In this document: positions 1-64,000 of the stretch, in pieces
Position numbering within the stretch: position 1 is the stretch's first letter
How the letters are laid out: the number at the start of each line of letters is the position of its first letter
Source: Phreatobacter aquaticus
Lineage (GTDB): Bacteria > Pseudomonadota > Alphaproteobacteria > Rhizobiales > Phreatobacteraceae
Assembly (NCBI RefSeq): GCF_005160265.1
Contig: NZ_CP039865.1
Location: 3,310,828 to 3,374,827, forward strand
DNA length: 64,000 nt
Reading direction: 5' to 3'
Made by a program: the position numbers and the translations under genes
The notes under the pieces: model-generated
What the model saw: only the letters and a program-made list of their open reading frames with translations
What the model was told of the DNA's origin: nothing
Database searches by the model: none

Positions 1-194
1 GCCGTCAGTGGCATTTGTGGAGCCGGCTCGCCGCTTACAGTTGCGGGGGCAGCTGCGGACTAGCGCTCATGCCCCGGAGGGGCGCTCGCGCTCACCGCAT
101 TCCCGTGGCCGATCCGTATCCGGAGCGGCCGCCGTCGCGAGGCCGGCAAAATGCGGCGAGAAGGCGGCAGATGTCAATCGGTCGCAGGGCGTGA

Positions 195-234
195 TCCCAA
201 AGAAGAACCCGCTCCCCTGGGCAGGAGAGCGGGT
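195..234 (-). terminator. Rho-independent terminator
   Basis: Inverted repeat ACCCGCTC (207-214) and GAGCGGGT (227-234). Read on the minus strand it is followed by a T-rich run (TTCTTCTTTGG), so it fits termination of the minus-strand metallo-hydrolase gene that stops 36 bases away. In the remaining left edge, 1-194, I recognise no gene or element. Confidence 0.7.
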
Positions 235-269
235 CTGGAGCGATGTCGTTCAGGCGCCAGGGCGCTGGA

Positions 270-1280
270 TCAGATGGCCGGCGTCCACTGCAGCGGCACC
301 AGCTGGTAGCCCGTGCCGTCCTTGACGATGTGGCCGGCTGCCGGGAACGGCGCATGATAGAAATGCACCTGCGTCTTTTCGGTCGCAGCCATGTCGAGCA
401 TGCGGCGGCGGGTCGCCCGCGCCATGTCCGCATCCTGATCGAACACCGCCGACCAGTCGGGATGGCGCACGAACAGGGCCGGATGATTGGTCACATCCGA
501 CATGTTCAGAAGCTTGGCATTGCCGGACGCGATGACAAAGGCCGTGTGGCCCGGCGAATGGCCGAAGGCCGCAACCGAGGTGATGCCCGGCGCCACTTCC
601 ACGCCCGGATTGTACTTCTTCACCTGGGCTTCGATCGGCTTGAACACCCGGCGGACATTCTGGAACGCGCCGCGCATGGCTTCCGGCGCCTGGTTCATAC
701 GCTCGTCCGACATCCAGAACGCCCATTCAGGTGCGGGCACCTGAACCTCGGCATTCGGGAACTGGGCCGTGCCGTCGCGCAGGCGGATGCCGTTGATGTG
801 GTCGCCGTGGAAATGGCTGATGACGACCGTGTCGACCTTGGCGGGGTCGAAGCCGGCGGCCTTGAAATTGGTCATCCAGACCCGCGAGGTCGGCGCGCCG
901 GAATCGCCGTTGCCGGTATCGATCACCACGGTCTTGCCGCCGGTCTGCACCACCAGGGTGTTGAACGGAATCGGCAGGGCGGTGGTCGGCAGGAAGGCCG
1001 CGCTCATCGCCTGCTGGACGGCGGGCAATTGGGCGTTGCGCACGAAGCCTTCCAGCGGGCGCATGGCGAAGCCGTCGTTGATCGCGGTGACGGTGATGCT
1101 GCCGACCTTGTAGCGGTAGAAGCCGGGCGCCTGGGTGGCGGCCGCGGCGGCAGGGGCCGCGGGGGCAGCCGGCGCGGCTGGCGTGGTCTGGGCCTGGGCC
1201 TCGAGGCCTGCGACGAGGGCAGGCGCGGCGAGCGCGGCGGCGCCGGCGGCCAGGGCGTGACGGCGGGAGAGAACGGTCAT
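270..1280 (-). CDS. Exported MBL-fold metallo-hydrolase
   Basis: Protein of 336 residues in the metallo-beta-lactamase superfamily. The zinc signature HFHGDH lies at about residues 156-161, followed by the downstream GHSPGH and SDV motifs expected for the other metal ligands. The N-terminus reads MTVLSRRHALAAGA and is followed by an Ala-rich hydrophobic stretch, a twin-arginine (Tat) signal, so the folded enzyme should act in the periplasm. A Pro/Ala repeat (PAAPAAPAAPAAAAA) links signal and domain. The start at 1280 is chosen because GGAGG lies just upstream; an ATG six codons further out has no such site. Substrate unknown: lactonase, phosphonate or beta-lactam-like esters are all possible in this fold. 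The gene is monocistronic, with its own terminator. Confidence 0.85.
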   Translation of the reverse strand: MTVLSRRHALAAGAAALAAPALVAGLEAQAQTTPAAPAAPAAPAAAAATQAPGFYRYKVGSITVTAINDGFAMRPLEGFVRNAQLPAVQQAMSAAFLPTTALPIPFNTLVVQTGGKTVVIDTGNGDSGAPTSRVWMTNFKAAGFDPAKVDTVVISHFHGDHINGIRLRDGTAQFPNAEVQVPAPEWAFWMSDERMNQAPEAMRGAFQNVRRVFKPIEAQVKKYNPGVEVAPGITSVAAFGHSPGHTAFVIASGNAKLLNMSDVTNHPALFVRHPDWSAVFDQDADMARATRRRMLDMAATEKTQVHFYHAPFPAAGHIVKDGTGYQLVPLQWTPAI

Positions 1281-1442
1281 GGAAGCCTCCGGGTGCACGG
1301 CAGGCAGGGCCTGCCGAAAGAATTGTTGGCGACGCTGTTACGAGCGCAAGCGGCTGGGAGATTGCGACGAACCCCGCCCGCTGTCCCTATCCGTAACGGC
1401 ACGTAACGCAGTTGTGAATATGCGCCGGGAAAGGCGAAAAAA

Positions 1443-1517
1443 TGGTGCCGGCGGAGAGGATCGAACTCCCGACCTTCGGTTTACAAAACCGCTGCACTAC
1501 CGCTGTGCTACGCCGGC
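1443..1517 (-). tRNA. tRNA-Thr (TGT anticodon)
   Basis: On the minus strand the acceptor arm GCCGGCG pairs with CGCCGGC, followed by discriminator A and an encoded CCA (1443-1445). The anticodon loop reads TTTGTAA, giving anticodon TGT, and the T arm GGGAGTTCGATCCTCTC is standard. The 27:43 pair of the anticodon stem looks mismatched (G-A); from memory this is seen in related alphaproteobacterial tRNA-Thr genes. The 215 bases between this gene and the next terminator hold nothing I recognise. Confidence 0.93.
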
Positions 1518-1721
1518 CCTGCGACACTGAAAGCCAGTGTCACGTCGGTATCCGTCAGGACCAGGCGCGGGATGCGCGCAGGATGCGGACGGCCTATCAG
1601 GCTCCAGTCCACCGTTCGTCGTCTGCGCGACATGCGGCGTGGCCCTCAGCCCATCGCCTAGCAATGGCAGCCGCCCGATGCAAGAGCACAGGGGCGCGAT
1701 GCCGGTCCATCCCTCGGTCTG

Positions 1722-1759
1722 AGGACAAAAGAAAAGCGCCGGGGCGAACCCCGGCGCTT
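1722..1759 (-). terminator. Rho-independent terminator
   Basis: Perfect 11-bp stem AAGCGCCGGGG (1734-1744) and CCCCGGCGCTT (1749-1759) around loop CGAA, with TTTTCTTTTGTC following on the minus strand. It ends the small secreted-protein gene. The stem is almost the same sequence as the terminator at 2275-2302. Confidence 0.9.
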
Positions 1760-1788
1760 CGTTGTGTCAGGCCTGTGGGCCTGGGAGT

Positions 1789-2028
1789 TCAGCTGCCGAA
1801 GCCGTTACCCTGCGGCCACTCGGCCTGATAACCGGACTGGCTGGCCGGTGCGGCCGGACGCGACACGTTGCGCAGCGTGAATTCGCGCGGCGACGACACG
1901 TTGGTCACGGCCTGTTCGGCAGTGACCGGGCTCGAGAAGCTGCCGGCTTCCTGGGCCATGGCGGCCGAGCCGAGGGCGAGGGGAGCAAGCAGCGAGGCAG
2001 CAAGGATGATCTTCTTCATGGTCGTCAT
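1789..2028 (-). CDS. Small secreted protein, unknown function
   Basis: A 79-residue protein beginning MTTMKKIILAASLL, with a hydrophobic core and an AMAQ cleavage site, so a Sec signal peptide leaves a mature chain of roughly 50 residues. The mature part is rich in Ser, Pro and Gln (for example VTAEQAVTNVSSP) and has no cysteines or recognisable domain. A start at 2019 (MKKII) is equally possible. The gene has its own terminator and an AT-richer upstream stretch (about 2120-2220), so it looks like a separate small transcription unit. I do not recognise the family. Confidence 0.7.
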   Translation of the reverse strand: MTTMKKIILAASLLAPLALGSAAMAQEAGSFSSPVTAEQAVTNVSSPREFTLRNVSRPAAPASQSGYQAEWPQGNGFGS

Positions 2029-2263
2029 TCCATCTTCAAAACCGGCGCGGGAGGGACACTGGCTGGCCGGGGACTTTGAGTTCGGTGTCGGCGGGAGGTG
2101 TCCGCCGTCGACGTCCCTGAGATGGACCTCTCTTCGATCACATGCCAATCACGAAAATGAGAAAATGCAAGCAAATGAGACGTTAAAGGATTGCGGAATT
2201 GCACAATCGCACGGATGTGATCATTGATCGCGCCGCCGTGAAGCGCTGAGCACTGGCGGTGTC

Positions 2264-2302
2264 TGACAAAAAGAAAGCGCCGGGGGAGGGCCCCCGGCGC
2301 TT
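2264..2302 (-). terminator. Rho-independent terminator
   Basis: 12-bp stem AAGCGCCGGGGG (2275-2286) and CCCCCGGCGCTT (2291-2302), loop AGGG, then TTTCTTTTTGTC on the minus strand. It follows the stop codon of the MHS transporter gene by 25 bases. Confidence 0.92.
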
Positions 2303-2327
2303 GTGGTCTTCGGATCGGAGATGGCGC

Positions 2328-4007
2328 TTACTTGTTGCCGTCGTAGGTGAAGATGTCGCGATCCTTGGTCTCGGGCACGAACAGGAGGCCGATGACGAAG
2401 GTCATCATGGCGATCACGATCGGGTACCAGAGGCCGTAGTAGATGTCGCCGGTTGCGGCCACCATGGCGAAGGAGGTGGCCGGCAGCAGGCCGCCGAACC
2501 AGCCGTTGCCGATATGGTAGGGCAGCGACATGGCGGTGTAGCGGATGCGGGTGGGGAACAGTTCCACCAGCGCCGCGGCGATCGGGCCGTAGACCATCGT
2601 CACGTAGATGACGAGGACCGTCAGGATGCCGATGATCCACAGCGAGCGGCCGCTGAACAGGGCGGAGAAGAAGCCGTTGACCTTGATGATCTGGGCATCG
2701 CCCGGAGCCGGGTAGCCGGCGGCCTGGGTGGCGCGACCGAGATTGGCGGCAAACTGCGCGTCGATCGCGATCGGCGTGCCGTTGACCGTGACGGCTGCGG
2801 CGGAACCCGCCGGGCCATTGGCGAAGTCATACTTGATGGCGGCATTGGCGAGCGCCACGCGGGACACGTCGCAAGGTGCGGTGAACACGCGGGTACCAAC
2901 CGGGTTGAACACGTTGCCGCAGCCGGCCGGATCGGCGGTGAGCACCACCTTCACCGTGTCATGCGCCTTGGCGAGCGTCGGGTTGGCTGCCTTGGTGAGG
3001 GCACCGAACAGCGGGAAGAAGGTGACGGCGGCGATAAGGCAGCCGGCGAGGATGATCGGCTTGCGGCCGATCTTGTCGGACAGTGCACCGAACACGATGA
3101 AGAAGCCGGTGCCGAGGATCAGCGACCATGCGATCAGCACGTTGGCGGTGAACAGGTCGACCTTAAGGATGCTCTGCAAGAAGAACAGCGCGTAGAACTG
3201 GCCGGTGTACCAGACCACGGCCTGGCCGGCGGTGAGGCCGAACAGCGCGAGCAGCGCGATCTTGGCGTTCTTCCACTGACCGAAGGCTTCCGACAGCGGC
3301 GCCTTCGAGCCGGTGCCCTCGGCCTTCATCTTCTGGAAGGCCGGGCTCTCGTTCATCTGGAGACGGATCCAGACGGAGATGGCGAGCAGGAAGATCGACA
3401 GGAGGAACGGAATGCGCCAGCCCCAGGAAGCAAATTCCGCTTCGCCGAGATAGAGGCGGATGGTCAGGATGACCAGCAGCGAGAGAAGCAGGCCGACGGT
3501 GGCCGTCGTCTGGATCCATGACGTGTAGAAGCCGCGGCGGCCGGCAGGGGCGTGCTCGGCAACGTAGACGGCAGCGCCGCCATATTCACCACCGAGAGCC
3601 AGACCCTGAAGCATGCGCAGAGCGATCAGGATGACGGGCGCGAGCCAGCCGATGGTGGCATAGGAGGGCAACAGGCCGACCAGGAAGGTCGAGGTGCCCA
3701 TGATCAGGATGGTGACGAGGAAGGTGTACTTGCGGCCAACCATGTCGCCAAGGCGGCCGAACACCAGAGCGCCGAAAGGGCGGACCAGGAAGCCGGCGGC
3801 GAAGGCCAGCAGCGCGAAGATGGCGCGGGTATTGGTATCGAACGGCGCGAAGAACTGGGCGCCGATCATCGCGGCCAGCGAGCCGTAGAGATAGAAGTCA
3901 TACCATTCGAAGACGGTACCGAGGGAAGAGGCGAGAATCACCCGCTTCTCTTCCGGCGACATGGGGCGAGGCGCTGCTGCAGCTCCCGCAGATGAGCTCA
4001 TTGACAT
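2328..4007 (-). CDS. MFS transporter, MHS family, periplasmic insert
   Basis: A 559-residue inner-membrane proton symporter of the metabolite:H+ symporter (MHS) branch of the major facilitator superfamily (relatives KgtP, ProP, ShiA). Typical features are FEWYDFYLYG in helix 1, GRLGDMVGRK after helix 2, LALGGEYGGA in helix 4 and SDKIGRKP after helix 8. Between helices 9 and 10, where MHS proteins usually have a short loop, there is an insert of about 110 residues with two cysteines (AGCGNVF and TAPCDVS), predicted periplasmic and possibly disulfide-linked. The ligand is unknown; organic acids or betaines are usual for the family. AAGGA lies before the start. The next gene upstream is a close paralogue on the same strand, with its own terminator between them. 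Confidence 0.9.
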   Translation of the reverse strand: MSMSSSAGAAAAPRPMSPEEKRVILASSLGTVFEWYDFYLYGSLAAMIGAQFFAPFDTNTRAIFALLAFAAGFLVRPFGALVFGRLGDMVGRKYTFLVTILIMGTSTFLVGLLPSYATIGWLAPVILIALRMLQGLALGGEYGGAAVYVAEHAPAGRRGFYTSWIQTTATVGLLLSLLVILTIRLYLGEAEFASWGWRIPFLLSIFLLAISVWIRLQMNESPAFQKMKAEGTGSKAPLSEAFGQWKNAKIALLALFGLTAGQAVVWYTGQFYALFFLQSILKVDLFTANVLIAWSLILGTGFFIVFGALSDKIGRKPIILAGCLIAAVTFFPLFGALTKAANPTLAKAHDTVKVVLTADPAGCGNVFNPVGTRVFTAPCDVSRVALANAAIKYDFANGPAGSAAAVTVNGTPIAIDAQFAANLGRATQAAGYPAPGDAQIIKVNGFFSALFSGRSLWIIGILTVLVIYVTMVYGPIAAALVELFPTRIRYTAMSLPYHIGNGWFGGLLPATSFAMVAATGDIYYGLWYPIVIAMMTFVIGLLFVPETKDRDIFTYDGNK

Positions 4008-4184
4008 GGGTCTTATCCTTCCTTGGGCCCAGAACGCGTGCCCCGCCTGATGGGGAGCCGCTGTTGTTGCTTTTGGTCGCGATCCAGTCGTGATTGCGAC
4101 GAGTTGTCACGGATATTCCAGTGAAGCGGTGATGTCGCTTGGACAAACGTCGATAAGACTTTTGTCGCATGGCCACCGACCCGG

Positions 4185-4223
4185 CAAAGAAAACGCCGTT
4201 CGACCGGGGCGCGGTCGAACGGC
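4185..4223 (-). terminator. Rho-independent terminator
   Basis: 11-bp stem GCCGTTCGACC (4195-4205) and GGTCGAACGGC (4213-4223), followed on the minus strand by GTTTTCTTTGCC. It separates the two tandem MHS transporter genes into independent transcripts. The remaining gap up to 4287 is plain. Confidence 0.88.
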
Positions 4224-4287
4224 GGAGAGGTTTGGGCATGCGGAAGTGGGTGGCCTCGCCCTTTGGGATAGACGAGGCCGCCGGTCG

Positions 4288-6006
4288 TCAGGTCCGGTCG
4301 TTGTCGGAGAAGATGTCCTTGTCCTTGTTTTCGGGCACGAACAACACGCCGATGACAACCGTCATCATCGCGATCACGATCGGATACCAGAGGCCGAAAT
4401 AGATGTTTCCGGACTGGGCGATCATGGCGAAGGCGGTCGCCGGCATGAGCCCACCGAACCAGCCATTGCCGATATGGTAGGGCAGGGACATGCCGGTATA
4501 GCGGATACGCGTGGGGAACAGTTCGACCAGGGCCGCGGCGATCGGGCCGTAGACCATGGTCACCAGAACCACGAGATAGGTGAGCACGAGGACCAGCGGA
4601 AAGACCTGCTTGTTGAAGAGGTCGAAGAAGTGATTCATCCGCACGGTTGTCGGGTTGGCGGCCCCGGGCGGGGGATAGCCATTGGCCGCGAGCGCCGCAT
4701 TCACGGTGCGCGTGAATTCGGCCGGCACGGTGCGCGCGGCATCGCCGCTCAGCGATCCGGCATCATAGGCGGTCACTTCGGTCGAACCGATGCGGATCTT
4801 GGTGATCGCGCCCTTCGGCGCATTCTCGACCGTGTAGTTCACCGAGGAGCGGGCAAGCTGCGCCTTGGCGATGTCGCAGGACGAGGTGAACCGGGCCGTT
4901 CCCGTCGGGTTGAACTGGAACGAGCACTGGTCCTTGTCTGCGACCACGACGACATTGGTCTTCTCATGGGCGGCGTGCAGGGCCGGATTGGCCGTGGCCG
5001 TGATGAACTTGAAGACCGGGAAATAGGTCGCCGCGGCCAGGATGCAGCCGGCGAGGATGATCGGCTTGCGGCCGATGCGGTCGGACAGCGAGCCGAACAC
5101 GATGAAGCCGCCGGTGCCGAGGATGAGCGACCAGGCGATCAGCACATTGGCCGTGTACATGTCGACGCGCAGGATCGATTGCAGGAAGAACAGCGCGTAG
5201 AACTGGCCCGTGTACCAGACGACAGCCTGGCCGGCGACGAGGCCGAGCAGGGCGATGACCGCGAATTTCGCGTTCTTCCACTGGCCGAAGGCTTCCGAAA
5301 GCGGCGCCTTGGACTGGGTGCCTTCCGACTTCATCTTCTGGAAGGCCGGGCTCTCTTCCATCTGCAGCCGGATATAGAGCGAAATGCCGAGCAGGAAGAT
5401 CGAGAGCAGGAACGGCACGCGCCAACCCCAGGCGGCGAAGGCTGCCTCGCCGGTCCACGAGCGAACGGCCAGGATCACCATCAGCGACAGCAGCAGGCCG
5501 AGCGTCGCGGTGGTCTGAATCCAGGACGTGTAGTAGCCGCGGCGGTTGTTGGGCGCGTGTTCCGCCACATAGACGACGGCGCCGCCATATTCGCCGCCCA
5601 GCGCCAGACCCTGCAGCATGCGCAGGATGATGAGCGTGACCGGAGCGATCCAGCCGATCGTCTCATAGCTGGGCAGCAGGCCGACCACGAAGGTCGAGAT
5701 GCCCATGATGAGGATGGTCATCAGGAACGTGTATTTCCGGCCAACGATATCGCCAAGTCGTCCAAAGAAAAGCGCGCCGAACGGCCGAACCAGGAAGCCG
5801 GCCGCGAATGCCAGAAGCGCAAACACATTGCGCGTCGCTTCGGGGAATGATGAGAAAAATTGTGCGCCGATAATGGCTGCGAGAGATCCGTAAAGATAGA
5901 AATCATACCATTCAAAAATAGTACCCGCCGAGGAGGCCAGGATAACCTTGCGCTCCTCCTTGGTCATGGGTCGTCTGCGTTCGGCAATCACTGTCGTTGA
6001 CGTCAT
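4288..6006 (-). CDS. MFS transporter, MHS family, paralogue of 2328-4007
   Basis: A 572-residue MHS-type proton symporter, clearly homologous along its whole length to the downstream gene (shared FEWYDFYLYG, LALGGEYGG, GQAVVWYTGQFYALFF, MVYGPIAAALVELFP). It carries the same enlarged loop between helices 9 and 10, also with a cysteine pair (DQCSFQF and TSSCDIA), but the insert sequence has diverged much more than the membrane helices. That suggests the insert was present before duplication and has since drifted or specialised. The start at 6006 follows a strong GGAGGG; an upstream in-frame ATG at 6057 lacks one. The ligand is unknown. Confidence 0.9.
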   Translation of the reverse strand: MTSTTVIAERRRPMTKEERKVILASSAGTIFEWYDFYLYGSLAAIIGAQFFSSFPEATRNVFALLAFAAGFLVRPFGALFFGRLGDIVGRKYTFLMTILIMGISTFVVGLLPSYETIGWIAPVTLIILRMLQGLALGGEYGGAVVYVAEHAPNNRRGYYTSWIQTTATLGLLLSLMVILAVRSWTGEAAFAAWGWRVPFLLSIFLLGISLYIRLQMEESPAFQKMKSEGTQSKAPLSEAFGQWKNAKFAVIALLGLVAGQAVVWYTGQFYALFFLQSILRVDMYTANVLIAWSLILGTGGFIVFGSLSDRIGRKPIILAGCILAAATYFPVFKFITATANPALHAAHEKTNVVVVADKDQCSFQFNPTGTARFTSSCDIAKAQLARSSVNYTVENAPKGAITKIRIGSTEVTAYDAGSLSGDAARTVPAEFTRTVNAALAANGYPPPGAANPTTVRMNHFFDLFNKQVFPLVLVLTYLVVLVTMVYGPIAAALVELFPTRIRYTGMSLPYHIGNGWFGGLMPATAFAMIAQSGNIYFGLWYPIVIAMMTVVIGVLFVPENKDKDIFSDNDRT

Positions 6007-6451
6007 GGCTGTTCCCTCCAGAGCCGTTGCGCCCTTTGATCGCTCGTCAGTTGGCAATCTTCAGGTACGTAAGGGTATCTGCGTATTTAAGAAAAGCGTC
6101 GCTGACAAGTGAAGTGCAATGTCCGGGTTGTTGTGCCGGTGGACCGCGATAAAATTTGAAAAATCCGAGATTTCAATCTGATATGACGTCGCAATGTGGC
6201 ACAATGTCGCAAATATACTGGACGTTGCAGTGGCGCGGCAGCTCGTCGCGCTACTTTTGTCTTAATGACACATGCATCATGTGAAAAACGAGGCCGCCGC
6301 CCCGTCATGCCGTTCGTCCCAACTCCAGCTGGGCGCGAGAATTCACCCTGTTGGCGAATGGCGGCACAGGTGGCGGCCCTGGCGCTTCTCGCAGACCCCG
6401 GTTCCGCCTAGGGTGAGTTGAATGTGATCAGCCGATTGGCAGGGAGATGTC
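6007..6451. promoter_or_regulatory. Divergent promoter region with repeated GTCGCAA
   Basis: This 445-base gap lies between the MHS transporter (minus strand) and a secreted protein gene (plus strand). The part from 6060 to 6260 is clearly AT-richer than its surroundings. It contains the direct repeat GTCGCAA at 6188-6194 and 6206-6212 flanking the small dyad TGTGGCACA (6195-6203). The same 7-mer occurs inverted (TTGCGAC, 4094-4100) upstream of the other MHS transporter. No coding region or RNA gene is recognisable here. A regulator shared by the two transporters is inference only. Confidence 0.4.
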
Positions 6452-6892
6452 ATGACCCCCCGCATGTTTGCAAGCGCGATGGTGCTGGCGGCCAGTCTGG
6501 CATCCGCCGTCGATGCCTCAGCCGAGACCTTCCGGCAGAACGAGATCGGCTATCGGGTGCGGCCGGACGGCACCGTCGTGGTTCATCGGAGCGAATGCCG
6601 GGGCTGCATCGTCTATCGCCGCGAGCGGGCAGGGCCGACCTTCATACCGCGACCGGTTGTCGACTATCGCCAGTCGCTGCCGGTCTACCAGCCGCCGATC
6701 TACGCCCATCCGCCCCAGGTGACGCCGGTCGACCGCCGCCGCCAGCGCTCGGGCGCCTATGCGGTCACCGGCACGCCGGGCTACCGCTATCAGCACGAGC
6801 CGCTGCGCCAGCAGCCGGCCTGGTATCCGGGCGGCGGGTCGGATGCCCGCGTCATCCGGCTGACCGATCCGCCGGGGCCGCGCCGTCCCTGA
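6452..6892 (+). CDS. Secreted basic protein, unknown function
   Basis: A 146-residue protein with a Sec signal peptide (MTPRMFASAMVLAASLASA). The mature part is rich in Arg, Pro and Tyr, with a single cysteine pair in SECRGCIVY near residues 47-53 and a proline-rich second half (PVYQPPIYAHPPQ). No domain is recognised. GGGAGA lies six bases before the start. The stop codon abuts the stop codon of the opposing rlmB gene with no intervening base, so the two transcripts must overlap. Cell-envelope location is likely; function is unknown. Confidence 0.75.
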   Translation: MTPRMFASAMVLAASLASAVDASAETFRQNEIGYRVRPDGTVVVHRSECRGCIVYRRERAGPTFIPRPVVDYRQSLPVYQPPIYAHPPQVTPVDRRRQRSGAYAVTGTPGYRYQHEPLRQQPAWYPGGGSDARVIRLTDPPGPRRP

Positions 6893-7726
6893 TCAGCTTC
6901 TGAGGCCCAGCCGCGTGGTGACCGCATAAAGCGAGAGCGCGGCCGCGTTCGACACGTTGAGGCTCTTGATCACGCCGGGCATGTCGATGCGCGCCAGCAC
7001 GTCGCAGGTATCGCGCGTCAGCTGCCTCAGGCCCTTGCCCTCGGCGCCCAGAACCAGCGCCACCGGCTCGCGCAGCTTGATCTGGTCGAGATCGGCATCG
7101 CCTTCGCTGTCCAGCCCGACCAGCAGGAAGCCGCGTTCGCGCAGCTCCAGCATGGCGCGCGACAGGTTCTGCACCATCACGAAGGGCACATGTTCAAGAC
7201 CACCGGAGGCGCTCTTCGCCAGCACGCCGGTTGCTTCCGGCGAGTGACGGTTGGTGGTGACGATCGCCTTGACGCCGAAAGCGGCGGCCGAGCGCACGAT
7301 GGCGCCGACATTGTGGGGGTCTGTGATCTGGTCGAGCAGCAGCAGCACGCCCTCGGCCGGCATCTCCGAGACATCCGGCGCGTCCAGCGCGTCGGCTTCG
7401 GCATAGAGGCCCTGATGCACGGCATCGGGGGTGGCTGCGAGTTTGCGGTCGATCTCTCGCACCGAGACGATGGTCGGCTCGGCCGCGATGCCCTCTTCCT
7501 CGAGCCGCTTGGCGCCATTCTCGGTCGCCAGCAGGACGCGAATCCGCCGCTTGCCGTTGCGCAGCGCCTCGGAGACGGTGTGCCAGCCATAGAGCAGCAC
7601 GGTACCGGTCTCGAAATCGGGAGCGGCTTCGCGCAGCACGCGGCCGCCCCGGCCCTTGAACGGGCGGCCAGGCCGCGAAAACGGTTTGAAGGGCTTCTTG
7701 CCAGCCCGTGGAGGCGTGTTCGACAT
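6893..7726 (-). CDS. rlmB: 23S rRNA (guanosine-2'-O-)-methyltransferase RlmB
   Basis: A 277-residue SpoU/TrmH-family methyltransferase, which uses S-adenosylmethionine to methylate the ribose of a conserved guanosine (G2251 in E. coli numbering) in 23S rRNA. The three SPOUT motifs are present: NVGAIVRSAAAFG, LVLGAEGKGLRQL and MPGVIKSLNVSNAAAL, the last forming the knotted SAM site. An N-terminal substrate-binding domain (LYGWHTVSEALRNGKR) precedes it, and a basic Pro/Arg/Gly-rich tail forms the first 35 residues. The start at 7726 is chosen for its GAAGAGG site; two in-frame ATGs upstream lack one. The closely related TrmH function (tRNA Gm18) is less likely given the N-terminal domain. Confidence 0.9.
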   Translation of the reverse strand: MSNTPPRAGKKPFKPFSRPGRPFKGRGGRVLREAAPDFETGTVLLYGWHTVSEALRNGKRRIRVLLATENGAKRLEEEGIAAEPTIVSVREIDRKLAATPDAVHQGLYAEADALDAPDVSEMPAEGVLLLLDQITDPHNVGAIVRSAAAFGVKAIVTTNRHSPEATGVLAKSASGGLEHVPFVMVQNLSRAMLELRERGFLLVGLDSEGDADLDQIKLREPVALVLGAEGKGLRQLTRDTCDVLARIDMPGVIKSLNVSNAAALSLYAVTTRLGLRS

Positions 7727-7878
7727 GCGCCCTCTTCCCATGACGCGGCCACCCACGCAATCGGGTTTTGCCGTGTCGCGCGCGCCAAATGACGGCTTTC
7801 CCCGTTTGACGGTTGACAGGGCAGGGACCCGTCCCTATCAAGCGCGCCTCACCTGCGGCCAGTTCGCGGGTCTGGGAC

Positions 7879-7963
7879 GGGGGAATGTCCCGAGCGGCAA
7901 AGGGGGCGGACTGTAAATCCGCTGGCTACGCCTTCGTAGGTTCGAGTCCTACTTCCCCCACCA
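7879..7963 (+). tRNA. tRNA-Tyr (GTA anticodon)
   Basis: An 85-base class II tRNA with a long variable arm. The acceptor GGGGGAA (7879-7885) pairs with TTCCCCC (7953-7959), followed by discriminator A and an encoded CCA. Anticodon GTA is at 7913-7915 in GGACTGTAAATCC. It stands alone, divergent from rlmB and upstream of the IclR gene. Confidence 0.96.
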
Positions 7964-8076
7964 CCAATTCACGTCAGCTTCGATGCCGATCATGACGCCG
8001 CAATGTCCGGCGCGTGACGGCGTCGGCGCACTTTCCGCTGGCGCGGCCGGGCCTTTGCCCTTAATCCCTTGATCTC

Positions 8077-8958
8077 ATGAAGAAACAGCCGACAGAGGGC
8101 CGTGGCGTCCAGTCGATCGAGGTGGGGGGGCGTCTGCTCACCGCCATGGTCGAGCTTGCCCGGCCGGCCATGCTGCGCGACCTCGCCGCCATGGCCAATG
8201 TCACCTCCGCCCAGGCGCACGCCTACCTCGTCAGCTTCCGCAAGATGGGCCTGGTCGAGCAGGACGCGGTCAGCGGGCGCTACATGCTCGGGCCTTTCGC
8301 GCTGCAGCTCGGCCTGTCACGCATGCGCAGCCACGTGCCTCTGCACATGGCGGCCCGCGCCGCCGAGGATCTCGCCGCCGAAACCGGGCTCATGGTGACG
8401 ATTTCAGTCTGGGGATCGCACGGGCCGACCATCATCCAGGTGGAGGAATCGGTTCAGCCGATCCATGTGAACCTGCGCGCCGGCACCAATTACACTGTCA
8501 CGGGCACGGCGACCGGGCGGCTCTTTGCGGCGCTTCTGCCGGAGCGGATGACAAAGCCGCTGGTCGACCGCGAGATATCGGCTGCCGGCAACAGCCGCCG
8601 CATCGGCACGGCCCGGTCCAGCCGCGATGTCGCCGCCGATCTCGCTGAGATTCGCGCCCGCGGTTACGCCGTAACGGAGGGCGTGCCGGTGCCCGGCATC
8701 AATGCCGTCAGCGCACCGGTCTTCGACCATAGCGGCCAGGTCCAGTTCGTTATCACGGTGATCGGGCCGGACGAGGCCCTGGCGATCGACGAGGCGAGCC
8801 CGCAGCCCGCGTTCGTGCTGGCCTTCGCCGAGCGGCTGTCCGCCAATCTCGGCTATCGGGCCGAGACCGAGGCGCCGGATGGCACGATCCCGCTGCGTCG
8901 CAACGGCGCCGCCGATCTGGAAAGCCGGTCGCCGCGCCGCCGCAGCGGCCGCTCCTGA
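8077..8958 (+). CDS. IclR-family transcriptional regulator
   Basis: A 293-residue one-component regulator. The N-terminal winged helix-turn-helix (about residues 10-75, LARPAMLRDLAAMANVTSAQ) is followed by the GAF-like IclR effector domain (about 80-260, including GTATGRLFAALLPE and EIRARGYAVTEG), which binds small organic acids or aromatics in this family. The C-terminus is a basic Arg/Ser tail (SRSPRRRSGRS). It ends four bases before the convergent livF stop. The adjacent Liv-type importer and the catabolic operon beyond it are the natural targets, but that is inference. The Shine-Dalgarno is weak, so the start is less certain. Confidence 0.87.
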   Translation: MKKQPTEGRGVQSIEVGGRLLTAMVELARPAMLRDLAAMANVTSAQAHAYLVSFRKMGLVEQDAVSGRYMLGPFALQLGLSRMRSHVPLHMAARAAEDLAAETGLMVTISVWGSHGPTIIQVEESVQPIHVNLRAGTNYTVTGTATGRLFAALLPERMTKPLVDREISAAGNSRRIGTARSSRDVAADLAEIRARGYAVTEGVPVPGINAVSAPVFDHSGQVQFVITVIGPDEALAIDEASPQPAFVLAFAERLSANLGYRAETEAPDGTIPLRRNGAADLESRSPRRRSGRS

Positions 8959-8962
8959 TCGT

Positions 8963-9679
8963 TCAGTGGCCGCCACCGAGATAGGCGGCCCGGACTTCGG
9001 GGCTTGCCAGCATCTCGCGCCCGGTGCCCGTCAGTGTGATCCGGCCGGTCTCGATGACATAGGCGCGGTCGGCCGCGCGCAGGGCCTGGTTGGCCATCTG
9101 CTCGACCAGCAGGATGGTCATGCCGCGCTCGCGCAGGCGCCGGATCGCGGCGAAAATGTCCTTGATGATCAGCGGCGCCAGCCCCAGCGACGGCTCGTCC
9201 ATGAGCAGGAGCTTCGGCCGGCTCATCAGAGCGCGGCCGATGGCCAGCATCTGCTGCTCACCGCCCGACAGCGTCACGGCGGGCTGCGCGCGCCGTTCCC
9301 TGAGTCTCGGGAAGATGTCGAACTGCTCCTCGATGGCCGCCGACAGGTCCGCCGCCGACAGGTTCAGCGCATAGGCCCCAAGCTCCAGATTGTCGGCCAC
9401 CGTCTGGTCGGGAAACACCTGCCGGCCCTCGGGGCAAAGCGCGATGCCCGCGCTGACACGCCGATGGGCGGCAAGCGTCGTGATGTCCTGGCCGTTGAAC
9501 CGGATCGAGCCGGATTTCGGCGGCACCAGTCCGGCAATCGCCTTCAGAAGCGTGCTCTTGCCCGCGCCATTGGCGCCGACGATGGCGACGATCTCGCCCT
9601 CGGCCACGTGGATGGATGCGCCCGACACGGCCTGGATCGGCCCGTAGAACAACGAGATGTCCTGGATTTCCAAGAGCAT
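8963..9679 (-). CDS. livF: Branched-chain-type ABC transporter ATPase (LivF-like)
   Basis: A 238-residue cytoplasmic ATPase subunit of a hydrophobic amino-acid (HAAT) type importer. It has Walker A GANGAGKST, signature LSGGEQQMLAIGRAL, Walker B LLLMDEPS and, as usual in LivF, ILLVEQ in place of a switch histidine. The ATG at 9679 is preceded by GGGAG; a TTG two codons earlier overlaps the upstream stop codon. It is the last gene of the livK-livH-livMG-livF transcript. The substrate need not be an amino acid: many alphaproteobacterial members carry aromatic acids, amides or other carboxylates. Confidence 0.9.
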   Translation of the reverse strand: MLLEIQDISLFYGPIQAVSGASIHVAEGEIVAIVGANGAGKSTLLKAIAGLVPPKSGSIRFNGQDITTLAAHRRVSAGIALCPEGRQVFPDQTVADNLELGAYALNLSAADLSAAIEEQFDIFPRLRERRAQPAVTLSGGEQQMLAIGRALMSRPKLLLMDEPSLGLAPLIIKDIFAAIRRLRERGMTILLVEQMANQALRAADRAYVIETGRITLTGTGREMLASPEVRAAYLGGGH

Positions 9680-9681
9680 GG

Positions 9682-11487
9682 TCAAACTCCCGCGGCCTGG
9701 GTCGCCAGGGCCTCGTCATCGTCCTCGTCGACGCCGAGATAGGCGGCGGTCACCCGCGGGTCTGCCTGAACCTTGGCCGGCGGGCCCTCGGCGATCTTCT
9801 CGCCATAGTCGAGCACGATCACATGGTCGGAAATCGCCATGACGAGATCCATGTGATGCTCGACCAGCAGAATGGTGATGCCCTGGTCGCGGATGCGCAC
9901 AAGGAGACGGCCGAGCTCTTCCGTCTCCTGCGGATTGAGGCCTGCCGCCGGCTCATCCAGCAGCAAGACTTCGGGCTCGGTCGCAAGCGCTCGCGCCAGT
10001 TCCACGCGCCGCTGCAGGCCATAGGGCAGGCTGCCGGCGGGCGCCTCGGCGTGGGCGGTGAGATCGAGGAAGGCGAGAATGCCCGCCACGCGGCGGCGAG
10101 CCTCGGCCTCCTCGCGGCGCGCCAGCGGCAACGCCAGCAGGGATGACAGGAAGCCGTTGCGCATGCGGCTGTGCTGGCCGATCAGCACATTGTCGGTGAC
10201 CGTGAGATCGCGGAACAGCCGGAGATTCTGGAACGAGCGCGCAAGGCCGGCGCGGCAGATGCCGTGGACCGAGGCCTGCCTGAGGTCTTGCCCGTTCAGC
10301 ACGATGTCGCCGGCATCCGGCCGGACGATGCCGGTGAGCATGTTGATGAACGTGCTCTTGCCCGCGCCATTCGGGCCGATCAGCGCGTGAATATGGCCCT
10401 TGGTGACATTGACGCTGACGTCGCGCGCCGGCTTCACGCCGCCATAGGCCTTGCTGAGGTGAGAGGCCGTCAGCACCGGATCCGTGCCGCCCGCGGCAAT
10501 CGCCCGGACGGGAAGGGATGCTTCTGCCGCGGTCGCGCCTGGCAGGTCCGCCGGCTTGGCCGGGCGGAATCGTCTGAGCACTTGCGCGCCGATGCCGGCC
10601 AGGCCCTGAGGCATGACATAGAGCGCGAACAGCAGCAGGGCGCCGTTGACGAAATGCTCGATGAACGACCAGCGGGCGAGGAAGGCCGAGAGCAGCGTCA
10701 GCGTCACTGATCCGAGGAATGGGCCTGCCAGCGATCCGGAGCCGCCGAACAGCACGGTCAGCAGGATGAAGATCGACAGGTTGAAATTGACGAAGTCGGA
10801 GTTGAAATACTGGTTCTGCTGGGCGACCAGCGCGCCGGCGAGCCCGCAGGTGGCGGCCGCCACCACGAAGGCCAGCACCTTATAGCTGAGCACCGGCACG
10901 CCCATGGCGCTGGCGGCTATCTCGTCGCCCTGCACCGACAGCAGCGCCCGGCCGAAACGGCCGATCAGCAGGTTGCGGATGAGCAGGTGGGTGCCAAGCG
11001 ACAGCGCGATGGCGAACAACACCCATTGCGTCATCGTGAAGGGCTGGCCGGCGAAGGTCAGCGGCTTGATCGCATAGATGCCCATGGCGCCGCCGAAAAT
11101 GTCGGAGGCCTCCGTCACCAGCTTTTCCACCACCACACCGAAGGCGAGCGTCACCATGGCGAGGCTCGGGCCCTTCACCCTGAGCGAGGGTGCTGCGATC
11201 AGCACGCCGAACAGGGCGGAGACGATGGTGGCGAGCACCAGCGCCGCCCATGGGTTCATGTCGAAGCTCGTTGTGGCGAGCGCCGCCGCATAGGCGCCGG
11301 CCGCAAACAGGCCGGCCTGTCCAAGCGACTTCTGGCCGGCAAAGCCGAGCAGCACGTTCATGCCGGTCGCGCAGAGGAAATAGACGCAGGCCGAGAACAG
11401 GATGCGCAGGTAGAAATCATTGGCCGTCGAGAGCGCGAGCAGCGCCGCGAGAACCGCGATGGCAACGGCCGTCAGCACGTGGCGCAT
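9682..11487 (-). CDS. Fused ABC permease-ATPase (LivM-LivG)
   Basis: A single 601-residue protein joining two importer subunits. Residues 1-305 are a LivM-type permease with 8-10 hydrophobic segments and the conserved FAGQKSLGQAGLFAAGAYAAA. After an Ala/Pro-rich linker (about 306-340), residues 345-590 are a LivG-type ATPase: Walker A GPNGAGKST, signature LPYGLQRRVELARAL, Walker B LLLDEPAAGLNPQE and switch LLVEHHMD. Both halves look intact, so this is a functional fusion. The pore and one motor are therefore tethered, while the second motor (LivF) stays separate. The gene lies 4 bases after livH, so translation is probably coupled. Confidence 0.93.
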   Translation of the reverse strand: MRHVLTAVAIAVLAALLALSTANDFYLRILFSACVYFLCATGMNVLLGFAGQKSLGQAGLFAAGAYAAALATTSFDMNPWAALVLATIVSALFGVLIAAPSLRVKGPSLAMVTLAFGVVVEKLVTEASDIFGGAMGIYAIKPLTFAGQPFTMTQWVLFAIALSLGTHLLIRNLLIGRFGRALLSVQGDEIAASAMGVPVLSYKVLAFVVAAATCGLAGALVAQQNQYFNSDFVNFNLSIFILLTVLFGGSGSLAGPFLGSVTLTLLSAFLARWSFIEHFVNGALLLFALYVMPQGLAGIGAQVLRRFRPAKPADLPGATAAEASLPVRAIAAGGTDPVLTASHLSKAYGGVKPARDVSVNVTKGHIHALIGPNGAGKSTFINMLTGIVRPDAGDIVLNGQDLRQASVHGICRAGLARSFQNLRLFRDLTVTDNVLIGQHSRMRNGFLSSLLALPLARREEAEARRRVAGILAFLDLTAHAEAPAGSLPYGLQRRVELARALATEPEVLLLDEPAAGLNPQETEELGRLLVRIRDQGITILLVEHHMDLVMAISDHVIVLDYGEKIAEGPPAKVQADPRVTAAYLGVDEDDDEALATQAAGV

Positions 11488-11491
11488 CGGA

Positions 11492-12415
11492 TCAGACCTT
11501 GTCGAGGGAGCGCGACCCGAACAGCCCGTTCGGGAAGATCGCCAGCACCAGGATGATCAGCAGGAACACGACGATCTCGCGCCATTGCGCCTGCCAGAGC
11601 GCGACGCCCTGTTCGAGCACGCCGAGCATGAAGCCGCCGAGGATGCAGCCGCGCGGATTGTCGAGCCCGCCGAGGATCGCACCCGAGAAGGCCTTCAGCG
11701 CGATGCCCATGCCGAGGAACAGGGACGCCGACGAGATCGGCGCAACCATGAGACCGCCGACGCCGGCGAGCAGGCTGGAGAGCGCGAAGGCCCCCAGCAT
11801 GATCGCGGTGACATTGATGCCCATGAGCGCCGCGACGGAGGGGCTGTGGGCAACCGCCCGCATCGCCTTGCCGAGCCGGGTGCGGCGCATCACCAGGTCA
11901 AGCCCCGCCATGAGGGCAACCGACACGACCAGCACGACGATTTCCTGCGGGCGGACGCCGATACCGGCGATCCGGATGACATCGTCGCCGAAGGGCGAGG
12001 GGACATTGACCGGGGCGGGGCCCCAGACGACGAGGCCAAGGCTCTGCAGGATCGTGCCGAACCCGATCGTGCTCATGATCCAGGCCATGCCGGGCTTCCC
12101 GGCAAAGGGCTTAACCGCCATGACGAACAGAAGGATGCCGAGCACGGCCATCACCACGCCGACGGCGATGACCGCCGCCGGGAAATTGATCCCGGCAGAC
12201 GCCCCCTGATTGAGAGAACTCATCGGACCCGAAGCGCCGCTCAGGAGATAAAGGGCGGTGACACCGACAAAGGCGCCGATGCCAACAAACTCGCCCTGGG
12301 CGAAGTTCAGCGTCTTGGTTGTGGTGAAGGTGATGCTGAAACCGAGCGCGATCAGGGCATAGATGCCACCGACGGCAAGGCCGCTCACGAGGGCCTGAAG
12401 AGAGGTGGCCAGCAC
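11492..12415 (-). CDS. livH: Branched-chain-type ABC transporter permease (LivH-like)
   Basis: A 307-residue inner-membrane permease of the HAAT family, with the typical N-terminus LATSLQALVSGLAVGGIYAL and the conserved GLDNPRGCILGGFMLG near the cytoplasmic coupling region. I place the start at a GTG (12415), because GGGGGA precedes it by five bases and the protein then begins like other LivH proteins; longer reading to 12478 would use a TTG inside a hairpin. It pairs with the LivM half of the neighbouring fusion to form the channel. Confidence 0.88.
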   Translation of the reverse strand: MLATSLQALVSGLAVGGIYALIALGFSITFTTTKTLNFAQGEFVGIGAFVGVTALYLLSGASGPMSSLNQGASAGINFPAAVIAVGVVMAVLGILLFVMAVKPFAGKPGMAWIMSTIGFGTILQSLGLVVWGPAPVNVPSPFGDDVIRIAGIGVRPQEIVVLVVSVALMAGLDLVMRRTRLGKAMRAVAHSPSVAALMGINVTAIMLGAFALSSLLAGVGGLMVAPISSASLFLGMGIALKAFSGAILGGLDNPRGCILGGFMLGVLEQGVALWQAQWREIVVFLLIILVLAIFPNGLFGSRSLDKV

Positions 12416-12457
12416 GATATTCCCCCGGGAGACGGAAATGGGTCGTTCTGAGAATGC

Positions 12458-12485
12458 GCCCGGCCTGCTTGTCCGCAAGCCGGGC
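12458..12485 (-). other. Intercistronic hairpin between livK and livH
   Basis: Inverted repeat GCCCGGC (12458-12464) and GCCGGGC (12479-12485) in the 83-base gap. No T-run follows on the minus strand, so it is not a classical terminator. It more likely stabilises or partly attenuates the transcript, so that the binding protein is made in excess over the membrane parts, as is common in importer operons. Confidence 0.5.
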
Positions 12486-12498
12486 GAAGGGCCAAGGG

Positions 12499-13713
12499 TC
12501 AGCCCTTGAAGTCGTCGGCCTTCAGGCTCTCGATCACCGGATCGGTGAAGGCGGCGAGCTTGCCACCGCGCCAGCAGGTCCAGCGCTGGTCGGCGGCGCC
12601 GAGCGCGTCGTGATCCGCCTTGGAGAAGGGCTTGGTGTAGGTCTTGGCATAGCCCTCGTAAGTGCCCTGGAGGTCTTCCAGCGCGGCACGCACCTTCGGG
12701 CCCTCGGTCGAGCCGGCCTGCTTGATGGCGAGCGCCAGCAGCATGGTCGCGTCATAGCCGTGGACGGCAAACGAGAAGGCGGAATCGGCGTCGAGCTTCG
12801 GCCGGATGCGATCGAACAGCGCCTGCTGGCGGGCCGTGCGGGTCTCCGACACGGTGCGCAGGAAGATCGGCTTTTCTGCAAGGGCCGGACCGGATGCGTT
12901 GATGAAGGACAGGTTGTCGGCCGCCCAGCTGGTCAGGGTGATCGGGAAATAGTTGATCTTGTCCATCGAGCGCATGAGCTGGCCGATCGGCGTGCCCTGG
13001 GCCCAGACCAGCGCGGTGTCGACACCGGCTGCCTTGAGCTTGGCAAGCTGCGAGGTCATGTCGGTGTCGGCAACGTTGAACTTCTCGTTGGCATGGACCT
13101 GCATGCCCTGGGCGGCCGCCACCTCGACGAGGTCCTTCAGGCCACCCTGGCCGTAGCCGGTGGTCTCTGTCAGGAAACCGATCTTCTTGGTGTTCGGATT
13201 CTTCTTGGCATAGCCCATCAGGGCCACGACCTGTGTGCGGTCGACGCTGCCGACGCGGAACATGTAATTGTCGGCGCCAGCGCTCACCGGCTTGGTGATG
13301 TCGGTGGCTGACCCGATGCAGCCCATCACCGGAATGCGCTTCTGGTTGGGAATGTGCTTCCAGGCCAGCGCGTTGCCGGAATTGGTCGGGCCGAACACCG
13401 CCACAACCTTCTCGTTGTCGATCAGGTCGCTCATGTTCTGGATCGACTTCGGCGGCTGCGAGAGGTCGTCACGCGACACCAGCGTGAACGGCGCCGGTGT
13501 GATGTTCAGCTTGGCGGCATCTTCCATCGCGGCCTGGATGCCGACGACGGCGGCACGGCCTGACTGGGCCGAAGGCGAGGCCGACAGGTCGCCATTGAAG
13601 CCGATCTTGATCGGATCGGCGGCAAAGGCGGCGCGGCCCGAGAGCGAGATGGCGGGGGCGGCGGCGAGACCGGCGACGACGTGGCGCCGGCTGAGCTTCG
13701 GGGTGCTGGTCAT
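12499..13713 (-). CDS. livK: Periplasmic binding protein of Liv-type importer
   Basis: A 404-residue type I periplasmic binding protein (LivK/AmiC-like fold) that should deliver substrate to the LivH/LivM channel. The N-terminus carries SRRHVVAGLAAAPA and an AFAA cleavage site, a probable twin-arginine signal. The ligand-domain opening PIKIGFNGDLSASPSAQSGR and the later FGPTNSGNALAW are characteristic. An exceptionally good AGGAGGAAAC precedes the ATG at 13713. It is the first gene of the importer transcript and divergent from the SDR-led catabolic operon, so the imported compound is plausibly the substrate of that operon. Confidence 0.9.
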   Translation of the reverse strand: MTSTPKLSRRHVVAGLAAAPAISLSGRAAFAADPIKIGFNGDLSASPSAQSGRAAVVGIQAAMEDAAKLNITPAPFTLVSRDDLSQPPKSIQNMSDLIDNEKVVAVFGPTNSGNALAWKHIPNQKRIPVMGCIGSATDITKPVSAGADNYMFRVGSVDRTQVVALMGYAKKNPNTKKIGFLTETTGYGQGGLKDLVEVAAAQGMQVHANEKFNVADTDMTSQLAKLKAAGVDTALVWAQGTPIGQLMRSMDKINYFPITLTSWAADNLSFINASGPALAEKPIFLRTVSETRTARQQALFDRIRPKLDADSAFSFAVHGYDATMLLALAIKQAGSTEGPKVRAALEDLQGTYEGYAKTYTKPFSKADHDALGAADQRWTCWRGGKLAAFTDPVIESLKADDFKG

Positions 13714-14042
13714 GTTTCCTCCTGCCGACGAGCCGGCTTTTTGCGCATCCGAACCGTCGCCCGTGGGGGCTTCTGGCAGATCGGGGACAGGACGGAGCTT
13801 TGGCGTGGAGGGCCCGCGCCTTTGCATTCACTCCCGGACCCGATCTTGTTGTTTTTGGCGTTGACGACGATCGGTTCAATTTTGTTAGCAATAGGCGAAG
13901 GCCTACGCAACCGACAAATCCGAGGCAAGTGGATTCGTCCCTTGCGAACTTGCTCGCCATATGAATAAGTCTGAGCCAACGGGTGGCCGGCGGCTCATGG
14001 AGCTCACGGCATCAAGAAAACGATATTCCGGGAAACGTCATC
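13714..14042. promoter_or_regulatory. Divergent promoter region, livK / SDR operon
   Basis: An AT-richer 329-base gap (especially 13845-13970). It contains the dyad TAGGC (13892-13896) GAAG GCCTA (13901-13905), extended imperfectly by TTTGT (13881 area) and ACAAA (13914 area). Such a dyad between divergent transport and catabolic operons is where a regulator such as the nearby IclR protein would bind; that assignment is inference. No gene is seen here. Confidence 0.4.
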
Positions 14043-14792
14043 ATGCTGCTGGATGGGCGCGTCGCCATCGTCACCGGGGCTGGCCAAGGCAATGGCGAGG
14101 CGATTGCTCTCGGCCTTGCCCGCGAAGGCGCGATCATTGTTGCGACCGATATCGACCCGGCGACCGCTGCCCGTACCGCGGAGCGGATCGTGGCCGAAGG
14201 CGGCAAGGCGACGTCGCATCGCCTCGATGTTGCCGATAGCGCGGCCTGCCGGGCTCTGGCGTCGGAGATCGCCACCTCGGGCCAGAGCGTCTCGCTGGTG
14301 GTCAACAATGCCGGCATCTGCCCGCGTCACACGCTCGACAGTCCCGATCTCGAGCGGATGTGGGACGCCGCGATGGACATCAACCTGCGCGGCACGCTCA
14401 ACGTCTCGCTGGCCTTTCTCGGTCAACTCCGCGCAACCAAGGGGACGATCGTCAACATCGCCTCCATCGCGTCCTTCGTCTCGACCGCGACCTCGGTCAG
14501 CTATCCCGTGTCGAAGGCGGGCGTGAAGGCGCTGACCCAGAACATGGCGCACGAACTCGCCAAGGAGGGCATCCGCGTCAATGCCGTGGCGCCCGGCACC
14601 ATCGCCACCGCCATGACGGAGGCGACCCGCAACAATCCCGAGCGGTCCGAGCGGTTTCTCGCCCGCATCCCGATGGGCCGCTATGGCGAGCCCGAGGAAC
14701 TGGTCGGTCCCGTCGTGTTCCTGGCCTCGGCCATGTCCAGCTATGTCACCGGCACGACGCTTGTCGTCGACGGCGGCTATCTCGCGCTGTGA
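14043..14792 (+). CDS. SDR-family oxidoreductase
   Basis: A 249-residue classical short-chain dehydrogenase/reductase. The nucleotide-binding motif TGAGQGNGEAIA is near the N-terminus, NNAG follows at about residue 85, and the catalytic Ser...Tyr-x-x-x-Lys occurs as SIASFVSTATSVSYPVSK. The C-terminal GTTLVVDGGYLAL is typical. An Asp after the second strand (TDIDP) suggests NAD(H) preference. The ATG at 14043 has GGGAA upstream; a GTG at 13983 is an alternative. It heads the operon with the EthD, flavin dehydrogenase and MBL genes and probably oxidises an alcohol intermediate. The true substrate is unknown. Confidence 0.87.
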   Translation: MLLDGRVAIVTGAGQGNGEAIALGLAREGAIIVATDIDPATAARTAERIVAEGGKATSHRLDVADSAACRALASEIATSGQSVSLVVNNAGICPRHTLDSPDLERMWDAAMDINLRGTLNVSLAFLGQLRATKGTIVNIASIASFVSTATSVSYPVSKAGVKALTQNMAHELAKEGIRVNAVAPGTIATAMTEATRNNPERSERFLARIPMGRYGEPEELVGPVVFLASAMSSYVTGTTLVVDGGYLAL

Positions 14793-14803
14793 GCGCCCCC
14801 GCC

Positions 14804-15487
14804 ATGATCGTCAGGATGGGCCTTCTCACCAGGCGGCCAGACGTGCCGGTGGATGCGTTCCGACGCCATTGGCGCGACGTTCACGGACCGCTTGCGGCCG
14901 AATTTCCGGGTTTGCGCGCCTATCATCAGAACCATGTCGTCGATCGCCGACACCTCGCCATCGACCACAAGGGTGGCCAATGGGACATTGACGGGATTTC
15001 GGAGCTCTGGTTCGACGACGAAGCGGCCATGCGCGCAGCGATCGCGTCGCCTGCCTACCGGCCGATTGTCGAGGATTCGCCCGAATTTCTCAGCGACACG
15101 CGCGTTCTTGTGGCGCGGCAGACGACCGTCGTCCCCCCAGCCGATGGTCCGTTGATCAAGCGCATGTCGCTTCTGAAGCGCCGGCCCGACATCAGCGCCG
15201 AGCGTTTCGCCCACGAATGGCAGGTCATCCACGCACCATTGATCGCGGCCTTTCCGGGGATCGCGGGCTATCGGCAGAATCTCGTTGTCGACCGTGAGGG
15301 TGTGCCCGGCGCATCGTCACCCTATGAGGCCGTGCCGGTCGATGGCGTCGTGGAGTTGTGGTTCCGCAGCGAGGCGGACCTCGTTGCTGCCTTCCGCTCG
15401 CCCGCGGCTGACAGGTCGCAAGCCCAAGCGCTCGACTTTATCGACGAAATTACTCCCTTCCTTGTCGAGGTTCATCATGTCGTCTGA
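14804..15487 (+). CDS. Tandem EthD-domain protein
   Basis: A 227-residue protein made of two EthD-like (ferredoxin-like dimeric alpha-beta barrel) repeats. Repeat one starts IVRMGLLTRRPDVPVDAFRR (about residues 2-100) and repeat two LIKRMSLLKRRPDISAERFA (about 115-220). They align along their length, including HGPLAAEFPGLRAY and HAPLIAAFPGIAGY, so the protein is an internal duplication mimicking the usual dimer. EthD proteins accompany oxidative degradation of ethers, quinones and polycyclics. A GTG at 14789 overlapping the SDR stop codon is an alternative start. The 3' end overlaps the flavin dehydrogenase start by 11 bases, so translation is likely coupled. Confidence 0.83.
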   Translation: MIVRMGLLTRRPDVPVDAFRRHWRDVHGPLAAEFPGLRAYHQNHVVDRRHLAIDHKGGQWDIDGISELWFDDEAAMRAAIASPAYRPIVEDSPEFLSDTRVLVARQTTVVPPADGPLIKRMSLLKRRPDISAERFAHEWQVIHAPLIAAFPGIAGYRQNLVVDREGVPGASSPYEAVPVDGVVELWFRSEADLVAAFRSPAADRSQAQALDFIDEITPFLVEVHHVV

Positions 15488-17222
15488 CAGCAAGCCGATG
15501 GCGGCTGCACCCAAGCGGGTCGAATGCGATGTGCTGGTCGTTGGTTCCGGCGCCGGGGGCCTCGCCGCAGCCGTCGCTGCCGCCGCCCGCGGCCTCAAGG
15601 TGATCGTCGCCGAAAAGGCGCCCTATGTCGGCGGCACGACGGCTTTGTCCGGCGGCTTCATGTGGGTGCCCAACAACCCGATCTCGAAAGCCGACGGCAT
15701 TGTCGACAGCGTCGAGGAGGCCCGCACCTATCTGCGCCACGAGGCCGGCAACCACTTCAACGCCGATTGTGTCGATTCCTTCCTCGCCACCGGCCCCGAG
15801 GCGATAGACTTCTTCGAGACCAAGACCAAGGTCCAGTTCGAGCCGGCCTCCGCCTTTTCGGACTATCACCCGACCGCACCGGGGGGCCGCTCGGGCGGCC
15901 GCTCGATCAAGGCGCGGAACTTCGCCGGCCAGGAACTGGGGCCGGAACTGAAGCGCCTGCGCCCGCCGCTGCCGGAGCTCACCTTCGTCGGCCTGATGAT
16001 CGGCTCGGGCCCCGAGTTGAAGCACTTCTTCAACGTGACCCGCTCGGTCGCCTCCGCCGCCTATGTTGCGAAGCGGCTTGTCAGCCACGCCCGCGATCTC
16101 GCCTTCAATGGCCGCGGCATGCTGCTCACCAACGGCAATGCGCTGGCGGCCCGGCTGTTTCGCTCAGCCCTCGACTTTGGCGCCGAGGTCTGGACCGATG
16201 CGCCGGTCGAGCGGCTGATCCGGGTCAATGGCGCGGTGACCGGCGCGATCGTCGGCACCAAGGACGGCGAGGTCGAGGTCATCACCCACCGTGGGGTGGT
16301 GCTGGCAGCCGGCGGCTTTCCGCAGGACAAGGCCCGCCGCCGCGCCATGTTCCCGCACGACCGCGACAATACCGGCCATTATTCCCCGGCGCCCGAGACC
16401 AATACGGGCGATGGTCTGGCGCTCGGCGAGACAGCCGGTGGGCTGGTCGAGAACGGCTATCCCAATGCCGCCGCCTGGGTGCCGGTGTCGCGCGTGCCGC
16501 GCAGCGATGGCACTTTCGGGGTATTTCCCCACTTCATCGACCGCGCCAAGCCCGGCCTCATCGCCGTGCTGCCCAATGGCCGGCGCTTCGTCAACGAGGC
16601 CAATTCCTATCACGACTTCTGCCAGGCGCTGTTCGCCGCAGGCGAACCGAACAAGCCGGCCCACGCCTTCCTGATCGTCGACCGGCCCTTCCTGCGCCGC
16701 TTCGGCCTGGGCTTCGTCAAGCCGTTTCCGGTGCCGGTCGGGCCGCAGGTCCGCTCCGGCTATCTCAAGACCGGAGGCACCATCCGCGATCTCGCCGCCA
16801 ATGCCGGGATCGATCCCGCCGGGCTGGAGGCGACCATCGCCGAATGGAACCGCGACATGGCAAACGGCGAGGACCATGCCTTCGGCAAGGGCTCCACCGC
16901 CTATAACCGCTTCAACGGCGATCCGGAGTGGCAGCCCAATCCATGCCTTGCCCCCATCGAGACCGGGCCGTTCTATGCGGTCGAGGTGGTGGTCGGCGAT
17001 CTCGGCACCTTCGCGGGCCTCAAGACCGACGGCGATGCCCGTGTGCTCGATGGCGCCGGCCGGCCGATCCCCGGCCTCTATGCCAGCGGCAATGACATGG
17101 CGAGCATCATGGGCGGCAATTATCCAGGCGGAGGCATCACGCTCGGCCCGGCGCTCACCTTCGGCTACATTGCAGCCCGACACATGGCCGGCGCTACCGC
17201 TGCCGACCTCACCGCGGCCTGA
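15477..17222 (+). CDS. FAD-dependent 3-ketosteroid-dehydrogenase-like protein
   Basis: A 581-residue flavoprotein of the fumarate reductase / 3-ketosteroid delta-1-dehydrogenase (FAD_binding_2) family. The Rossmann motif GSGAGGLAAAVAAAARGLKV occurs near residue 22, followed by EKAPYVGGTTALSGG, where the FAD ring binds. The C-terminal MGGNYPGGGITLGPALTFGY closes the FAD site. Such enzymes introduce a C=C bond next to a carbonyl in steroids or other alicyclic ketones. No steroid genes surround it, so the real substrate may be a smaller cyclic ketone or lactone. GAGG precedes the ATG at 15477. A sub-family label beyond KstD-like is not justified. Confidence 0.85.
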   Translation: MSSDSKPMAAAPKRVECDVLVVGSGAGGLAAAVAAAARGLKVIVAEKAPYVGGTTALSGGFMWVPNNPISKADGIVDSVEEARTYLRHEAGNHFNADCVDSFLATGPEAIDFFETKTKVQFEPASAFSDYHPTAPGGRSGGRSIKARNFAGQELGPELKRLRPPLPELTFVGLMIGSGPELKHFFNVTRSVASAAYVAKRLVSHARDLAFNGRGMLLTNGNALAARLFRSALDFGAEVWTDAPVERLIRVNGAVTGAIVGTKDGEVEVITHRGVVLAAGGFPQDKARRRAMFPHDRDNTGHYSPAPETNTGDGLALGETAGGLVENGYPNAAAWVPVSRVPRSDGTFGVFPHFIDRAKPGLIAVLPNGRRFVNEANSYHDFCQALFAAGEPNKPAHAFLIVDRPFLRRFGLGFVKPFPVPVGPQVRSGYLKTGGTIRDLAANAGIDPAGLEATIAEWNRDMANGEDHAFGKGSTAYNRFNGDPEWQPNPCLAPIETGPFYAVEVVVGDLGTFAGLKTDGDARVLDGAGRPIPGLYASGNDMASIMGGNYPGGGITLGPALTFGYIAARHMAGATAADLTAA

Positions 17223-17257
17223 CCGGCTGTCATTTCAGATTTCAAGGACCCCCAGCC

Positions 17258-18241
17258 ATGACCGCAGGTTTCGCCAGCACCAATGACATGAGCGACAAGA
17301 TCATCTCCTTCGAGGAGCTTGGTCCGGGCCTCTATGGCTATACCGCCGAGGGCGATCCGAATTCCGGCGTAGTGGTCGGTGACGACAGCGTGCTGGTCGT
17401 CGATGCCCAGGCGACGCCCGCCATGGCAGCCGATGTCATCGCGCGCATCCGCACGGTCACCGACAAGCCGGTGAAGCACATCGTTCTGTCGCACTATCAC
17501 GCGGTGCGCGTGCTCGGCGCCTCCGGCTACCACGGTGCCGAGATCATCGCGTCGGAAGCGACCCGCGACCTGATCGTGGAGCGGGGCCAGCAGGACATGG
17601 ATTCGGAGATCGGCCGCTTTCCGCGGCTGTTTCGTGGCCGCGAGAGCATTCCCGGCCTGACCTGGCCCCACATCACCTTCAAGAAGCAGATGACGCTCTG
17701 GATGGGCAAGCGCGAGGTCCAGATCATCCATGTCGGCCGCAGCCATTCGGCTGGCGACACGGTCGTCTGGCTGCCGAAGGAGAGGGTGATGTTCGCCGGC
17801 GACACCGTCGAGTTCGGCGCGACGCCCTATTGCGGCGACGCCCATTTCGCCGACTGGTCGGGCACGTTGGATGCCATCCGCAAGCTCGGGCCCCAGAAGC
17901 TGGTGCCGGGTCGCGGCCGCAGCCTGATGAACCCGACCGAAGTGGAGGAGGGGCTCTCCGGCACCGCCGCCTTCACCTCCGATCTCTTCGCCATCGCGAA
18001 GAAGTCCGTCGCCGCCGGCCACGATCTCGGCACGACCTATCATGCGGCCATGGAGGCCATGCGCCCGAAATACGGCCATTGGGTCATCTTCGAGCACTGC
18101 ATGCCGTTCAATGTGTCGCGGGCCTATGACGAGGCCAAGGGGCTCGACCATCCCCAGATCTGGACCGCCGAGCGCGACGTCGCCATGTGGCGCGCCTTGG
18201 AAAAGGGCCAGCCGATGAAGGATGCCGAGATCCGGCGGTAA
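17258..18241 (+). CDS. MBL-fold protein with altered metal motif
   Basis: A 327-residue metallo-beta-lactamase-fold protein, last in the SDR-EthD-flavoprotein operon. The canonical HxHxDH is replaced by HYHAVR (in LSHYHAVRVLGASGYHG), so the Asp and final His ligands of one metal site are missing. Later motifs HVGRSHSAGDTVVW and MFAGDTVEFG are conserved, which points to a mononuclear or reshaped centre rather than a dead protein. There is no signal peptide, so it should be cytoplasmic. A thioester, lactone or ring-opening hydrolase role in the pathway is possible, but unproven. AAGGA precedes the start. Confidence 0.82.
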   Translation: MTAGFASTNDMSDKIISFEELGPGLYGYTAEGDPNSGVVVGDDSVLVVDAQATPAMAADVIARIRTVTDKPVKHIVLSHYHAVRVLGASGYHGAEIIASEATRDLIVERGQQDMDSEIGRFPRLFRGRESIPGLTWPHITFKKQMTLWMGKREVQIIHVGRSHSAGDTVVWLPKERVMFAGDTVEFGATPYCGDAHFADWSGTLDAIRKLGPQKLVPGRGRSLMNPTEVEEGLSGTAAFTSDLFAIAKKSVAAGHDLGTTYHAAMEAMRPKYGHWVIFEHCMPFNVSRAYDEAKGLDHPQIWTAERDVAMWRALEKGQPMKDAEIRR

Positions 18242-18253
18242 ACAGGGGGAGCG

Positions 18254-18283
18254 TTCTCCCGGCCGTCCCGCCGGGAGAATTTG
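18254..18283 (+). terminator. Probable terminator of the SDR operon
   Basis: 10-bp stem TTCTCCCGGC (18254-18263) and GCCGGGAGAA (18270-18279), then TTTGG, 12 bases after the MBL gene stop codon. The short T-run makes it only moderately convincing. Confidence 0.65.
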
Positions 18284-18341
18284 GCACTGCAGCATTTCTG
18301 TCTCTATCATGGGCGGACGAGACTATTCGCCCGAGTGATAG

Positions 18342-19241
18342 ATGAACCTCCGCCAGCTCGAACTTCTGCGCGCCGTCATCCGTTGCGAGACAACGGTTGG
18401 CGCCGCGCGCGAACTGGGTCTGTCCCAGCCGGCGGTCTCCAACGCCATCAAGCATCTGGAGCAGCAGCTGGGCTTCGCGCTTTTCGAGCGGGTGAACAAC
18501 CGCCTGTTCCCGACGGCCGAGGCCCGCGCGCTTTATCAGGATTCCGAGCCGATCTTCCTGATGCATGCGGCGCTGGAGGCCAAGGTCCAGGATCTCCGCG
18601 ACACCAAGGCCGGCCAGATCCGCATTGTCGGCACACCGCCGCTCGGCTATGGCGCGATACCCTCCGCGCTCAGGCGGTTCCTCGCCAAGCGGCCCAAGGT
18701 CAAGGTCGCCTTCGACGTCCGCCGCCTGGAGCAGGTGGTGGAAACCGTCGAGATGGGTGTTGCCGAACTCGGCTTCGTGCTCGGCATCGGCGATCACCCG
18801 GCGCTTGATGTCGAACCGCTGCTGGCATCCCGCATGGTCTGCGTCGTGCGGCCCGATCATCCCTTGGCCGCCAAAGGGGTGGTGACGCCGGCCGATCTGC
18901 ATGGCGAGCCGTTCATCGCCCTCGAACGCGGTTCGCGGTTGGGCACGGCGGTCCGCGAAGCCTTCCAGCAGGCGGCTGTCCCCTACAATTTCGCGGTCGA
19001 GGTGCGCTATTGCCAGACCGCCTGCGTGCTGGCCGAAAACGGCGTCGGCGTCACGGTGGTCGATCCGTTCTCGCCCACGTGTAGTGGCCATTATGATCTG
19101 GTTGTCAGGCCGTTCGAGCCGGCAACGCCGGTCACTGCCTATGTTCTCAGGCCCAAAGGCCGGCCCGTTTCGCGGCTCGCCGAAGCCTTCCTGCGCGAGG
19201 TCAGGACGTCGCTGGAGGATGTAGCGCCACGCCTGGGTTGA
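18342..19241 (+). CDS. LysR-family transcriptional regulator
   Basis: A 299-residue LysR-type regulator: N-terminal winged helix-turn-helix (residues 1-60, LGLSQPAVSNAIKHLEQQLG) and a periplasmic-binding-protein-like effector domain (about 90-295). It lies directly upstream of, and in the same direction as, the carbamoylase/ABC/hydrolase operon, with a perfect palindrome in the gap. It is therefore the obvious regulator of that operon, responding to the imported compound. The same-strand rather than divergent arrangement is less common for LysR pairs, and read-through from this gene could contribute to operon expression. Confidence 0.9.
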   Translation: MNLRQLELLRAVIRCETTVGAARELGLSQPAVSNAIKHLEQQLGFALFERVNNRLFPTAEARALYQDSEPIFLMHAALEAKVQDLRDTKAGQIRIVGTPPLGYGAIPSALRRFLAKRPKVKVAFDVRRLEQVVETVEMGVAELGFVLGIGDHPALDVEPLLASRMVCVVRPDHPLAAKGVVTPADLHGEPFIALERGSRLGTAVREAFQQAAVPYNFAVEVRYCQTACVLAENGVGVTVVDPFSPTCSGHYDLVVRPFEPATPVTAYVLRPKGRPVSRLAEAFLREVRTSLEDVAPRLG

Positions 19242-19257
19242 GCGCGGCTGAACGAGG

Positions 19258-19305
19258 TATTTGCTCAGCAAATAGACATGCCCAAAAAATCATAGCTCTG
19301 GGCAT
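19258..19305 (+). promoter_or_regulatory. Putative LysR operator, two dyads
   Basis: A perfect palindrome TATTTGCT-C-AGCAAATA (19258-19274) is followed by a second inverted repeat ATGCCCA (19278-19284) and TGGGCAT (19299-19305) with a 14-base spacer. Both lie in the 145-base gap between the LysR gene and the carbamoylase gene. The pair resembles a recognition site plus activation site upstream of a LysR-controlled promoter. The rest of the gap shows no other feature. Confidence 0.6.
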
Positions 19306-19386
19306 TGCACGTCGGACCGGATGTGCAACATTTCGAACCGTCCCGCTTTTGCTCGCCTGCAATCGCTGTTCGATCGAGGACCCACC

Positions 19387-20367
19387 ATGCCCCGTATCCT
19401 GCGTGTCGCAGCTGCCCAGATGGGCCCCAACCAGCGGGCCGACAGCCGCGAGGCCATTCTCGCGCGGATGATCGCGCTGCTGGATCAGGCCGCCGACCAG
19501 GGCGCGCAGCTCGTCGTGTTCCCCGAGCTCGCCTTCACCACCTTCTTTCCGCGCTGGCTGCTGACGCCTGCCGAACTTGAAGCCTATTTCGAGCCGGCCA
19601 TGCCGAACCCGATGGTGTCGGCGCTGTTCGACCGGGCCCGCGAGCGCAAGATCGGCTTCTATGTCGGCTATGCCGAGAAAACCGCCGACGGCCACCATTT
19701 CAACAGCTCGATCACGGTTGGTCCGGATGGCGAACTGCTTGGCAAATACCGCAAGGTGCATCTGCCGGGCTCCGTCGAGCCGCGCATCGGCGACAAGTTC
19801 CAGCAGCTCGAGAAGCGCTATTTCGAGTATGGCGATCTTGGCTTTTCCGCCTTCTACGGCCCCGATGCTTGGGGCAGCCCGGTCACCGGCATGCTGGTCT
19901 GCAATGACCGCCGCTGGCCCGAGGCCTGGCGCTGCTACGGCCTCCAGTCGGTCGAGCTGATGCTGATCGGCTACAATTCGGCTGCCTATGATCCCAATGG
20001 CGGCAAGACCGAGAACGAGGAGCTGCGCACCTTCCACTCCACCCTTGCGGTCCAGGCCAATGCCTACATGAACGCGACCTGGGCGGTCTCGGTCGCCAAG
20101 GCGGGCAACGAGGACGGCTCAGGCCTCATCGGCGGCTCGCTGATCGTTGACCCGAACGGCGTCATCGTCGCCCAGGCGCAGTCGCTCGGCGACGAGGTTC
20201 TGGTCGCCGACATCGACCTCGACGCGTGCCGGCAGGGCAAGGAGAAGATGTTCAACTTCGCCGCCCACCGCCGGCCGGCGCAGTACAGCCGGATCGTCGA
20301 CCAGGTCGGCGCCGAGCCGCCGCCGGTCGGGACTCCGCTGAAGGTCGCGGGAGGGCAGGGGCGATGA
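19387..20367 (+). CDS. N-carbamoyl-D-amino-acid hydrolase
   Basis: A 326-residue nitrilase-superfamily enzyme that hydrolyses N-carbamoyl-D-amino acids to the amino acid, CO2 and ammonia. The catalytic triad is visible as Glu47 (VVFPELAFTTFFPRW), Lys123 (KYRKVHLPG) and Cys172 (VCNDRRWPEAW). FPELAxTTFFPRW and CNDRRWPE are hallmarks of the D-carbamoylase group rather than of nitrilases or beta-ureidopropionases. GAGGA precedes the start at 19387. It heads the operon and overlaps the ABC permease by four bases (ATGA). Carbamoylases follow a ring-opening step in hydantoin metabolism. No classical hydantoinase or hydantoin racemase is present here, which makes the NodB-fold hydrolase in the operon interesting. 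Confidence 0.9.
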   Translation: MPRILRVAAAQMGPNQRADSREAILARMIALLDQAADQGAQLVVFPELAFTTFFPRWLLTPAELEAYFEPAMPNPMVSALFDRARERKIGFYVGYAEKTADGHHFNSSITVGPDGELLGKYRKVHLPGSVEPRIGDKFQQLEKRYFEYGDLGFSAFYGPDAWGSPVTGMLVCNDRRWPEAWRCYGLQSVELMLIGYNSAAYDPNGGKTENEELRTFHSTLAVQANAYMNATWAVSVAKAGNEDGSGLIGGSLIVDPNGVIVAQAQSLGDEVLVADIDLDACRQGKEKMFNFAAHRRPAQYSRIVDQVGAEPPPVGTPLKVAGGQGR

Positions 20368-21218
20368 GCCAGGCTGTCTCCCGCACCGGCGCGCTGCCGG
20401 ATATTTCAGCCTACAAGCTGGTGCCCGACCGGCACTATGGCCGCTGGCTCGCCGCCATCGCGATCGTGGTGGTGCTGTTGATCCTGGGGCGTGCCTTCGC
20501 CCGCGGCCAGATCGAATGGCAATATGTCGGAACCTTCCTGACCGCCCGCGCCATCCTTGACGGCCTCGTCAACACGATCCTGATGACCATTGGCGCCATG
20601 TCGCTTGGCATCATCCTCGGTGTCGTGGTGGCCGTCATGCGCATGTCGCCGAACCCGGTCCTGAAGGGTGTGGCGCTCGGCTATGCCTGGCTGTTCCGCG
20701 GCACGCCGGTGATCCTCCAGCTGCTGCTCTGGTTCAATCTCGCGCTGATCTTTCCCCATCTCGGCATTCCCGGCGTCTGGAGTGTCCGGACCGTCGACGT
20801 CATGACGCCGGCAGTGGCAGCGCTTCTTGGCCTCGGCATCAACCAGGGCGCCTATACGTCGGAAGTCATGCGTGCAGGCATGCTGTCGGTCGATACCGGT
20901 CAGTATGAAGCCGCCAAAGCCATCGGTATGACGCGGCTGAAGTCGCTGCGCCGCATCGTCTTTCCGCAGGCCATGCGGGTGATCATTCCGCCGCTCGGCA
21001 ATGAGTTCATCGGCATGGTCAAGCTGACCTCGCTCGCCAGCGTCATCCAGTTCTCCGAGATCCTGCACAACGCGCAGAACATCTACTACGCCAATTCGCG
21101 GGTCATCGAGCTCTTGCTGGTGGCTGCCGTCTGGTACCTCGCGATTGTCTCGATCCTGACGCCGCTGCAGATGCTGCTGGAGCGCCATTTCGGCCGCGGT
21201 GCGGGAGTTGGGCGATGA
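20364..21218 (+). CDS. Polar amino-acid ABC transporter permease
   Basis: A 284-residue inner-membrane permease of the HisMQ/GlnP type, with about five hydrophobic segments. The cytoplasmic EAA loop is clear ([20 protein letters not shown]). It has an N-terminal cytoplasmic extension of roughly 35 residues ([20 protein letters not shown]), seen in polar amino-acid permeases of soil bacteria. It is the only permease in the operon, so it should form a homodimer. It overlaps the carbamoylase upstream and the ATPase downstream by four bases each, showing strict translational coupling. The cargo is probably an N-carbamoyl or cyclic ureide compound rather than a standard amino acid (inference from context). 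Confidence 0.9.
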
Positions 21219-21982
21219 CAACACCGCTCGTTTCCATCGTCGATGTCCACAAGACATTTGGCGCCTTCCAGGCCCTGAAAGGCGTCTCTCTGGACGTCAA
21301 GGCCGGCGAGGTCACCTGCATCATCGGCGCTTCGGGGTCCGGCAAGACGACGCTCTTGCGCTGCGTCAACCAGCTTGTCGCGATCGACAAGGGCGCCATC
21401 TGGGTCGATGGCGAATTGACAGGCTACCGGATCCTCGACGAGCGGCTCCATCGGCTTCCCGAGAAGGACATTGCCAGGCAGCGTCTCAAGACCGGGATGG
21501 TTTTCCAGCGCTTCAACCTGTTTCCGCACATGACGGCGCTCGAGAACATCATCGAGGGGCCGGTGCAGGTTCAGGGGCGGCCGAAGGCCGAGGCGGTCGA
21601 GGAGGCGAAGGCGCTTCTGGCGCGCGTCGGCATGAGCGAGAAGGCCGGCGCCTATCCGACCAATCTTTCGGGTGGCCAGCAGCAGCGCGTGGCGATTGCC
21701 CGCGCGCTCGCGATGAAACCCAAGCTGATGCTGTTCGACGAGCCGACTTCGGCACTCGATCCTGAACTGGTCGGCGAAGTGCTGGCCGTCATGAAGGAAC
21801 TGGCAGCTTCCGGCATGACCATGATTGTCGTCACCCACGAACTGGGCTTCGCCCGCGAGGTCGCCGACCGTGTCGTCTACATGGATCACGGCCTGATCAT
21901 CGAGAGCGGCACGGCAGCCGAGGTCCTTGGCGCACCGCAGGAGGCGCGGACCGCCGCTTTCCTGGCCGCTGTCCTGTCATGA
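21215..21982 (+). CDS. Polar amino-acid ABC transporter ATPase
   Basis: A 255-residue ATPase of the GlnQ/HisP type: Walker [13 protein letters not shown]-loop [11 protein letters not shown], signature [15 protein letters not shown], Walker [15 protein letters not shown] and switch VTHELGFA. All catalytic motifs are intact. A segment of about 15 residues before the Q-loop ([15 protein letters not shown]) resembles the longer version found in HisP-like proteins. It powers the neighbouring permease and probably serves both binding proteins of the operon. Confidence 0.93.
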
Positions 21983-22034
21983 ACCGTCGCAACACCAAAA
22001 GAACCAGACACACAACCAATCCAGAGGAGCCGAC

Positions 22035-22859
22035 ATGCTGAAGCGACTGATGATCACCGCCGCCGCCTGCCTTGCCGCATCGGCCGCCATTGCGCAGGAA
22101 TTGCCCGCTGCCATCAAGACGCGCGGCTCCATCATTGCGGCCGTGGTGCCGAACTATCCGCCGCTTGAGATGAAGGACCCGGCGACGAACCAGCTGACCG
22201 GTTTCGACATCGAGCTTGGCAATGCCATCGCCGAGAAGCTCGGCGTGCGCATGCAGTGGCAGGAAACGAGCTTCGAGCAGATGCTGTCTGCGGTGAAGAC
22301 CGGCCGCGTCGACATCATTCTGTCCGGCATGTCCGACCTGCCGGCGCGCCAGGAGACGGCAACCTTCGTCAACTACATCCGCTCGGGCACCCAGTTCTTC
22401 ACGCAGCACAGCCGTGCCGCGGAGTTCCCTACACGCGAGTCGCTCTGCGGCAAGTCGGTGGGGGCCTCGCGCCGGACCTCGCTGCCGGCGGAGATCAAGG
22501 CCTTCTCGGATGCCAATTGCGTGGCCAAGGGCCGCCCGGAAATCCGCATCGTCGGCACCGAGGGCTCGGCCGATGCTCGCACGCAGCTGCGCCAGGGCCG
22601 TATCGACGCCGCCATGCAGGGCTCGGAGACGCTGCCCTACATCATGGGCATGGAGCCGAACACCTTCGCGCTGATCGGCGAGCCCACCCGCTGGACGCTG
22701 ATGGGCATCGCGACCGGCAAGGAAGAGACCCAGCTGCAGCAGGCGATTGTCAGCGCGCTGCGCCAGCTGATCGCGGACGGAACCTACAAGCGGCTGCTCG
22801 ACAAGTGGCAGCTCTCGACGAACGGACTTACCGAGGTGACCATCAATGCCGGCCAGTAA
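22035..22859 (+). CDS. ABC transporter substrate-binding protein 1
   Basis: A 274-residue periplasmic binding protein of family 3 (polar amino-acid type, SBP_bac_3). A Sec signal (MLKRLMITAAACLAASAAIAQ) is followed by the domain start VPNYPPLEMKDPATNQLTGF and the typical GFDIELGNAIAEKLG. GAGGAG precedes the start. Two cysteines in the mature chain (LCGKSVG and DANCVAKG) are conserved in the paralogue at 23757-24608, suggesting a shared disulfide. The last 14 bases overlap the NodB-fold hydrolase gene, so capture protein and enzyme are translated together. Confidence 0.9.
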   Translation: MLKRLMITAAACLAASAAIAQELPAAIKTRGSIIAAVVPNYPPLEMKDPATNQLTGFDIELGNAIAEKLGVRMQWQETSFEQMLSAVKTGRVDIILSGMSDLPARQETATFVNYIRSGTQFFTQHSRAAEFPTRESLCGKSVGASRRTSLPAEIKAFSDANCVAKGRPEIRIVGTEGSADARTQLRQGRIDAAMQGSETLPYIMGMEPNTFALIGEPTRWTLMGIATGKEETQLQQAIVSALRQLIADGTYKRLLDKWQLSTNGLTEVTINAGQ

Positions 22860-23727
22860 ATACGACGCCATTCCGCTTCTGCCCGCCAACCGGGCGCCGC
22901 TGTCGCCGGAATATCCCTGGCCGAATGGCAACAAGGCCGCGGTCTTCCTGTCCTTTGACGTCGACGCCGAAAGCGCCTGGACCGCCAAGGACCCGAAGAA
23001 CTACGAGCGCCTGGTGACGGTCTCCTACGGTGGCTTCGAGGCGCGCGTCGGCGTCGCCAAGCTGCTGGAGTTGCTGCGCCAGCAGGAGCTGAAGGCGACC
23101 TTCTTCATCACGGGCTGGTCCGTCGAGGCGCACCCCGCCATGTGCGAGGCGATCCTGAAAGATGGCCACGAGATCGGTCATCACGGCTTCCATCACCTGC
23201 TGCCCGATCCCGGCGACCCGCTGATCGTCGACGAACTGGAAAAGGGTCTGGACAGCCTGAAGCGTCGCCTCGGCGTCGTGCCTGTCGGCTATCGCGCGCC
23301 GCTCGGCGAGAGCTGCGAGGAATTGCGTGTGCTGCTGAAGCAGCACGGGTTCCTCTATTCCTCGTCCTGGCGCGACGATGTCCGGCCCTACCGGCATCTC
23401 CTCGCCGACAACACGCCCGGCATCATCGAGCTGCCGGTCACCATGACCTATGACGATTGGATGTACGGCCTGACCCACCGGTTCTCGCCGCGCCCGCTGT
23501 TTCCCCGCGAGCATGTCCTGTCGATCTGGAACGACGAACTGGCCGAGACCCGCGACTGGGGCGGCCTGATCACCACCGTTCTGCATCCGCAGGTCTCCGG
23601 CCGGCCGATGCGGCTGAAGCTGCTGCGCGAGTTCCTCGACGGCGTGAAGACCTACGGCGATGTGTGGATCACGACCGGCGAAGAGATCGCGAAGCATTTC
23701 GCGGCTTGCGAAGCCAAGTCGGCCTGA
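22846..23727 (+). CDS. NodB-fold (polysaccharide deacetylase family) hydrolase
   Basis: A 293-residue protein without a signal peptide, so cytoplasmic, which argues against peptidoglycan or chitin as substrate. Metal motif 1 is FDVDAE (Asp38, Asp40), motif 2 is HEIGHHGFHH (His112-His117 region) and motif 3 YRAP (Arg150). The overall pattern resembles the HpPgdA/PuuE branch of the family, which includes allantoinase and, as I recall, bacterial cyclic imidases that open ureide or imide rings. With a carbamoylase and an importer in the same operon, a ring-opening role on a hydantoin-like or imide compound is attractive (inference). It overlaps the binding-protein gene by 14 bases. A plain amide deacetylase remains possible. 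Confidence 0.82.
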   Translation: MPASKYDAIPLLPANRAPLSPEYPWPNGNKAAVFLSFDVDAESAWTAKDPKNYERLVTVSYGGFEARVGVAKLLELLRQQELKATFFITGWSVEAHPAMCEAILKDGHEIGHHGFHHLLPDPGDPLIVDELEKGLDSLKRRLGVVPVGYRAPLGESCEELRVLLKQHGFLYSSSWRDDVRPYRHLLADNTPGIIELPVTMTYDDWMYGLTHRFSPRPLFPREHVLSIWNDELAETRDWGGLITTVLHPQVSGRPMRLKLLREFLDGVKTYGDVWITTGEEIAKHFAACEAKSA

Positions 23728-23756
23728 CCTGTCCCTGAAACCCTGAGGAGAAGACC

Positions 23757-24608
23757 ATGACCCGGACAATGTCCCGTTTCCTGCCCCTGGCCATGGCCTT
23801 CTGCCTTGGACAGGCGGTGCCCGCGCTCGCCCAGGCGCCGATCGTGCTCCCGGATGCCATCCGCACGGCTGGCGTCGTGCGCATCGGTATCGAGGCGACC
23901 TATCCGCCGATGGCCTACAAGGACCCCGCGACCAATGAGCGGCGCGGCGTCAATGTCGATCTCGTCACCGAAATCGCCAAGGTGCTGGGCTTGCGCATCC
24001 AGTGGGAAGAGATGGCATTCGCCCAGCTCATCCCGGCGCTGACCACCGGCCGTATCGATTTCTCCGGTTCCTCGATGACCGACCTGCCATCGCGCCGCGA
24101 TCGGTTGAGCTTCGTCGACTATGTCTCGACGGGTCCGCAGATCTTCGCGCTCGCGGCTCAGTCGGCCGGCATCACCCAGCCGACCGATCTCTGCGGCAAG
24201 TCGATCGCCACCCCGCGCACGACCGCCTATTTCCCGACCCTGACGGCGTGGAGCCAGAAGAACTGCGTCGACCAGGGCAGGCCTGCCATCAATGTGGTCG
24301 GCACCGAGGGGGCTGCCGCCACCCGCACCGACCTGCGTCAGGCGCGCGTCAACGCCGCCGTGCTGGGCGCCGAATATGTCGTCTATCTGAGCCAGCAGGA
24401 GCCCAACACTTTCGTGCGTATCGGCCGCCCCATCGGCGTCAATATGTCGGGCATGGCCTTTCCGAAGGAATCGACCGTTCTGCGCGATGCCGTCGTTGCT
24501 GCGATCAACAAGCTGATCGCCGACGGGACCTATCTGGCGATCCTGAAGAAGCACGGCATTGAGGATCAGGCCCTGGCCACGGCAACGGTCGACGCCGGCC
24601 AGCCCTGA
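23757..24608 (+). CDS. ABC transporter substrate-binding protein 2
   Basis: A 283-residue family 3 periplasmic binding protein, paralogous to the one at 22035-22859: IEATYPPMAYKDPATNERRG matches VPNYPPLEMKDPATNQLTGF, and LCGKSIATPR with KNCVDQGRPAINVVGTEG matches the other's LCGKSVGASR and related stretch. The signal peptide ends PALAQ. Two binding proteins sharing one permease and ATPase suggests two related ligands or stereoisomers are imported. GAGGAG precedes the start, 29 bases after the hydrolase. Confidence 0.9.
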   Translation: MTRTMSRFLPLAMAFCLGQAVPALAQAPIVLPDAIRTAGVVRIGIEATYPPMAYKDPATNERRGVNVDLVTEIAKVLGLRIQWEEMAFAQLIPALTTGRIDFSGSSMTDLPSRRDRLSFVDYVSTGPQIFALAAQSAGITQPTDLCGKSIATPRTTAYFPTLTAWSQKNCVDQGRPAINVVGTEGAAATRTDLRQARVNAAVLGAEYVVYLSQQEPNTFVRIGRPIGVNMSGMAFPKESTVLRDAVVAAINKLIADGTYLAILKKHGIEDQALATATVDAGQP

Positions 24609-24676
24609 CCCCTGTCGATCGACCGGCGCTGCCAACGGGCTGTGCCGGTCGTTCCCCTGCATAGGCGAGTCCGTCC

Positions 24677-26077
24677 ATGAACATGCTCATCACACGGACT
24701 GTCGTCGTGACCGGCAATGCCGCGCACGATGTCCTGTCCAATGCGGCGATTGCCGTGATCGGCAACCGGATTGCCGCTGTCGGATCGACCTCCGAGCTGG
24801 AGCAGGCCTATCCGGATCTCGAGCGTTTCGACGCCCGCGGCCTCGCCGTCCTGCCGGGCTTCATCAACGCCCATACCCATACCGTCCTCCTTGCGCTGCG
24901 CGGCACGGTCGAGGACTGGTCTGGCGAGGCGATCTACCGCTACATGACGCCGGTGTCCTACGCGATGAGCGGCGAGGAGCGGTCGGTTCTGGCAGCGCTC
25001 GGTTGCCTGGAGGCGATCCGCTCTGGCACCACGACGCTGGTCGATCCGTTCCGGCACGTCACGACCTATGCCAAGGCCATGGCCGAGACCGGCATGCGGC
25101 TCTGGCTCACCGAATCCTGCGCCGACATCGACACCCGTCGCATCCGCCACGGCGAGTATGCGGTGGACGAGACCTTCGGTGCGGCCTTTCTGGAGCGCGC
25201 CGAGGCGCTGGTCGAAGGGTTTCATGGCAGCTATGGCGACCGCGTGCGCTGCCAGGCGGCGGCCCATGCGCCGGACAATTGCTCGCCCAAGATGCTGCGA
25301 TCCGTGCTCGATTTCGCGGCGAAGCACCAACTGACCCGCACCGTCCATCTGTCGCAAAGTCCGGGCGAGGTCGCAGCCGTCAAGGCGGCGCACGGACTGA
25401 CCTCGGCTGAATATCTTGATCGGGAGGGTTTCCTCGGCCCCGACCTGACCGCCGCTCACTGGACCTTCTGCACTGAGGCCGACATCGCGCTATTGGCCGA
25501 GCGCAAGGTTCGCATGGCCCATACGCCGGCCTCGATCTCCAGGCGCGGATTCCACAAGGTCCGCATTGGCCAGATCCGCGATGCCGGCGTCGAGGTGGTC
25601 TTCGGCACCGACAACATGAGCGAGGACATGTTCCAGGCCATGGCCTTCGGCTCCATCGTCCATCGGACGGGCAGGGGCCGGGAGGTCGAGGGCGGCGTGT
25701 CGCCAAGCCCCGACGAGGTGCTGGACAGCGTGACGACCATCGCTGCACGCTCGGTCGGTGCGGGCGATGAGATCGGCGCGATCAAGGTGGGCTACAAGGC
25801 CGACCTGACCTTTATCGATCTCAAGACGCCGGCGCTCCGGCCGATCGTCCGCCTGGTCTCCAACATCGTCCATTACGGCCATCCCGGCTGCGTCCATTCC
25901 GTCATGGTCGATGGTGAGTTCCTGATGCGCGACCGCAAGGTTCTCACCATCGACGAGGACGCGCTGATGGAAGAGGCCGACCGGGTGACCCGCCGTGTCT
26001 GGGAGCGGATGATGGCCGACAATCCCGACATCGCGCGGCCGGATGGCGAGCTCCAATGGCTCGGAACGGGCACCTGA
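24677..26077 (+). CDS. ATZ/TRZ-type amidohydrolase
   Basis: A 466-residue metal-dependent amidohydrolase of the TIM-barrel superfamily, in the group with S-adenosylhomocysteine/methylthioadenosine deaminases, guanine deaminase and the triazine hydrolases. Metal motif NAHTHT is at about residue 65-69, later ligands appear in VHLSQSPGE and AAHWTF, and the catalytic Asp is in FGTDNMSED. The beta-sandwich ends (VLSNAAIAVIGNRIAAVG and AGDEIGAIKVGYKADL) are present. Such enzymes hydrolyse amidine or amide bonds of heterocycles. It is last in the operon and could deaminate the heterocycle before ring opening. The exact substrate is unknown. Confidence 0.85.
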   Translation: MNMLITRTVVVTGNAAHDVLSNAAIAVIGNRIAAVGSTSELEQAYPDLERFDARGLAVLPGFINAHTHTVLLALRGTVEDWSGEAIYRYMTPVSYAMSGEERSVLAALGCLEAIRSGTTTLVDPFRHVTTYAKAMAETGMRLWLTESCADIDTRRIRHGEYAVDETFGAAFLERAEALVEGFHGSYGDRVRCQAAAHAPDNCSPKMLRSVLDFAAKHQLTRTVHLSQSPGEVAAVKAAHGLTSAEYLDREGFLGPDLTAAHWTFCTEADIALLAERKVRMAHTPASISRRGFHKVRIGQIRDAGVEVVFGTDNMSEDMFQAMAFGSIVHRTGRGREVEGGVSPSPDEVLDSVTTIAARSVGAGDEIGAIKVGYKADLTFIDLKTPALRPIVRLVSNIVHYGHPGCVHSVMVDGEFLMRDRKVLTIDEDALMEEADRVTRRVWERMMADNPDIARPDGELQWLGTGT

Positions 26078-26158
26078 CCCTTTAGCTGCGGTTCATCCGC
26101 CGGCCATTGTCCGGTCATGAAGCCGCTTATGATGGCGAACCTTCAACGGAGCTAGCCC

Positions 26159-26599
26159 ATGCGCGCCATCGGACCGGTTCTCGCTCTCGTTCTCCTGCCC
26201 AGTCTGGCGCTCGCCCAGACGCCCGGCGCGATCCCTGCGCCGCGCGACGTCGATGGACGTTTCGTGCTGCGCGAGACGCCCGAGGGTTTCCTGCGGATGG
26301 ACAGCCGCACCGGCCAGATCTCGCTTTGCGCCCGCCAGAGCGGTGGGCTGACCTGCCGTCTCGTACCAGACGACCGAACCGCGCTCGAGGCCGAGGTTGA
26401 ACGCCTGAAGGCCGAGAATGAAGCGCTGAAGCGGGGAGGGGCGACGGCTCTCGCCAAACCGCCGACCGATGGCACCGCCACGCAACTCCCCAGCGATCAG
26501 GACATCGACCGCGCGCTGTCGATCGCCGAGCGGGTCTGGCGCAAGTTCATGCAGATCATGCGCGACACCGAGCAGGAACAACCGAGCCGCAGGCTTTGA
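26159..26599 (+). CDS. Secreted coiled-coil protein, unknown function
   Basis: A 146-residue protein with a Sec signal (MRAIGPVLALVLLPSLALAQ), a short conserved-looking domain with two cysteines (GQISLCARQ and GLTCRLVPD), a coiled coil at about residues 77-97 (LEAEVERLKAENEALKRG) and an amphipathic C-terminal helix (RALSIAERVWRKFMQIM). I recall similar proteins annotated as hypothetical in Rhizobiales, without a role. CGGAG precedes the start. It is convergent with map, with only seven bases between the stop codons. Confidence 0.75.
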   Translation: MRAIGPVLALVLLPSLALAQTPGAIPAPRDVDGRFVLRETPEGFLRMDSRTGQISLCARQSGGLTCRLVPDDRTALEAEVERLKAENEALKRGGATALAKPPTDGTATQLPSDQDIDRALSIAERVWRKFMQIMRDTEQEQPSRRL

Positions 26600-26606
26600 G
26601 CGCGCC

Positions 26607-27440
26607 TCAGGCCGCTGCCTTGTGCGGCGGCTTGTCGAGGCCCTTGGGCGACAGTGTGAACACTTCCACGCCGGTCTCGGTCACGGCCACGGTGTGCTCG
26701 AACTGGGCCGACAGCGAGCGGTCGCGGGTGACCGCCGTCCAGCCGTCCGAAAGTACTTTCACATGCGGGCGGCCAAGGTTCACCATCGGTTCGATGGTGA
26801 AGAACATGCCGGGCTTCAGCATGGGGCCTTCGCCGGGACGCCCGAGATGGACGACATTCGGCTCGTCATGGAACATCCGACCGAGGCCATGGCCGCAGAA
26901 GTCGCGCACCACGCTCATGTGCTGCGGCTCCACGAAGGACTGGATCGCGTGGCCGACATCGCCGAGCGTCGCGCCAGGCTTCACGGCGGCGACGCCGCGC
27001 ATCAGCGATTCATAGGTGACATCGATCAGGCGCTCGGCGCGCCGCGGAATCTCACCGGCCGTGTACATGCGCGAGGAATCGCCGTGCCAGCCGTCCAGCA
27101 CGAAGGTCACATCGATATTCACGATGTCGCCGTCACGGAACGGTTTCTCATTCGGGATGCCGTGGCAGACGACATGGTTGATCGAGGTGCAGCAGGACTT
27201 CTCGTAGCCGCGATACATCAACGTCGCCGGATAGGCGCCGTGATCCATGGCGAACTCGAACACCAGCTCGTCGATCCGCTCGCTCGGCACGCCGACATCG
27301 ACCTCGTCGACCAGCATGTCGAGGCATTCGGCGACGAGACGTCCGGCCCGCCGCATGCCCTCGAAGGCTGCGGGACCATAGAGCTTGATCTGGCCATTCT
27401 TGCGCATCGGCGCAGTTCCGGCATCGACATAGGTGACCAC
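26607..27440 (-). CDS. map: Methionine aminopeptidase, type I
   Basis: A 277-residue enzyme that removes the initiator methionine from nascent proteins. The five metal ligands of the pita-bread fold are visible: Asp and Asp in NIDVTFVLDGWHGDSS, His in GHGLGRMFHDEP, Glu in FFTIEPMVN and Glu in FEHTVAVTE. The active-site His is in INHVVCHG. I place the start at a GTG (27440) because AGGA lies eight bases upstream; a TTG at 27461 would add seven residues and has no ribosome site. The gene stands alone rather than with secY or rpsB, as it does in some other bacteria. Confidence 0.93.
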   Translation of the reverse strand: MVTYVDAGTAPMRKNGQIKLYGPAAFEGMRRAGRLVAECLDMLVDEVDVGVPSERIDELVFEFAMDHGAYPATLMYRGYEKSCCTSINHVVCHGIPNEKPFRDGDIVNIDVTFVLDGWHGDSSRMYTAGEIPRRAERLIDVTYESLMRGVAAVKPGATLGDVGHAIQSFVEPQHMSVVRDFCGHGLGRMFHDEPNVVHLGRPGEGPMLKPGMFFTIEPMVNLGRPHVKVLSDGWTAVTRDRSLSAQFEHTVAVTETGVEVFTLSPKGLDKPPHKAAA

Positions 27441-27527
27441 GGGCAAATTCCTGAGTTTCAACCGAGATAGGGAATTTGGTCCCGCGGGGCAAGCCTTGCC
27501 GATGGGACAGGCTCGCTGATCGAGAGC

Positions 27528-28103
27528 TCAGGTGCCCTCGATCGGCTCCCGCAGCACCCAGATCTCATCCTCGAACACCCTGATGCCGCCCGGCGCCTCG
27601 TCGTCCGGATCCTCCTGGCGTTCGTGGTAGCCGTGCTCTACCCAGCCTTCTGGCAGGATCAGACCCAGTTCGGCGACCAGGCTTCGCGCTCGCGGGTTCA
27701 GCAAGGTCCAGGTTTGATAGCGATGGGTCCGACGCTCGAAATCGCGGCCATAGGCCGGATCGAGAAAGACACCCACTTCGGACATGAACATGTCCGGCCA
27801 CCCGACCGCGACATAGACGGTGTCACGCGTCCGTGCCTCCGGACGGGCCGCGACCAGGTGCCTGCCGGCCTCAAGCAGCGCCTGCAGCAGTCGCCGCGCA
27901 TAGTCGGGATTTTGCTGCGCCAACGGGACGAGCCGCTGATCCACCGGCAAGTGCCAGTGCTCGCACGGGCGGGATGGGCCACCCGGTCCCGGAAAAGTTC
28001 CGCTGAACGCGGCGGCCCAGTCCTCGACGGCCGCCACATGCTTTTCGGGTTTGCGCAACGGCCGGCTCTTGCCGAAGGATAGGCGGATGACAGGCTTGAC
28101 CAT
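27528..28103 (-). CDS. DUF3916-family protein
   Basis: A 191-residue protein without signal peptide or membrane segment. The central part (WHLPVDQRLV, then DTVYVAVGWPDMFMSEVGVF, then YQTWTLLNP) matches what I recall of the DUF3916 family, known mainly from Firmicutes; function is uncharacterised. The match is from memory and would need a profile search. The start at the ATG 28103 is chosen over a TTG nine codons upstream that lies in the terminator stem. It is separated from the upstream dehydrogenase gene by a hairpin, so probably transcribed separately. Confidence 0.65.
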   Translation of the reverse strand: MVKPVIRLSFGKSRPLRKPEKHVAAVEDWAAAFSGTFPGPGGPSRPCEHWHLPVDQRLVPLAQQNPDYARRLLQALLEAGRHLVAARPEARTRDTVYVAVGWPDMFMSEVGVFLDPAYGRDFERRTHRYQTWTLLNPRARSLVAELGLILPEGWVEHGYHERQEDPDDEAPGGIRVFEDEIWVLREPIEGT

Positions 28104-28128
28104 GGCGGCTCGCAGGACGGCTTGAAGC

Positions 28129-28160
28129 AAGGGGCCCGCGCGATGCGCGCGAGACCCCTT
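28129..28160 (-). terminator. Hairpin after the dehydrogenase gene
   Basis: AAGGGG (28129-28134) pairs with CCCCTT (28155-28160), with an inner GC-rich stem (CGCGC and GCGCG). It sits 10 bases after the minus-strand stop codon at 28171. Only GCTTC follows, so it may be a weak terminator. Confidence 0.55.
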
Positions 28161-28170
28161 CGTCGCCTCG

Positions 28171-29070
28171 TCAGTCGAGAAGGTTCAGCCCGTTCCAGCT
28201 CGCCACCACGTCCGACAGCATCGGCACATATTTGCCGCCCATGCCCTGTGCCTCCGCCATCGCATAATAGTTGCGGACCGCCGCGCCCATGGGATTGGCA
28301 ATGCCGGATGCCTCCGCCATGGCGGCGCAATAGCGCATGTCCTTGTGGGCATTGGCGAGCGTGAAGCGGTGGGCGTTCTCGTCGCGCTCGATCACATATT
28401 TGAAGAAGGTCTGGTAGAAGCCGCAATCCATCCGGCCGCCGCTCAGCACAGCATTCATGGCTTTTGGCGCCACGCCATTGGCCTTGGCAACGGCCAGCGC
28501 CTCGGCATAGAGCGCCGCATAGCCCATCGAGACGAAGTTGTTGACGATCTTCATCGTGTGGCCGGCACCCGTCGGCCCGACATGGACGATGCGGCCGGCA
28601 AAGCACTCGATGACAGGCCGGACGCGCGCGAGATCGGCCTCCGAGCCACCCGCCATCACATCCAACGTGCCCTCCCAGGCTTCCTTCGGCGTGCGCGACA
28701 GGGGCGCATCCAGAAAGGTCACCCCGATCTCGGCAAGCTCCCCGGCGAGCTTGCGGGTCAGCGTCGGTTCCGATGTCGAGCAATCAATGATGGTCAGGCC
28801 CTTGTGGGCGCCGGCCCGAAGACCGTCCGGCCCGTTGACGATCGCTTCGACCTGCGGTGAGCCGGTGACGCACAGCACCACGATGTCGGAGGCCTCCGCG
28901 ATCGCCTTCGCTGATGAGACCTCCTTGGCGCCACGACCGATCAGGTCCTCGACCGGCTTGCGGTTGCGATAGGCCATCACGGTCAGAGGGAAACCCTTCT
29001 CGACGATGTTCTTGGCCATCCCATGGCCCATCAGGCCGACGCCGATAAATCCCACTCGTGCCTTGGTCAT
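28171..29070 (-). CDS. NAD(P)-dependent beta-hydroxyacid dehydrogenase
   Basis: A 299-residue member of the 3-hydroxyisobutyrate / tartronate-semialdehyde / GLYR dehydrogenase family. The Rossmann motif GFIGVGLMGHGMAKN is at residues 7-21. The substrate loop reads DAPLSRTPKEAWEGTL, where classical 3-hydroxyisobutyrate dehydrogenases have DAPVSGG, so specificity is probably different. The catalytic Lys is in GAGHTMKIVNNF. GGGAGA precedes the start. It is divergent from a LacI-type repressor gene with a palindrome between them, which suggests control by that repressor and a role in sugar-acid or hydroxyacid catabolism. Confidence 0.88.
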   Translation of the reverse strand: MTKARVGFIGVGLMGHGMAKNIVEKGFPLTVMAYRNRKPVEDLIGRGAKEVSSAKAIAEASDIVVLCVTGSPQVEAIVNGPDGLRAGAHKGLTIIDCSTSEPTLTRKLAGELAEIGVTFLDAPLSRTPKEAWEGTLDVMAGGSEADLARVRPVIECFAGRIVHVGPTGAGHTMKIVNNFVSMGYAALYAEALAVAKANGVAPKAMNAVLSGGRMDCGFYQTFFKYVIERDENAHRFTLANAHKDMRYCAAMAEASGIANPMGAAVRNYYAMAEAQGMGGKYVPMLSDVVASWNGLNLLD

Positions 29071-29140
29071 GCTCGCTCTCCCTGATGTTGTTTTGCTCAG
29101 TCTAGCGACATGAGCGCGCAAAAGACGAGAGGTGAAACGA

Positions 29141-29170
29141 TTGAATTGGCTTTCAACTTTTGAATTCAAA
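29141..29170. promoter_or_regulatory. Putative LacI-type operator
   Basis: In the 133-base divergent gap a perfect 12-bp palindrome TTTGAATTCAAA (29159-29170) lies beside a second half-related dyad TTGAAttggcTTTCAA (29141 area). The surrounding 70 bases are AT-rich in a GC-rich genome. Position between the dehydrogenase and LacI-family genes fits autoregulation and repression of the dehydrogenase. Confidence 0.65.
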
Positions 29171-29203
29171 CTTTAAGCTGCAGCCTTGGCCGGGAGCTTA
29201 TCC

Positions 29204-30250
29204 ATGTCGCCGCGCATGTCGGATCAAGCGGGTCAGCGGGTGACGCTGCAGCGCATCGCTCACGAACTCGGCGTTTCGACCGCCACGGTGTCTCTAGCGC
29301 TGCGTTCCAGTCCACTTGTGGCGGATGCCACGCGGGACAGGGTGCAATCGGTCGCCCGCGAACTCGGCTATGTCTACAACCGCTCGGCCGCCAGCCTGCG
29401 TACCGCCCGTACCAACATGATCGCGGTCGGCGTCAACGACATCGTCAATCCCTATTTCGGCGAGTTGCTGGCGGCGATCGAGGAGACGCTGGCCGGTTCC
29501 GGCCATACCGTCTTGCTGGGGACCTACTCGGACGATCCCGCCAAGCAGGACCGTGTGCTAAACACGTTGAAGGAATATCGGCCGGACGGGATGATCCTCT
29601 GTCCAGCCAATGGAGCGCTCGCGCCGGGCCTCGCAAATGTTGCCGCCAGCGGCATCCCGATCATCCAGGTGACCCGCGAGATTGCGGATGTCGGGCTGGA
29701 TTTCGTCGGCTCGAATGACGCGATGGCGGCGCGTATCGCGCTCGATCACCTCTATGCGCTGGGACATCGCCGCATTGCCTGCATTGGCGGTACGGACGGG
29801 ATGTCCACCGGCTTCAACCGGCGCCAGGCGTTCGGGGCGTGGATGCGCGAGAAGGGGCTTACGCCCGACCCCCGCCTGGTGGTGGCGGGGCCCCCCACGC
29901 GGCATGCGGGCTTCGAGATCATCCAGCATCTGCTGGACCTCGATGATCCGCCGACGGCTGCGACCTGCATCAACGATCTCACCGCGTTTGGTGTGATGCT
30001 GGGCTTGCGCCATCGTGGTGTGGAACCCGGCCGAGGTTTTTCGGTGGTGGGGTCGGACGATGTCGGCGAGGCCGCGCTCTGGGCGCCAGGGCTCACGACC
30101 GTGGACAATCATCAGGCAGATATCGGACGCCGGGCCTGCGAGCGGGTTCTGGCCCGCATGGTCAATCCGCACCTGCCGGTCGAGCGGATCGTGATCGCGC
30201 CGACGCTGGTCGTGCGGGGGAGCACGGCCAGCGTCGGGTCGTCAGTCTAG
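29204..30250 (+). CDS. LacI-family transcriptional regulator
   Basis: A 348-residue repressor: N-terminal helix-turn-helix with hinge (VTLQRIAHELGVSTATVSLALR, split at the turn, then NRSAASLRTARTNMIAVGV) and a ribose-binding-protein-like effector domain (about 65-345). GGGAG precedes the ATG at 29204. The effector is not deducible. The divergent dehydrogenase and the palindrome in the shared promoter make it a local regulator. It ends 10 bases from the convergent azoR stop codon. Confidence 0.9.
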   Translation: MSPRMSDQAGQRVTLQRIAHELGVSTATVSLALRSSPLVADATRDRVQSVARELGYVYNRSAASLRTARTNMIAVGVNDIVNPYFGELLAAIEETLAGSGHTVLLGTYSDDPAKQDRVLNTLKEYRPDGMILCPANGALAPGLANVAASGIPIIQVTREIADVGLDFVGSNDAMAARIALDHLYALGHRRIACIGGTDGMSTGFNRRQAFGAWMREKGLTPDPRLVVAGPPTRHAGFEIIQHLLDLDDPPTAATCINDLTAFGVMLGLRHRGVEPGRGFSVVGSDDVGEAALWAPGLTTVDNHQADIGRRACERVLARMVNPHLPVERIVIAPTLVVRGSTASVGSSV

Positions 30251-30260
30251 AAGTGGTCGA

Positions 30261-30887
30261 TCAGAAGGTCTTGGCGAGCTCGACGGCCTTGGCTTTGGCT
30301 TCGGTGAGCGAGGCTTCCGCCGAATCCGGCATGGCGGTGTTGATCACCTGGATCGAGTGGATCGTCTCGAACCCGAAGAACTTCAGCATCCACTCGACAT
30401 AGGGCTTCTGGAAGTCGATCGCTTCCGCGCCGGTGCCCGGGCCATAGGCGCCCATGGAGGCGGTGACCACCAGGGCCGGCTTGCCCTTGACCAGGCCGAA
30501 ATAGCCCTGGTCCGGCGACCAGCCGAAGGTCTGGCCCGGCTGGGCGATGACGTCGATATAGTGCTTCAGCACATAAGGAACGCCGAAGTTCCACATCGGG
30601 ACGGAGACGACGATCTTGTCGGCAGCCTTGAAGTGCTCGGCGGCGGCGACAACCTTGCCCCAGGCCTGGGCCTGTTCGGCGGTGAAGTCCTTGCCGCCCA
30701 TGACGGCATATTTCGCGTCGAGGGTCGCGCCGTTGAAGGCCGGCAGGTTGGCGGCCCACAGGTCGAGGACCTCGACCGTGTCGCCGGGATGGGCTGCCTT
30801 GTAGGCGTCGAGGAAGGCGGTCGCGGCCTGGGTGGAATAGGAGCGGCCCTTGCGCGGGCTCGCTTCGATGTAAAGAATCTTGGCCAT
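30261..30887 (-). CDS. azoR: FMN-dependent NADH:quinone/azo reductase
   Basis: A 208-residue flavodoxin-fold reductase of the AzoR family, which reduces azo compounds and quinones by two electrons using NADH and FMN. Typical stretches are EASPRKGRSYST (FMN phosphate site), PMWNFGVPYVLKHYID (isoalloxazine site) and TASMGAYGPGTG. The active form is a homodimer. It is the second gene of a two-gene transcript after the DoxX gene (29-base gap), divergent from a LysR regulator. AzoR-DoxX pairs are commonly linked to quinone or electrophile stress. Confidence 0.92.
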   Translation of the reverse strand: MAKILYIEASPRKGRSYSTQAATAFLDAYKAAHPGDTVEVLDLWAANLPAFNGATLDAKYAVMGGKDFTAEQAQAWGKVVAAAEHFKAADKIVVSVPMWNFGVPYVLKHYIDVIAQPGQTFGWSPDQGYFGLVKGKPALVVTASMGAYGPGTGAEAIDFQKPYVEWMLKFFGFETIHSIQVINTAMPDSAEASLTEAKAKAVELAKTF

Positions 30888-30916
30888 TGTCGTGGTGCTT
30901 TCCTTGAGAGGGACGG

Positions 30917-31357
30917 TCAGGCGGCGCGCAGCGCGGAGCGCGGCGACGACTGCCAGAAGGCGAGGGGACCCGAGCGCAGGGCGAGCGCGCCGTCACCGGC
31001 GAGCGCATGGGCGACCGACGCGACGATCAGGAAGGCGGGATATTCCCAGCCGCCCTTGGGCGCGCTGAACACCCAGCCATTGGGCACGTGGACCATCAGG
31101 GCACCGATCATGATCGGCAGCAGCACGACTGACACCTGCCGGCCATAGAAGCCCGCGATGATCAGAAGGCCGCCGATGATCTCGGCGAAGATGATCGGAG
31201 CGGCGAGGAATGACGGCATGCCCTGCGAGCCGAGGAAGCCGGCAAAGCCCGGGATGGTGAACAGCATGAGCTTCATCAGGCCGTGGGAAACCCACATGGC
31301 GCCAAGAGCAAGCCGGAGGACAAGGAGGCCGTAAGGGCCGGTCTGGGTATCGGTCAT
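30917..31357 (-). CDS. DoxX-family membrane protein
   Basis: A 146-residue protein with four hydrophobic segments, beginning LLVLRLALGAMWVSHGLMKL and containing FAEIIGGLLIIAGFYGR, both typical of the DoxX/SURF4-like family. Family members work with redox enzymes in quinone or thiol stress, but no single biochemical role is established. It is the first gene of the transcript with azoR. Confidence 0.87.
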   Translation of the reverse strand: MTDTQTGPYGLLVLRLALGAMWVSHGLMKLMLFTIPGFAGFLGSQGMPSFLAAPIIFAEIIGGLLIIAGFYGRQVSVVLLPIMIGALMVHVPNGWVFSAPKGGWEYPAFLIVASVAHALAGDGALALRSGPLAFWQSSPRSALRAA

Positions 31358-31449
31358 GGTGGGGGTTCCAACGATTCAAGGTCGAGGCGGCGGGTTGCCG
31401 TCTGGCAGGGAAGATGGGTCGCTAGTCCCCGCAAGTAAATTGACTTCTC

Positions 31450-31467
31450 TGCAATGATTTGCTTGCA
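31450..31467. promoter_or_regulatory. Putative LysR site between doxX and LysR gene
   Basis: Inverted repeat TGCAA (31450-31454) N8 TTGCA (31463-31467) in the divergent gap, 30 bases before the LysR start. A further TGCAC follows at 31472. This fits a LysR autoregulatory site also controlling doxX-azoR. Confidence 0.5.
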
Positions 31468-31496
31468 TCTGTGCACATTGAGACGGAGTGCCTGTG

Positions 31497-32414
31497 ATGA
31501 CACCGCCGCTGGTTTCCTGGGACGACTATCGAACCGTGCTGGCGGTCTCGCTCGCCCGGTCGCTTGGCGGTGCGGCCGAGATGCTCGGCGTCAACCAGTC
31601 GACCGTTTTCCGTCGGCTCGGTGCGATGGAGGAACGCCTCGGTGCGCGGCTCTTCGAGCGCAGCCGCACCGGCTATTCGCTGACCACGGCCGGCGAGGAG
31701 ATGGTCAAGCTCGCCGAGAAGATGGCCGACGAGATCGTCGACTTCGAGCGGCGCCTGACCGGCCATGACCTCAGGCCCCAGGGCGAATTGCGGGTGGCGA
31801 CCAACGACACGCTGGTGGTCCACCTTCTGACCCCGATCTTTGCGTCGTTCCGCAAGCTCTATCCCGGCATCACGCTGGATGTGGTCGTCGGCAACCAGGC
31901 GCTGAACCTCTCCAAGCGCGATGCCGACGTGGCGATCCGCGCCACCGGCGATCCACCGGAGACGCTGGTCGGGCGCAAGCTCGCAGCCATCCACTGGGCG
32001 ATCTATGGCGCCAAAAGCCTCGGGCTCACCGAGCTTGATCCGGTCGACTACCGCTCCCATTCCTGGATCGGCCTGGGTGACAATCTGTCGGGCCTCAAGC
32101 CCGGCCGGTGGATGGCGCAGAATGTCGGCGAGGACCGCATCGGCTGGAAGATCAATACGGTGCTTGGCTTGTCGGAGGCGGTGGCGGAAGGGGCAGGAGT
32201 GGGTCTGTTGCCCTGCTTCATCGCCCAGACCTTCCCGAACCTCGTGCCGCTCTCAGGCATCATGGGGGACTTTTCCAGCCATATCTGGCTGCTGACCCAT
32301 CCGGATCTGCGCAATACCGCCAGGGTGCGGGCCTTCATGGATCATGTGGGGGCTGAAATCGCCAAGAAGCGCACGTCGATCGAGGGCAACCTGGCAATGG
32401 CGCCGCTGACCTGA
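31497..32414 (+). CDS. LysR-family transcriptional regulator
   Basis: A 305-residue LysR-type regulator of the shorter, CrgA-like kind: helix-turn-helix LGGAAEMLGVNQSTVFRRLG at residues 25-44 and effector domain from about 90. The ATG at 31497 is eight bases after GGAG; a GTG three codons earlier is possible. Divergence from doxX-azoR points to regulation of that pair by a quinone or electrophile signal (inference). Confidence 0.88.
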   Translation: MTPPLVSWDDYRTVLAVSLARSLGGAAEMLGVNQSTVFRRLGAMEERLGARLFERSRTGYSLTTAGEEMVKLAEKMADEIVDFERRLTGHDLRPQGELRVATNDTLVVHLLTPIFASFRKLYPGITLDVVVGNQALNLSKRDADVAIRATGDPPETLVGRKLAAIHWAIYGAKSLGLTELDPVDYRSHSWIGLGDNLSGLKPGRWMAQNVGEDRIGWKINTVLGLSEAVAEGAGVGLLPCFIAQTFPNLVPLSGIMGDFSSHIWLLTHPDLRNTARVRAFMDHVGAEIAKKRTSIEGNLAMAPLT

Positions 32415-32599
32415 GGCACGCGGGTGTCGGCACGGCAGACGGATGCCTTATCGCATTCCGCCCGGCCTTAACCGTGCCGCCAGAACCTTTGCCGGAGCAG
32501 GGATTTTCCTGTCATTCGAGGGACATGGATGGCTTGCCTCAGGCGCGGCATCCGCCGATAGTGGCGCGTCTTTTGTCGCCTTCGCGTTGGGAGTTCACC

Positions 32600-33847
32600 A
32601 TGAAGGCCATCATTGTCGGCGGCGGCGTCGGCGGTCTCACCACTGCGCTCATGCTGAAGGAGCGCGGCATCGACTGCGAGATCCACGAACAGGCGAGCGA
32701 GGTGCGCGAGCTCGGCGTCGGCATCAACACGCTGCCGCACGCGATCAAGGAACTCAGCCTGCTCGGCCTCCTGCCGCGGCTGGATGACGTCGCGATCCGC
32801 ACCCACGAACTGATCTATTCCAACCGGTTCGGCCAGGAGATCTGGCGCGAGCCTCGCGGTATCGAAGCGGGCTTCGAAGTACCGCAATTCTCGATCCATC
32901 GCGGCCGGCTGCAGACCGTGATCTACCAGGCCGTGCGCGCGCGGCTCGGTGAAAGCCGCATTTTCACCGGCTCCCGGCTTGGGTCGTGGACGCAGGACGA
33001 AAGCGGCGTCACCGCCTGGTTCTTTGACCGCGAGGGGCGGCATGTGCGCACCGCGCGGGGCGATGTGCTGATCGGCGCCGATGGCATCCATTCCACCGTG
33101 CGCCGTTCGCTCTTCCCCAACGAGGGCCCGCCGGTCTGGAACGGCTTCATGCTCTGGCGCGGTGCGGTCGACTGGCCGGATTTCCTGACCGGCCGTTCGA
33201 TGGTGATTGCCGGCGGCATGGCGGCCAAGCTCGTCGTCTATCCGATCGCCGAGGGTCTCGCTCCCGGCCGCAAGCTCACGAACTGGGCGGTTCTGGCGCG
33301 CATCAGTGAGGGCGGCACGCCGCCGCGCCGCGAGGACTGGTCGCGTCCCGGCCGGTTCGAGGACATGATGCCCTATCTGAAGCGGCTCTCCATTCCCCAC
33401 CTCGACGCCCAGCGGATGATCGAGGCGACGCCCGAGTTCTGGGAATATCCGATGTGCGACCGCGATGCCCTGCCGCGCTGGAGCCATGGCCGCGTGACCC
33501 TGCTCGGCGACGCCGCCCATCCGATGTACCCGGTCGGTTCCAACGGCGCGAGCCAGGCGATCCTCGATGCGCGTTGCCTCGCCGATCTGCTGGTTTCGGC
33601 CGAGCATCCGGTCCAGGCGCTGTGGGCCTATGACCAGGAGCGCCTGCCGGCCACTGCCCAGATTGTCCGCATGAACCGCAAGGGCGGGCCGGAAGGCGTC
33701 ATCGATGCCGTGGAGGAACGCGCGCCCGACGGTTTCACCGACATCGACACCGTGCTGTCGTTCGAGGACCGGAAGGCGATCGTGCGGGGTTATGCCTCGA
33801 CGGCGGGCTTCACGCAGGACAAGGTCAACCGGTCGAAGGCAGCCTGA
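32600..33847 (+). CDS. PhzS-like FAD monooxygenase
   Basis: A 415-residue group A flavin monooxygenase. The dinucleotide motif VGGGVGGLTTALMLKERG is at the N-terminus, DVLIGADGIHSTVR in the middle, and LLGDAAHPMYPVGSNGASQA forms the second FAD site. Segments such as LGVGINTLPHAIKEL, YSNRFGQEIWREPRG, EVPQFSIHRG and GRLTNWAV-like stretches match the phenazine hydroxylase PhzS much better than salicylate or ubiquinone hydroxylases. No phenazine core genes are present here, so the substrate is more likely another aromatic acid. It is followed on the same strand by an EamA exporter gene. GGGAG precedes the start. Confidence 0.87.
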   Translation: MKAIIVGGGVGGLTTALMLKERGIDCEIHEQASEVRELGVGINTLPHAIKELSLLGLLPRLDDVAIRTHELIYSNRFGQEIWREPRGIEAGFEVPQFSIHRGRLQTVIYQAVRARLGESRIFTGSRLGSWTQDESGVTAWFFDREGRHVRTARGDVLIGADGIHSTVRRSLFPNEGPPVWNGFMLWRGAVDWPDFLTGRSMVIAGGMAAKLVVYPIAEGLAPGRKLTNWAVLARISEGGTPPRREDWSRPGRFEDMMPYLKRLSIPHLDAQRMIEATPEFWEYPMCDRDALPRWSHGRVTLLGDAAHPMYPVGSNGASQAILDARCLADLLVSAEHPVQALWAYDQERLPATAQIVRMNRKGGPEGVIDAVEERAPDGFTDIDTVLSFEDRKAIVRGYASTAGFTQDKVNRSKAA

Positions 33848-33916
33848 GCCGAATTGCCCAGACACGTGGCTCGTCTGCCGACATTCGCATGACTTCAGGC
33901 CGGGAGGCCCAGGACC

Positions 33917-34813
33917 ATGACCTCTCGCATGCGTGAAGCGGCTTTGCTGCTCGCGGGCTGTGGCATCGTCCTGGGAATGACTCTGCCGTTGCAGAAGATG
34001 GCGGCGAAGGCCGGCGTCCAGCCGGCATCCTGGGTGTTCGTCATGACGTTCGGGGCGAGCCTGTTCCTGTTGGCTCGTGCGCTCCTCGCCGGTAAGGCAC
34101 CGACACTGACACGGCAGCATCTCGTCTATTACGGCGTGGCCGCGCTCATCTCGTTCGTCATTCCCAATCTGCTCGTCTTCATCTCGATCCCGCGGATCGG
34201 CGCCGGCCTGACCGGCGTGATGTATGCGCTGTCACCCATGACCACGCTGTCCCTGTCGAGCCTCGCACACCGGCGGCTGCCGGACGCCTGGGGGGCCGCC
34301 GGCCTTGGGCTTGGCCTTGCCGGCACGCTGCTGATCATCATTTTCCGGGGAGAGGGCGGTGGTGGGCAATCTGCGGAGATCGCGTGGGTTCTGCTGGCCC
34401 TGCTGATTCCGGTCTTCCTTGCGTCTGGCAACGTCTATCGCGGCATGTTCTGGCCCGAAGGGTCCGATCCAGCGGCGTTGGCGGCCGCGACCAACATAGC
34501 CGCCGCCGGCATGCTGCTGGTCGCGGTCTTTGCGGGCGGCGAGGGATGGGACGGTTTGCGGGTCGTCGCCTTCGTGCCTGCGCTGATCGTGACGCAGATC
34601 GTCGCGACCGCGATCATGCTGGCCATGTTCTTCCGCCTGCAGCAGGTCGGCGGGGCCGTCTATCTCAGCCAGATCGGCTATGTCGCGGCGGCGGTCGGAC
34701 TCATCGCCGGAACGCTGGTGCTGGGCGAGCGCTATCCGCTAGCGACCTGGCTCGGTGCGCTGGTGGTCGTGGCCGGCGTCGCGCTGGTCACCTGGTCGCA
34801 GGCGCGACGGTAG
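33917..34813 (+). CDS. EamA/DMT-family transporter
   Basis: A 298-residue protein with ten predicted membrane helices in two EamA halves (drug/metabolite transporter superfamily), for example VMYALSPMTTLSLSSLAHRR at the end of the first half and LVLGERYPLATWLGALVVVA in the second. Such proteins usually export amino acids or metabolites; the cargo here is unknown. GGAGG precedes the start. It may share a transcript with the PhzS-like gene 69 bases upstream. Confidence 0.88.
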   Translation: MTSRMREAALLLAGCGIVLGMTLPLQKMAAKAGVQPASWVFVMTFGASLFLLARALLAGKAPTLTRQHLVYYGVAALISFVIPNLLVFISIPRIGAGLTGVMYALSPMTTLSLSSLAHRRLPDAWGAAGLGLGLAGTLLIIIFRGEGGGGQSAEIAWVLLALLIPVFLASGNVYRGMFWPEGSDPAALAAATNIAAAGMLLVAVFAGGEGWDGLRVVAFVPALIVTQIVATAIMLAMFFRLQQVGGAVYLSQIGYVAAAVGLIAGTLVLGERYPLATWLGALVVVAGVALVTWSQARR

Positions 34814-34825
34814 CGATCAACGAAA

Positions 34826-34853
34826 AGCGCGGCGCCGTTACCGACGCCGCGCT
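34826..34853 (-). terminator. Terminator between convergent genes
   Basis: Nine-bp stem AGCGCGGCG (34826-34834) and CGCCGCGCT (34845-34853). On the minus strand it is followed by TTTTCG, so it mainly serves the cupin gene. It may also end the opposing EamA transcript. Confidence 0.75.
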
Positions 34854-34871
34854 GCTCAGTCTCAATGACGA

Positions 34872-35336
34872 TCAAGTCGCCTCACGCACCGGGGGCGGCG
34901 GCAGGAACACCACTTCGTGCTTGGCGGCGAGCGCCACGACGGCATCCGGGTTCTGGTCGGGCAGCGAGTGGATGCCCCAGAACAGATCGTAGAGCTTGCG
35001 CGTCGGCGAGACCCAGAAGAAGCACTTCACCGGCTGGTCGGTCTTGTTGAAAATGCCATGGGACAGGCCCATCGGCAGGCGGATCAGGTCGCCGGCGGTC
35101 GCGACGAACTCGCGCCCTTCCAGCACCAGATCGAACCGGCCTTCGAGCATGTAGATGAACTCGTCCTGCGTCGGATGGATGTGCGGCGGCACGAAGGTGC
35201 CGGGCGGAAATGTCGCGTGCCACGACATCGAGCTTTCGCTCACCTGCTTGGGCACATAGATCTGGCCCAGAATGTTCCAGACGATCCCGTCGAGGCCGGT
35301 CCCGGCCTTGGTGATGCCTGCCGTCATCGGCTGCAT
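34872..35336 (-). CDS. Single-domain cupin protein
   Basis: A 154-residue cupin with motif 1 PPHIHPTQDEFIYMLEGRF (His, His, Glu ligands) and motif 2 DLIRLPMGLSHGIFN (His ligand), so it can bind a metal such as Fe or Mn. This type acts as small dioxygenase, isomerase or sensor. Its position near homogentisate dioxygenase and a flavin monooxygenase suggests aromatic metabolism, but nothing fixes the substrate. GGGGGAG lies six bases before the ATG at 35336. It has its own terminator. Confidence 0.85.
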   Translation of the reverse strand: MQPMTAGITKAGTGLDGIVWNILGQIYVPKQVSESSMSWHATFPPGTFVPPHIHPTQDEFIYMLEGRFDLVLEGREFVATAGDLIRLPMGLSHGIFNKTDQPVKCFFWVSPTRKLYDLFWGIHSLPDQNPDAVVALAAKHEVVFLPPPPVREAT

Positions 35337-35510
35337 GGTAAACTCCCCCTTTACGCGGTCGGCCGCATCCAAGCGCAAGCGCGGTGCGATCGCAATCGAC
35401 GAATGACGACATGATTACCGCCGGCGCGCAGGGGCCTCCAGGCGGCTTTGGCGTGGCGGCGTGCCGCGACCTCGGCTATGTCTGGTCCATCGCCCGACAG
35501 GATGCCTTTC

Positions 35511-36191
35511 ATGCTGAGCTTCACCCGCCATGCCGGCCACCGCGCCGACCACATTTCCTTCACGCCTGAAACGCTGGTGATCGCGGGCTGGGCCGGCCGT
35601 GACGAGGCGGCCATCCAGCATCATATCGAGGAACTCGCCGCCATCGGCGTGCCGCCGCCGTCCTCCGTGCCGGTTTTCTATCGTGGCGCCGCGCAATTGC
35701 TGACACAGGCACCGAAGGTTGAGGTGTTGGGGCCGGATTCCTCCGGCGAGATCGAACCGGTGATCGTGTCGCTCGCCGATGGGCTCTGGGTGACGGTCGG
35801 GTCCGACCACACCGACCGCAAGGCCGAGACGGTGGGCATCGCGCTGTCGAAGCAGCTCTGCGTCAAGCCGCTGGCCAATGTGCTCTGGCGCCTCGACGAG
35901 GTCGCCGCCCATTGGGACGAGCTGTTCCTGCGCGCCCATGCCGTCATCGGTGGCGAGCGCGTCGTCTATCAGGAGGGCAAGCTTGCCGCTCTCCGCCAGC
36001 CTGGCGACCTGATCCAGCGCTGGACTGGCAAGGAGACGCTGGCGCCGGCAACCGTCATGTTCGGCGGAACCCTTGGTGCGATCGGCGGCATCAGGCCGGC
36101 CGCCCGCTTCGAGATGGAATTGATCGACCCTGTCCTGCACCGGTCGATCAGCCATGCCTATGACATCGCCGACCTCCCCGTGATCAGCTGA
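35511..36191 (+). CDS. DUF2848-family protein
   Basis: A 226-residue cytoplasmic protein recognised from memory as DUF2848. Characteristic stretches are LVIAGWAGRDEAAIQHHIEE, PPPSSVPVFYRG, LWVTVGSDHTDRKAE and TVMFGGTLGAIGGI. I recall the family as distantly related to the fumarylacetoacetate hydrolase fold, which would suit its place next to homogentisate dioxygenase, but this needs a profile search. AGGA lies eight bases before the ATG at 35511; start codons at 35502 and further upstream are less well supported. Confidence 0.8.
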   Translation: MLSFTRHAGHRADHISFTPETLVIAGWAGRDEAAIQHHIEELAAIGVPPPSSVPVFYRGAAQLLTQAPKVEVLGPDSSGEIEPVIVSLADGLWVTVGSDHTDRKAETVGIALSKQLCVKPLANVLWRLDEVAAHWDELFLRAHAVIGGERVVYQEGKLAALRQPGDLIQRWTGKETLAPATVMFGGTLGAIGGIRPAARFEMELIDPVLHRSISHAYDIADLPVIS

Positions 36192-36192
36192 T

Positions 36193-36231
36193 GGCAGGAG
36201 TGCCGGGGCAGGGCGCCCCGGCACTCCTGCC
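36193..36231. terminator. 16-bp hairpin between convergent genes
   Basis: A perfect stem of 16 pairs, GGCAGGAGTGCCGGGG (36193-36208) with CCCCGGCACTCCTGCC (36216-36231), loop of seven. It fills almost all of the 43-base gap between the convergent stop codons of the DUF2848 gene and hmgA. Neither side has a strong T-run, but the symmetric placement fits a bidirectional terminator or 3' end stabiliser. Confidence 0.75.
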
Positions 36232-36234
36232 CCA

Positions 36235-37599
36235 TCATTTCGGTGCCTTGCGGGTCGGGTCGAAGTGCTTCTTCAGGTCGGCCCAGCAGTCGATGTAGTT
36301 CGGCTGCATGGTCGGCAACTCGCTGGCATGGCGGGTCAGCCGCTGGGGAAAGCGCGTCTCGAACATGAAGGCCATGGTGCCGGTCAGCTTCACCGGCTTT
36401 TGCTCGCCATTGCTGGCATGTTCGAAGGCCGTCATGTCCGGTCCATGAGACTGCATGCAATTGTGCAGGCTCATGCCGCCAGGCACGAAACCCTCGGGCT
36501 TGGCGTCATAGACGCCGTAGATCAGCCCCATGAACTCGCTCATGATGTTGCGGTGGTACCAGGGCGGACGGAACGTGTTCTCGCCGACCATCCAGCGCTC
36601 CGGGAAGATGACGAAGTCGACATTGGCAGTGCCCGGCGTCTCCGACGGCGCGGTCATCACCGTGAAGATCGATGGATCGGCATGGTCGAACAGGATCGGC
36701 CCGACCGGCGAGAAGTGCCTGAGATCATATTTGTAGGGATAGTAATTGCCGTGCCAGGCGACGACGTCGAGCGGCGATTGTCCGATGGCCGTGGCGTAGA
36801 GTTCTCCACCCCATTTGACGAAGAGCGTCGATGGCTCCTCGCGATCCTCATAGGCCGCGACGGGGGCCAGGAAGTCGCGTGAATTGGCCAGGCAATTGGC
36901 CCCGATCGGTCCGCGATCCGGCACGGTGAAGGCGCCACCGTAATTCTCGCAGACATAGGCGCGGGCAGGGCCGTTCACCAGTTCGACCTTGAACACGACG
37001 CCGCGCGGGATGATGCAGATCTCCCCCGGCTCGATCTCGATCCGGCCGAACTCGGTGCAGAAGCGAAGATTGTTCTCCTGCGCGACGATCAGGAACTCGC
37101 CATCGGCATTGAAGAAATACTCGGATGTCATCGAGCGGTTGATCACCAGCATATGGGCAGCCATGCCCACCTGCGTGTCGGCATCGCCAGCCGTCGTGAT
37201 GGTCTGCAAGCCCGTGACGAAAGTGACCGGCTCGGAGGGGATGGGTGTCGGATCCCAACGCAATTGGCCGATCGGCAATTCGCTCTCGTTGCGCGCCTCG
37301 GGCGCGGTGCGGATCAGGCCGCGATCGACCTTCACATAGCGGCCCGAATGCTTGACCGACGGGCGGATGCGATAGAGCCAGGAGCGCTGGTTGGTCGCCT
37401 GCGGCGCGGTAAACGGAGACCCCGAGAGCTGCTCGGCATAGAGCCCGTAATTGCACTTCTGCGGCGAGTTGCGTCCGATCGGCAGGGCGCCGGCGAGCGC
37501 CTCTGTCTCGAACGAATTGCCGAAGCCGGACATGTACTGAAGCGTACCGCCGCCGCGGTCGTCGGTGGGAACGAAGCCGGTCACATATTGCAGGGTCAT
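36235..37599 (-). CDS. hmgA: Homogentisate 1,2-dioxygenase
   Basis: A 454-residue non-heme iron dioxygenase that opens the ring of homogentisate to maleylacetoacetate in tyrosine and phenylalanine degradation. The iron ligands are visible as His and Glu in [14 protein letters not shown] and His in [13 protein letters not shown]; the catalytic loop [17 protein letters not shown] is also conserved. Length is normal for the family. The start at 37599 follows GAGGA by nine bases; the ATG three codons earlier abuts that site. The usual partners maiA and fahA are not adjacent; DUF2848 and an MFS transporter flank it instead. Confidence 0.96.
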
Positions 37600-37656
37600 C
37601 GGGGGCATCCTCGTCTGGCGATGTCGGCGCCAAACTAGTCTCAGATGAAACTATCG

Positions 37657-38904
37657 TCAATGCGCCGCCGCGGCTCGGGCCTTCTCCGCCTTTGCGCCGA
37701 ATCGCCGTTCGAGCAGCACCATGGCTGCCAGGGCGGCAAGCGACGACACCAGGGCCAGAAGGATCGGCGCCGTCGGGCCGCCATGGGTAAGGGCTGCGGC
37801 GAACACGATGGGCGCGGCCGCGAAGGCCAGGTTCTGCGGCAGCAGCAGCCAGCCATTCATGGTCGCGTAGGTGGCGCGCCCGAACAGCATGAGGGGCGCG
37901 GCATTGCGAACGATGGTCATGGCACCGGCCGACATGCCGTAGCCCACCACGAAGCCGATCGCGATCATGGGACCGGTCTCGACGACAAGCGGCAGCGTCA
38001 TGGCGAGCGGCATGATCGCGGTCGCTATGACGCCGACCATGAGGAGACCGAGGCGCTGGCCGAACATCATCTCGGCCATGCGCGACAGGATCTGCGCCGG
38101 TCCCATCGCGGCGCCCGCCGCAATCGCGAAGCTCGCCGGCAGGCCGAAGCCCTTGAGCACGTCGATGATCAGCAGCGGAATGCCCCAGGTGACGAAGCCG
38201 ATGAAGGAAAAGGCAGCCGCCATCAGGATGAAGGCGGAACGGCGCTCCTCCGGAGTGAGCGCCAGCGGTTCCATCACGACCGGCAGCTCACCAGTCCGCA
38301 CCACTTGTTCCTGTTCCCGGCGCCCGAGTGCCAAGGCGTGGAGCGGCAGGCAGACGAACACGTGAAGCGCCGCGAAGATGACCAGGGTCTCGCGCCAGCC
38401 GAACGTGTCGGAAAGCCAGGCCGTCAGCGGCCAGAACACCGCGGATGCCAGGCCGCCGACCAGAAAGAGCATGCCCATTGAGCGCCTGGCGCCATCGCCG
38501 GAGGTCTGGGCAATGGCTGCGGCGGCGCCCTGGGTCAGTGCCAGCGGGGCCCCCAGGCCGATGAAGACCCACGCGGCCACATAGCCCATCAACCCCTCTG
38601 CGCGCGACAGGATGACCAGCGCGACCGCCATGAGCACGGAGCCAAGGCACATCGGCAGGCGTGCGCCCGACCGGTCTAGGAAGCGGCCGGCGTGAGGGCC
38701 GATGGCGCCACTGACCAGCAGCATGATGGTGACGCCGCCGAACACCATTTCCCGCCCGAGGCCGAGGTCGCGAGTCAGGAACAGAGACAGGGTCGTCGGC
38801 AGATAATAGGTCGTGCCCCAGCCGATGATCTGGCCAATCGACAGCGCGGGCGTGACATATCTGAATGTCGGCCGGGCGACGCGCTGAACCGTTTCGATGG
38901 GCAT
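37657..38904 (-). CDS. MFS transporter, monocarboxylate-like
   Basis: A 415-residue major facilitator with 12 hydrophobic segments. N-terminal TPALSIGQIIGWGTTYYLPT and GPHAGRFLDRSGARLPM are typical of the oxalate/formate antiporter-like and monocarboxylate branch. A cytoplasmic loop of about 35 residues (ALGRREQEQVVRTGELPVV) separates the halves. It lies upstream of hmgA on the same strand, with a 57-base gap, so uptake of an aromatic acid feeding homogentisate is plausible (inference). The start at 38904 has AGGG seven bases before it; the reading frame stays open upstream through the tRNA-Gly gene, which cannot be coding. Confidence 0.87.
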   Translation of the reverse strand: MPIETVQRVARPTFRYVTPALSIGQIIGWGTTYYLPTTLSLFLTRDLGLGREMVFGGVTIMLLVSGAIGPHAGRFLDRSGARLPMCLGSVLMAVALVILSRAEGLMGYVAAWVFIGLGAPLALTQGAAAAIAQTSGDGARRSMGMLFLVGGLASAVFWPLTAWLSDTFGWRETLVIFAALHVFVCLPLHALALGRREQEQVVRTGELPVVMEPLALTPEERRSAFILMAAAFSFIGFVTWGIPLLIIDVLKGFGLPASFAIAAGAAMGPAQILSRMAEMMFGQRLGLLMVGVIATAIMPLAMTLPLVVETGPMIAIGFVVGYGMSAGAMTIVRNAAPLMLFGRATYATMNGWLLLPQNLAFAAAPIVFAAALTHGGPTAPILLALVSSLAALAAMVLLERRFGAKAEKARAAAAH

Positions 38905-39077
38905 GGCAGAACCCTGCCGAAACCGATCCGAGGCCACAACCATTGGCGCCGCAGGTCTGACCATCGCGTGCGGGTCGCGTGTCAGGCGACCGCGACAGGC
39001 CAGTCCCTTGGCCTGGCATGGATCGTCCAAGCCTCTTGATCCGCGGCACAGAATGTGGTCACTCGCCCGCCGGAGAT

Positions 39078-39151
39078 GCGGGTATAGCTCAATGGTAGAG
39101 CAGCAGCCTTCCAAGCTGAATACGCGGGTTCGATTCCCGCTACCCGCTCCA
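39078..39151 (+). tRNA. tRNA-Gly (TCC anticodon)
   Basis: Acceptor GCGGGTA (39078-39084) pairs with TACCCGC (39141-39147), discriminator T and encoded CCA follow. The anticodon loop CTTCCAA gives TCC. It is divergent from the MFS gene. The 161 bases after it hold the lipoprotein promoter region and nothing else recognised. Confidence 0.95.
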
Positions 39152-39312
39152 CCCCGTCCGTCAGGCATCCGCCGAGCGGTTGTCGCGGCTCCGCCCGATC
39201 GGGCGTGACGGCAACGCAGTCTATCCTGGCAGCCGTGTATAAGTTTCGCCGCCATCCTTGTACTCTTTGATCGCCGTGCTATTCGATGTCGATCGGATGG
39301 AAAGGTGTAGCA

Positions 39313-39957
39313 ATGTTGCGTCGCGTTGTTGGAGTAATTCTGTGCGCGGTGGCGCTTGCCGGTTGTAATGCGCCCGGACGCCAAATGTCAGTTGCAGAAC
39401 TGAACACCTATCGCGTTGCGGGCGTGGATGTTGTTCTGGCTCCAGGCGTAAACGGCAGGACGACCAGTTTCGAGATGGCGTATGCGCAGTCTCGCGGCGC
39501 CCAAACTCCTCCAGCCAGCACTTTGCCCGAGGCTCAGGTGACCTCGACCTCACGCGCGGGGCCGGACTATTTCACGGTCGTCAACTCTCCAGAGGCACAG
39601 GAATATTACCAGCGCCGGACCGTGGAGATTGTGCGGGACGAGATGGAAAAGAGGGTGGGGCACGCGCTGCTGGGCCAGAAGCCTGCGCGAATCCATGTGA
39701 CTGTCACGACCCTGACCCTGCCGAACGAGGCAATGCGCATCCTTGTGTCGCAGCACCATCTGCTGCAGGCAACGGTCGTGCTGCGCGATGCGGTGACAGG
39801 ACAGGCTCTGGTCACCTATCCGGACATGCGCGTCGTGATCGACGGTGGCGGAGGTCTGGTCGGGACATTCCTTGTCCCCGCACTTGTTGGTGGGCCTGTC
39901 GAAAGGCTTGCGGCGGAATTGGCGCAAGGCTATCGCAACTGGCTCTTGCAGAACTGA
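39313..39957 (+). CDS. Putative lipoprotein, unknown function
   Basis: A 214-residue protein with a lipoprotein signal: hydrophobic stretch and lipobox LAGC at residues 15-18, so Cys18 would be lipidated and the protein anchored in the envelope. The mature part contains a mixed alpha/beta region ([40 protein letters not shown]) and a C-terminal glycine-rich hydrophobic stretch ([20 protein letters not shown]) that may be membrane-associated. Base composition of 39230-39500 is less GC-rich than the neighbours, hinting at a separate origin. AAGG precedes the start. It stands immediately before tuf1, 67 bases away. Confidence 0.78.
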
Positions 39958-40024
39958 GCGAAAACTCGTAACCGACCGTCCGTCGCGGGACCGCCCGTAT
40001 TTGGAAGCCTAAGGACCACGATCG

Positions 40025-41215
<1,191 letters not shown>

Positions 41216-41228
41216 TCGACGCTGCTAC

Positions 41229-41249
41229 GGAATGCGCAAACCGCATTCC
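41229..41249 (+). other. Hairpin after tuf1
   Basis: Perfect 8-bp inverted repeat GGAATGCG (41229-41236) and CGCATTCC (41242-41249), 13 bases after the tuf1 stop codon. It lies between the tuf1 end and the displaced tuf 3' fragment. No T-run follows, so whether it ends the tuf1 transcript is unclear. Confidence 0.6.
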
Positions 41250-41256
41250 TGATGCT

Positions 41257-41291
41257 GGCGCCGGCGTCGTCGCTTCCATCATCGAGTGATT
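41257..41291 (+). repeat. Displaced 35-base copy of tuf 3' end
   Basis: These 35 bases are identical to 60034-60068, the 3' end and first bases after the stop of tuf copy 2 (coding [10 protein letters not shown]-stop there). They sit 41 bases after the tuf1 stop, out of frame with it. The 13-base string ATCATCGAGTGAT occurs at both the true tuf1 end (41204-41216) and in this remnant (41278-41290), 74 bases apart. This looks like a scar of recombination or integration at the tuf1 3' end. Confidence 0.9.
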
Positions 41292-41318
41292 GATCACGGC
41301 GCCGCTCCGGACTATAGG
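41290..41318 (+). promoter_or_regulatory. Candidate promoter of tRNA-Trp
   Basis: TTGATC (41290-41295), 17-base spacer, TATAGG (41313-41318), 14 bases before the mature tRNA start. The -35 box overlaps the end of the tuf remnant. An 8-bp inverted repeat GGCGCCGC / GCGGCGCC (41298-41305, 41321-41328) overlaps the same site and could instead be a 5' leader hairpin. Confidence 0.5.
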
Positions 41319-41331
41319 AAGCGGCGCCTCT

Positions 41332-41407
41332 AGGGGTTTAGCTCAGCTGGTAGAGCGGCGGTCTCCAAAACCGCAGGTCGTGGGTTCGAATCCCCCAGCC
41401 CCTGCCA
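41332..41407 (+). tRNA. tRNA-Trp (CCA anticodon)
   Basis: Acceptor AGGGGTT (41332-41338) pairs with AGCCCCT (41397-41403), discriminator G, encoded CCA. The anticodon loop CTCCAAA gives CCA at 41365-41367. Placement between tuf and secE is conserved in many proteobacteria. Confidence 0.97.
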
Positions 41408-41413
41408 AATTCG

Positions 41414-41446
41414 AAAAGCCTCGGCGATCACATCGCCGGGGCTTTT
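41414..41446 (+). terminator. Rho-independent terminator after tRNA-Trp
   Basis: AAAAGCC (41414-41420) T CGGCGA (41422-41427), loop, TCGCCG (41433-41438) G GGCTTTT (41440-41446), then CATTTT. It isolates tRNA-Trp from the exporter gene and from secE. Confidence 0.9.
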
Positions 41447-41470
41447 CATTTTCCGACGGGAGTGCCTGAC

Positions 41471-42103
41471 ATGCCGGATCTCTCGACGCTCGCCCTGTTC
41501 GCACTGGCCTGTCTCGCGCTGACGATGACCCCCGGCCCGGACATGCTGCTGATCGCCTCGCGCAGCATCGGCCAGGGGCCCAAGGCGGGCTTTGCAACGC
41601 TGGCAGGCATTCAGGCCGGCACCTACGTCCATGCGCTTGCCGCTGCCTTCGGCCTCTCCGAGCTCTTCGTCGCCGTGCCCATGGCCTATGATGCGGTGCG
41701 CTGGGCCGGTGCCGCCTATCTGCTCCTTCTTGCCTGGACGAGCTTTCGGGCAGACGGGACGACCTTCGCGCCGTCGGAAGGGCTCGCAGCCGTGCCACTT
41801 GGCCGCATCGTCCGGCAGGGATTGGTGACCAATCTGCTCAATCCGAAGATGGTGCTGTTCGTGCTGGCGTTGTTCCCACAATTCATCAGGCCAGAATTCG
41901 GCTCAATCGTCTGCCAGACGCTGATTCTTGCCACCGTCCTCAATCTCATCGGCCTGGTCGTGAATGGCGCGGTCATCCTGACGGCAGGCAGCCTGCGGCG
42001 GCGGTTTTCCACCAGCGGCCGCTTTGCGCGCCTGCCGCAATATCTGCTGGGCGGCGTGTTTGCTGCCCTGGCGCTCCGGCTCGCCTGGAGCGAGAGCCGG
42101 TGA
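41471..42103 (+). CDS. LysE/RhtB-family exporter
   Basis: A 210-residue membrane protein with six hydrophobic segments and the family signature MTPGPDMLLIASRSIGQGPK near the N-terminus, followed by AGIQAGTYVHALAAAFGLS. This family exports amino acids such as lysine, threonine or homoserine. GGGAG lies eight bases before the ATG at 41471; a GTG at 41462 is an alternative. It is placed between tRNA-Trp and secE, which are usually adjacent, so it is an accessory gene inserted into the translation cluster. Confidence 0.87.
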   Translation: MPDLSTLALFALACLALTMTPGPDMLLIASRSIGQGPKAGFATLAGIQAGTYVHALAAAFGLSELFVAVPMAYDAVRWAGAAYLLLLAWTSFRADGTTFAPSEGLAAVPLGRIVRQGLVTNLLNPKMVLFVLALFPQFIRPEFGSIVCQTLILATVLNLIGLVVNGAVILTAGSLRRRFSTSGRFARLPQYLLGGVFAALALRLAWSESR

Positions 42104-42290
42104 TGCTGCGGCCCATGCCCGCCCGCGACCACATTTTCTTGACGTGCCGGTCCCGATCAGTTAGCAGACCCCACTCCCAGTCGGCCCGGTAACGGATATC
42201 CGACGGGACGAGCTTCCTCCTTGAGGCCGATTCGCCGGCCCCTGTCCGAAATGGATAAGGGCGGTGACCGGCCTTGTTCGGATTCAATTC

Positions 42291-42488
42291 ATGGCCAAGA
42301 CGAACCCTTTCGAGTTCATGCAGCAGGTCCGCCAGGAGGCCAACAAGGTCACCTGGCCGTCGCGCAAGGAGGTCGGCATCACGACCCTCATGGTCGTGAT
42401 CTTCATGGTCGTGTCGGCGATCTTCTTCTTCGCCGCCGATTCCATCATTCGATGGGGCGTCCAGACGCTCCTGTCGCTCGGCAGCTGA
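42291..42488 (+). CDS. secE: Preprotein translocase subunit SecE
   Basis: A 65-residue single-span membrane protein that clamps SecY in the protein-export channel. The conserved cytoplasmic amphipathic helix and signature EANKVTWPSRKEV precede the membrane segment (TTLMVVIFMVVSAIFFFAADS). Alphaproteobacterial SecE is this short form with one helix. The start at MAKTNPFEF is chosen over an in-frame codon nine positions earlier. nusG begins 13 bases after it. Confidence 0.93.
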   Translation: MAKTNPFEFMQQVRQEANKVTWPSRKEVGITTLMVVIFMVVSAIFFFAADSIIRWGVQTLLSLGS

Positions 42489-42501
42489 TCGGGAGGACGC
42501 C

Positions 42502-43032
42502 GTGGCGAAGCAGTGGTACGTCGTTCACGCCTATTCGAATTTCGAGAACAAGGTCGCCGAGGCGATTCGCGAGGGCGCAGCTCAACGCGGTCTGGCTGAG
42601 CTGTTCGACGACATTCTCGTTCCCAAGGAGCGGGTCATCGAAGTGCGCCGCGGCCGCAAGGTCGATACCGAGCGCAAGTTCTTCCCCGGCTATGTGCTGG
42701 TGAAGATGGAGATGACCGACCAGGCCTACCACCTGATCAAGAACACCCCGAAGGTCACCGGCTTCCTCGGTTCCGACAAGAAGCCCATGCCGATCCCGGA
42801 AGCCGAGGCGATGCGCATCGCCCAGCAGGTCCAGGAAGGCGTCGATCGTCCCAAGGCGACGATCAGCTTCGAGGTCGGCGAGAAGGTCAAGGTCAACGAC
42901 GGGCCCTTCGCCTCGTTCGAGGGCTTCATCGAGGAGGTCGACGAGGGCCGCGCCCGCGTCAAGGTCGCCGTCTCGATCTTCGGCCGGCCGACGCCGGTCG
43001 AACTGGAATTCGGTCAGGTCGACAAGCTCTGA
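42502..43032 (+). CDS. nusG: Transcription termination/antitermination factor NusG
   Basis: A 176-residue factor that binds the RNA polymerase clamp, suppresses pausing and couples it to Rho or to ribosomal S10. The N-terminal NGN domain (KQWYVVHAYSNFENKVAEAI) and the C-terminal KOW domain (EVGEKVKVNDGPFASFEGFI, VSIFGRPTPVELEF) are complete. It starts with GTG at 42502, preceded by GGGAGGA. Co-transcribed with secE. Confidence 0.97.
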   Translation: MAKQWYVVHAYSNFENKVAEAIREGAAQRGLAELFDDILVPKERVIEVRRGRKVDTERKFFPGYVLVKMEMTDQAYHLIKNTPKVTGFLGSDKKPMPIPEAEAMRIAQQVQEGVDRPKATISFEVGEKVKVNDGPFASFEGFIEEVDEGRARVKVAVSIFGRPTPVELEFGQVDKL

Positions 43033-43039
43033 TCGATCG

Positions 43040-43079
43040 GGCTCGCGAGAGCCTGAAGCCGGAACGGTCCGCCGTTCCG
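43040..43079 (+). other. Two hairpins between nusG and rplK
   Basis: GGCTC-GCGA-GAGCC (43040-43053, GNRA-type loop) is followed by CGGAACGG-TCCG-CCGTTCCG (43060-43079). They begin eight bases after the nusG stop in a 149-base gap. Neither has a T-run. They may be processing or stability elements, or part of the leader of the L11-L1 transcript, which is autoregulated by L1 in E. coli. Confidence 0.6.
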
Positions 43080-43181
43080 TTCACCCGTGGGAGGCGAGGG
43101 GAGGCGGTCCGCCATCCGCCCCGAACCCGACCACGAAACCCAACCGAGGGGCCTGTGACCAGGTCCTGAGAGGAGGTAGCC

Positions 43182-43610
43182 ATGGCGAAGAAAGTCGTCG
43201 GCTTCATTAAGCTGCAGGTGCCGGCTGGCGCTGCCAACCCGTCGCCGCCCATCGGCCCGGCGCTCGGCCAGCGCGGTCTGAACATCATGGAATTCTGCAA
43301 GGCCTTCAACGCGAAGACCCAGCAGATGGAAAAGGGGATGCCGATCCCCGTTGTCATCACGGCCTATCAGGACCGCTCCTTCACCTTCGAGATGAAGCAG
43401 CCGCCGGTGTCCTACTGGCTGAAGAAGGCCGCCAAGATCGACAAGGGCCACACGACCACCGGTCGTGGCTTCGTCGGCAAGATCACGCGCGCCCAGATCG
43501 CCGAGATCGCCAAGACGAAGATGGTCGACATGAACTGCGACACGGTCGAATCGGCCTCGTCGATGATCGAAGGCTCGGCCCGTTCCATGGGCCTCGAGGT
43601 CGTGGGGTGA
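43182..43610 (+). CDS. rplK: 50S ribosomal protein L11
   Basis: A 142-residue protein of the GTPase-associated centre of the large subunit. The N-terminal proline-rich loop ([20 protein letters not shown]), which is the thiostrepton-binding region, and the C-terminal 23S rRNA-binding domain are both intact. GAGGAGG lies just before the start. It overlaps no gene and is followed by rplA after four bases. Confidence 0.98.
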
Positions 43611-43614
43611 GATC

Positions 43615-44307
<693 letters not shown>

Positions 44308-44315
44308 TAAGCATC

Positions 44316-44348
44316 GGCGCCGGTACGGCCTTCGGGCCCGCCGGCGCC
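44316..44348 (+). other. Hairpin after rplA
   Basis: Eight-bp stem GGCGCCGG (44316-44323) and CCGGCGCC (44341-44348) enclosing further complementarity (GGCC and GGGCC). It follows the rplA stop by nine bases. No clear T-run follows, so it is either a weak terminator or a 3' stabiliser. Confidence 0.55.
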
Positions 44349-44411
44349 ATCGCTTTGCCGGTCACCTGGACAATCGACGCAGTTCGGCCTTGCGGAAAAA
44401 TGTGGGGCTAC

Positions 44412-44444
44412 CCACTTGGCAAGTGGAACAGGCTTTGCTAGACG
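44412..44444 (+). promoter_or_regulatory. Candidate rplJ-rplL promoter with dyad
   Basis: TTGGCA (44416-44421), 17-base spacer, TAGACG (44439-44444) could be the start of the L10-L12 transcript. The -35 element sits in the centre of a perfect dyad CCACTTG-G-CAAGTGG (44412-44426), which might be an operator. Both readings are from pattern only. Confidence 0.35.
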
Positions 44445-44449
44445 ACCTT

Positions 44450-44940
44450 GACTTGGGTGTGGGTGACCACGCCCTCATTGCGTTTGGGTGACAGAGCCCT
44501 CGACCTTTTGGCCGAGGACGAAGCGAGGATCTTGCGGCGGAGTGATCCGGGACCTCGATCAAGAGTCCGATACGAGTATCAAGAGCTTCCGTTCGGGGCG
44601 ACCCGGGCGGCAAGGCCAGTCAAGTCTGTCTCTGAAGGCCCGAGGGCCGATGAGGTGGCGACTGGTAAGTCCTGTCCGAGACTGCAGGCGAGGGGGCGTC
44701 CCCTCTTAATCGTGCAACGCCTGCACAGACGGGTGAAGACCGTTTCACCGGCGCGCAAGTGCCGAAGGATTGGTTCGAACTCACGGCACCTCGGCCGATG
44801 GATGGTTTCATCCACCGGTGTCCTGAGGGGACAGGGCCGAACGTCGATCGTTCGCCAAAGGCCGGCCTGGCCTGAGGGGCGATCGGCAGGTGCAACCCGG
44901 GAACTCCGTCTATGGGGTTCCCGATCTAGAGAGAGCAAAA
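44450..44940 (+). ncRNA. Structured rplJ leader (L10-leader candidate)
   Basis: This stretch of nearly 500 bases before rplJ has no credible coding region, since frames differ from ribosomal-gene codon usage. It can fold into several helices: CCTCG/CGAGG near 44500, TGCAGGCG (44683-44690) with CGCCTGCA (44718-44725) enclosing AGGGG-GCGT-CCCCT, TGGATG-GTTT-CATCCA near 44800, and CGGGAAC (44898-44904) with GTTCCCG (44917-44923) just before the ribosome site. Ribosomal L10(L12)4 represses its own mRNA through such a leader in many bacteria; by position this is the equivalent. Which helix binds L10 is not determined. Confidence 0.6.
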
Positions 44941-45459
44941 GTGGATCGCGCGGAAAAGAAGGAGCTTGTCGGCACGCTGAACGAGGTCTTCTCGACCTCG
45001 AGCGTCGTTGTCGTCGCTCACTATTCCGGCCTCACCGTCGCGCAGATGCAGGACCTCCGTCGCAAGATGAAGGCCCAGGGCGCGTCCGTGAAGGTCACAA
45101 AAAACCGCCTCGCGAAGATCGCTCTCGAAGGCACGGACGTCGCGTCGATCGGAGCCCTGCTGAAGGGCCCCACGATCCTGGCTATCAGCCATGATCCCGT
45201 CGCGGCACCGAAAGTGGCTGTCGAATTTGCCAAGGCGAACGAGAAGTTCGTCATCCTTGGCGGTGCGATGGGCACGACCGCACTGAACCCAGATGGTGTG
45301 AGGGCTCTCGCCACCATGCCGTCGCTCGACGAACTGCGCGCCAAGCTCGTGGGCCTTATCCAGGCTCCCGCGACCAAGCTCGCCCAGCTCTCGACCGCGC
45401 CTGCTGCCAAGCTTGCGCGCGTGTTCGGCGCCTATGCCAAACGAGACGAAGCCGCGTGA
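44941..45459 (+). CDS. rplJ: 50S ribosomal protein L10
   Basis: A 172-residue base of the L7/L12 stalk. The N-terminal rRNA-binding domain ([35 protein letters not shown]) and the C-terminal L12-binding helix ([20 protein letters not shown]) are present. It starts with GTG at 44941, preceded by AGAGAGAG directly after a hairpin, an arrangement suited to translational control. Confidence 0.96.
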
Positions 45460-45510
45460 GGCTTATCTCTCACACTCAACGGTTCGAACCGATCACAAGG
45501 AAGTAGTTAC

Positions 45511-45885
45511 ATGGCTGATCTTGCCAAAATCGTCGACGAGCTGTCGTCGCTCACCGTTCTGGAAGCCGCCGAGCTTGCAAAGCTCCTCGAAGAGAAGTGG
45601 GGCGTCTCCGCCGCTGCTGCCGTCGCCGTCGCCGCCGCTCCGGCCGGCGCTGCTGCTGCTGCCGTCGAAGAGCAGACCGAGTTCACCGTGATGCTTGCCG
45701 CCGCTGGCGACAAGAAGATCGAGGTGATCAAGGAAGTGCGCGCCATCACCGGTCTGGGCCTGAAGGAAGCCAAGGACCTGGTCGAGGCCGCTCCGAAGGC
45801 TGTCAAGGAAGGCGTGACCAAGGACGAGGCCGAGAAGCTGAAGAAGCAGCTCGAGGCCGCCGGCGCCAAGGTCGAACTGAAGTAA
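45511..45885 (+). CDS. rplL: 50S ribosomal protein L7/L12
   Basis: A 124-residue stalk protein that recruits translation factors. The N-terminal dimer domain ([20 protein letters not shown]), Ala-rich hinge ([18 protein letters not shown]) and C-terminal factor-binding domain ([20 protein letters not shown]) follow in order. GGAAG precedes the start. Transcribed with rplJ. Confidence 0.98.
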
Positions 45886-46026
45886 TATTGGGAGTGCGGG
45901 CGGTCTTGCGATCGCCCGCGCACCTTCCCGCCGGTTGGGTTTGACCATCCGGAGGGGCCCGCCGAGAGGTGGAATTTTCGAATTGGAGGCGACAAGCCTC
46001 CTGGAGTGCAACAGGTGTCAAACGCT

Positions 46027-46078
46027 TGACCGGACGGTCCAGGGTCGTGGAAACGACCCGATTTGGACCGTCCGGTCA
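46027..46078 (+). other. Long hairpin between rplL and rpoB
   Basis: A perfect 15-bp stem TGACCGGACGGTCCA (46027-46041) with TGGACCGTCCGGTCA (46064-46078), continued inside by GGGTCGT (46042-46048), GGAA tetraloop and ACGACCC (46053-46059), with only four unpaired bases on one side. A smaller hairpin GGAGGC/GCCTCC (45985-46001) precedes it. In E. coli this gap holds an attenuator and an RNase III site; the long duplex here suggests RNase III cleavage that separates stalk-protein mRNA from polymerase mRNA (inference). Confidence 0.8.
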
Positions 46079-46164
46079 GGCGTCTGCGGTGAGGGGTCTT
46101 CTCCGACCTCCTGCCGTCGAGACCGGACCGCCGTCGACGCCAGGCGGTCCAAGCGAGAGGCGAC

Positions 46165-50301
<4,137 letters not shown>

Positions 50302-50319
50302 CAGTTCGACAGGTCTTTA

Positions 50320-50343
50320 CGGAACCGGGTGCGCCCGGTTCCG
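50320..50343 (+). other. Hairpin between rpoB and rpoC
   Basis: Perfect 10-bp stem CGGAACCGGG (50320-50329), loop TGCG, CCCGGTTCCG (50334-50343), 18 bases after the rpoB stop. No T-run follows, so it is not a terminator; an mRNA processing or stability element is more likely. Confidence 0.7.
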
Positions 50344-50424
50344 ACCAAATCGTTCACTTCGGCCGCGATGCCTTCGCTCCGGCCATGATTTTTTCCCGGT
50401 TTTCCCGGGGCTTTGGAGACTGCG

Positions 50425-54630
<4,206 letters not shown>

Positions 54631-54660
54631 CGCCTGGGTGCCCTCGGCACCTAAAGAGAA

Positions 54661-54687
54661 GGGCCGCCCAACCGGGCGGCCCTTTTT
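54661..54687. terminator. Strong terminator after rpoC, probably bidirectional
   Basis: Nine-bp GC stem GGGCCGCCC (54661-54669), loop AACC, GGGCGGCCC (54674-54682), then TTTTT. Read on the other strand the stem is followed by TTCTCTTT, so it can also end the convergent secreted-protein gene that stops at 54712. Confidence 0.95.
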
Positions 54688-54711
54688 CGTCTGGCGGGTG
54701 CTGCCCGGCTC

Positions 54712-55104
54712 TTACTGGGCGCGGCAGCTGGATGTCGACACGCACACCAGGTTGGTGGTCGAGCAGAGATTGACCCCACGACGCTCGACCGAGCGATCGT
54801 TCTCGAACACGACCTTCATGTCGAACTGGCAATAGCCGCGATCGCGCTGACGGCGAGTCGGGACGACCCGCATGGATTCTCCGGAATCAATCGTTGAATC
54901 GCCAAGACGATCGTCACCCCAGCCGCGGGTGTCGACATCGGTCATGTAGAACTCGCGAATCGTCAGGTTCGTGCGGTTCACGACATTGATCCAGCGCTGC
55001 TGGCCGTCACGGTCCGTCTGCGCGGTCGCCGGCGCAATGGTGGCGGCAGAGCTCGCAAGCAAGGCTGCGGTCGCGGCAGCCAAGAAAGTGGCTTTGAATG
55101 TCAT
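54712..55104 (-). CDS. Small secreted protein, unknown function
   Basis: A 130-residue protein with a Sec signal (TFKATFLAAATAALLASSAA, mature from about TAQ). The mature domain has INVVNRTNLTIREFYMTDVD, a GWGDDRLG turn and VVFENDRSVERRGVNLCSTT, with four cysteines that could form two disulfides. I recall similar exported proteins of Alphaproteobacteria annotated as hypothetical. GAGGAAG precedes the start. It is transcribed against the flow of the polymerase and str operons, between rpoC and rpsL, so it is an insertion into an otherwise conserved order. Confidence 0.78.
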   Translation of the reverse strand: MTFKATFLAAATAALLASSAATIAPATAQTDRDGQQRWINVVNRTNLTIREFYMTDVDTRGWGDDRLGDSTIDSGESMRVVPTRRQRDRGYCQFDMKVVFENDRSVERRGVNLCSTTNLVCVSTSSCRAQ

Positions 55105-55765
55105 GATAGGCTTCCTCTTCAGCTAACCGCCCGGCTCCTGATACCGGCAGCGATTCCCCATGAATGTCGTCCGGCACGTCGGAGCGACGGCCGATTGTTT
55201 CGCTCGGACGGAGGCAGGTGGGCGTCGGGTCGCAACCTCACCTCGTCGCGCGGCACTATGCCCGGGAACTGCGCAAAGAGCCTATCAGTTGATTTCCCGA
55301 TATCCGGGTAAGGGGGGCGCCAGAGGATCGACGAGCCCGTCAGGCTGCCGCCCTGAGGGCAGGGGAGGCGAATGGCACGGCGGATGATCCTTTCGTGCGG
55401 GTGCTGATCAGCGAAACTTCCCGTCTTTGAAGGGCCTGGCTGTGCGTGACGCTTGACGACCCCCGAGTCAGCGTGTATTGCGGCCCAACTTTCCCGGCGT
55501 ATGTCGGTCGCCAACACGGTCTTGATGCGGTTCCACCGCCCCCGACCGAAGCGTACCGAGACTACGCCGCCTGACGTCAGTCAGATTCGAACGCATGATC
55601 CGGACGCCGAAAGGCGCTCTGATCCTCTGTTTTCGCCGGGCGCAGTTTGTCCTTCCAGGGCAAACCGAGCGCCCGGTTGTTCGTTCCGGTAACGGGACGG
55701 GCACGTCATTAGCTTTGTGAGGTGCGGGCAACCGCTTCTCGATTGGTTCAAGGACAAGGCCGCCG
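55105..55765 (+). promoter_or_regulatory. str operon promoter region
   Basis: A 661-base gap before rpsL without a credible gene. The best promoter is TTGACG (55453-55458), 17-base spacer, TATTGC (55476-55481), giving a leader of nearly 280 bases for the rpsL-rpsG-fusA-tuf transcript. The part from 55105 to 55440 should also hold the promoter of the minus-strand secreted-protein gene, but I cannot pin it down. I see no repeat or RNA gene in it. Confidence 0.5.
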
Positions 55766-56137
55766 ATGCCGACAGTCAACCAGCTGATCCGCAAGCCGCG
55801 TCAGCCGCGCACCTACCGCTCGAAGTCCCGCCATATGGAGGGCTGCCCGCAGAAGCGTGGCGTGTGCACACGCGTCTACACCACGACCCCGAAGAAGCCG
55901 AACTCGGCTCTCCGTAAGGTTGCCAAGGTTCGCCTCACCAACGGTTTTGAGGTGATCGGTTACATCCCGGGTGAAGGCCACAACCTTCAGGAACACTCGG
56001 TGGTGATGATCCGTGGCGGTCGCGTCAAGGATCTTCCGGGTGTGCGTTACCACATCCTCCGCGGCGTCCTCGATACCCAGGGCGTCAAGAACCGCAAACA
56101 GCGTCGTTCGAAGTACGGCGCCAAGCGGCCCAAGTAA
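55766..56137 (+). CDS. rpsL: 30S ribosomal protein S12
   Basis: A 123-residue decoding-centre protein. Lys43 (TTTPKKPNS) and Lys88 (GGRVKDLPG) are the wild-type residues whose replacement gives streptomycin resistance, so the genotype is sensitive. It opens the str operon; rpsG follows after a strongly structured 84-base gap. Confidence 0.98.
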
Positions 56138-56144
56138 GCAGTTT

Positions 56145-56197
56145 CCACCGGCTGCTCCAAGCCGAGGCGCGTTGCGCCGGGTAGGAGCGGCCGGTGG
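56145..56197 (+). other. Structured rpsL-rpsG intercistronic element
   Basis: CCACCGGCTGCTCC (56145-56158) pairs over 14 positions (one G-U) with GGAGCGGCCGGTGG (56184-56197), enclosing the inner hairpin GGCGC-GTT-GCGCC (56166-56178). In E. coli S7 represses its operon by binding the rpsL-rpsG gap; by position this is a candidate equivalent, although the sequence is unrelated as far as I can tell. Confidence 0.75.
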
Positions 56198-56203
56198 CTT
56201 TAG

Positions 56204-56692
<489 letters not shown>

Positions 56693-56732
56693 CGAAACTT
56701 AAGGGCCCTGACGGGTTCGAAGGATTACGATC

Positions 56733-58808
<2,076 letters not shown>

Positions 58809-58875
58809 CCGTCCGTCCGGCTGGTGCCGCGGGTCTCTGATCCCGCACTGGTAAGCAAATTGAAGGAGGCCTCCG

Positions 58876-60066
<1,191 letters not shown>

Positions 60067-60078
60067 TTCACTGTCGAG

Positions 60079-60107
60079 AGGGTGCGCTCAGTCGCGCGCC
60101 CTTTCGT
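60079..60107 (+). terminator. Terminator between tuf2 and rpsJ
   Basis: Nine-pair stem AGGGTGCGC (60079-60087) and GCGCGCCCT (60094-60102) with one G-U pair and loop TCAGTC, then TTCGTTTT. It probably ends or attenuates the str transcript before the S10 operon. Confidence 0.8.
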
Positions 60108-60128
60108 TTTGCCTGAAGGGGCGAACCC

Positions 60129-60437
60129 ATGAACGGTCAGAACATCCGGATCCGCCTCAAGGCGTTCGACCACCGGGTCCTGGACACGTCGACACGCGAA
60201 ATCGTCAATACGGCGAAGCGTACCGGCGCCCAGGTCCGTGGGCCGATCCCGCTGCCGACGCGGATCGAGAAGTTCACGGTGAACCGCTCGCCGCACATCG
60301 ACAAGAAGTCGCGCGAGCAGTTTGAGATCCGCACCCATAAGCGGCTTCTCGATATCGTCGATCCGACCCCGCAGACGGTCGATGCCCTTATGAAGCTCGA
60401 TCTCGCTGCCGGTGTGGACGTCGAGATTAAGCTTTGA
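60129..60437 (+). CDS. rpsJ: 30S ribosomal protein S10
   Basis: A 102-residue head protein that also acts as NusE in antitermination. The conserved start [20 protein letters not shown] and [18 protein letters not shown] are complete. First gene of the S10 operon; GAAGGGG precedes the start. Confidence 0.98.
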
Positions 60438-60537
60438 GTCGCATGACGCGCCGATGACGGCGCGTCTCGAAAAGAACCCGGGTCCTCTCCGGTCCTGAAA
60501 TGGACGCGGATGACCCCAATTCAGAGGAATGCGCGCA

Positions 60538-61251
60538 ATGCGTTCCGGTGTGATTGCTAAGAAGATGGGCATGACCCGCATCTTCACCGAGGGCGGCGAG
60601 CACGTCCCCGTGACGGTGCTGGTGCTGGACGACTGCCAGGTCGTCGCCCACCGCACGGCCGACAAGGATGGCTACACGGCTCTCCAGCTCGGTGCCGGTC
60701 TTGCCAAGGTGAAGAACACGTCGAAGGCCCAGCGTGGGCATTTCGCGGTCGCCAAGGTCGAGCCGAAGCACGAGATCGTCGAGTTCCGCGTCGGCGACCA
60801 GGAACTCGTGCCGGTTGGCGCGCGCTTCTCGGCCGACCACTTCCTGCCTGGCCAGTTCGTCGACGTGACGGGCACCTCGCAGGGTAAGGGCTTTGCCGGT
60901 GCCATGAAGCGGCACAATTTCGGCGGTCTGCGTGCCACCCACGGCGTCTCCGTCTCGCACCGTTCGCACGGTTCGACGGGTATGCGTCAGGATCCGGGCC
61001 GCGTGTTCAAGAACAAGCGCATGGCCGGCCATATGGGCGTGGTTCGTGTGACGACGCAGAACCTGAAGGTTGTCCGCACCGACGTGGAGCGCGGCATCAT
61101 CCTGGTCGAGGGTGCCGTTCCCGGCTCCAAGGGCGGATGGATCCTGGTTCGCGACGCGGTGAAGAAGCCGCTTCCCAAGGATGTTCCGGTTCCGGGCAGC
61201 TTCACGCTGCCGGGTGCTGAGGCTCCGGCCGCTCAGACGACGGAGGGTTGA
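60538..61251 (+). CDS. rplC: 50S ribosomal protein L3
   Basis: A 237-residue early-assembly protein near the peptidyl-transferase centre. The signature [18 protein letters not shown]-like stretch and [20 protein letters not shown] are present. The ATG at 60538 is chosen for GAGGA nine bases upstream; another ATG three codons earlier directly follows that site. The C-terminus has a short extension ([12 protein letters not shown]). Confidence 0.97.
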
Positions 61252-61252
61252 G

Positions 61253-61873
61253 ATGGAACTTAAGGTCAAAACCCTCGACGGCGCCGATGTCGGCTCCGTC
61301 AATCTGTCGGACGAGATCTTCGGTCTCGAGCCGCGCGCAGACATCCTGCACCGCGTCGTGCGCTGGCAGCTTGCCAAGCGTCGCGCCGGCACGCATGACG
61401 TCAAGAACCGCGCCGAAGTCTGGCGGACCGGCAAGAAGATGTACAAGCAGAAGGGTTCGGGCGGCGCCCGTCACTCGTCTGCTCGTGCCAACCTGTTCCG
61501 CGGCGGTGGCCGTTCCTTCGGCCCGACGCCGCGCTCGCATGAGCACGCGCTGCCGAAGAAGGTCCGTGCTCTCGGTCTGAAGCATGCGCTCTCGACCAAG
61601 GTGAAGGCCGGCTCGATCATCGTGCTCGAGAAGGCCTCGTCGGATGCGTCGAAGACCAAGGCCTTGAAGGCTCAGTTCGAGAAGCTGGGGCTGAAGAGCG
61701 TCCTGATCATCGATGGCGCCGAGGTCGACAAGAACTTCGCGCTGGCCGCCCGCAACATCCCGCTCGTGGATGTGCTGCCGGTCCAGGGCATCAACGTCTA
61801 TGACATCATGCGTCGCAATACGCTGGTGTTGACGAAGGCCGCTGTGGATGCGCTGGAGGCGCGCTTCAAATGA
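61253..61873 (+). CDS. rplD: 50S ribosomal protein L4
   Basis: A 206-residue exit-tunnel protein. The extended loop that lines the tunnel ([20 protein letters not shown], then [19 protein letters not shown]) is intact. In E. coli L4 represses the S10 operon. The start is one base after the rplC stop codon, with GGAGG inside the end of rplC. Confidence 0.98.
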
Positions 61874-62169
61874 GCACCGTCGATCCGCGTCACTACGACG
61901 TCATCAAGGCGCCGCTGATCACCGAGAAGGGCTCGTTGGTTGCGGAGCAGAACCAGGTGATCTTCCGGGTCGCCGGCACCGCCACCAAGCCTCAGATCAA
62001 GGCCGCCGTGGAAAAGCTGTTCGATGTCAAGGTCAAGAGCGTGAACACGCTTGTCCAAAAGGGCAAGACGAAGCGCTTCAAGGGCATGCTCGGCCAGCGC
62101 TCGGACGTGAAAAAAGCGATCGTGACCCTCGCCGAGGGCCATTCGATCGACATCACGACCGGTCTGTGA
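61870..62169 (+). CDS. rplW: 50S ribosomal protein L23
   Basis: A 99-residue protein at the tunnel exit and docking point for trigger factor and [23 protein letters not shown] and [20 protein letters not shown] are typical. Its ATG overlaps the rplD stop codon (ATGA), so the two are translationally coupled. Confidence 0.97.
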
Positions 62170-62188
62170 GGCGAGGGGACTAGGAACC

Positions 62189-63022
62189 ATGGCACTCAAG
62201 ACCTTCAAGCCGATCACGCCGAGCCTTCGTCAGCTCGTCCTGGTCGACCGCTCCGACCTCTACAAGGGCAAGCCGGTCAAGACCCTGACCGAAGGCAAGT
62301 CTGCGACTGGCGGCCGTAACAATCTCGGCCGCATCACCTCGCGTTTCCGCGGCGGTGGCCACAAGAAGTCCTACCGTCTGGTGGACTTCAAGCGGCGCAA
62401 GGTCGACATGCCGGCCGTTGTCGAGCGTCTGGAATATGATCCGAACCGCTCGGCCTTCATCGCTCTGGTGAAGTACGCCGATGGCGAGCTGTCCTACATC
62501 ATTGCTCCGCAGCGCCTTGCTGTCGGCGACCAGGTGGTGGCCGGCGAAAGCGTCGACGTGAAGCCCGGCAATTGCATGCCGATCGCCAACATCCCGGTTG
62601 GCACGATCGTGCACAATGTCGAGATGAAGATTGGCAAGGGTGGTGCGGTTGCCCGCTCCGCCGGCACCTATGCCCAGATCGTCGGTCGTGACGAGGGCTA
62701 CGTGATCCTGCGTCTGAATTCGGGCGAGCAGCGCCTGGTCCATGGCCGTTGCCTGGCGACCATCGGTGCCGTGTCCAATCCGGACCACATGAACGTTTCG
62801 ATCGGCAAGGCCGGTCGTAACCGCTGGAAGGGCCTTCGTCCGCACAATCGCGGCGTGGCCATGAACCCGATCGACCATCCGCACGGCGGCGGCGAAGGCC
62901 GTACCTCCGGCGGCCGTCACCCCGTCACGCCCTGGGGCTTCCCGACCAAGGGCAAGAAGACTCGTTCGAACAAGCGGACCGACAAGTTTATCTTGGCGAG
63001 CCGTCATTCGAAGAAGAAGTAA
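62189..63022 (+). CDS. rplB: 50S ribosomal protein L2
   Basis: A 277-residue core protein needed for peptidyl transfer and subunit association. [32 protein letters not shown] and the C-terminal [19 protein letters not shown] with its conserved His are present. Ten bases separate it from rpsS. Confidence 0.99.
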
Positions 63023-63031
63023 GGGCACGTC

Positions 63032-63310
63032 ATGGCACGTTCCGTCTGGAAAGGTCCGTTCGTCGACGGATACCTCCTGAAGAAGGCCGATACCGCCCGT
63101 TCGTCGGGCCGGCATGAGGTCATCAAGATCTGGAGCCGTCGCTCCACGATCCTGCCCCACTTCGTGGGTCTGACCTTCGGCGTCTACAACGGTCAGAAGC
63201 ATGTCCCGGTGCAGGTCACCGAGGAGATGGTTGGACACAAGTTCGGCGAGTTCTCGCCGACTCGCACCTTTTACGGCCATGCGGCCGATAAAAAATCCAA
63301 GCGGAAGTGA
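63032..63310 (+). CDS. rpsS: 30S ribosomal protein S19
   Basis: A 92-residue head protein. [18 protein letters not shown] and the conserved core [20 protein letters not shown] through [12 protein letters not shown] are complete. Directly between rplB and rplV in the S10 operon. Confidence 0.98.
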
Positions 63311-63318
63311 GGTGAGAG

Positions 63319-63702
63319 ATGAGTAAGTCCGCCACTCCGCGCGCACTGAAGGACAACGAGGCGAAGGCCATCGCGCGCATGCTGCGCGTCAGCCCTCGCA
63401 AGCTGAACCTTGTTGCTGCGCTCATTCGTGGCAAGCCGGTCGATACCGCGCTTGCCGATCTCGAGTTCTCTCGCAAGCGTATCGCTGGCGACGTGAAGAA
63501 GTGCCTCGAGAGCGCCATCGCCAATGCCGAGAACAACCATGACCTCGATGTCGACGACCTGGTCGTCGCTGAGGCCCATGTCGGCAAGGCGTTCGTTCTG
63601 AAGCGCTTCCACGCTCGGGCCCGCGGTCGCGGTGCACGGATCGAGAAGCCCTTCTCCCACCTGACGATCGTTGTTCGTCAGGTTGAAGAAGCGAAGGTTT
63701 GA
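63319..63702 (+). CDS. rplV: 50S ribosomal protein L22
   Basis: A 127-residue protein whose beta-hairpin reaches into the exit tunnel. [19 protein letters not shown] and the C-terminal hairpin [20 protein letters not shown] are present. GGTGAGAG precedes the start, eight bases after rpsS. Confidence 0.97.
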
Positions 63703-63712
63703 GGAGAGAGCC

Positions 63713-64000
63713 ATGGGTCAGAAGATCAATCCGATCGGCTTCCGCCTCGGCATCAACCGCACCTGGGACTCGCGCTGGTTCGCCAACAAGGGCGAGTACG
63801 GCCGTCTCCTTCACGAGGATCTCAAGATCCGCCGTGAGCTGATGAAGCTGCTCAAGCAGGCCGCCGTCTCGAAGATCATCATCGAGCGTCCGCACCGCAA
63901 GTGCCGCGTCACGATCCACTCGGCTCGTCCGGGCATCGTGATCGGCAAGAAGGGCGCCGACATCGAGAAGCTGAAGAAGGCCGTCTCGAAGCTGACGCCG
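63713..64000 (+). CDS. rpsC: 30S ribosomal protein S3 (partial, cut by window edge)
   Basis: The first 96 residues of S3; the frame runs open to the end of the window. The start [20 protein letters not shown] and the KH-domain stretch [20 protein letters not shown] with its GKKG loop identify it. GGAGAGAG precedes the ATG, which lies 10 bases after the rplV stop. Confidence 0.97.

Follow-up and report, generated by a model that had tools for sequence, protein, structure and literature searches.

Gene content of the locus

The window analysed in this study is a stretch of 64,000 nucleotides of Phreatobacter aquaticus (contig NZ_CP039865.1, positions 3,310,828 to 3,374,827). Within it, a LysR-type regulator gene is followed by an operon ending with an ATZ/TRZ-type amidohydrolase gene, and all eight open reading frames are uninterrupted with ATG starts (Table 1). 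The gene content and families proposed in an initial annotation, made without database searches, were confirmed by Pfam. The interval given there (19258-26077) covers the operon genes, but the LysR gene lies just outside it and base 19258 is the start of a palindrome, not of a gene. The joints described as overlapping by 4 to 14 bases do so: from the coordinates, the overlaps are 4 bp (carbamoylase/permease), 4 bp (permease/ATPase) and 14 bp (SBP1/NodB), and the gaps are 145 bp (LysR-carbamoylase), 52 bp (ATPase-SBP1), 29 bp (NodB-SBP2) and 68 bp (SBP2-ATZ). The two binding proteins are paralogues as claimed, with about 43% identity to each other.

Table 1. Features of the locus, numbered from the first base of the window
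Feature	Position	Strand	Basis
LysR-type regulator	18342..19241	+	Pfam LysR_substrate and HTH_1
Palindrome TATTTGCTCAGCAAATA (T-N11-A), 17 bp, candidate LysR box	19258..19274	.	
N-carbamoyl-D-amino-acid hydrolase homologue (nitrilase superfamily)	19387..20367	+	Glu47/Lys123/Cys172
Polar amino-acid (PAAT) ABC transporter permease	20364..21218	+	Pfam BPD_transp_1; NCBIfam HEQRo_perm_3TM above cut-off
ABC transporter ATPase	21215..21982	+	Top NCBIfam models TcyN and GlnQ, both under cut-offs
Solute-binding protein 1 (SBP1, SBP_bac_3)	22035..22859	+	Pfam; signal peptide by eye
NodB-fold hydrolase	22846..23727	+	Pfam; metal-site residues D38, D40, H113, H117, H247
Solute-binding protein 2 (SBP2, SBP_bac_3)	23757..24608	+	Pfam; signal peptide by eye
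ATZ/TRZ-type amidohydrolase, HxxQ instead of HxxE	24677..26077	+	Pfam; motif check

The carbamoylase matched PF00795 (3.9e-47), and the Glu-Lys-Cys triad of the nitrilase fold is present at the positions initially assigned. The nearest solved protein was the D-carbamoylase 6lei (E 1e-97); the top 11 PDB sequences were all D-carbamoylases (330-289 bits), and the first other entry, a nitrilase/beta-ureidopropionase, reached 78 bits. Judged from these matches, the operon enzyme is a member of the D-carbamoylase family, and its D-specificity is predicted. No D-hydantoinase was found among the operon genes using the ORF list, Pfam and NCBIfam. The earlier statement that hydantoinase and racemase are missing is thus true of the operon, but the genome elsewhere encodes four D-hydantoinases above the TIGR02033 cut-off, one adjoining a racemase-family gene, and has six matches to the Asp/Glu/hydantoin racemase family.

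A LysR gene (52-76% identity) adjoins the carbamoylase gene in 12 of 14 relatives, in tandem in Phreatobacter-type loci and divergently in Acetobacteraceae loci. At least 14 of the 17 bases of palindrome TATTTGCTCAGCAAATA are kept in each of four upstream regions of Phreatobacter type, that of the window among them (a level reached in 0 of 200 shuffles for each), while the best match among 19 other loci was 12 of 17. The LysR protein may control the gene set via this palindrome, which lies 5' of the carbamoylase gene.

Conservation and types of loci

The order from the carbamoylase to SBP2 was kept in 14 of 14 relatives (Phreatobacter-type and Acetobacteraceae), as was the 14-bp SBP1/NodB overlap, so the genes do stay together in related genomes. 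In an order-wide survey of 297 genomes, its own included, 9 of the 10 with a close NodB (at least 71% identity) had a carbamoylase orthologue (at least 67%) 3.5-4.3 kb off, versus an orthologue in 3 of 287 genomes without a close NodB (Fisher p 5e-14, uncorrected for relatedness). The two surveys overlap: of the 14 relatives, L009, L010 and L021 lie on contigs equal in length to those of G246, G227 and G207, respectively, and share a NodB tree row with them.

The loci examined, which are not a random sample, were tabulated as type A (26: the window, the 14 relatives, L042, L045-L048, L061, L071-L073, L109 and L110), type B (10: L049, L050, L052, L053, L070, L074-L077 and L092) and type C (15). 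L042 was counted as type A despite its broken NodB, and the near-identical L052 and L053 were counted separately. The short loci L023-L041, the carbamoylase-only loci L043, L044 and L111-L113, and L114 stand outside the table; G019 is missing from it because the short loci are. On plasmids, 10 NodB loci were examined of 202 matching records (40 among the matches listed), and 4 more carbamoylase loci of 49 (25 among the matches listed). The carbamoylase was present in 23/26 type A, 1/10 type B and 0/15 type C loci, counts that are not independent events since two lineages supply the majority of type A loci. In G165, a carbamoylase (49%) situated some 20 kb away from the type B NodB lies outside the locus and was left uncounted.

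Type B loci, from Sinorhizobium, Gemmobacter, Chelatococcus and others, carried argininosuccinate-lyase-like genes (9/10), MmgE/PrpD genes (9/10) and ureohydrolase-family genes (5/10), and no match to any of the three was found in the 26 type A loci. The NodB proteins of types A and B are 54-63% identical, so their substrates may differ. In Kozakia, the NodB-transporter module stands with an arginine-deiminase-family gene under the cut-off of that family. The NodB module with lyase and MmgE genes in place of the carbamoylase is new here, and suggests that both types share a step acting on amino acids that are N-substituted or cyclised.

The NodB and carbamoylase genes also occur apart. L061 has the transporter and NodB, and is without carbamoylase, LysR and ATZ genes. 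L042 keeps the carbamoylase, transporter, racemase and ATZ genes, with NodB cut to residues 198-292 and fused to SBP1. Carbamoylase orthologues without NodB were detected in L043, L044 and three Roseomonas plasmid loci (tblastn); on 3/3 R. mucosa/gilardii plasmids examined, a racemase-family gene comes next after the orthologue (78-80%). Racemase-family (Asp/Glu/hydantoin) genes were located in or near 7/26 type A loci. For the L046 racemase, the one of these seven compared with the PDB, hydantoin and allantoin racemases ranked top, and one Roseomonas plasmid racemase behaved likewise. In the Terrarubrum operon L073, a cyclic amidohydrolase of dihydroorotase type (680 bits vs cut-off 482) is an additional member. 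The cyclic-ureide theme of the initial annotation was therefore strengthened by the racemase-family genes, while several of these loci count against NodB as the required ring opener. On whether a separate hydantoinase is needed the evidence is mixed: there is none in the operon, but L073 has the dihydroorotase-type enzyme and this genome its D-hydantoinases elsewhere.

The NodB-fold protein, the binding proteins and the amidohydrolase

Using a profile of 15 NodB orthologues against PDB chains, 3rxz scored 183 bits, 3qbu (HP0310) 88, PuuE types 65-72 and the top sugar deacetylase 46. Grouping with sugar deacetylases, which would have spoken against ring opening, was thus not observed. The metal-site residues are invariant in 15/15 orthologues and align with HP0310 Asp12, Asp14, His86, His90 and His247, respectively. 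PuuE allantoinase (TIGR03212, PDB 3cl6) is a ring-opening small-molecule relative of the same fold and the top NCBIfam model for NodB. However, the score was 72 bits vs a cut-off of 424.6, the metal motif is HGFHH, against HGYRW or HGWRW in chains of PuuE type, and the window NodB fell into a clade separate from PuuE in a tree with long branches in which 3rxz, HP0310 (part only) and a 30% paralogue are unplaced. PuuE is reported as not metal-dependent (PMC3084791, PMC10967932). A PuuE identity was rejected on the score and the retained metal site. Foldseek, run with a NodB model of pLDDT 58.3, placed PuuE-type structures just above HP0310 and a sugar deacetylase at 4e-7 vs 1.6e-14; the model is weak, with many loops below 50, and too poor for pocket analysis. 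A sugar (CE4) deacetylase was rejected on profile scores, tree and Foldseek together. No hydrophobic stretch was found by eye at the NodB N-terminus. A 48% paralogue (L054) was discarded as a functional clue, its surroundings being without carbamoylase and PAAT transporter.

NodB-fold cyclic imidases are described from P. putida YZ-26 and, as HxnM, from a fungus, and HP0310 (HpPgdA) is reported as the closest known structure to HxnM (PMC9304392). The window protein resembles these in being a cytoplasmic-type NodB and in keeping the Asp-Asp-His-His-His metal and water site (PMC9304392, PMC3084791). It differs from HP0310 in being about 23% identical to it, nearest to 3rxz (function not known) and paired with a carbamoylase, and its cyclic-imidase kinship is drawn via HP0310. 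HP0310 was reported inactive on all compounds tried by its authors, allantoin among them, so that its imidase label rests on kinship (PMC3084791).

For the binding proteins, the column tested was that of the Asp which we take to bind the alpha-ammonium group in amino-acid SBPs, together with a conserved Arg that is presumably a carboxylate-type ligand contact. SBP1 retains the Arg and has Gly for Asp. Among 60 binding proteins (those >38% identical to the window's SBPs in surveyed loci, L044 included), Gly was present in 55 and Arg in 57, with two gaps arising from one L070 protein split over two called ORFs. Only 7/12 other SBP_bac_3 proteins of this genome have Asp at this column, and the remaining 5/12 are also without it, some of them doubtfully aligned. 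The Gly is therefore no more than a hint, and the view that it proves an N-blocked ligand was rejected. For each of the two binding proteins, the mycobacterial StpK7 model was among the high-ranking NCBIfam matches. A link to StpK7 was rejected, StpK7 being described as a kinase of a phage-resistance island, and the match probably reflects a common binding-protein-like domain only.

The metal ligands of the ATZ-type protein (HxH, H, H, D) are present in 20/20 operon proteins. The HxxE position, whose Glu is presumably catalytic in ATZ/TRZ deaminases, is Gln in 20/20, and Glu in both references, AtzA (4v1x) and deaminase 4f0r. The operon proteins may therefore not deaminate, and the optional deamination initially proposed is doubtful. 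An ATZ orthologue (at least 69%) lies after SBP2 in 7/14 relatives. Across type A, 20/26 loci have an ATZ-type protein, belonging to either of two widely separated subfamilies (69-83% or 30-33%); it is absent from L047, L061, L071 and L072, and the L020 and L048 contigs end before its place. With two subfamilies and four absences, it is less constant than NodB.

Proposed pathway and alternative readings

The cluster probably imports and degrades derivatives of amino acids that are cyclic or capped, hydantoins for example, and the overall initial interpretation is partly supported. As a tentative but good possibility, the operon would serve nitrogen scavenging by uptake and degradation of alpha-N-substituted amino acids and their hydantoin-like cyclic forms, with NodB opening the ring. 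Import of the compound would fall to the ABC transporter and its pair of binding proteins; cytoplasmic NodB, as a metal-dependent enzyme of the HP0310/cyclic-imidase sort, would cut the cyclic imide or amide bond; the carbamoylase would then decarbamoylate the product, releasing an amino acid, ammonia and CO2; and the ATZ-type amidohydrolase may be a variable accessory enzyme.

The imported compound may instead already be open (an N-carbamoyl or N-acyl amino acid), NodB taking another acyl group or a side amide and the D-hydantoinases elsewhere opening rings. This fits the four hydantoinases above cut-off with their racemase-family neighbour, the carbamoylase orthologues without NodB, the binding-protein Arg, presumably of the carboxylate type and so suited to an open acid, and a NodB fold which, by NCBIfam model names, covers deacetylases and deformylases too. 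We consider it unlikely: NodB accompanies the transporter throughout the loci found via NodB, with the SBP1 overlap in every relative, and the racemases near some operons are, by family names, of the hydantoin/allantoin kind acting on rings. It is quite improbable that the ATZ-type protein opens the ring, like imidazolonepropionase of the same superfamily, with NodB preparing or finishing the substrate. The HUTI_composite domain match in the window protein, the HxxQ motif and its presence in most type A loci, even L042, agree with such a role, and its two subfamilies and four absences do not. A guanidino or cyclic guanidino substrate (iminohydantoins, argininosuccinate anhydride), whose ureido product the carbamoylase would take, is likewise quite improbable; it is suggested by the type B genes and the Kozakia gene, but those type B families match in no type A locus and the NodB identity between types is only 54-63%.

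The preferred reading, NodB as ring opener, was compared with known systems. The hyu clusters are described as D-hydantoinase and D-carbamoylase with or without hydantoin racemase, in one case with an ABC transporter nearby (PMC3546935). The window operon shares the carbamoylase family, the ABC transporter and, in some related operons, racemase-family genes; it differs in having no D-hydantoinase, and a NodB-fold hydrolase with two PAAT binding proteins. The word "deacetylase" is absent from that paper, and a literature search for a NodB-fold hydantoinase with carbamoylase or racemase gave no relevant title among those listed. The argH2 region of S. meliloti pSymB (SMb21094-21097; PMC2912261) has the same transporter kind, with a 54% NodB homologue in ABS7, and argininosuccinate-lyase-like and MmgE/PrpD genes where the window has the carbamoylase; from gene order and replicon we infer that the ABS7 NodB region is the SMb21094-21097 region. 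A tolC mutant is reported to show a 10- to 21-fold weaker microarray signal for this region, with a 4.5-fold fall for argH2 in RT-PCR; the authors link the decrease to lower NtrC expression (PMC2912261).

A broader proposal, rather unlikely as a whole, is that NodB and the PAAT transporter form a portable module importing and opening cyclised alpha-N-substituted amino acids, a hydantoinase class without kinship to those known, which in type A would feed a D-carbamoylase (cyclic ureides) and in type B, for N-succinyl or cyclic guanidino compounds, an argininosuccinate-lyase-like enzyme and MmgE/PrpD-type epimerase, often with a ureohydrolase. The split between types poses a testable question, namely what common need of importer and hydrolase links carbamoylase and lyase-like pathways; pSymB of S. 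meliloti, which carries one of the type B loci, is genetically tractable. D-amino acids are produced with the help of D-carbamoylases and hydantoinases (PMC3546935). If the ring-opening role is true, a metal-dependent hydantoinase with the NodB fold would open rings without being related to the amidohydrolase-type enzymes, and a protein group currently annotated "polysaccharide deacetylase" would gain a function.

Gene content and conservation of the operon

The gene list of the initial annotation was confirmed as eight intact ORFs and their Pfam families. Among PDB sequences, solved D-carbamoylases matched the window carbamoylase at up to 330 bits and the next kind of protein at 78 bits, and the residues claimed earlier (Glu47, Lys123 and Cys172) were all present at those positions. 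The upstream genes listed in the table seem to form a catabolic operon of their own, which stops about 100 bp ahead of LysR. Elsewhere in the window, four long minus-strand ORFs gave no match in the Pfam search; they probably mirror real plus-strand genes, whose sizes would suit rpoB, rpoC, fusA and tuf.

Coordinates of features in the window and of one further locus of the same genome
Feature	Position	Strand	Description
Upstream genes	13983-18241		SDR, FAD_binding_2 protein, metallo-beta-lactamase-fold protein, all in one direction
Operon, LysR to ATZ/TRZ-type amidohydrolase (ATZ)	18342-26077	+	In order: LysR, CN_hydrolase, BPD_transp_1, ABC_tran, SBP_bac_3 (SBP1), Polysacc_deac_1 (NodB), SBP_bac_3 (SBP2), Amidohydro_1
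Palindrome	19258-19274		17 bp
ORF directly after operon	26159		146 aa, no Pfam match
Four long ORFs	46018-54162 and 56625-59910	-	
L108 cluster, same genome	L108:11955-15247 (G000:C1:3802454-3805746)		Neighbours: spermidine-type ABC transporter genes, amidase-like gene (both named by eye)

The genome itself is a single contig of 4.97 Mb. Relatives were scanned with one genome per species, which gave 14 loci and a Phreatobacter MAG as the best named relative of the window. The order carbamoylase-permease-ATPase-SBP1-NodB-SBP2 and the 14-bp overlap of SBP1 and NodB were present in all 14, with an additional SBP1-like gene within the otherwise kept order in L013. An ATZ orthologue (at least 69%) came next in seven loci, a different ATZ protein (30-33%) lay further downstream in six, and the contig ended in the remaining one. 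The NodB protein and the carbamoylase were then used as queries against 297 genomes of the order, own genome included, and matched 22 genomes (at E ≤ 1e-60) and 80 genomes, respectively; three genomes were common to this survey and the 14-locus scan. A close NodB (at least 71%) was found in 10 of the 297, nine of which had a carbamoylase orthologue (at least 67%) 3.5-4.3 kb off, while such an orthologue occurred in 3 of the 287 genomes without a close NodB (Fisher p = 5e-14, relatedness ignored). At class level, NodB matched at E ≤ 1e-70 in 12 of 385 genomes, own included. The co-occurrence check proposed earlier thus found the genes together in relatives, and taken as a set they form a real operon that is conserved. 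For the candidate regulatory palindrome, at least 14 of 17 bases were kept in all four Phreatobacter-type upstream regions, window included, a score attained by 0 of 200 shuffles per region; the best score in 19 other loci was 12/17.

NodB-fold protein, binding proteins and amidohydrolase

A profile built from 15 NodB orthologues and run against PDB chains ranked 3rxz (from M. smegmatis, no function assigned) first at 183 bits, followed by HP0310 (3qbu) at 88, by 3s6o, 1z7a and the allantoinase PuuE (3cl6) at 72-65, and by the best sugar deacetylase at 46. With a weak structure model (pLDDT 58.3, pTM 0.65), Foldseek gave 1.6e-14 for 3rxz, 3.7e-11 and weaker for PuuE types, 4.3e-10 for HP0310 and 4e-7 for the best sugar deacetylase; the two tiers agree, yet Foldseek puts PuuE ahead of HP0310. 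In the comparison with peptidoglycan deacetylases suggested at the outset, the best sugar deacetylase ranked below 3rxz, HP0310 and the PuuE types by both methods. A tree of 82 rows placed the window NodB inside a 60-row clade (support 98/100) and PuuE in another, 13-row clade, with 3rxz and HP0310 left without placement.

According to PMC3084791, Asp14, His86 and His90 hold the metal of HP0310, Asp12 and His247 sit at the water, and HP0310 was inactive on everything its authors tried. The corresponding D38, D40, H113, H117 and H247 were invariant in 15/15 orthologues. Judged from its residues, the window NodB protein is of the metal-binding sort, because those of the HP0310 type are invariant and PuuE is reported not to be metal-dependent (PMC10967932). 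HP0310 was reported to be the nearest known structure to HxnM, a cyclic imidase of fungal origin that shares 64% identity with an imidase homologue from P. putida (PMC9304392). The likeness of NodB to cyclic imidases would run via HP0310 and its published description.

Binding-protein columns were read against 4zv1, an ancestral amino-acid-binding protein, in which one Asp presumably holds the alpha-ammonium group of the ligand. At this column the 60 binding proteins of these loci had Gly (55), Asp (2), Ser (2) or a gap (1); the carboxylate-type Arg was retained in 57. At the Asp column itself, Asp stood in 7 of 12 other SBP_bac_3 proteins of the own genome. Gly at this column with Arg kept hints at, and does not prove, a ligand that lacks a free alpha-amino group. 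Optional deamination by the amidohydrolase, as first proposed, is doubtful, because HxxQ in all 20 operon ATZ proteins checked, of distant subfamilies, replaces the HxxE of the references AtzA (4v1x) and 4f0r.

Related loci

Loci with a close NodB (type A) numbered 26, including L042 with a broken NodB; 23 had a carbamoylase, and 7 had in or near them a racemase-family protein, taken as a match to the L046 racemase. The racemases of L046 and L112 (Roseomonas plasmid), the two compared, had hydantoin and allantoin racemases as best PDB matches, with both family Cys, which we assume to be catalytic, aligned. LysR, carbamoylase and racemase-family genes stood together in three opened Roseomonas mucosa/gilardii plasmids, on which tblastn found neither a NodB gene nor a transporter gene within about 9 kb. 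At L108, PuuE-like NodB genes and Asp/Glu/hydantoin-racemase-family genes, two of each, are interleaved, and this locus is a candidate further cyclic-ureide cluster. A plasmid of Pantoea sp. At-9b groups a D-carbamoylase gene (52%) with genes for LysR, an ABC transporter, D-aminoacylase and D-amino-acid transaminase, which reads as a further D-amino-acid scavenging set.

Type B loci (10; NodB 54-63% identical) all had a permease, ATPase and binding protein like the window's. Nine carried an argininosuccinate-lyase-like gene and nine an MmgE/PrpD gene; ureohydrolase-family genes were present in five, and one had a carbamoylase, while in a second case the carbamoylase lay about 20 kb away. Two lyases examined matched NCBIfam argH at 495 and 511 bits (cut-off 279.5). 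The MmgE/PrpD family includes iminodisuccinate epimerase, which acts together with a C-N lyase according to a title cited there (PMC7347537). In a S. meliloti tolC mutant, as described in PMC2912261, the argH2 transporter genes were down 10- to 21-fold on microarrays and argH2 4.5-fold by RT-PCR, which its authors tie to lower NtrC. The mixed locus L049 contained NodB, an ATZ 68% like the window's, M20 carbamoylase-type, ureohydrolase-family, racemase-family and carbamoylase genes and, at 541 bits against a cut-off of 450, a D-cysteate sulfo-lyase. The sulfo-lyase lies near the racemase-family and D-carbamoylase genes, about 4 kb from the type B NodB gene, which suggests a sulfonated hydantoin or carbamoyl compound as substrate. 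In Kozakia baliensis, a plasmid-borne type A locus (L071) has the NodB-transporter module beside genes for an arginine-deiminase-family protein and an M20 peptidase.

Neither carbamoylase nor window-type transporter was found in the 15 type C loci (NodB 43-53%). HyuA-like genes (N-methylhydantoinase/oxoprolinase type, named by eye) were near NodB in four of them (L055, L096, L097 and L105; NodB 47-50%, within about 8 kb).

Ring opening and the likely role of the operon

The operon most probably serves to scavenge hydantoin-like compounds or N-carbamoyl amino acids. Of the uptake and degradation model proposed initially, the conserved operon and a NodB other than a sugar deacetylase stood, while deamination became doubtful and operons lacking carbamoylase or with broken NodB spoke against the model. 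In L061 the transporter and NodB are present and carbamoylase, LysR and ATZ are all absent; in L042, NodB is cut to residues 198-292 and fused to SBP1, and carbamoylase, transporter, racemase and ATZ are kept despite this. An extra dihydroorotase-type protein in L073, and carbamoylase orthologues in two surveyed genomes (G188 and G194) whose surroundings lack NodB for about 7 kb or more, also count against the full model, as do four D-hydantoinases over cut-off and six racemase-family matches outside the operon in the own genome; the earlier statement that hydantoinase and racemase are missing holds for the operon and fails for the genome. Import, ring opening by NodB and decarbamoylation, taken together, we consider slightly short of an even chance.

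Among hyu-type clusters, the window operon is a variant form rather than a separate kind. The NodB-transporter module was described in none of the titles listed from open-licence PubMed Central papers, and this module, common to type A and type B operons, is the part that could prove new.
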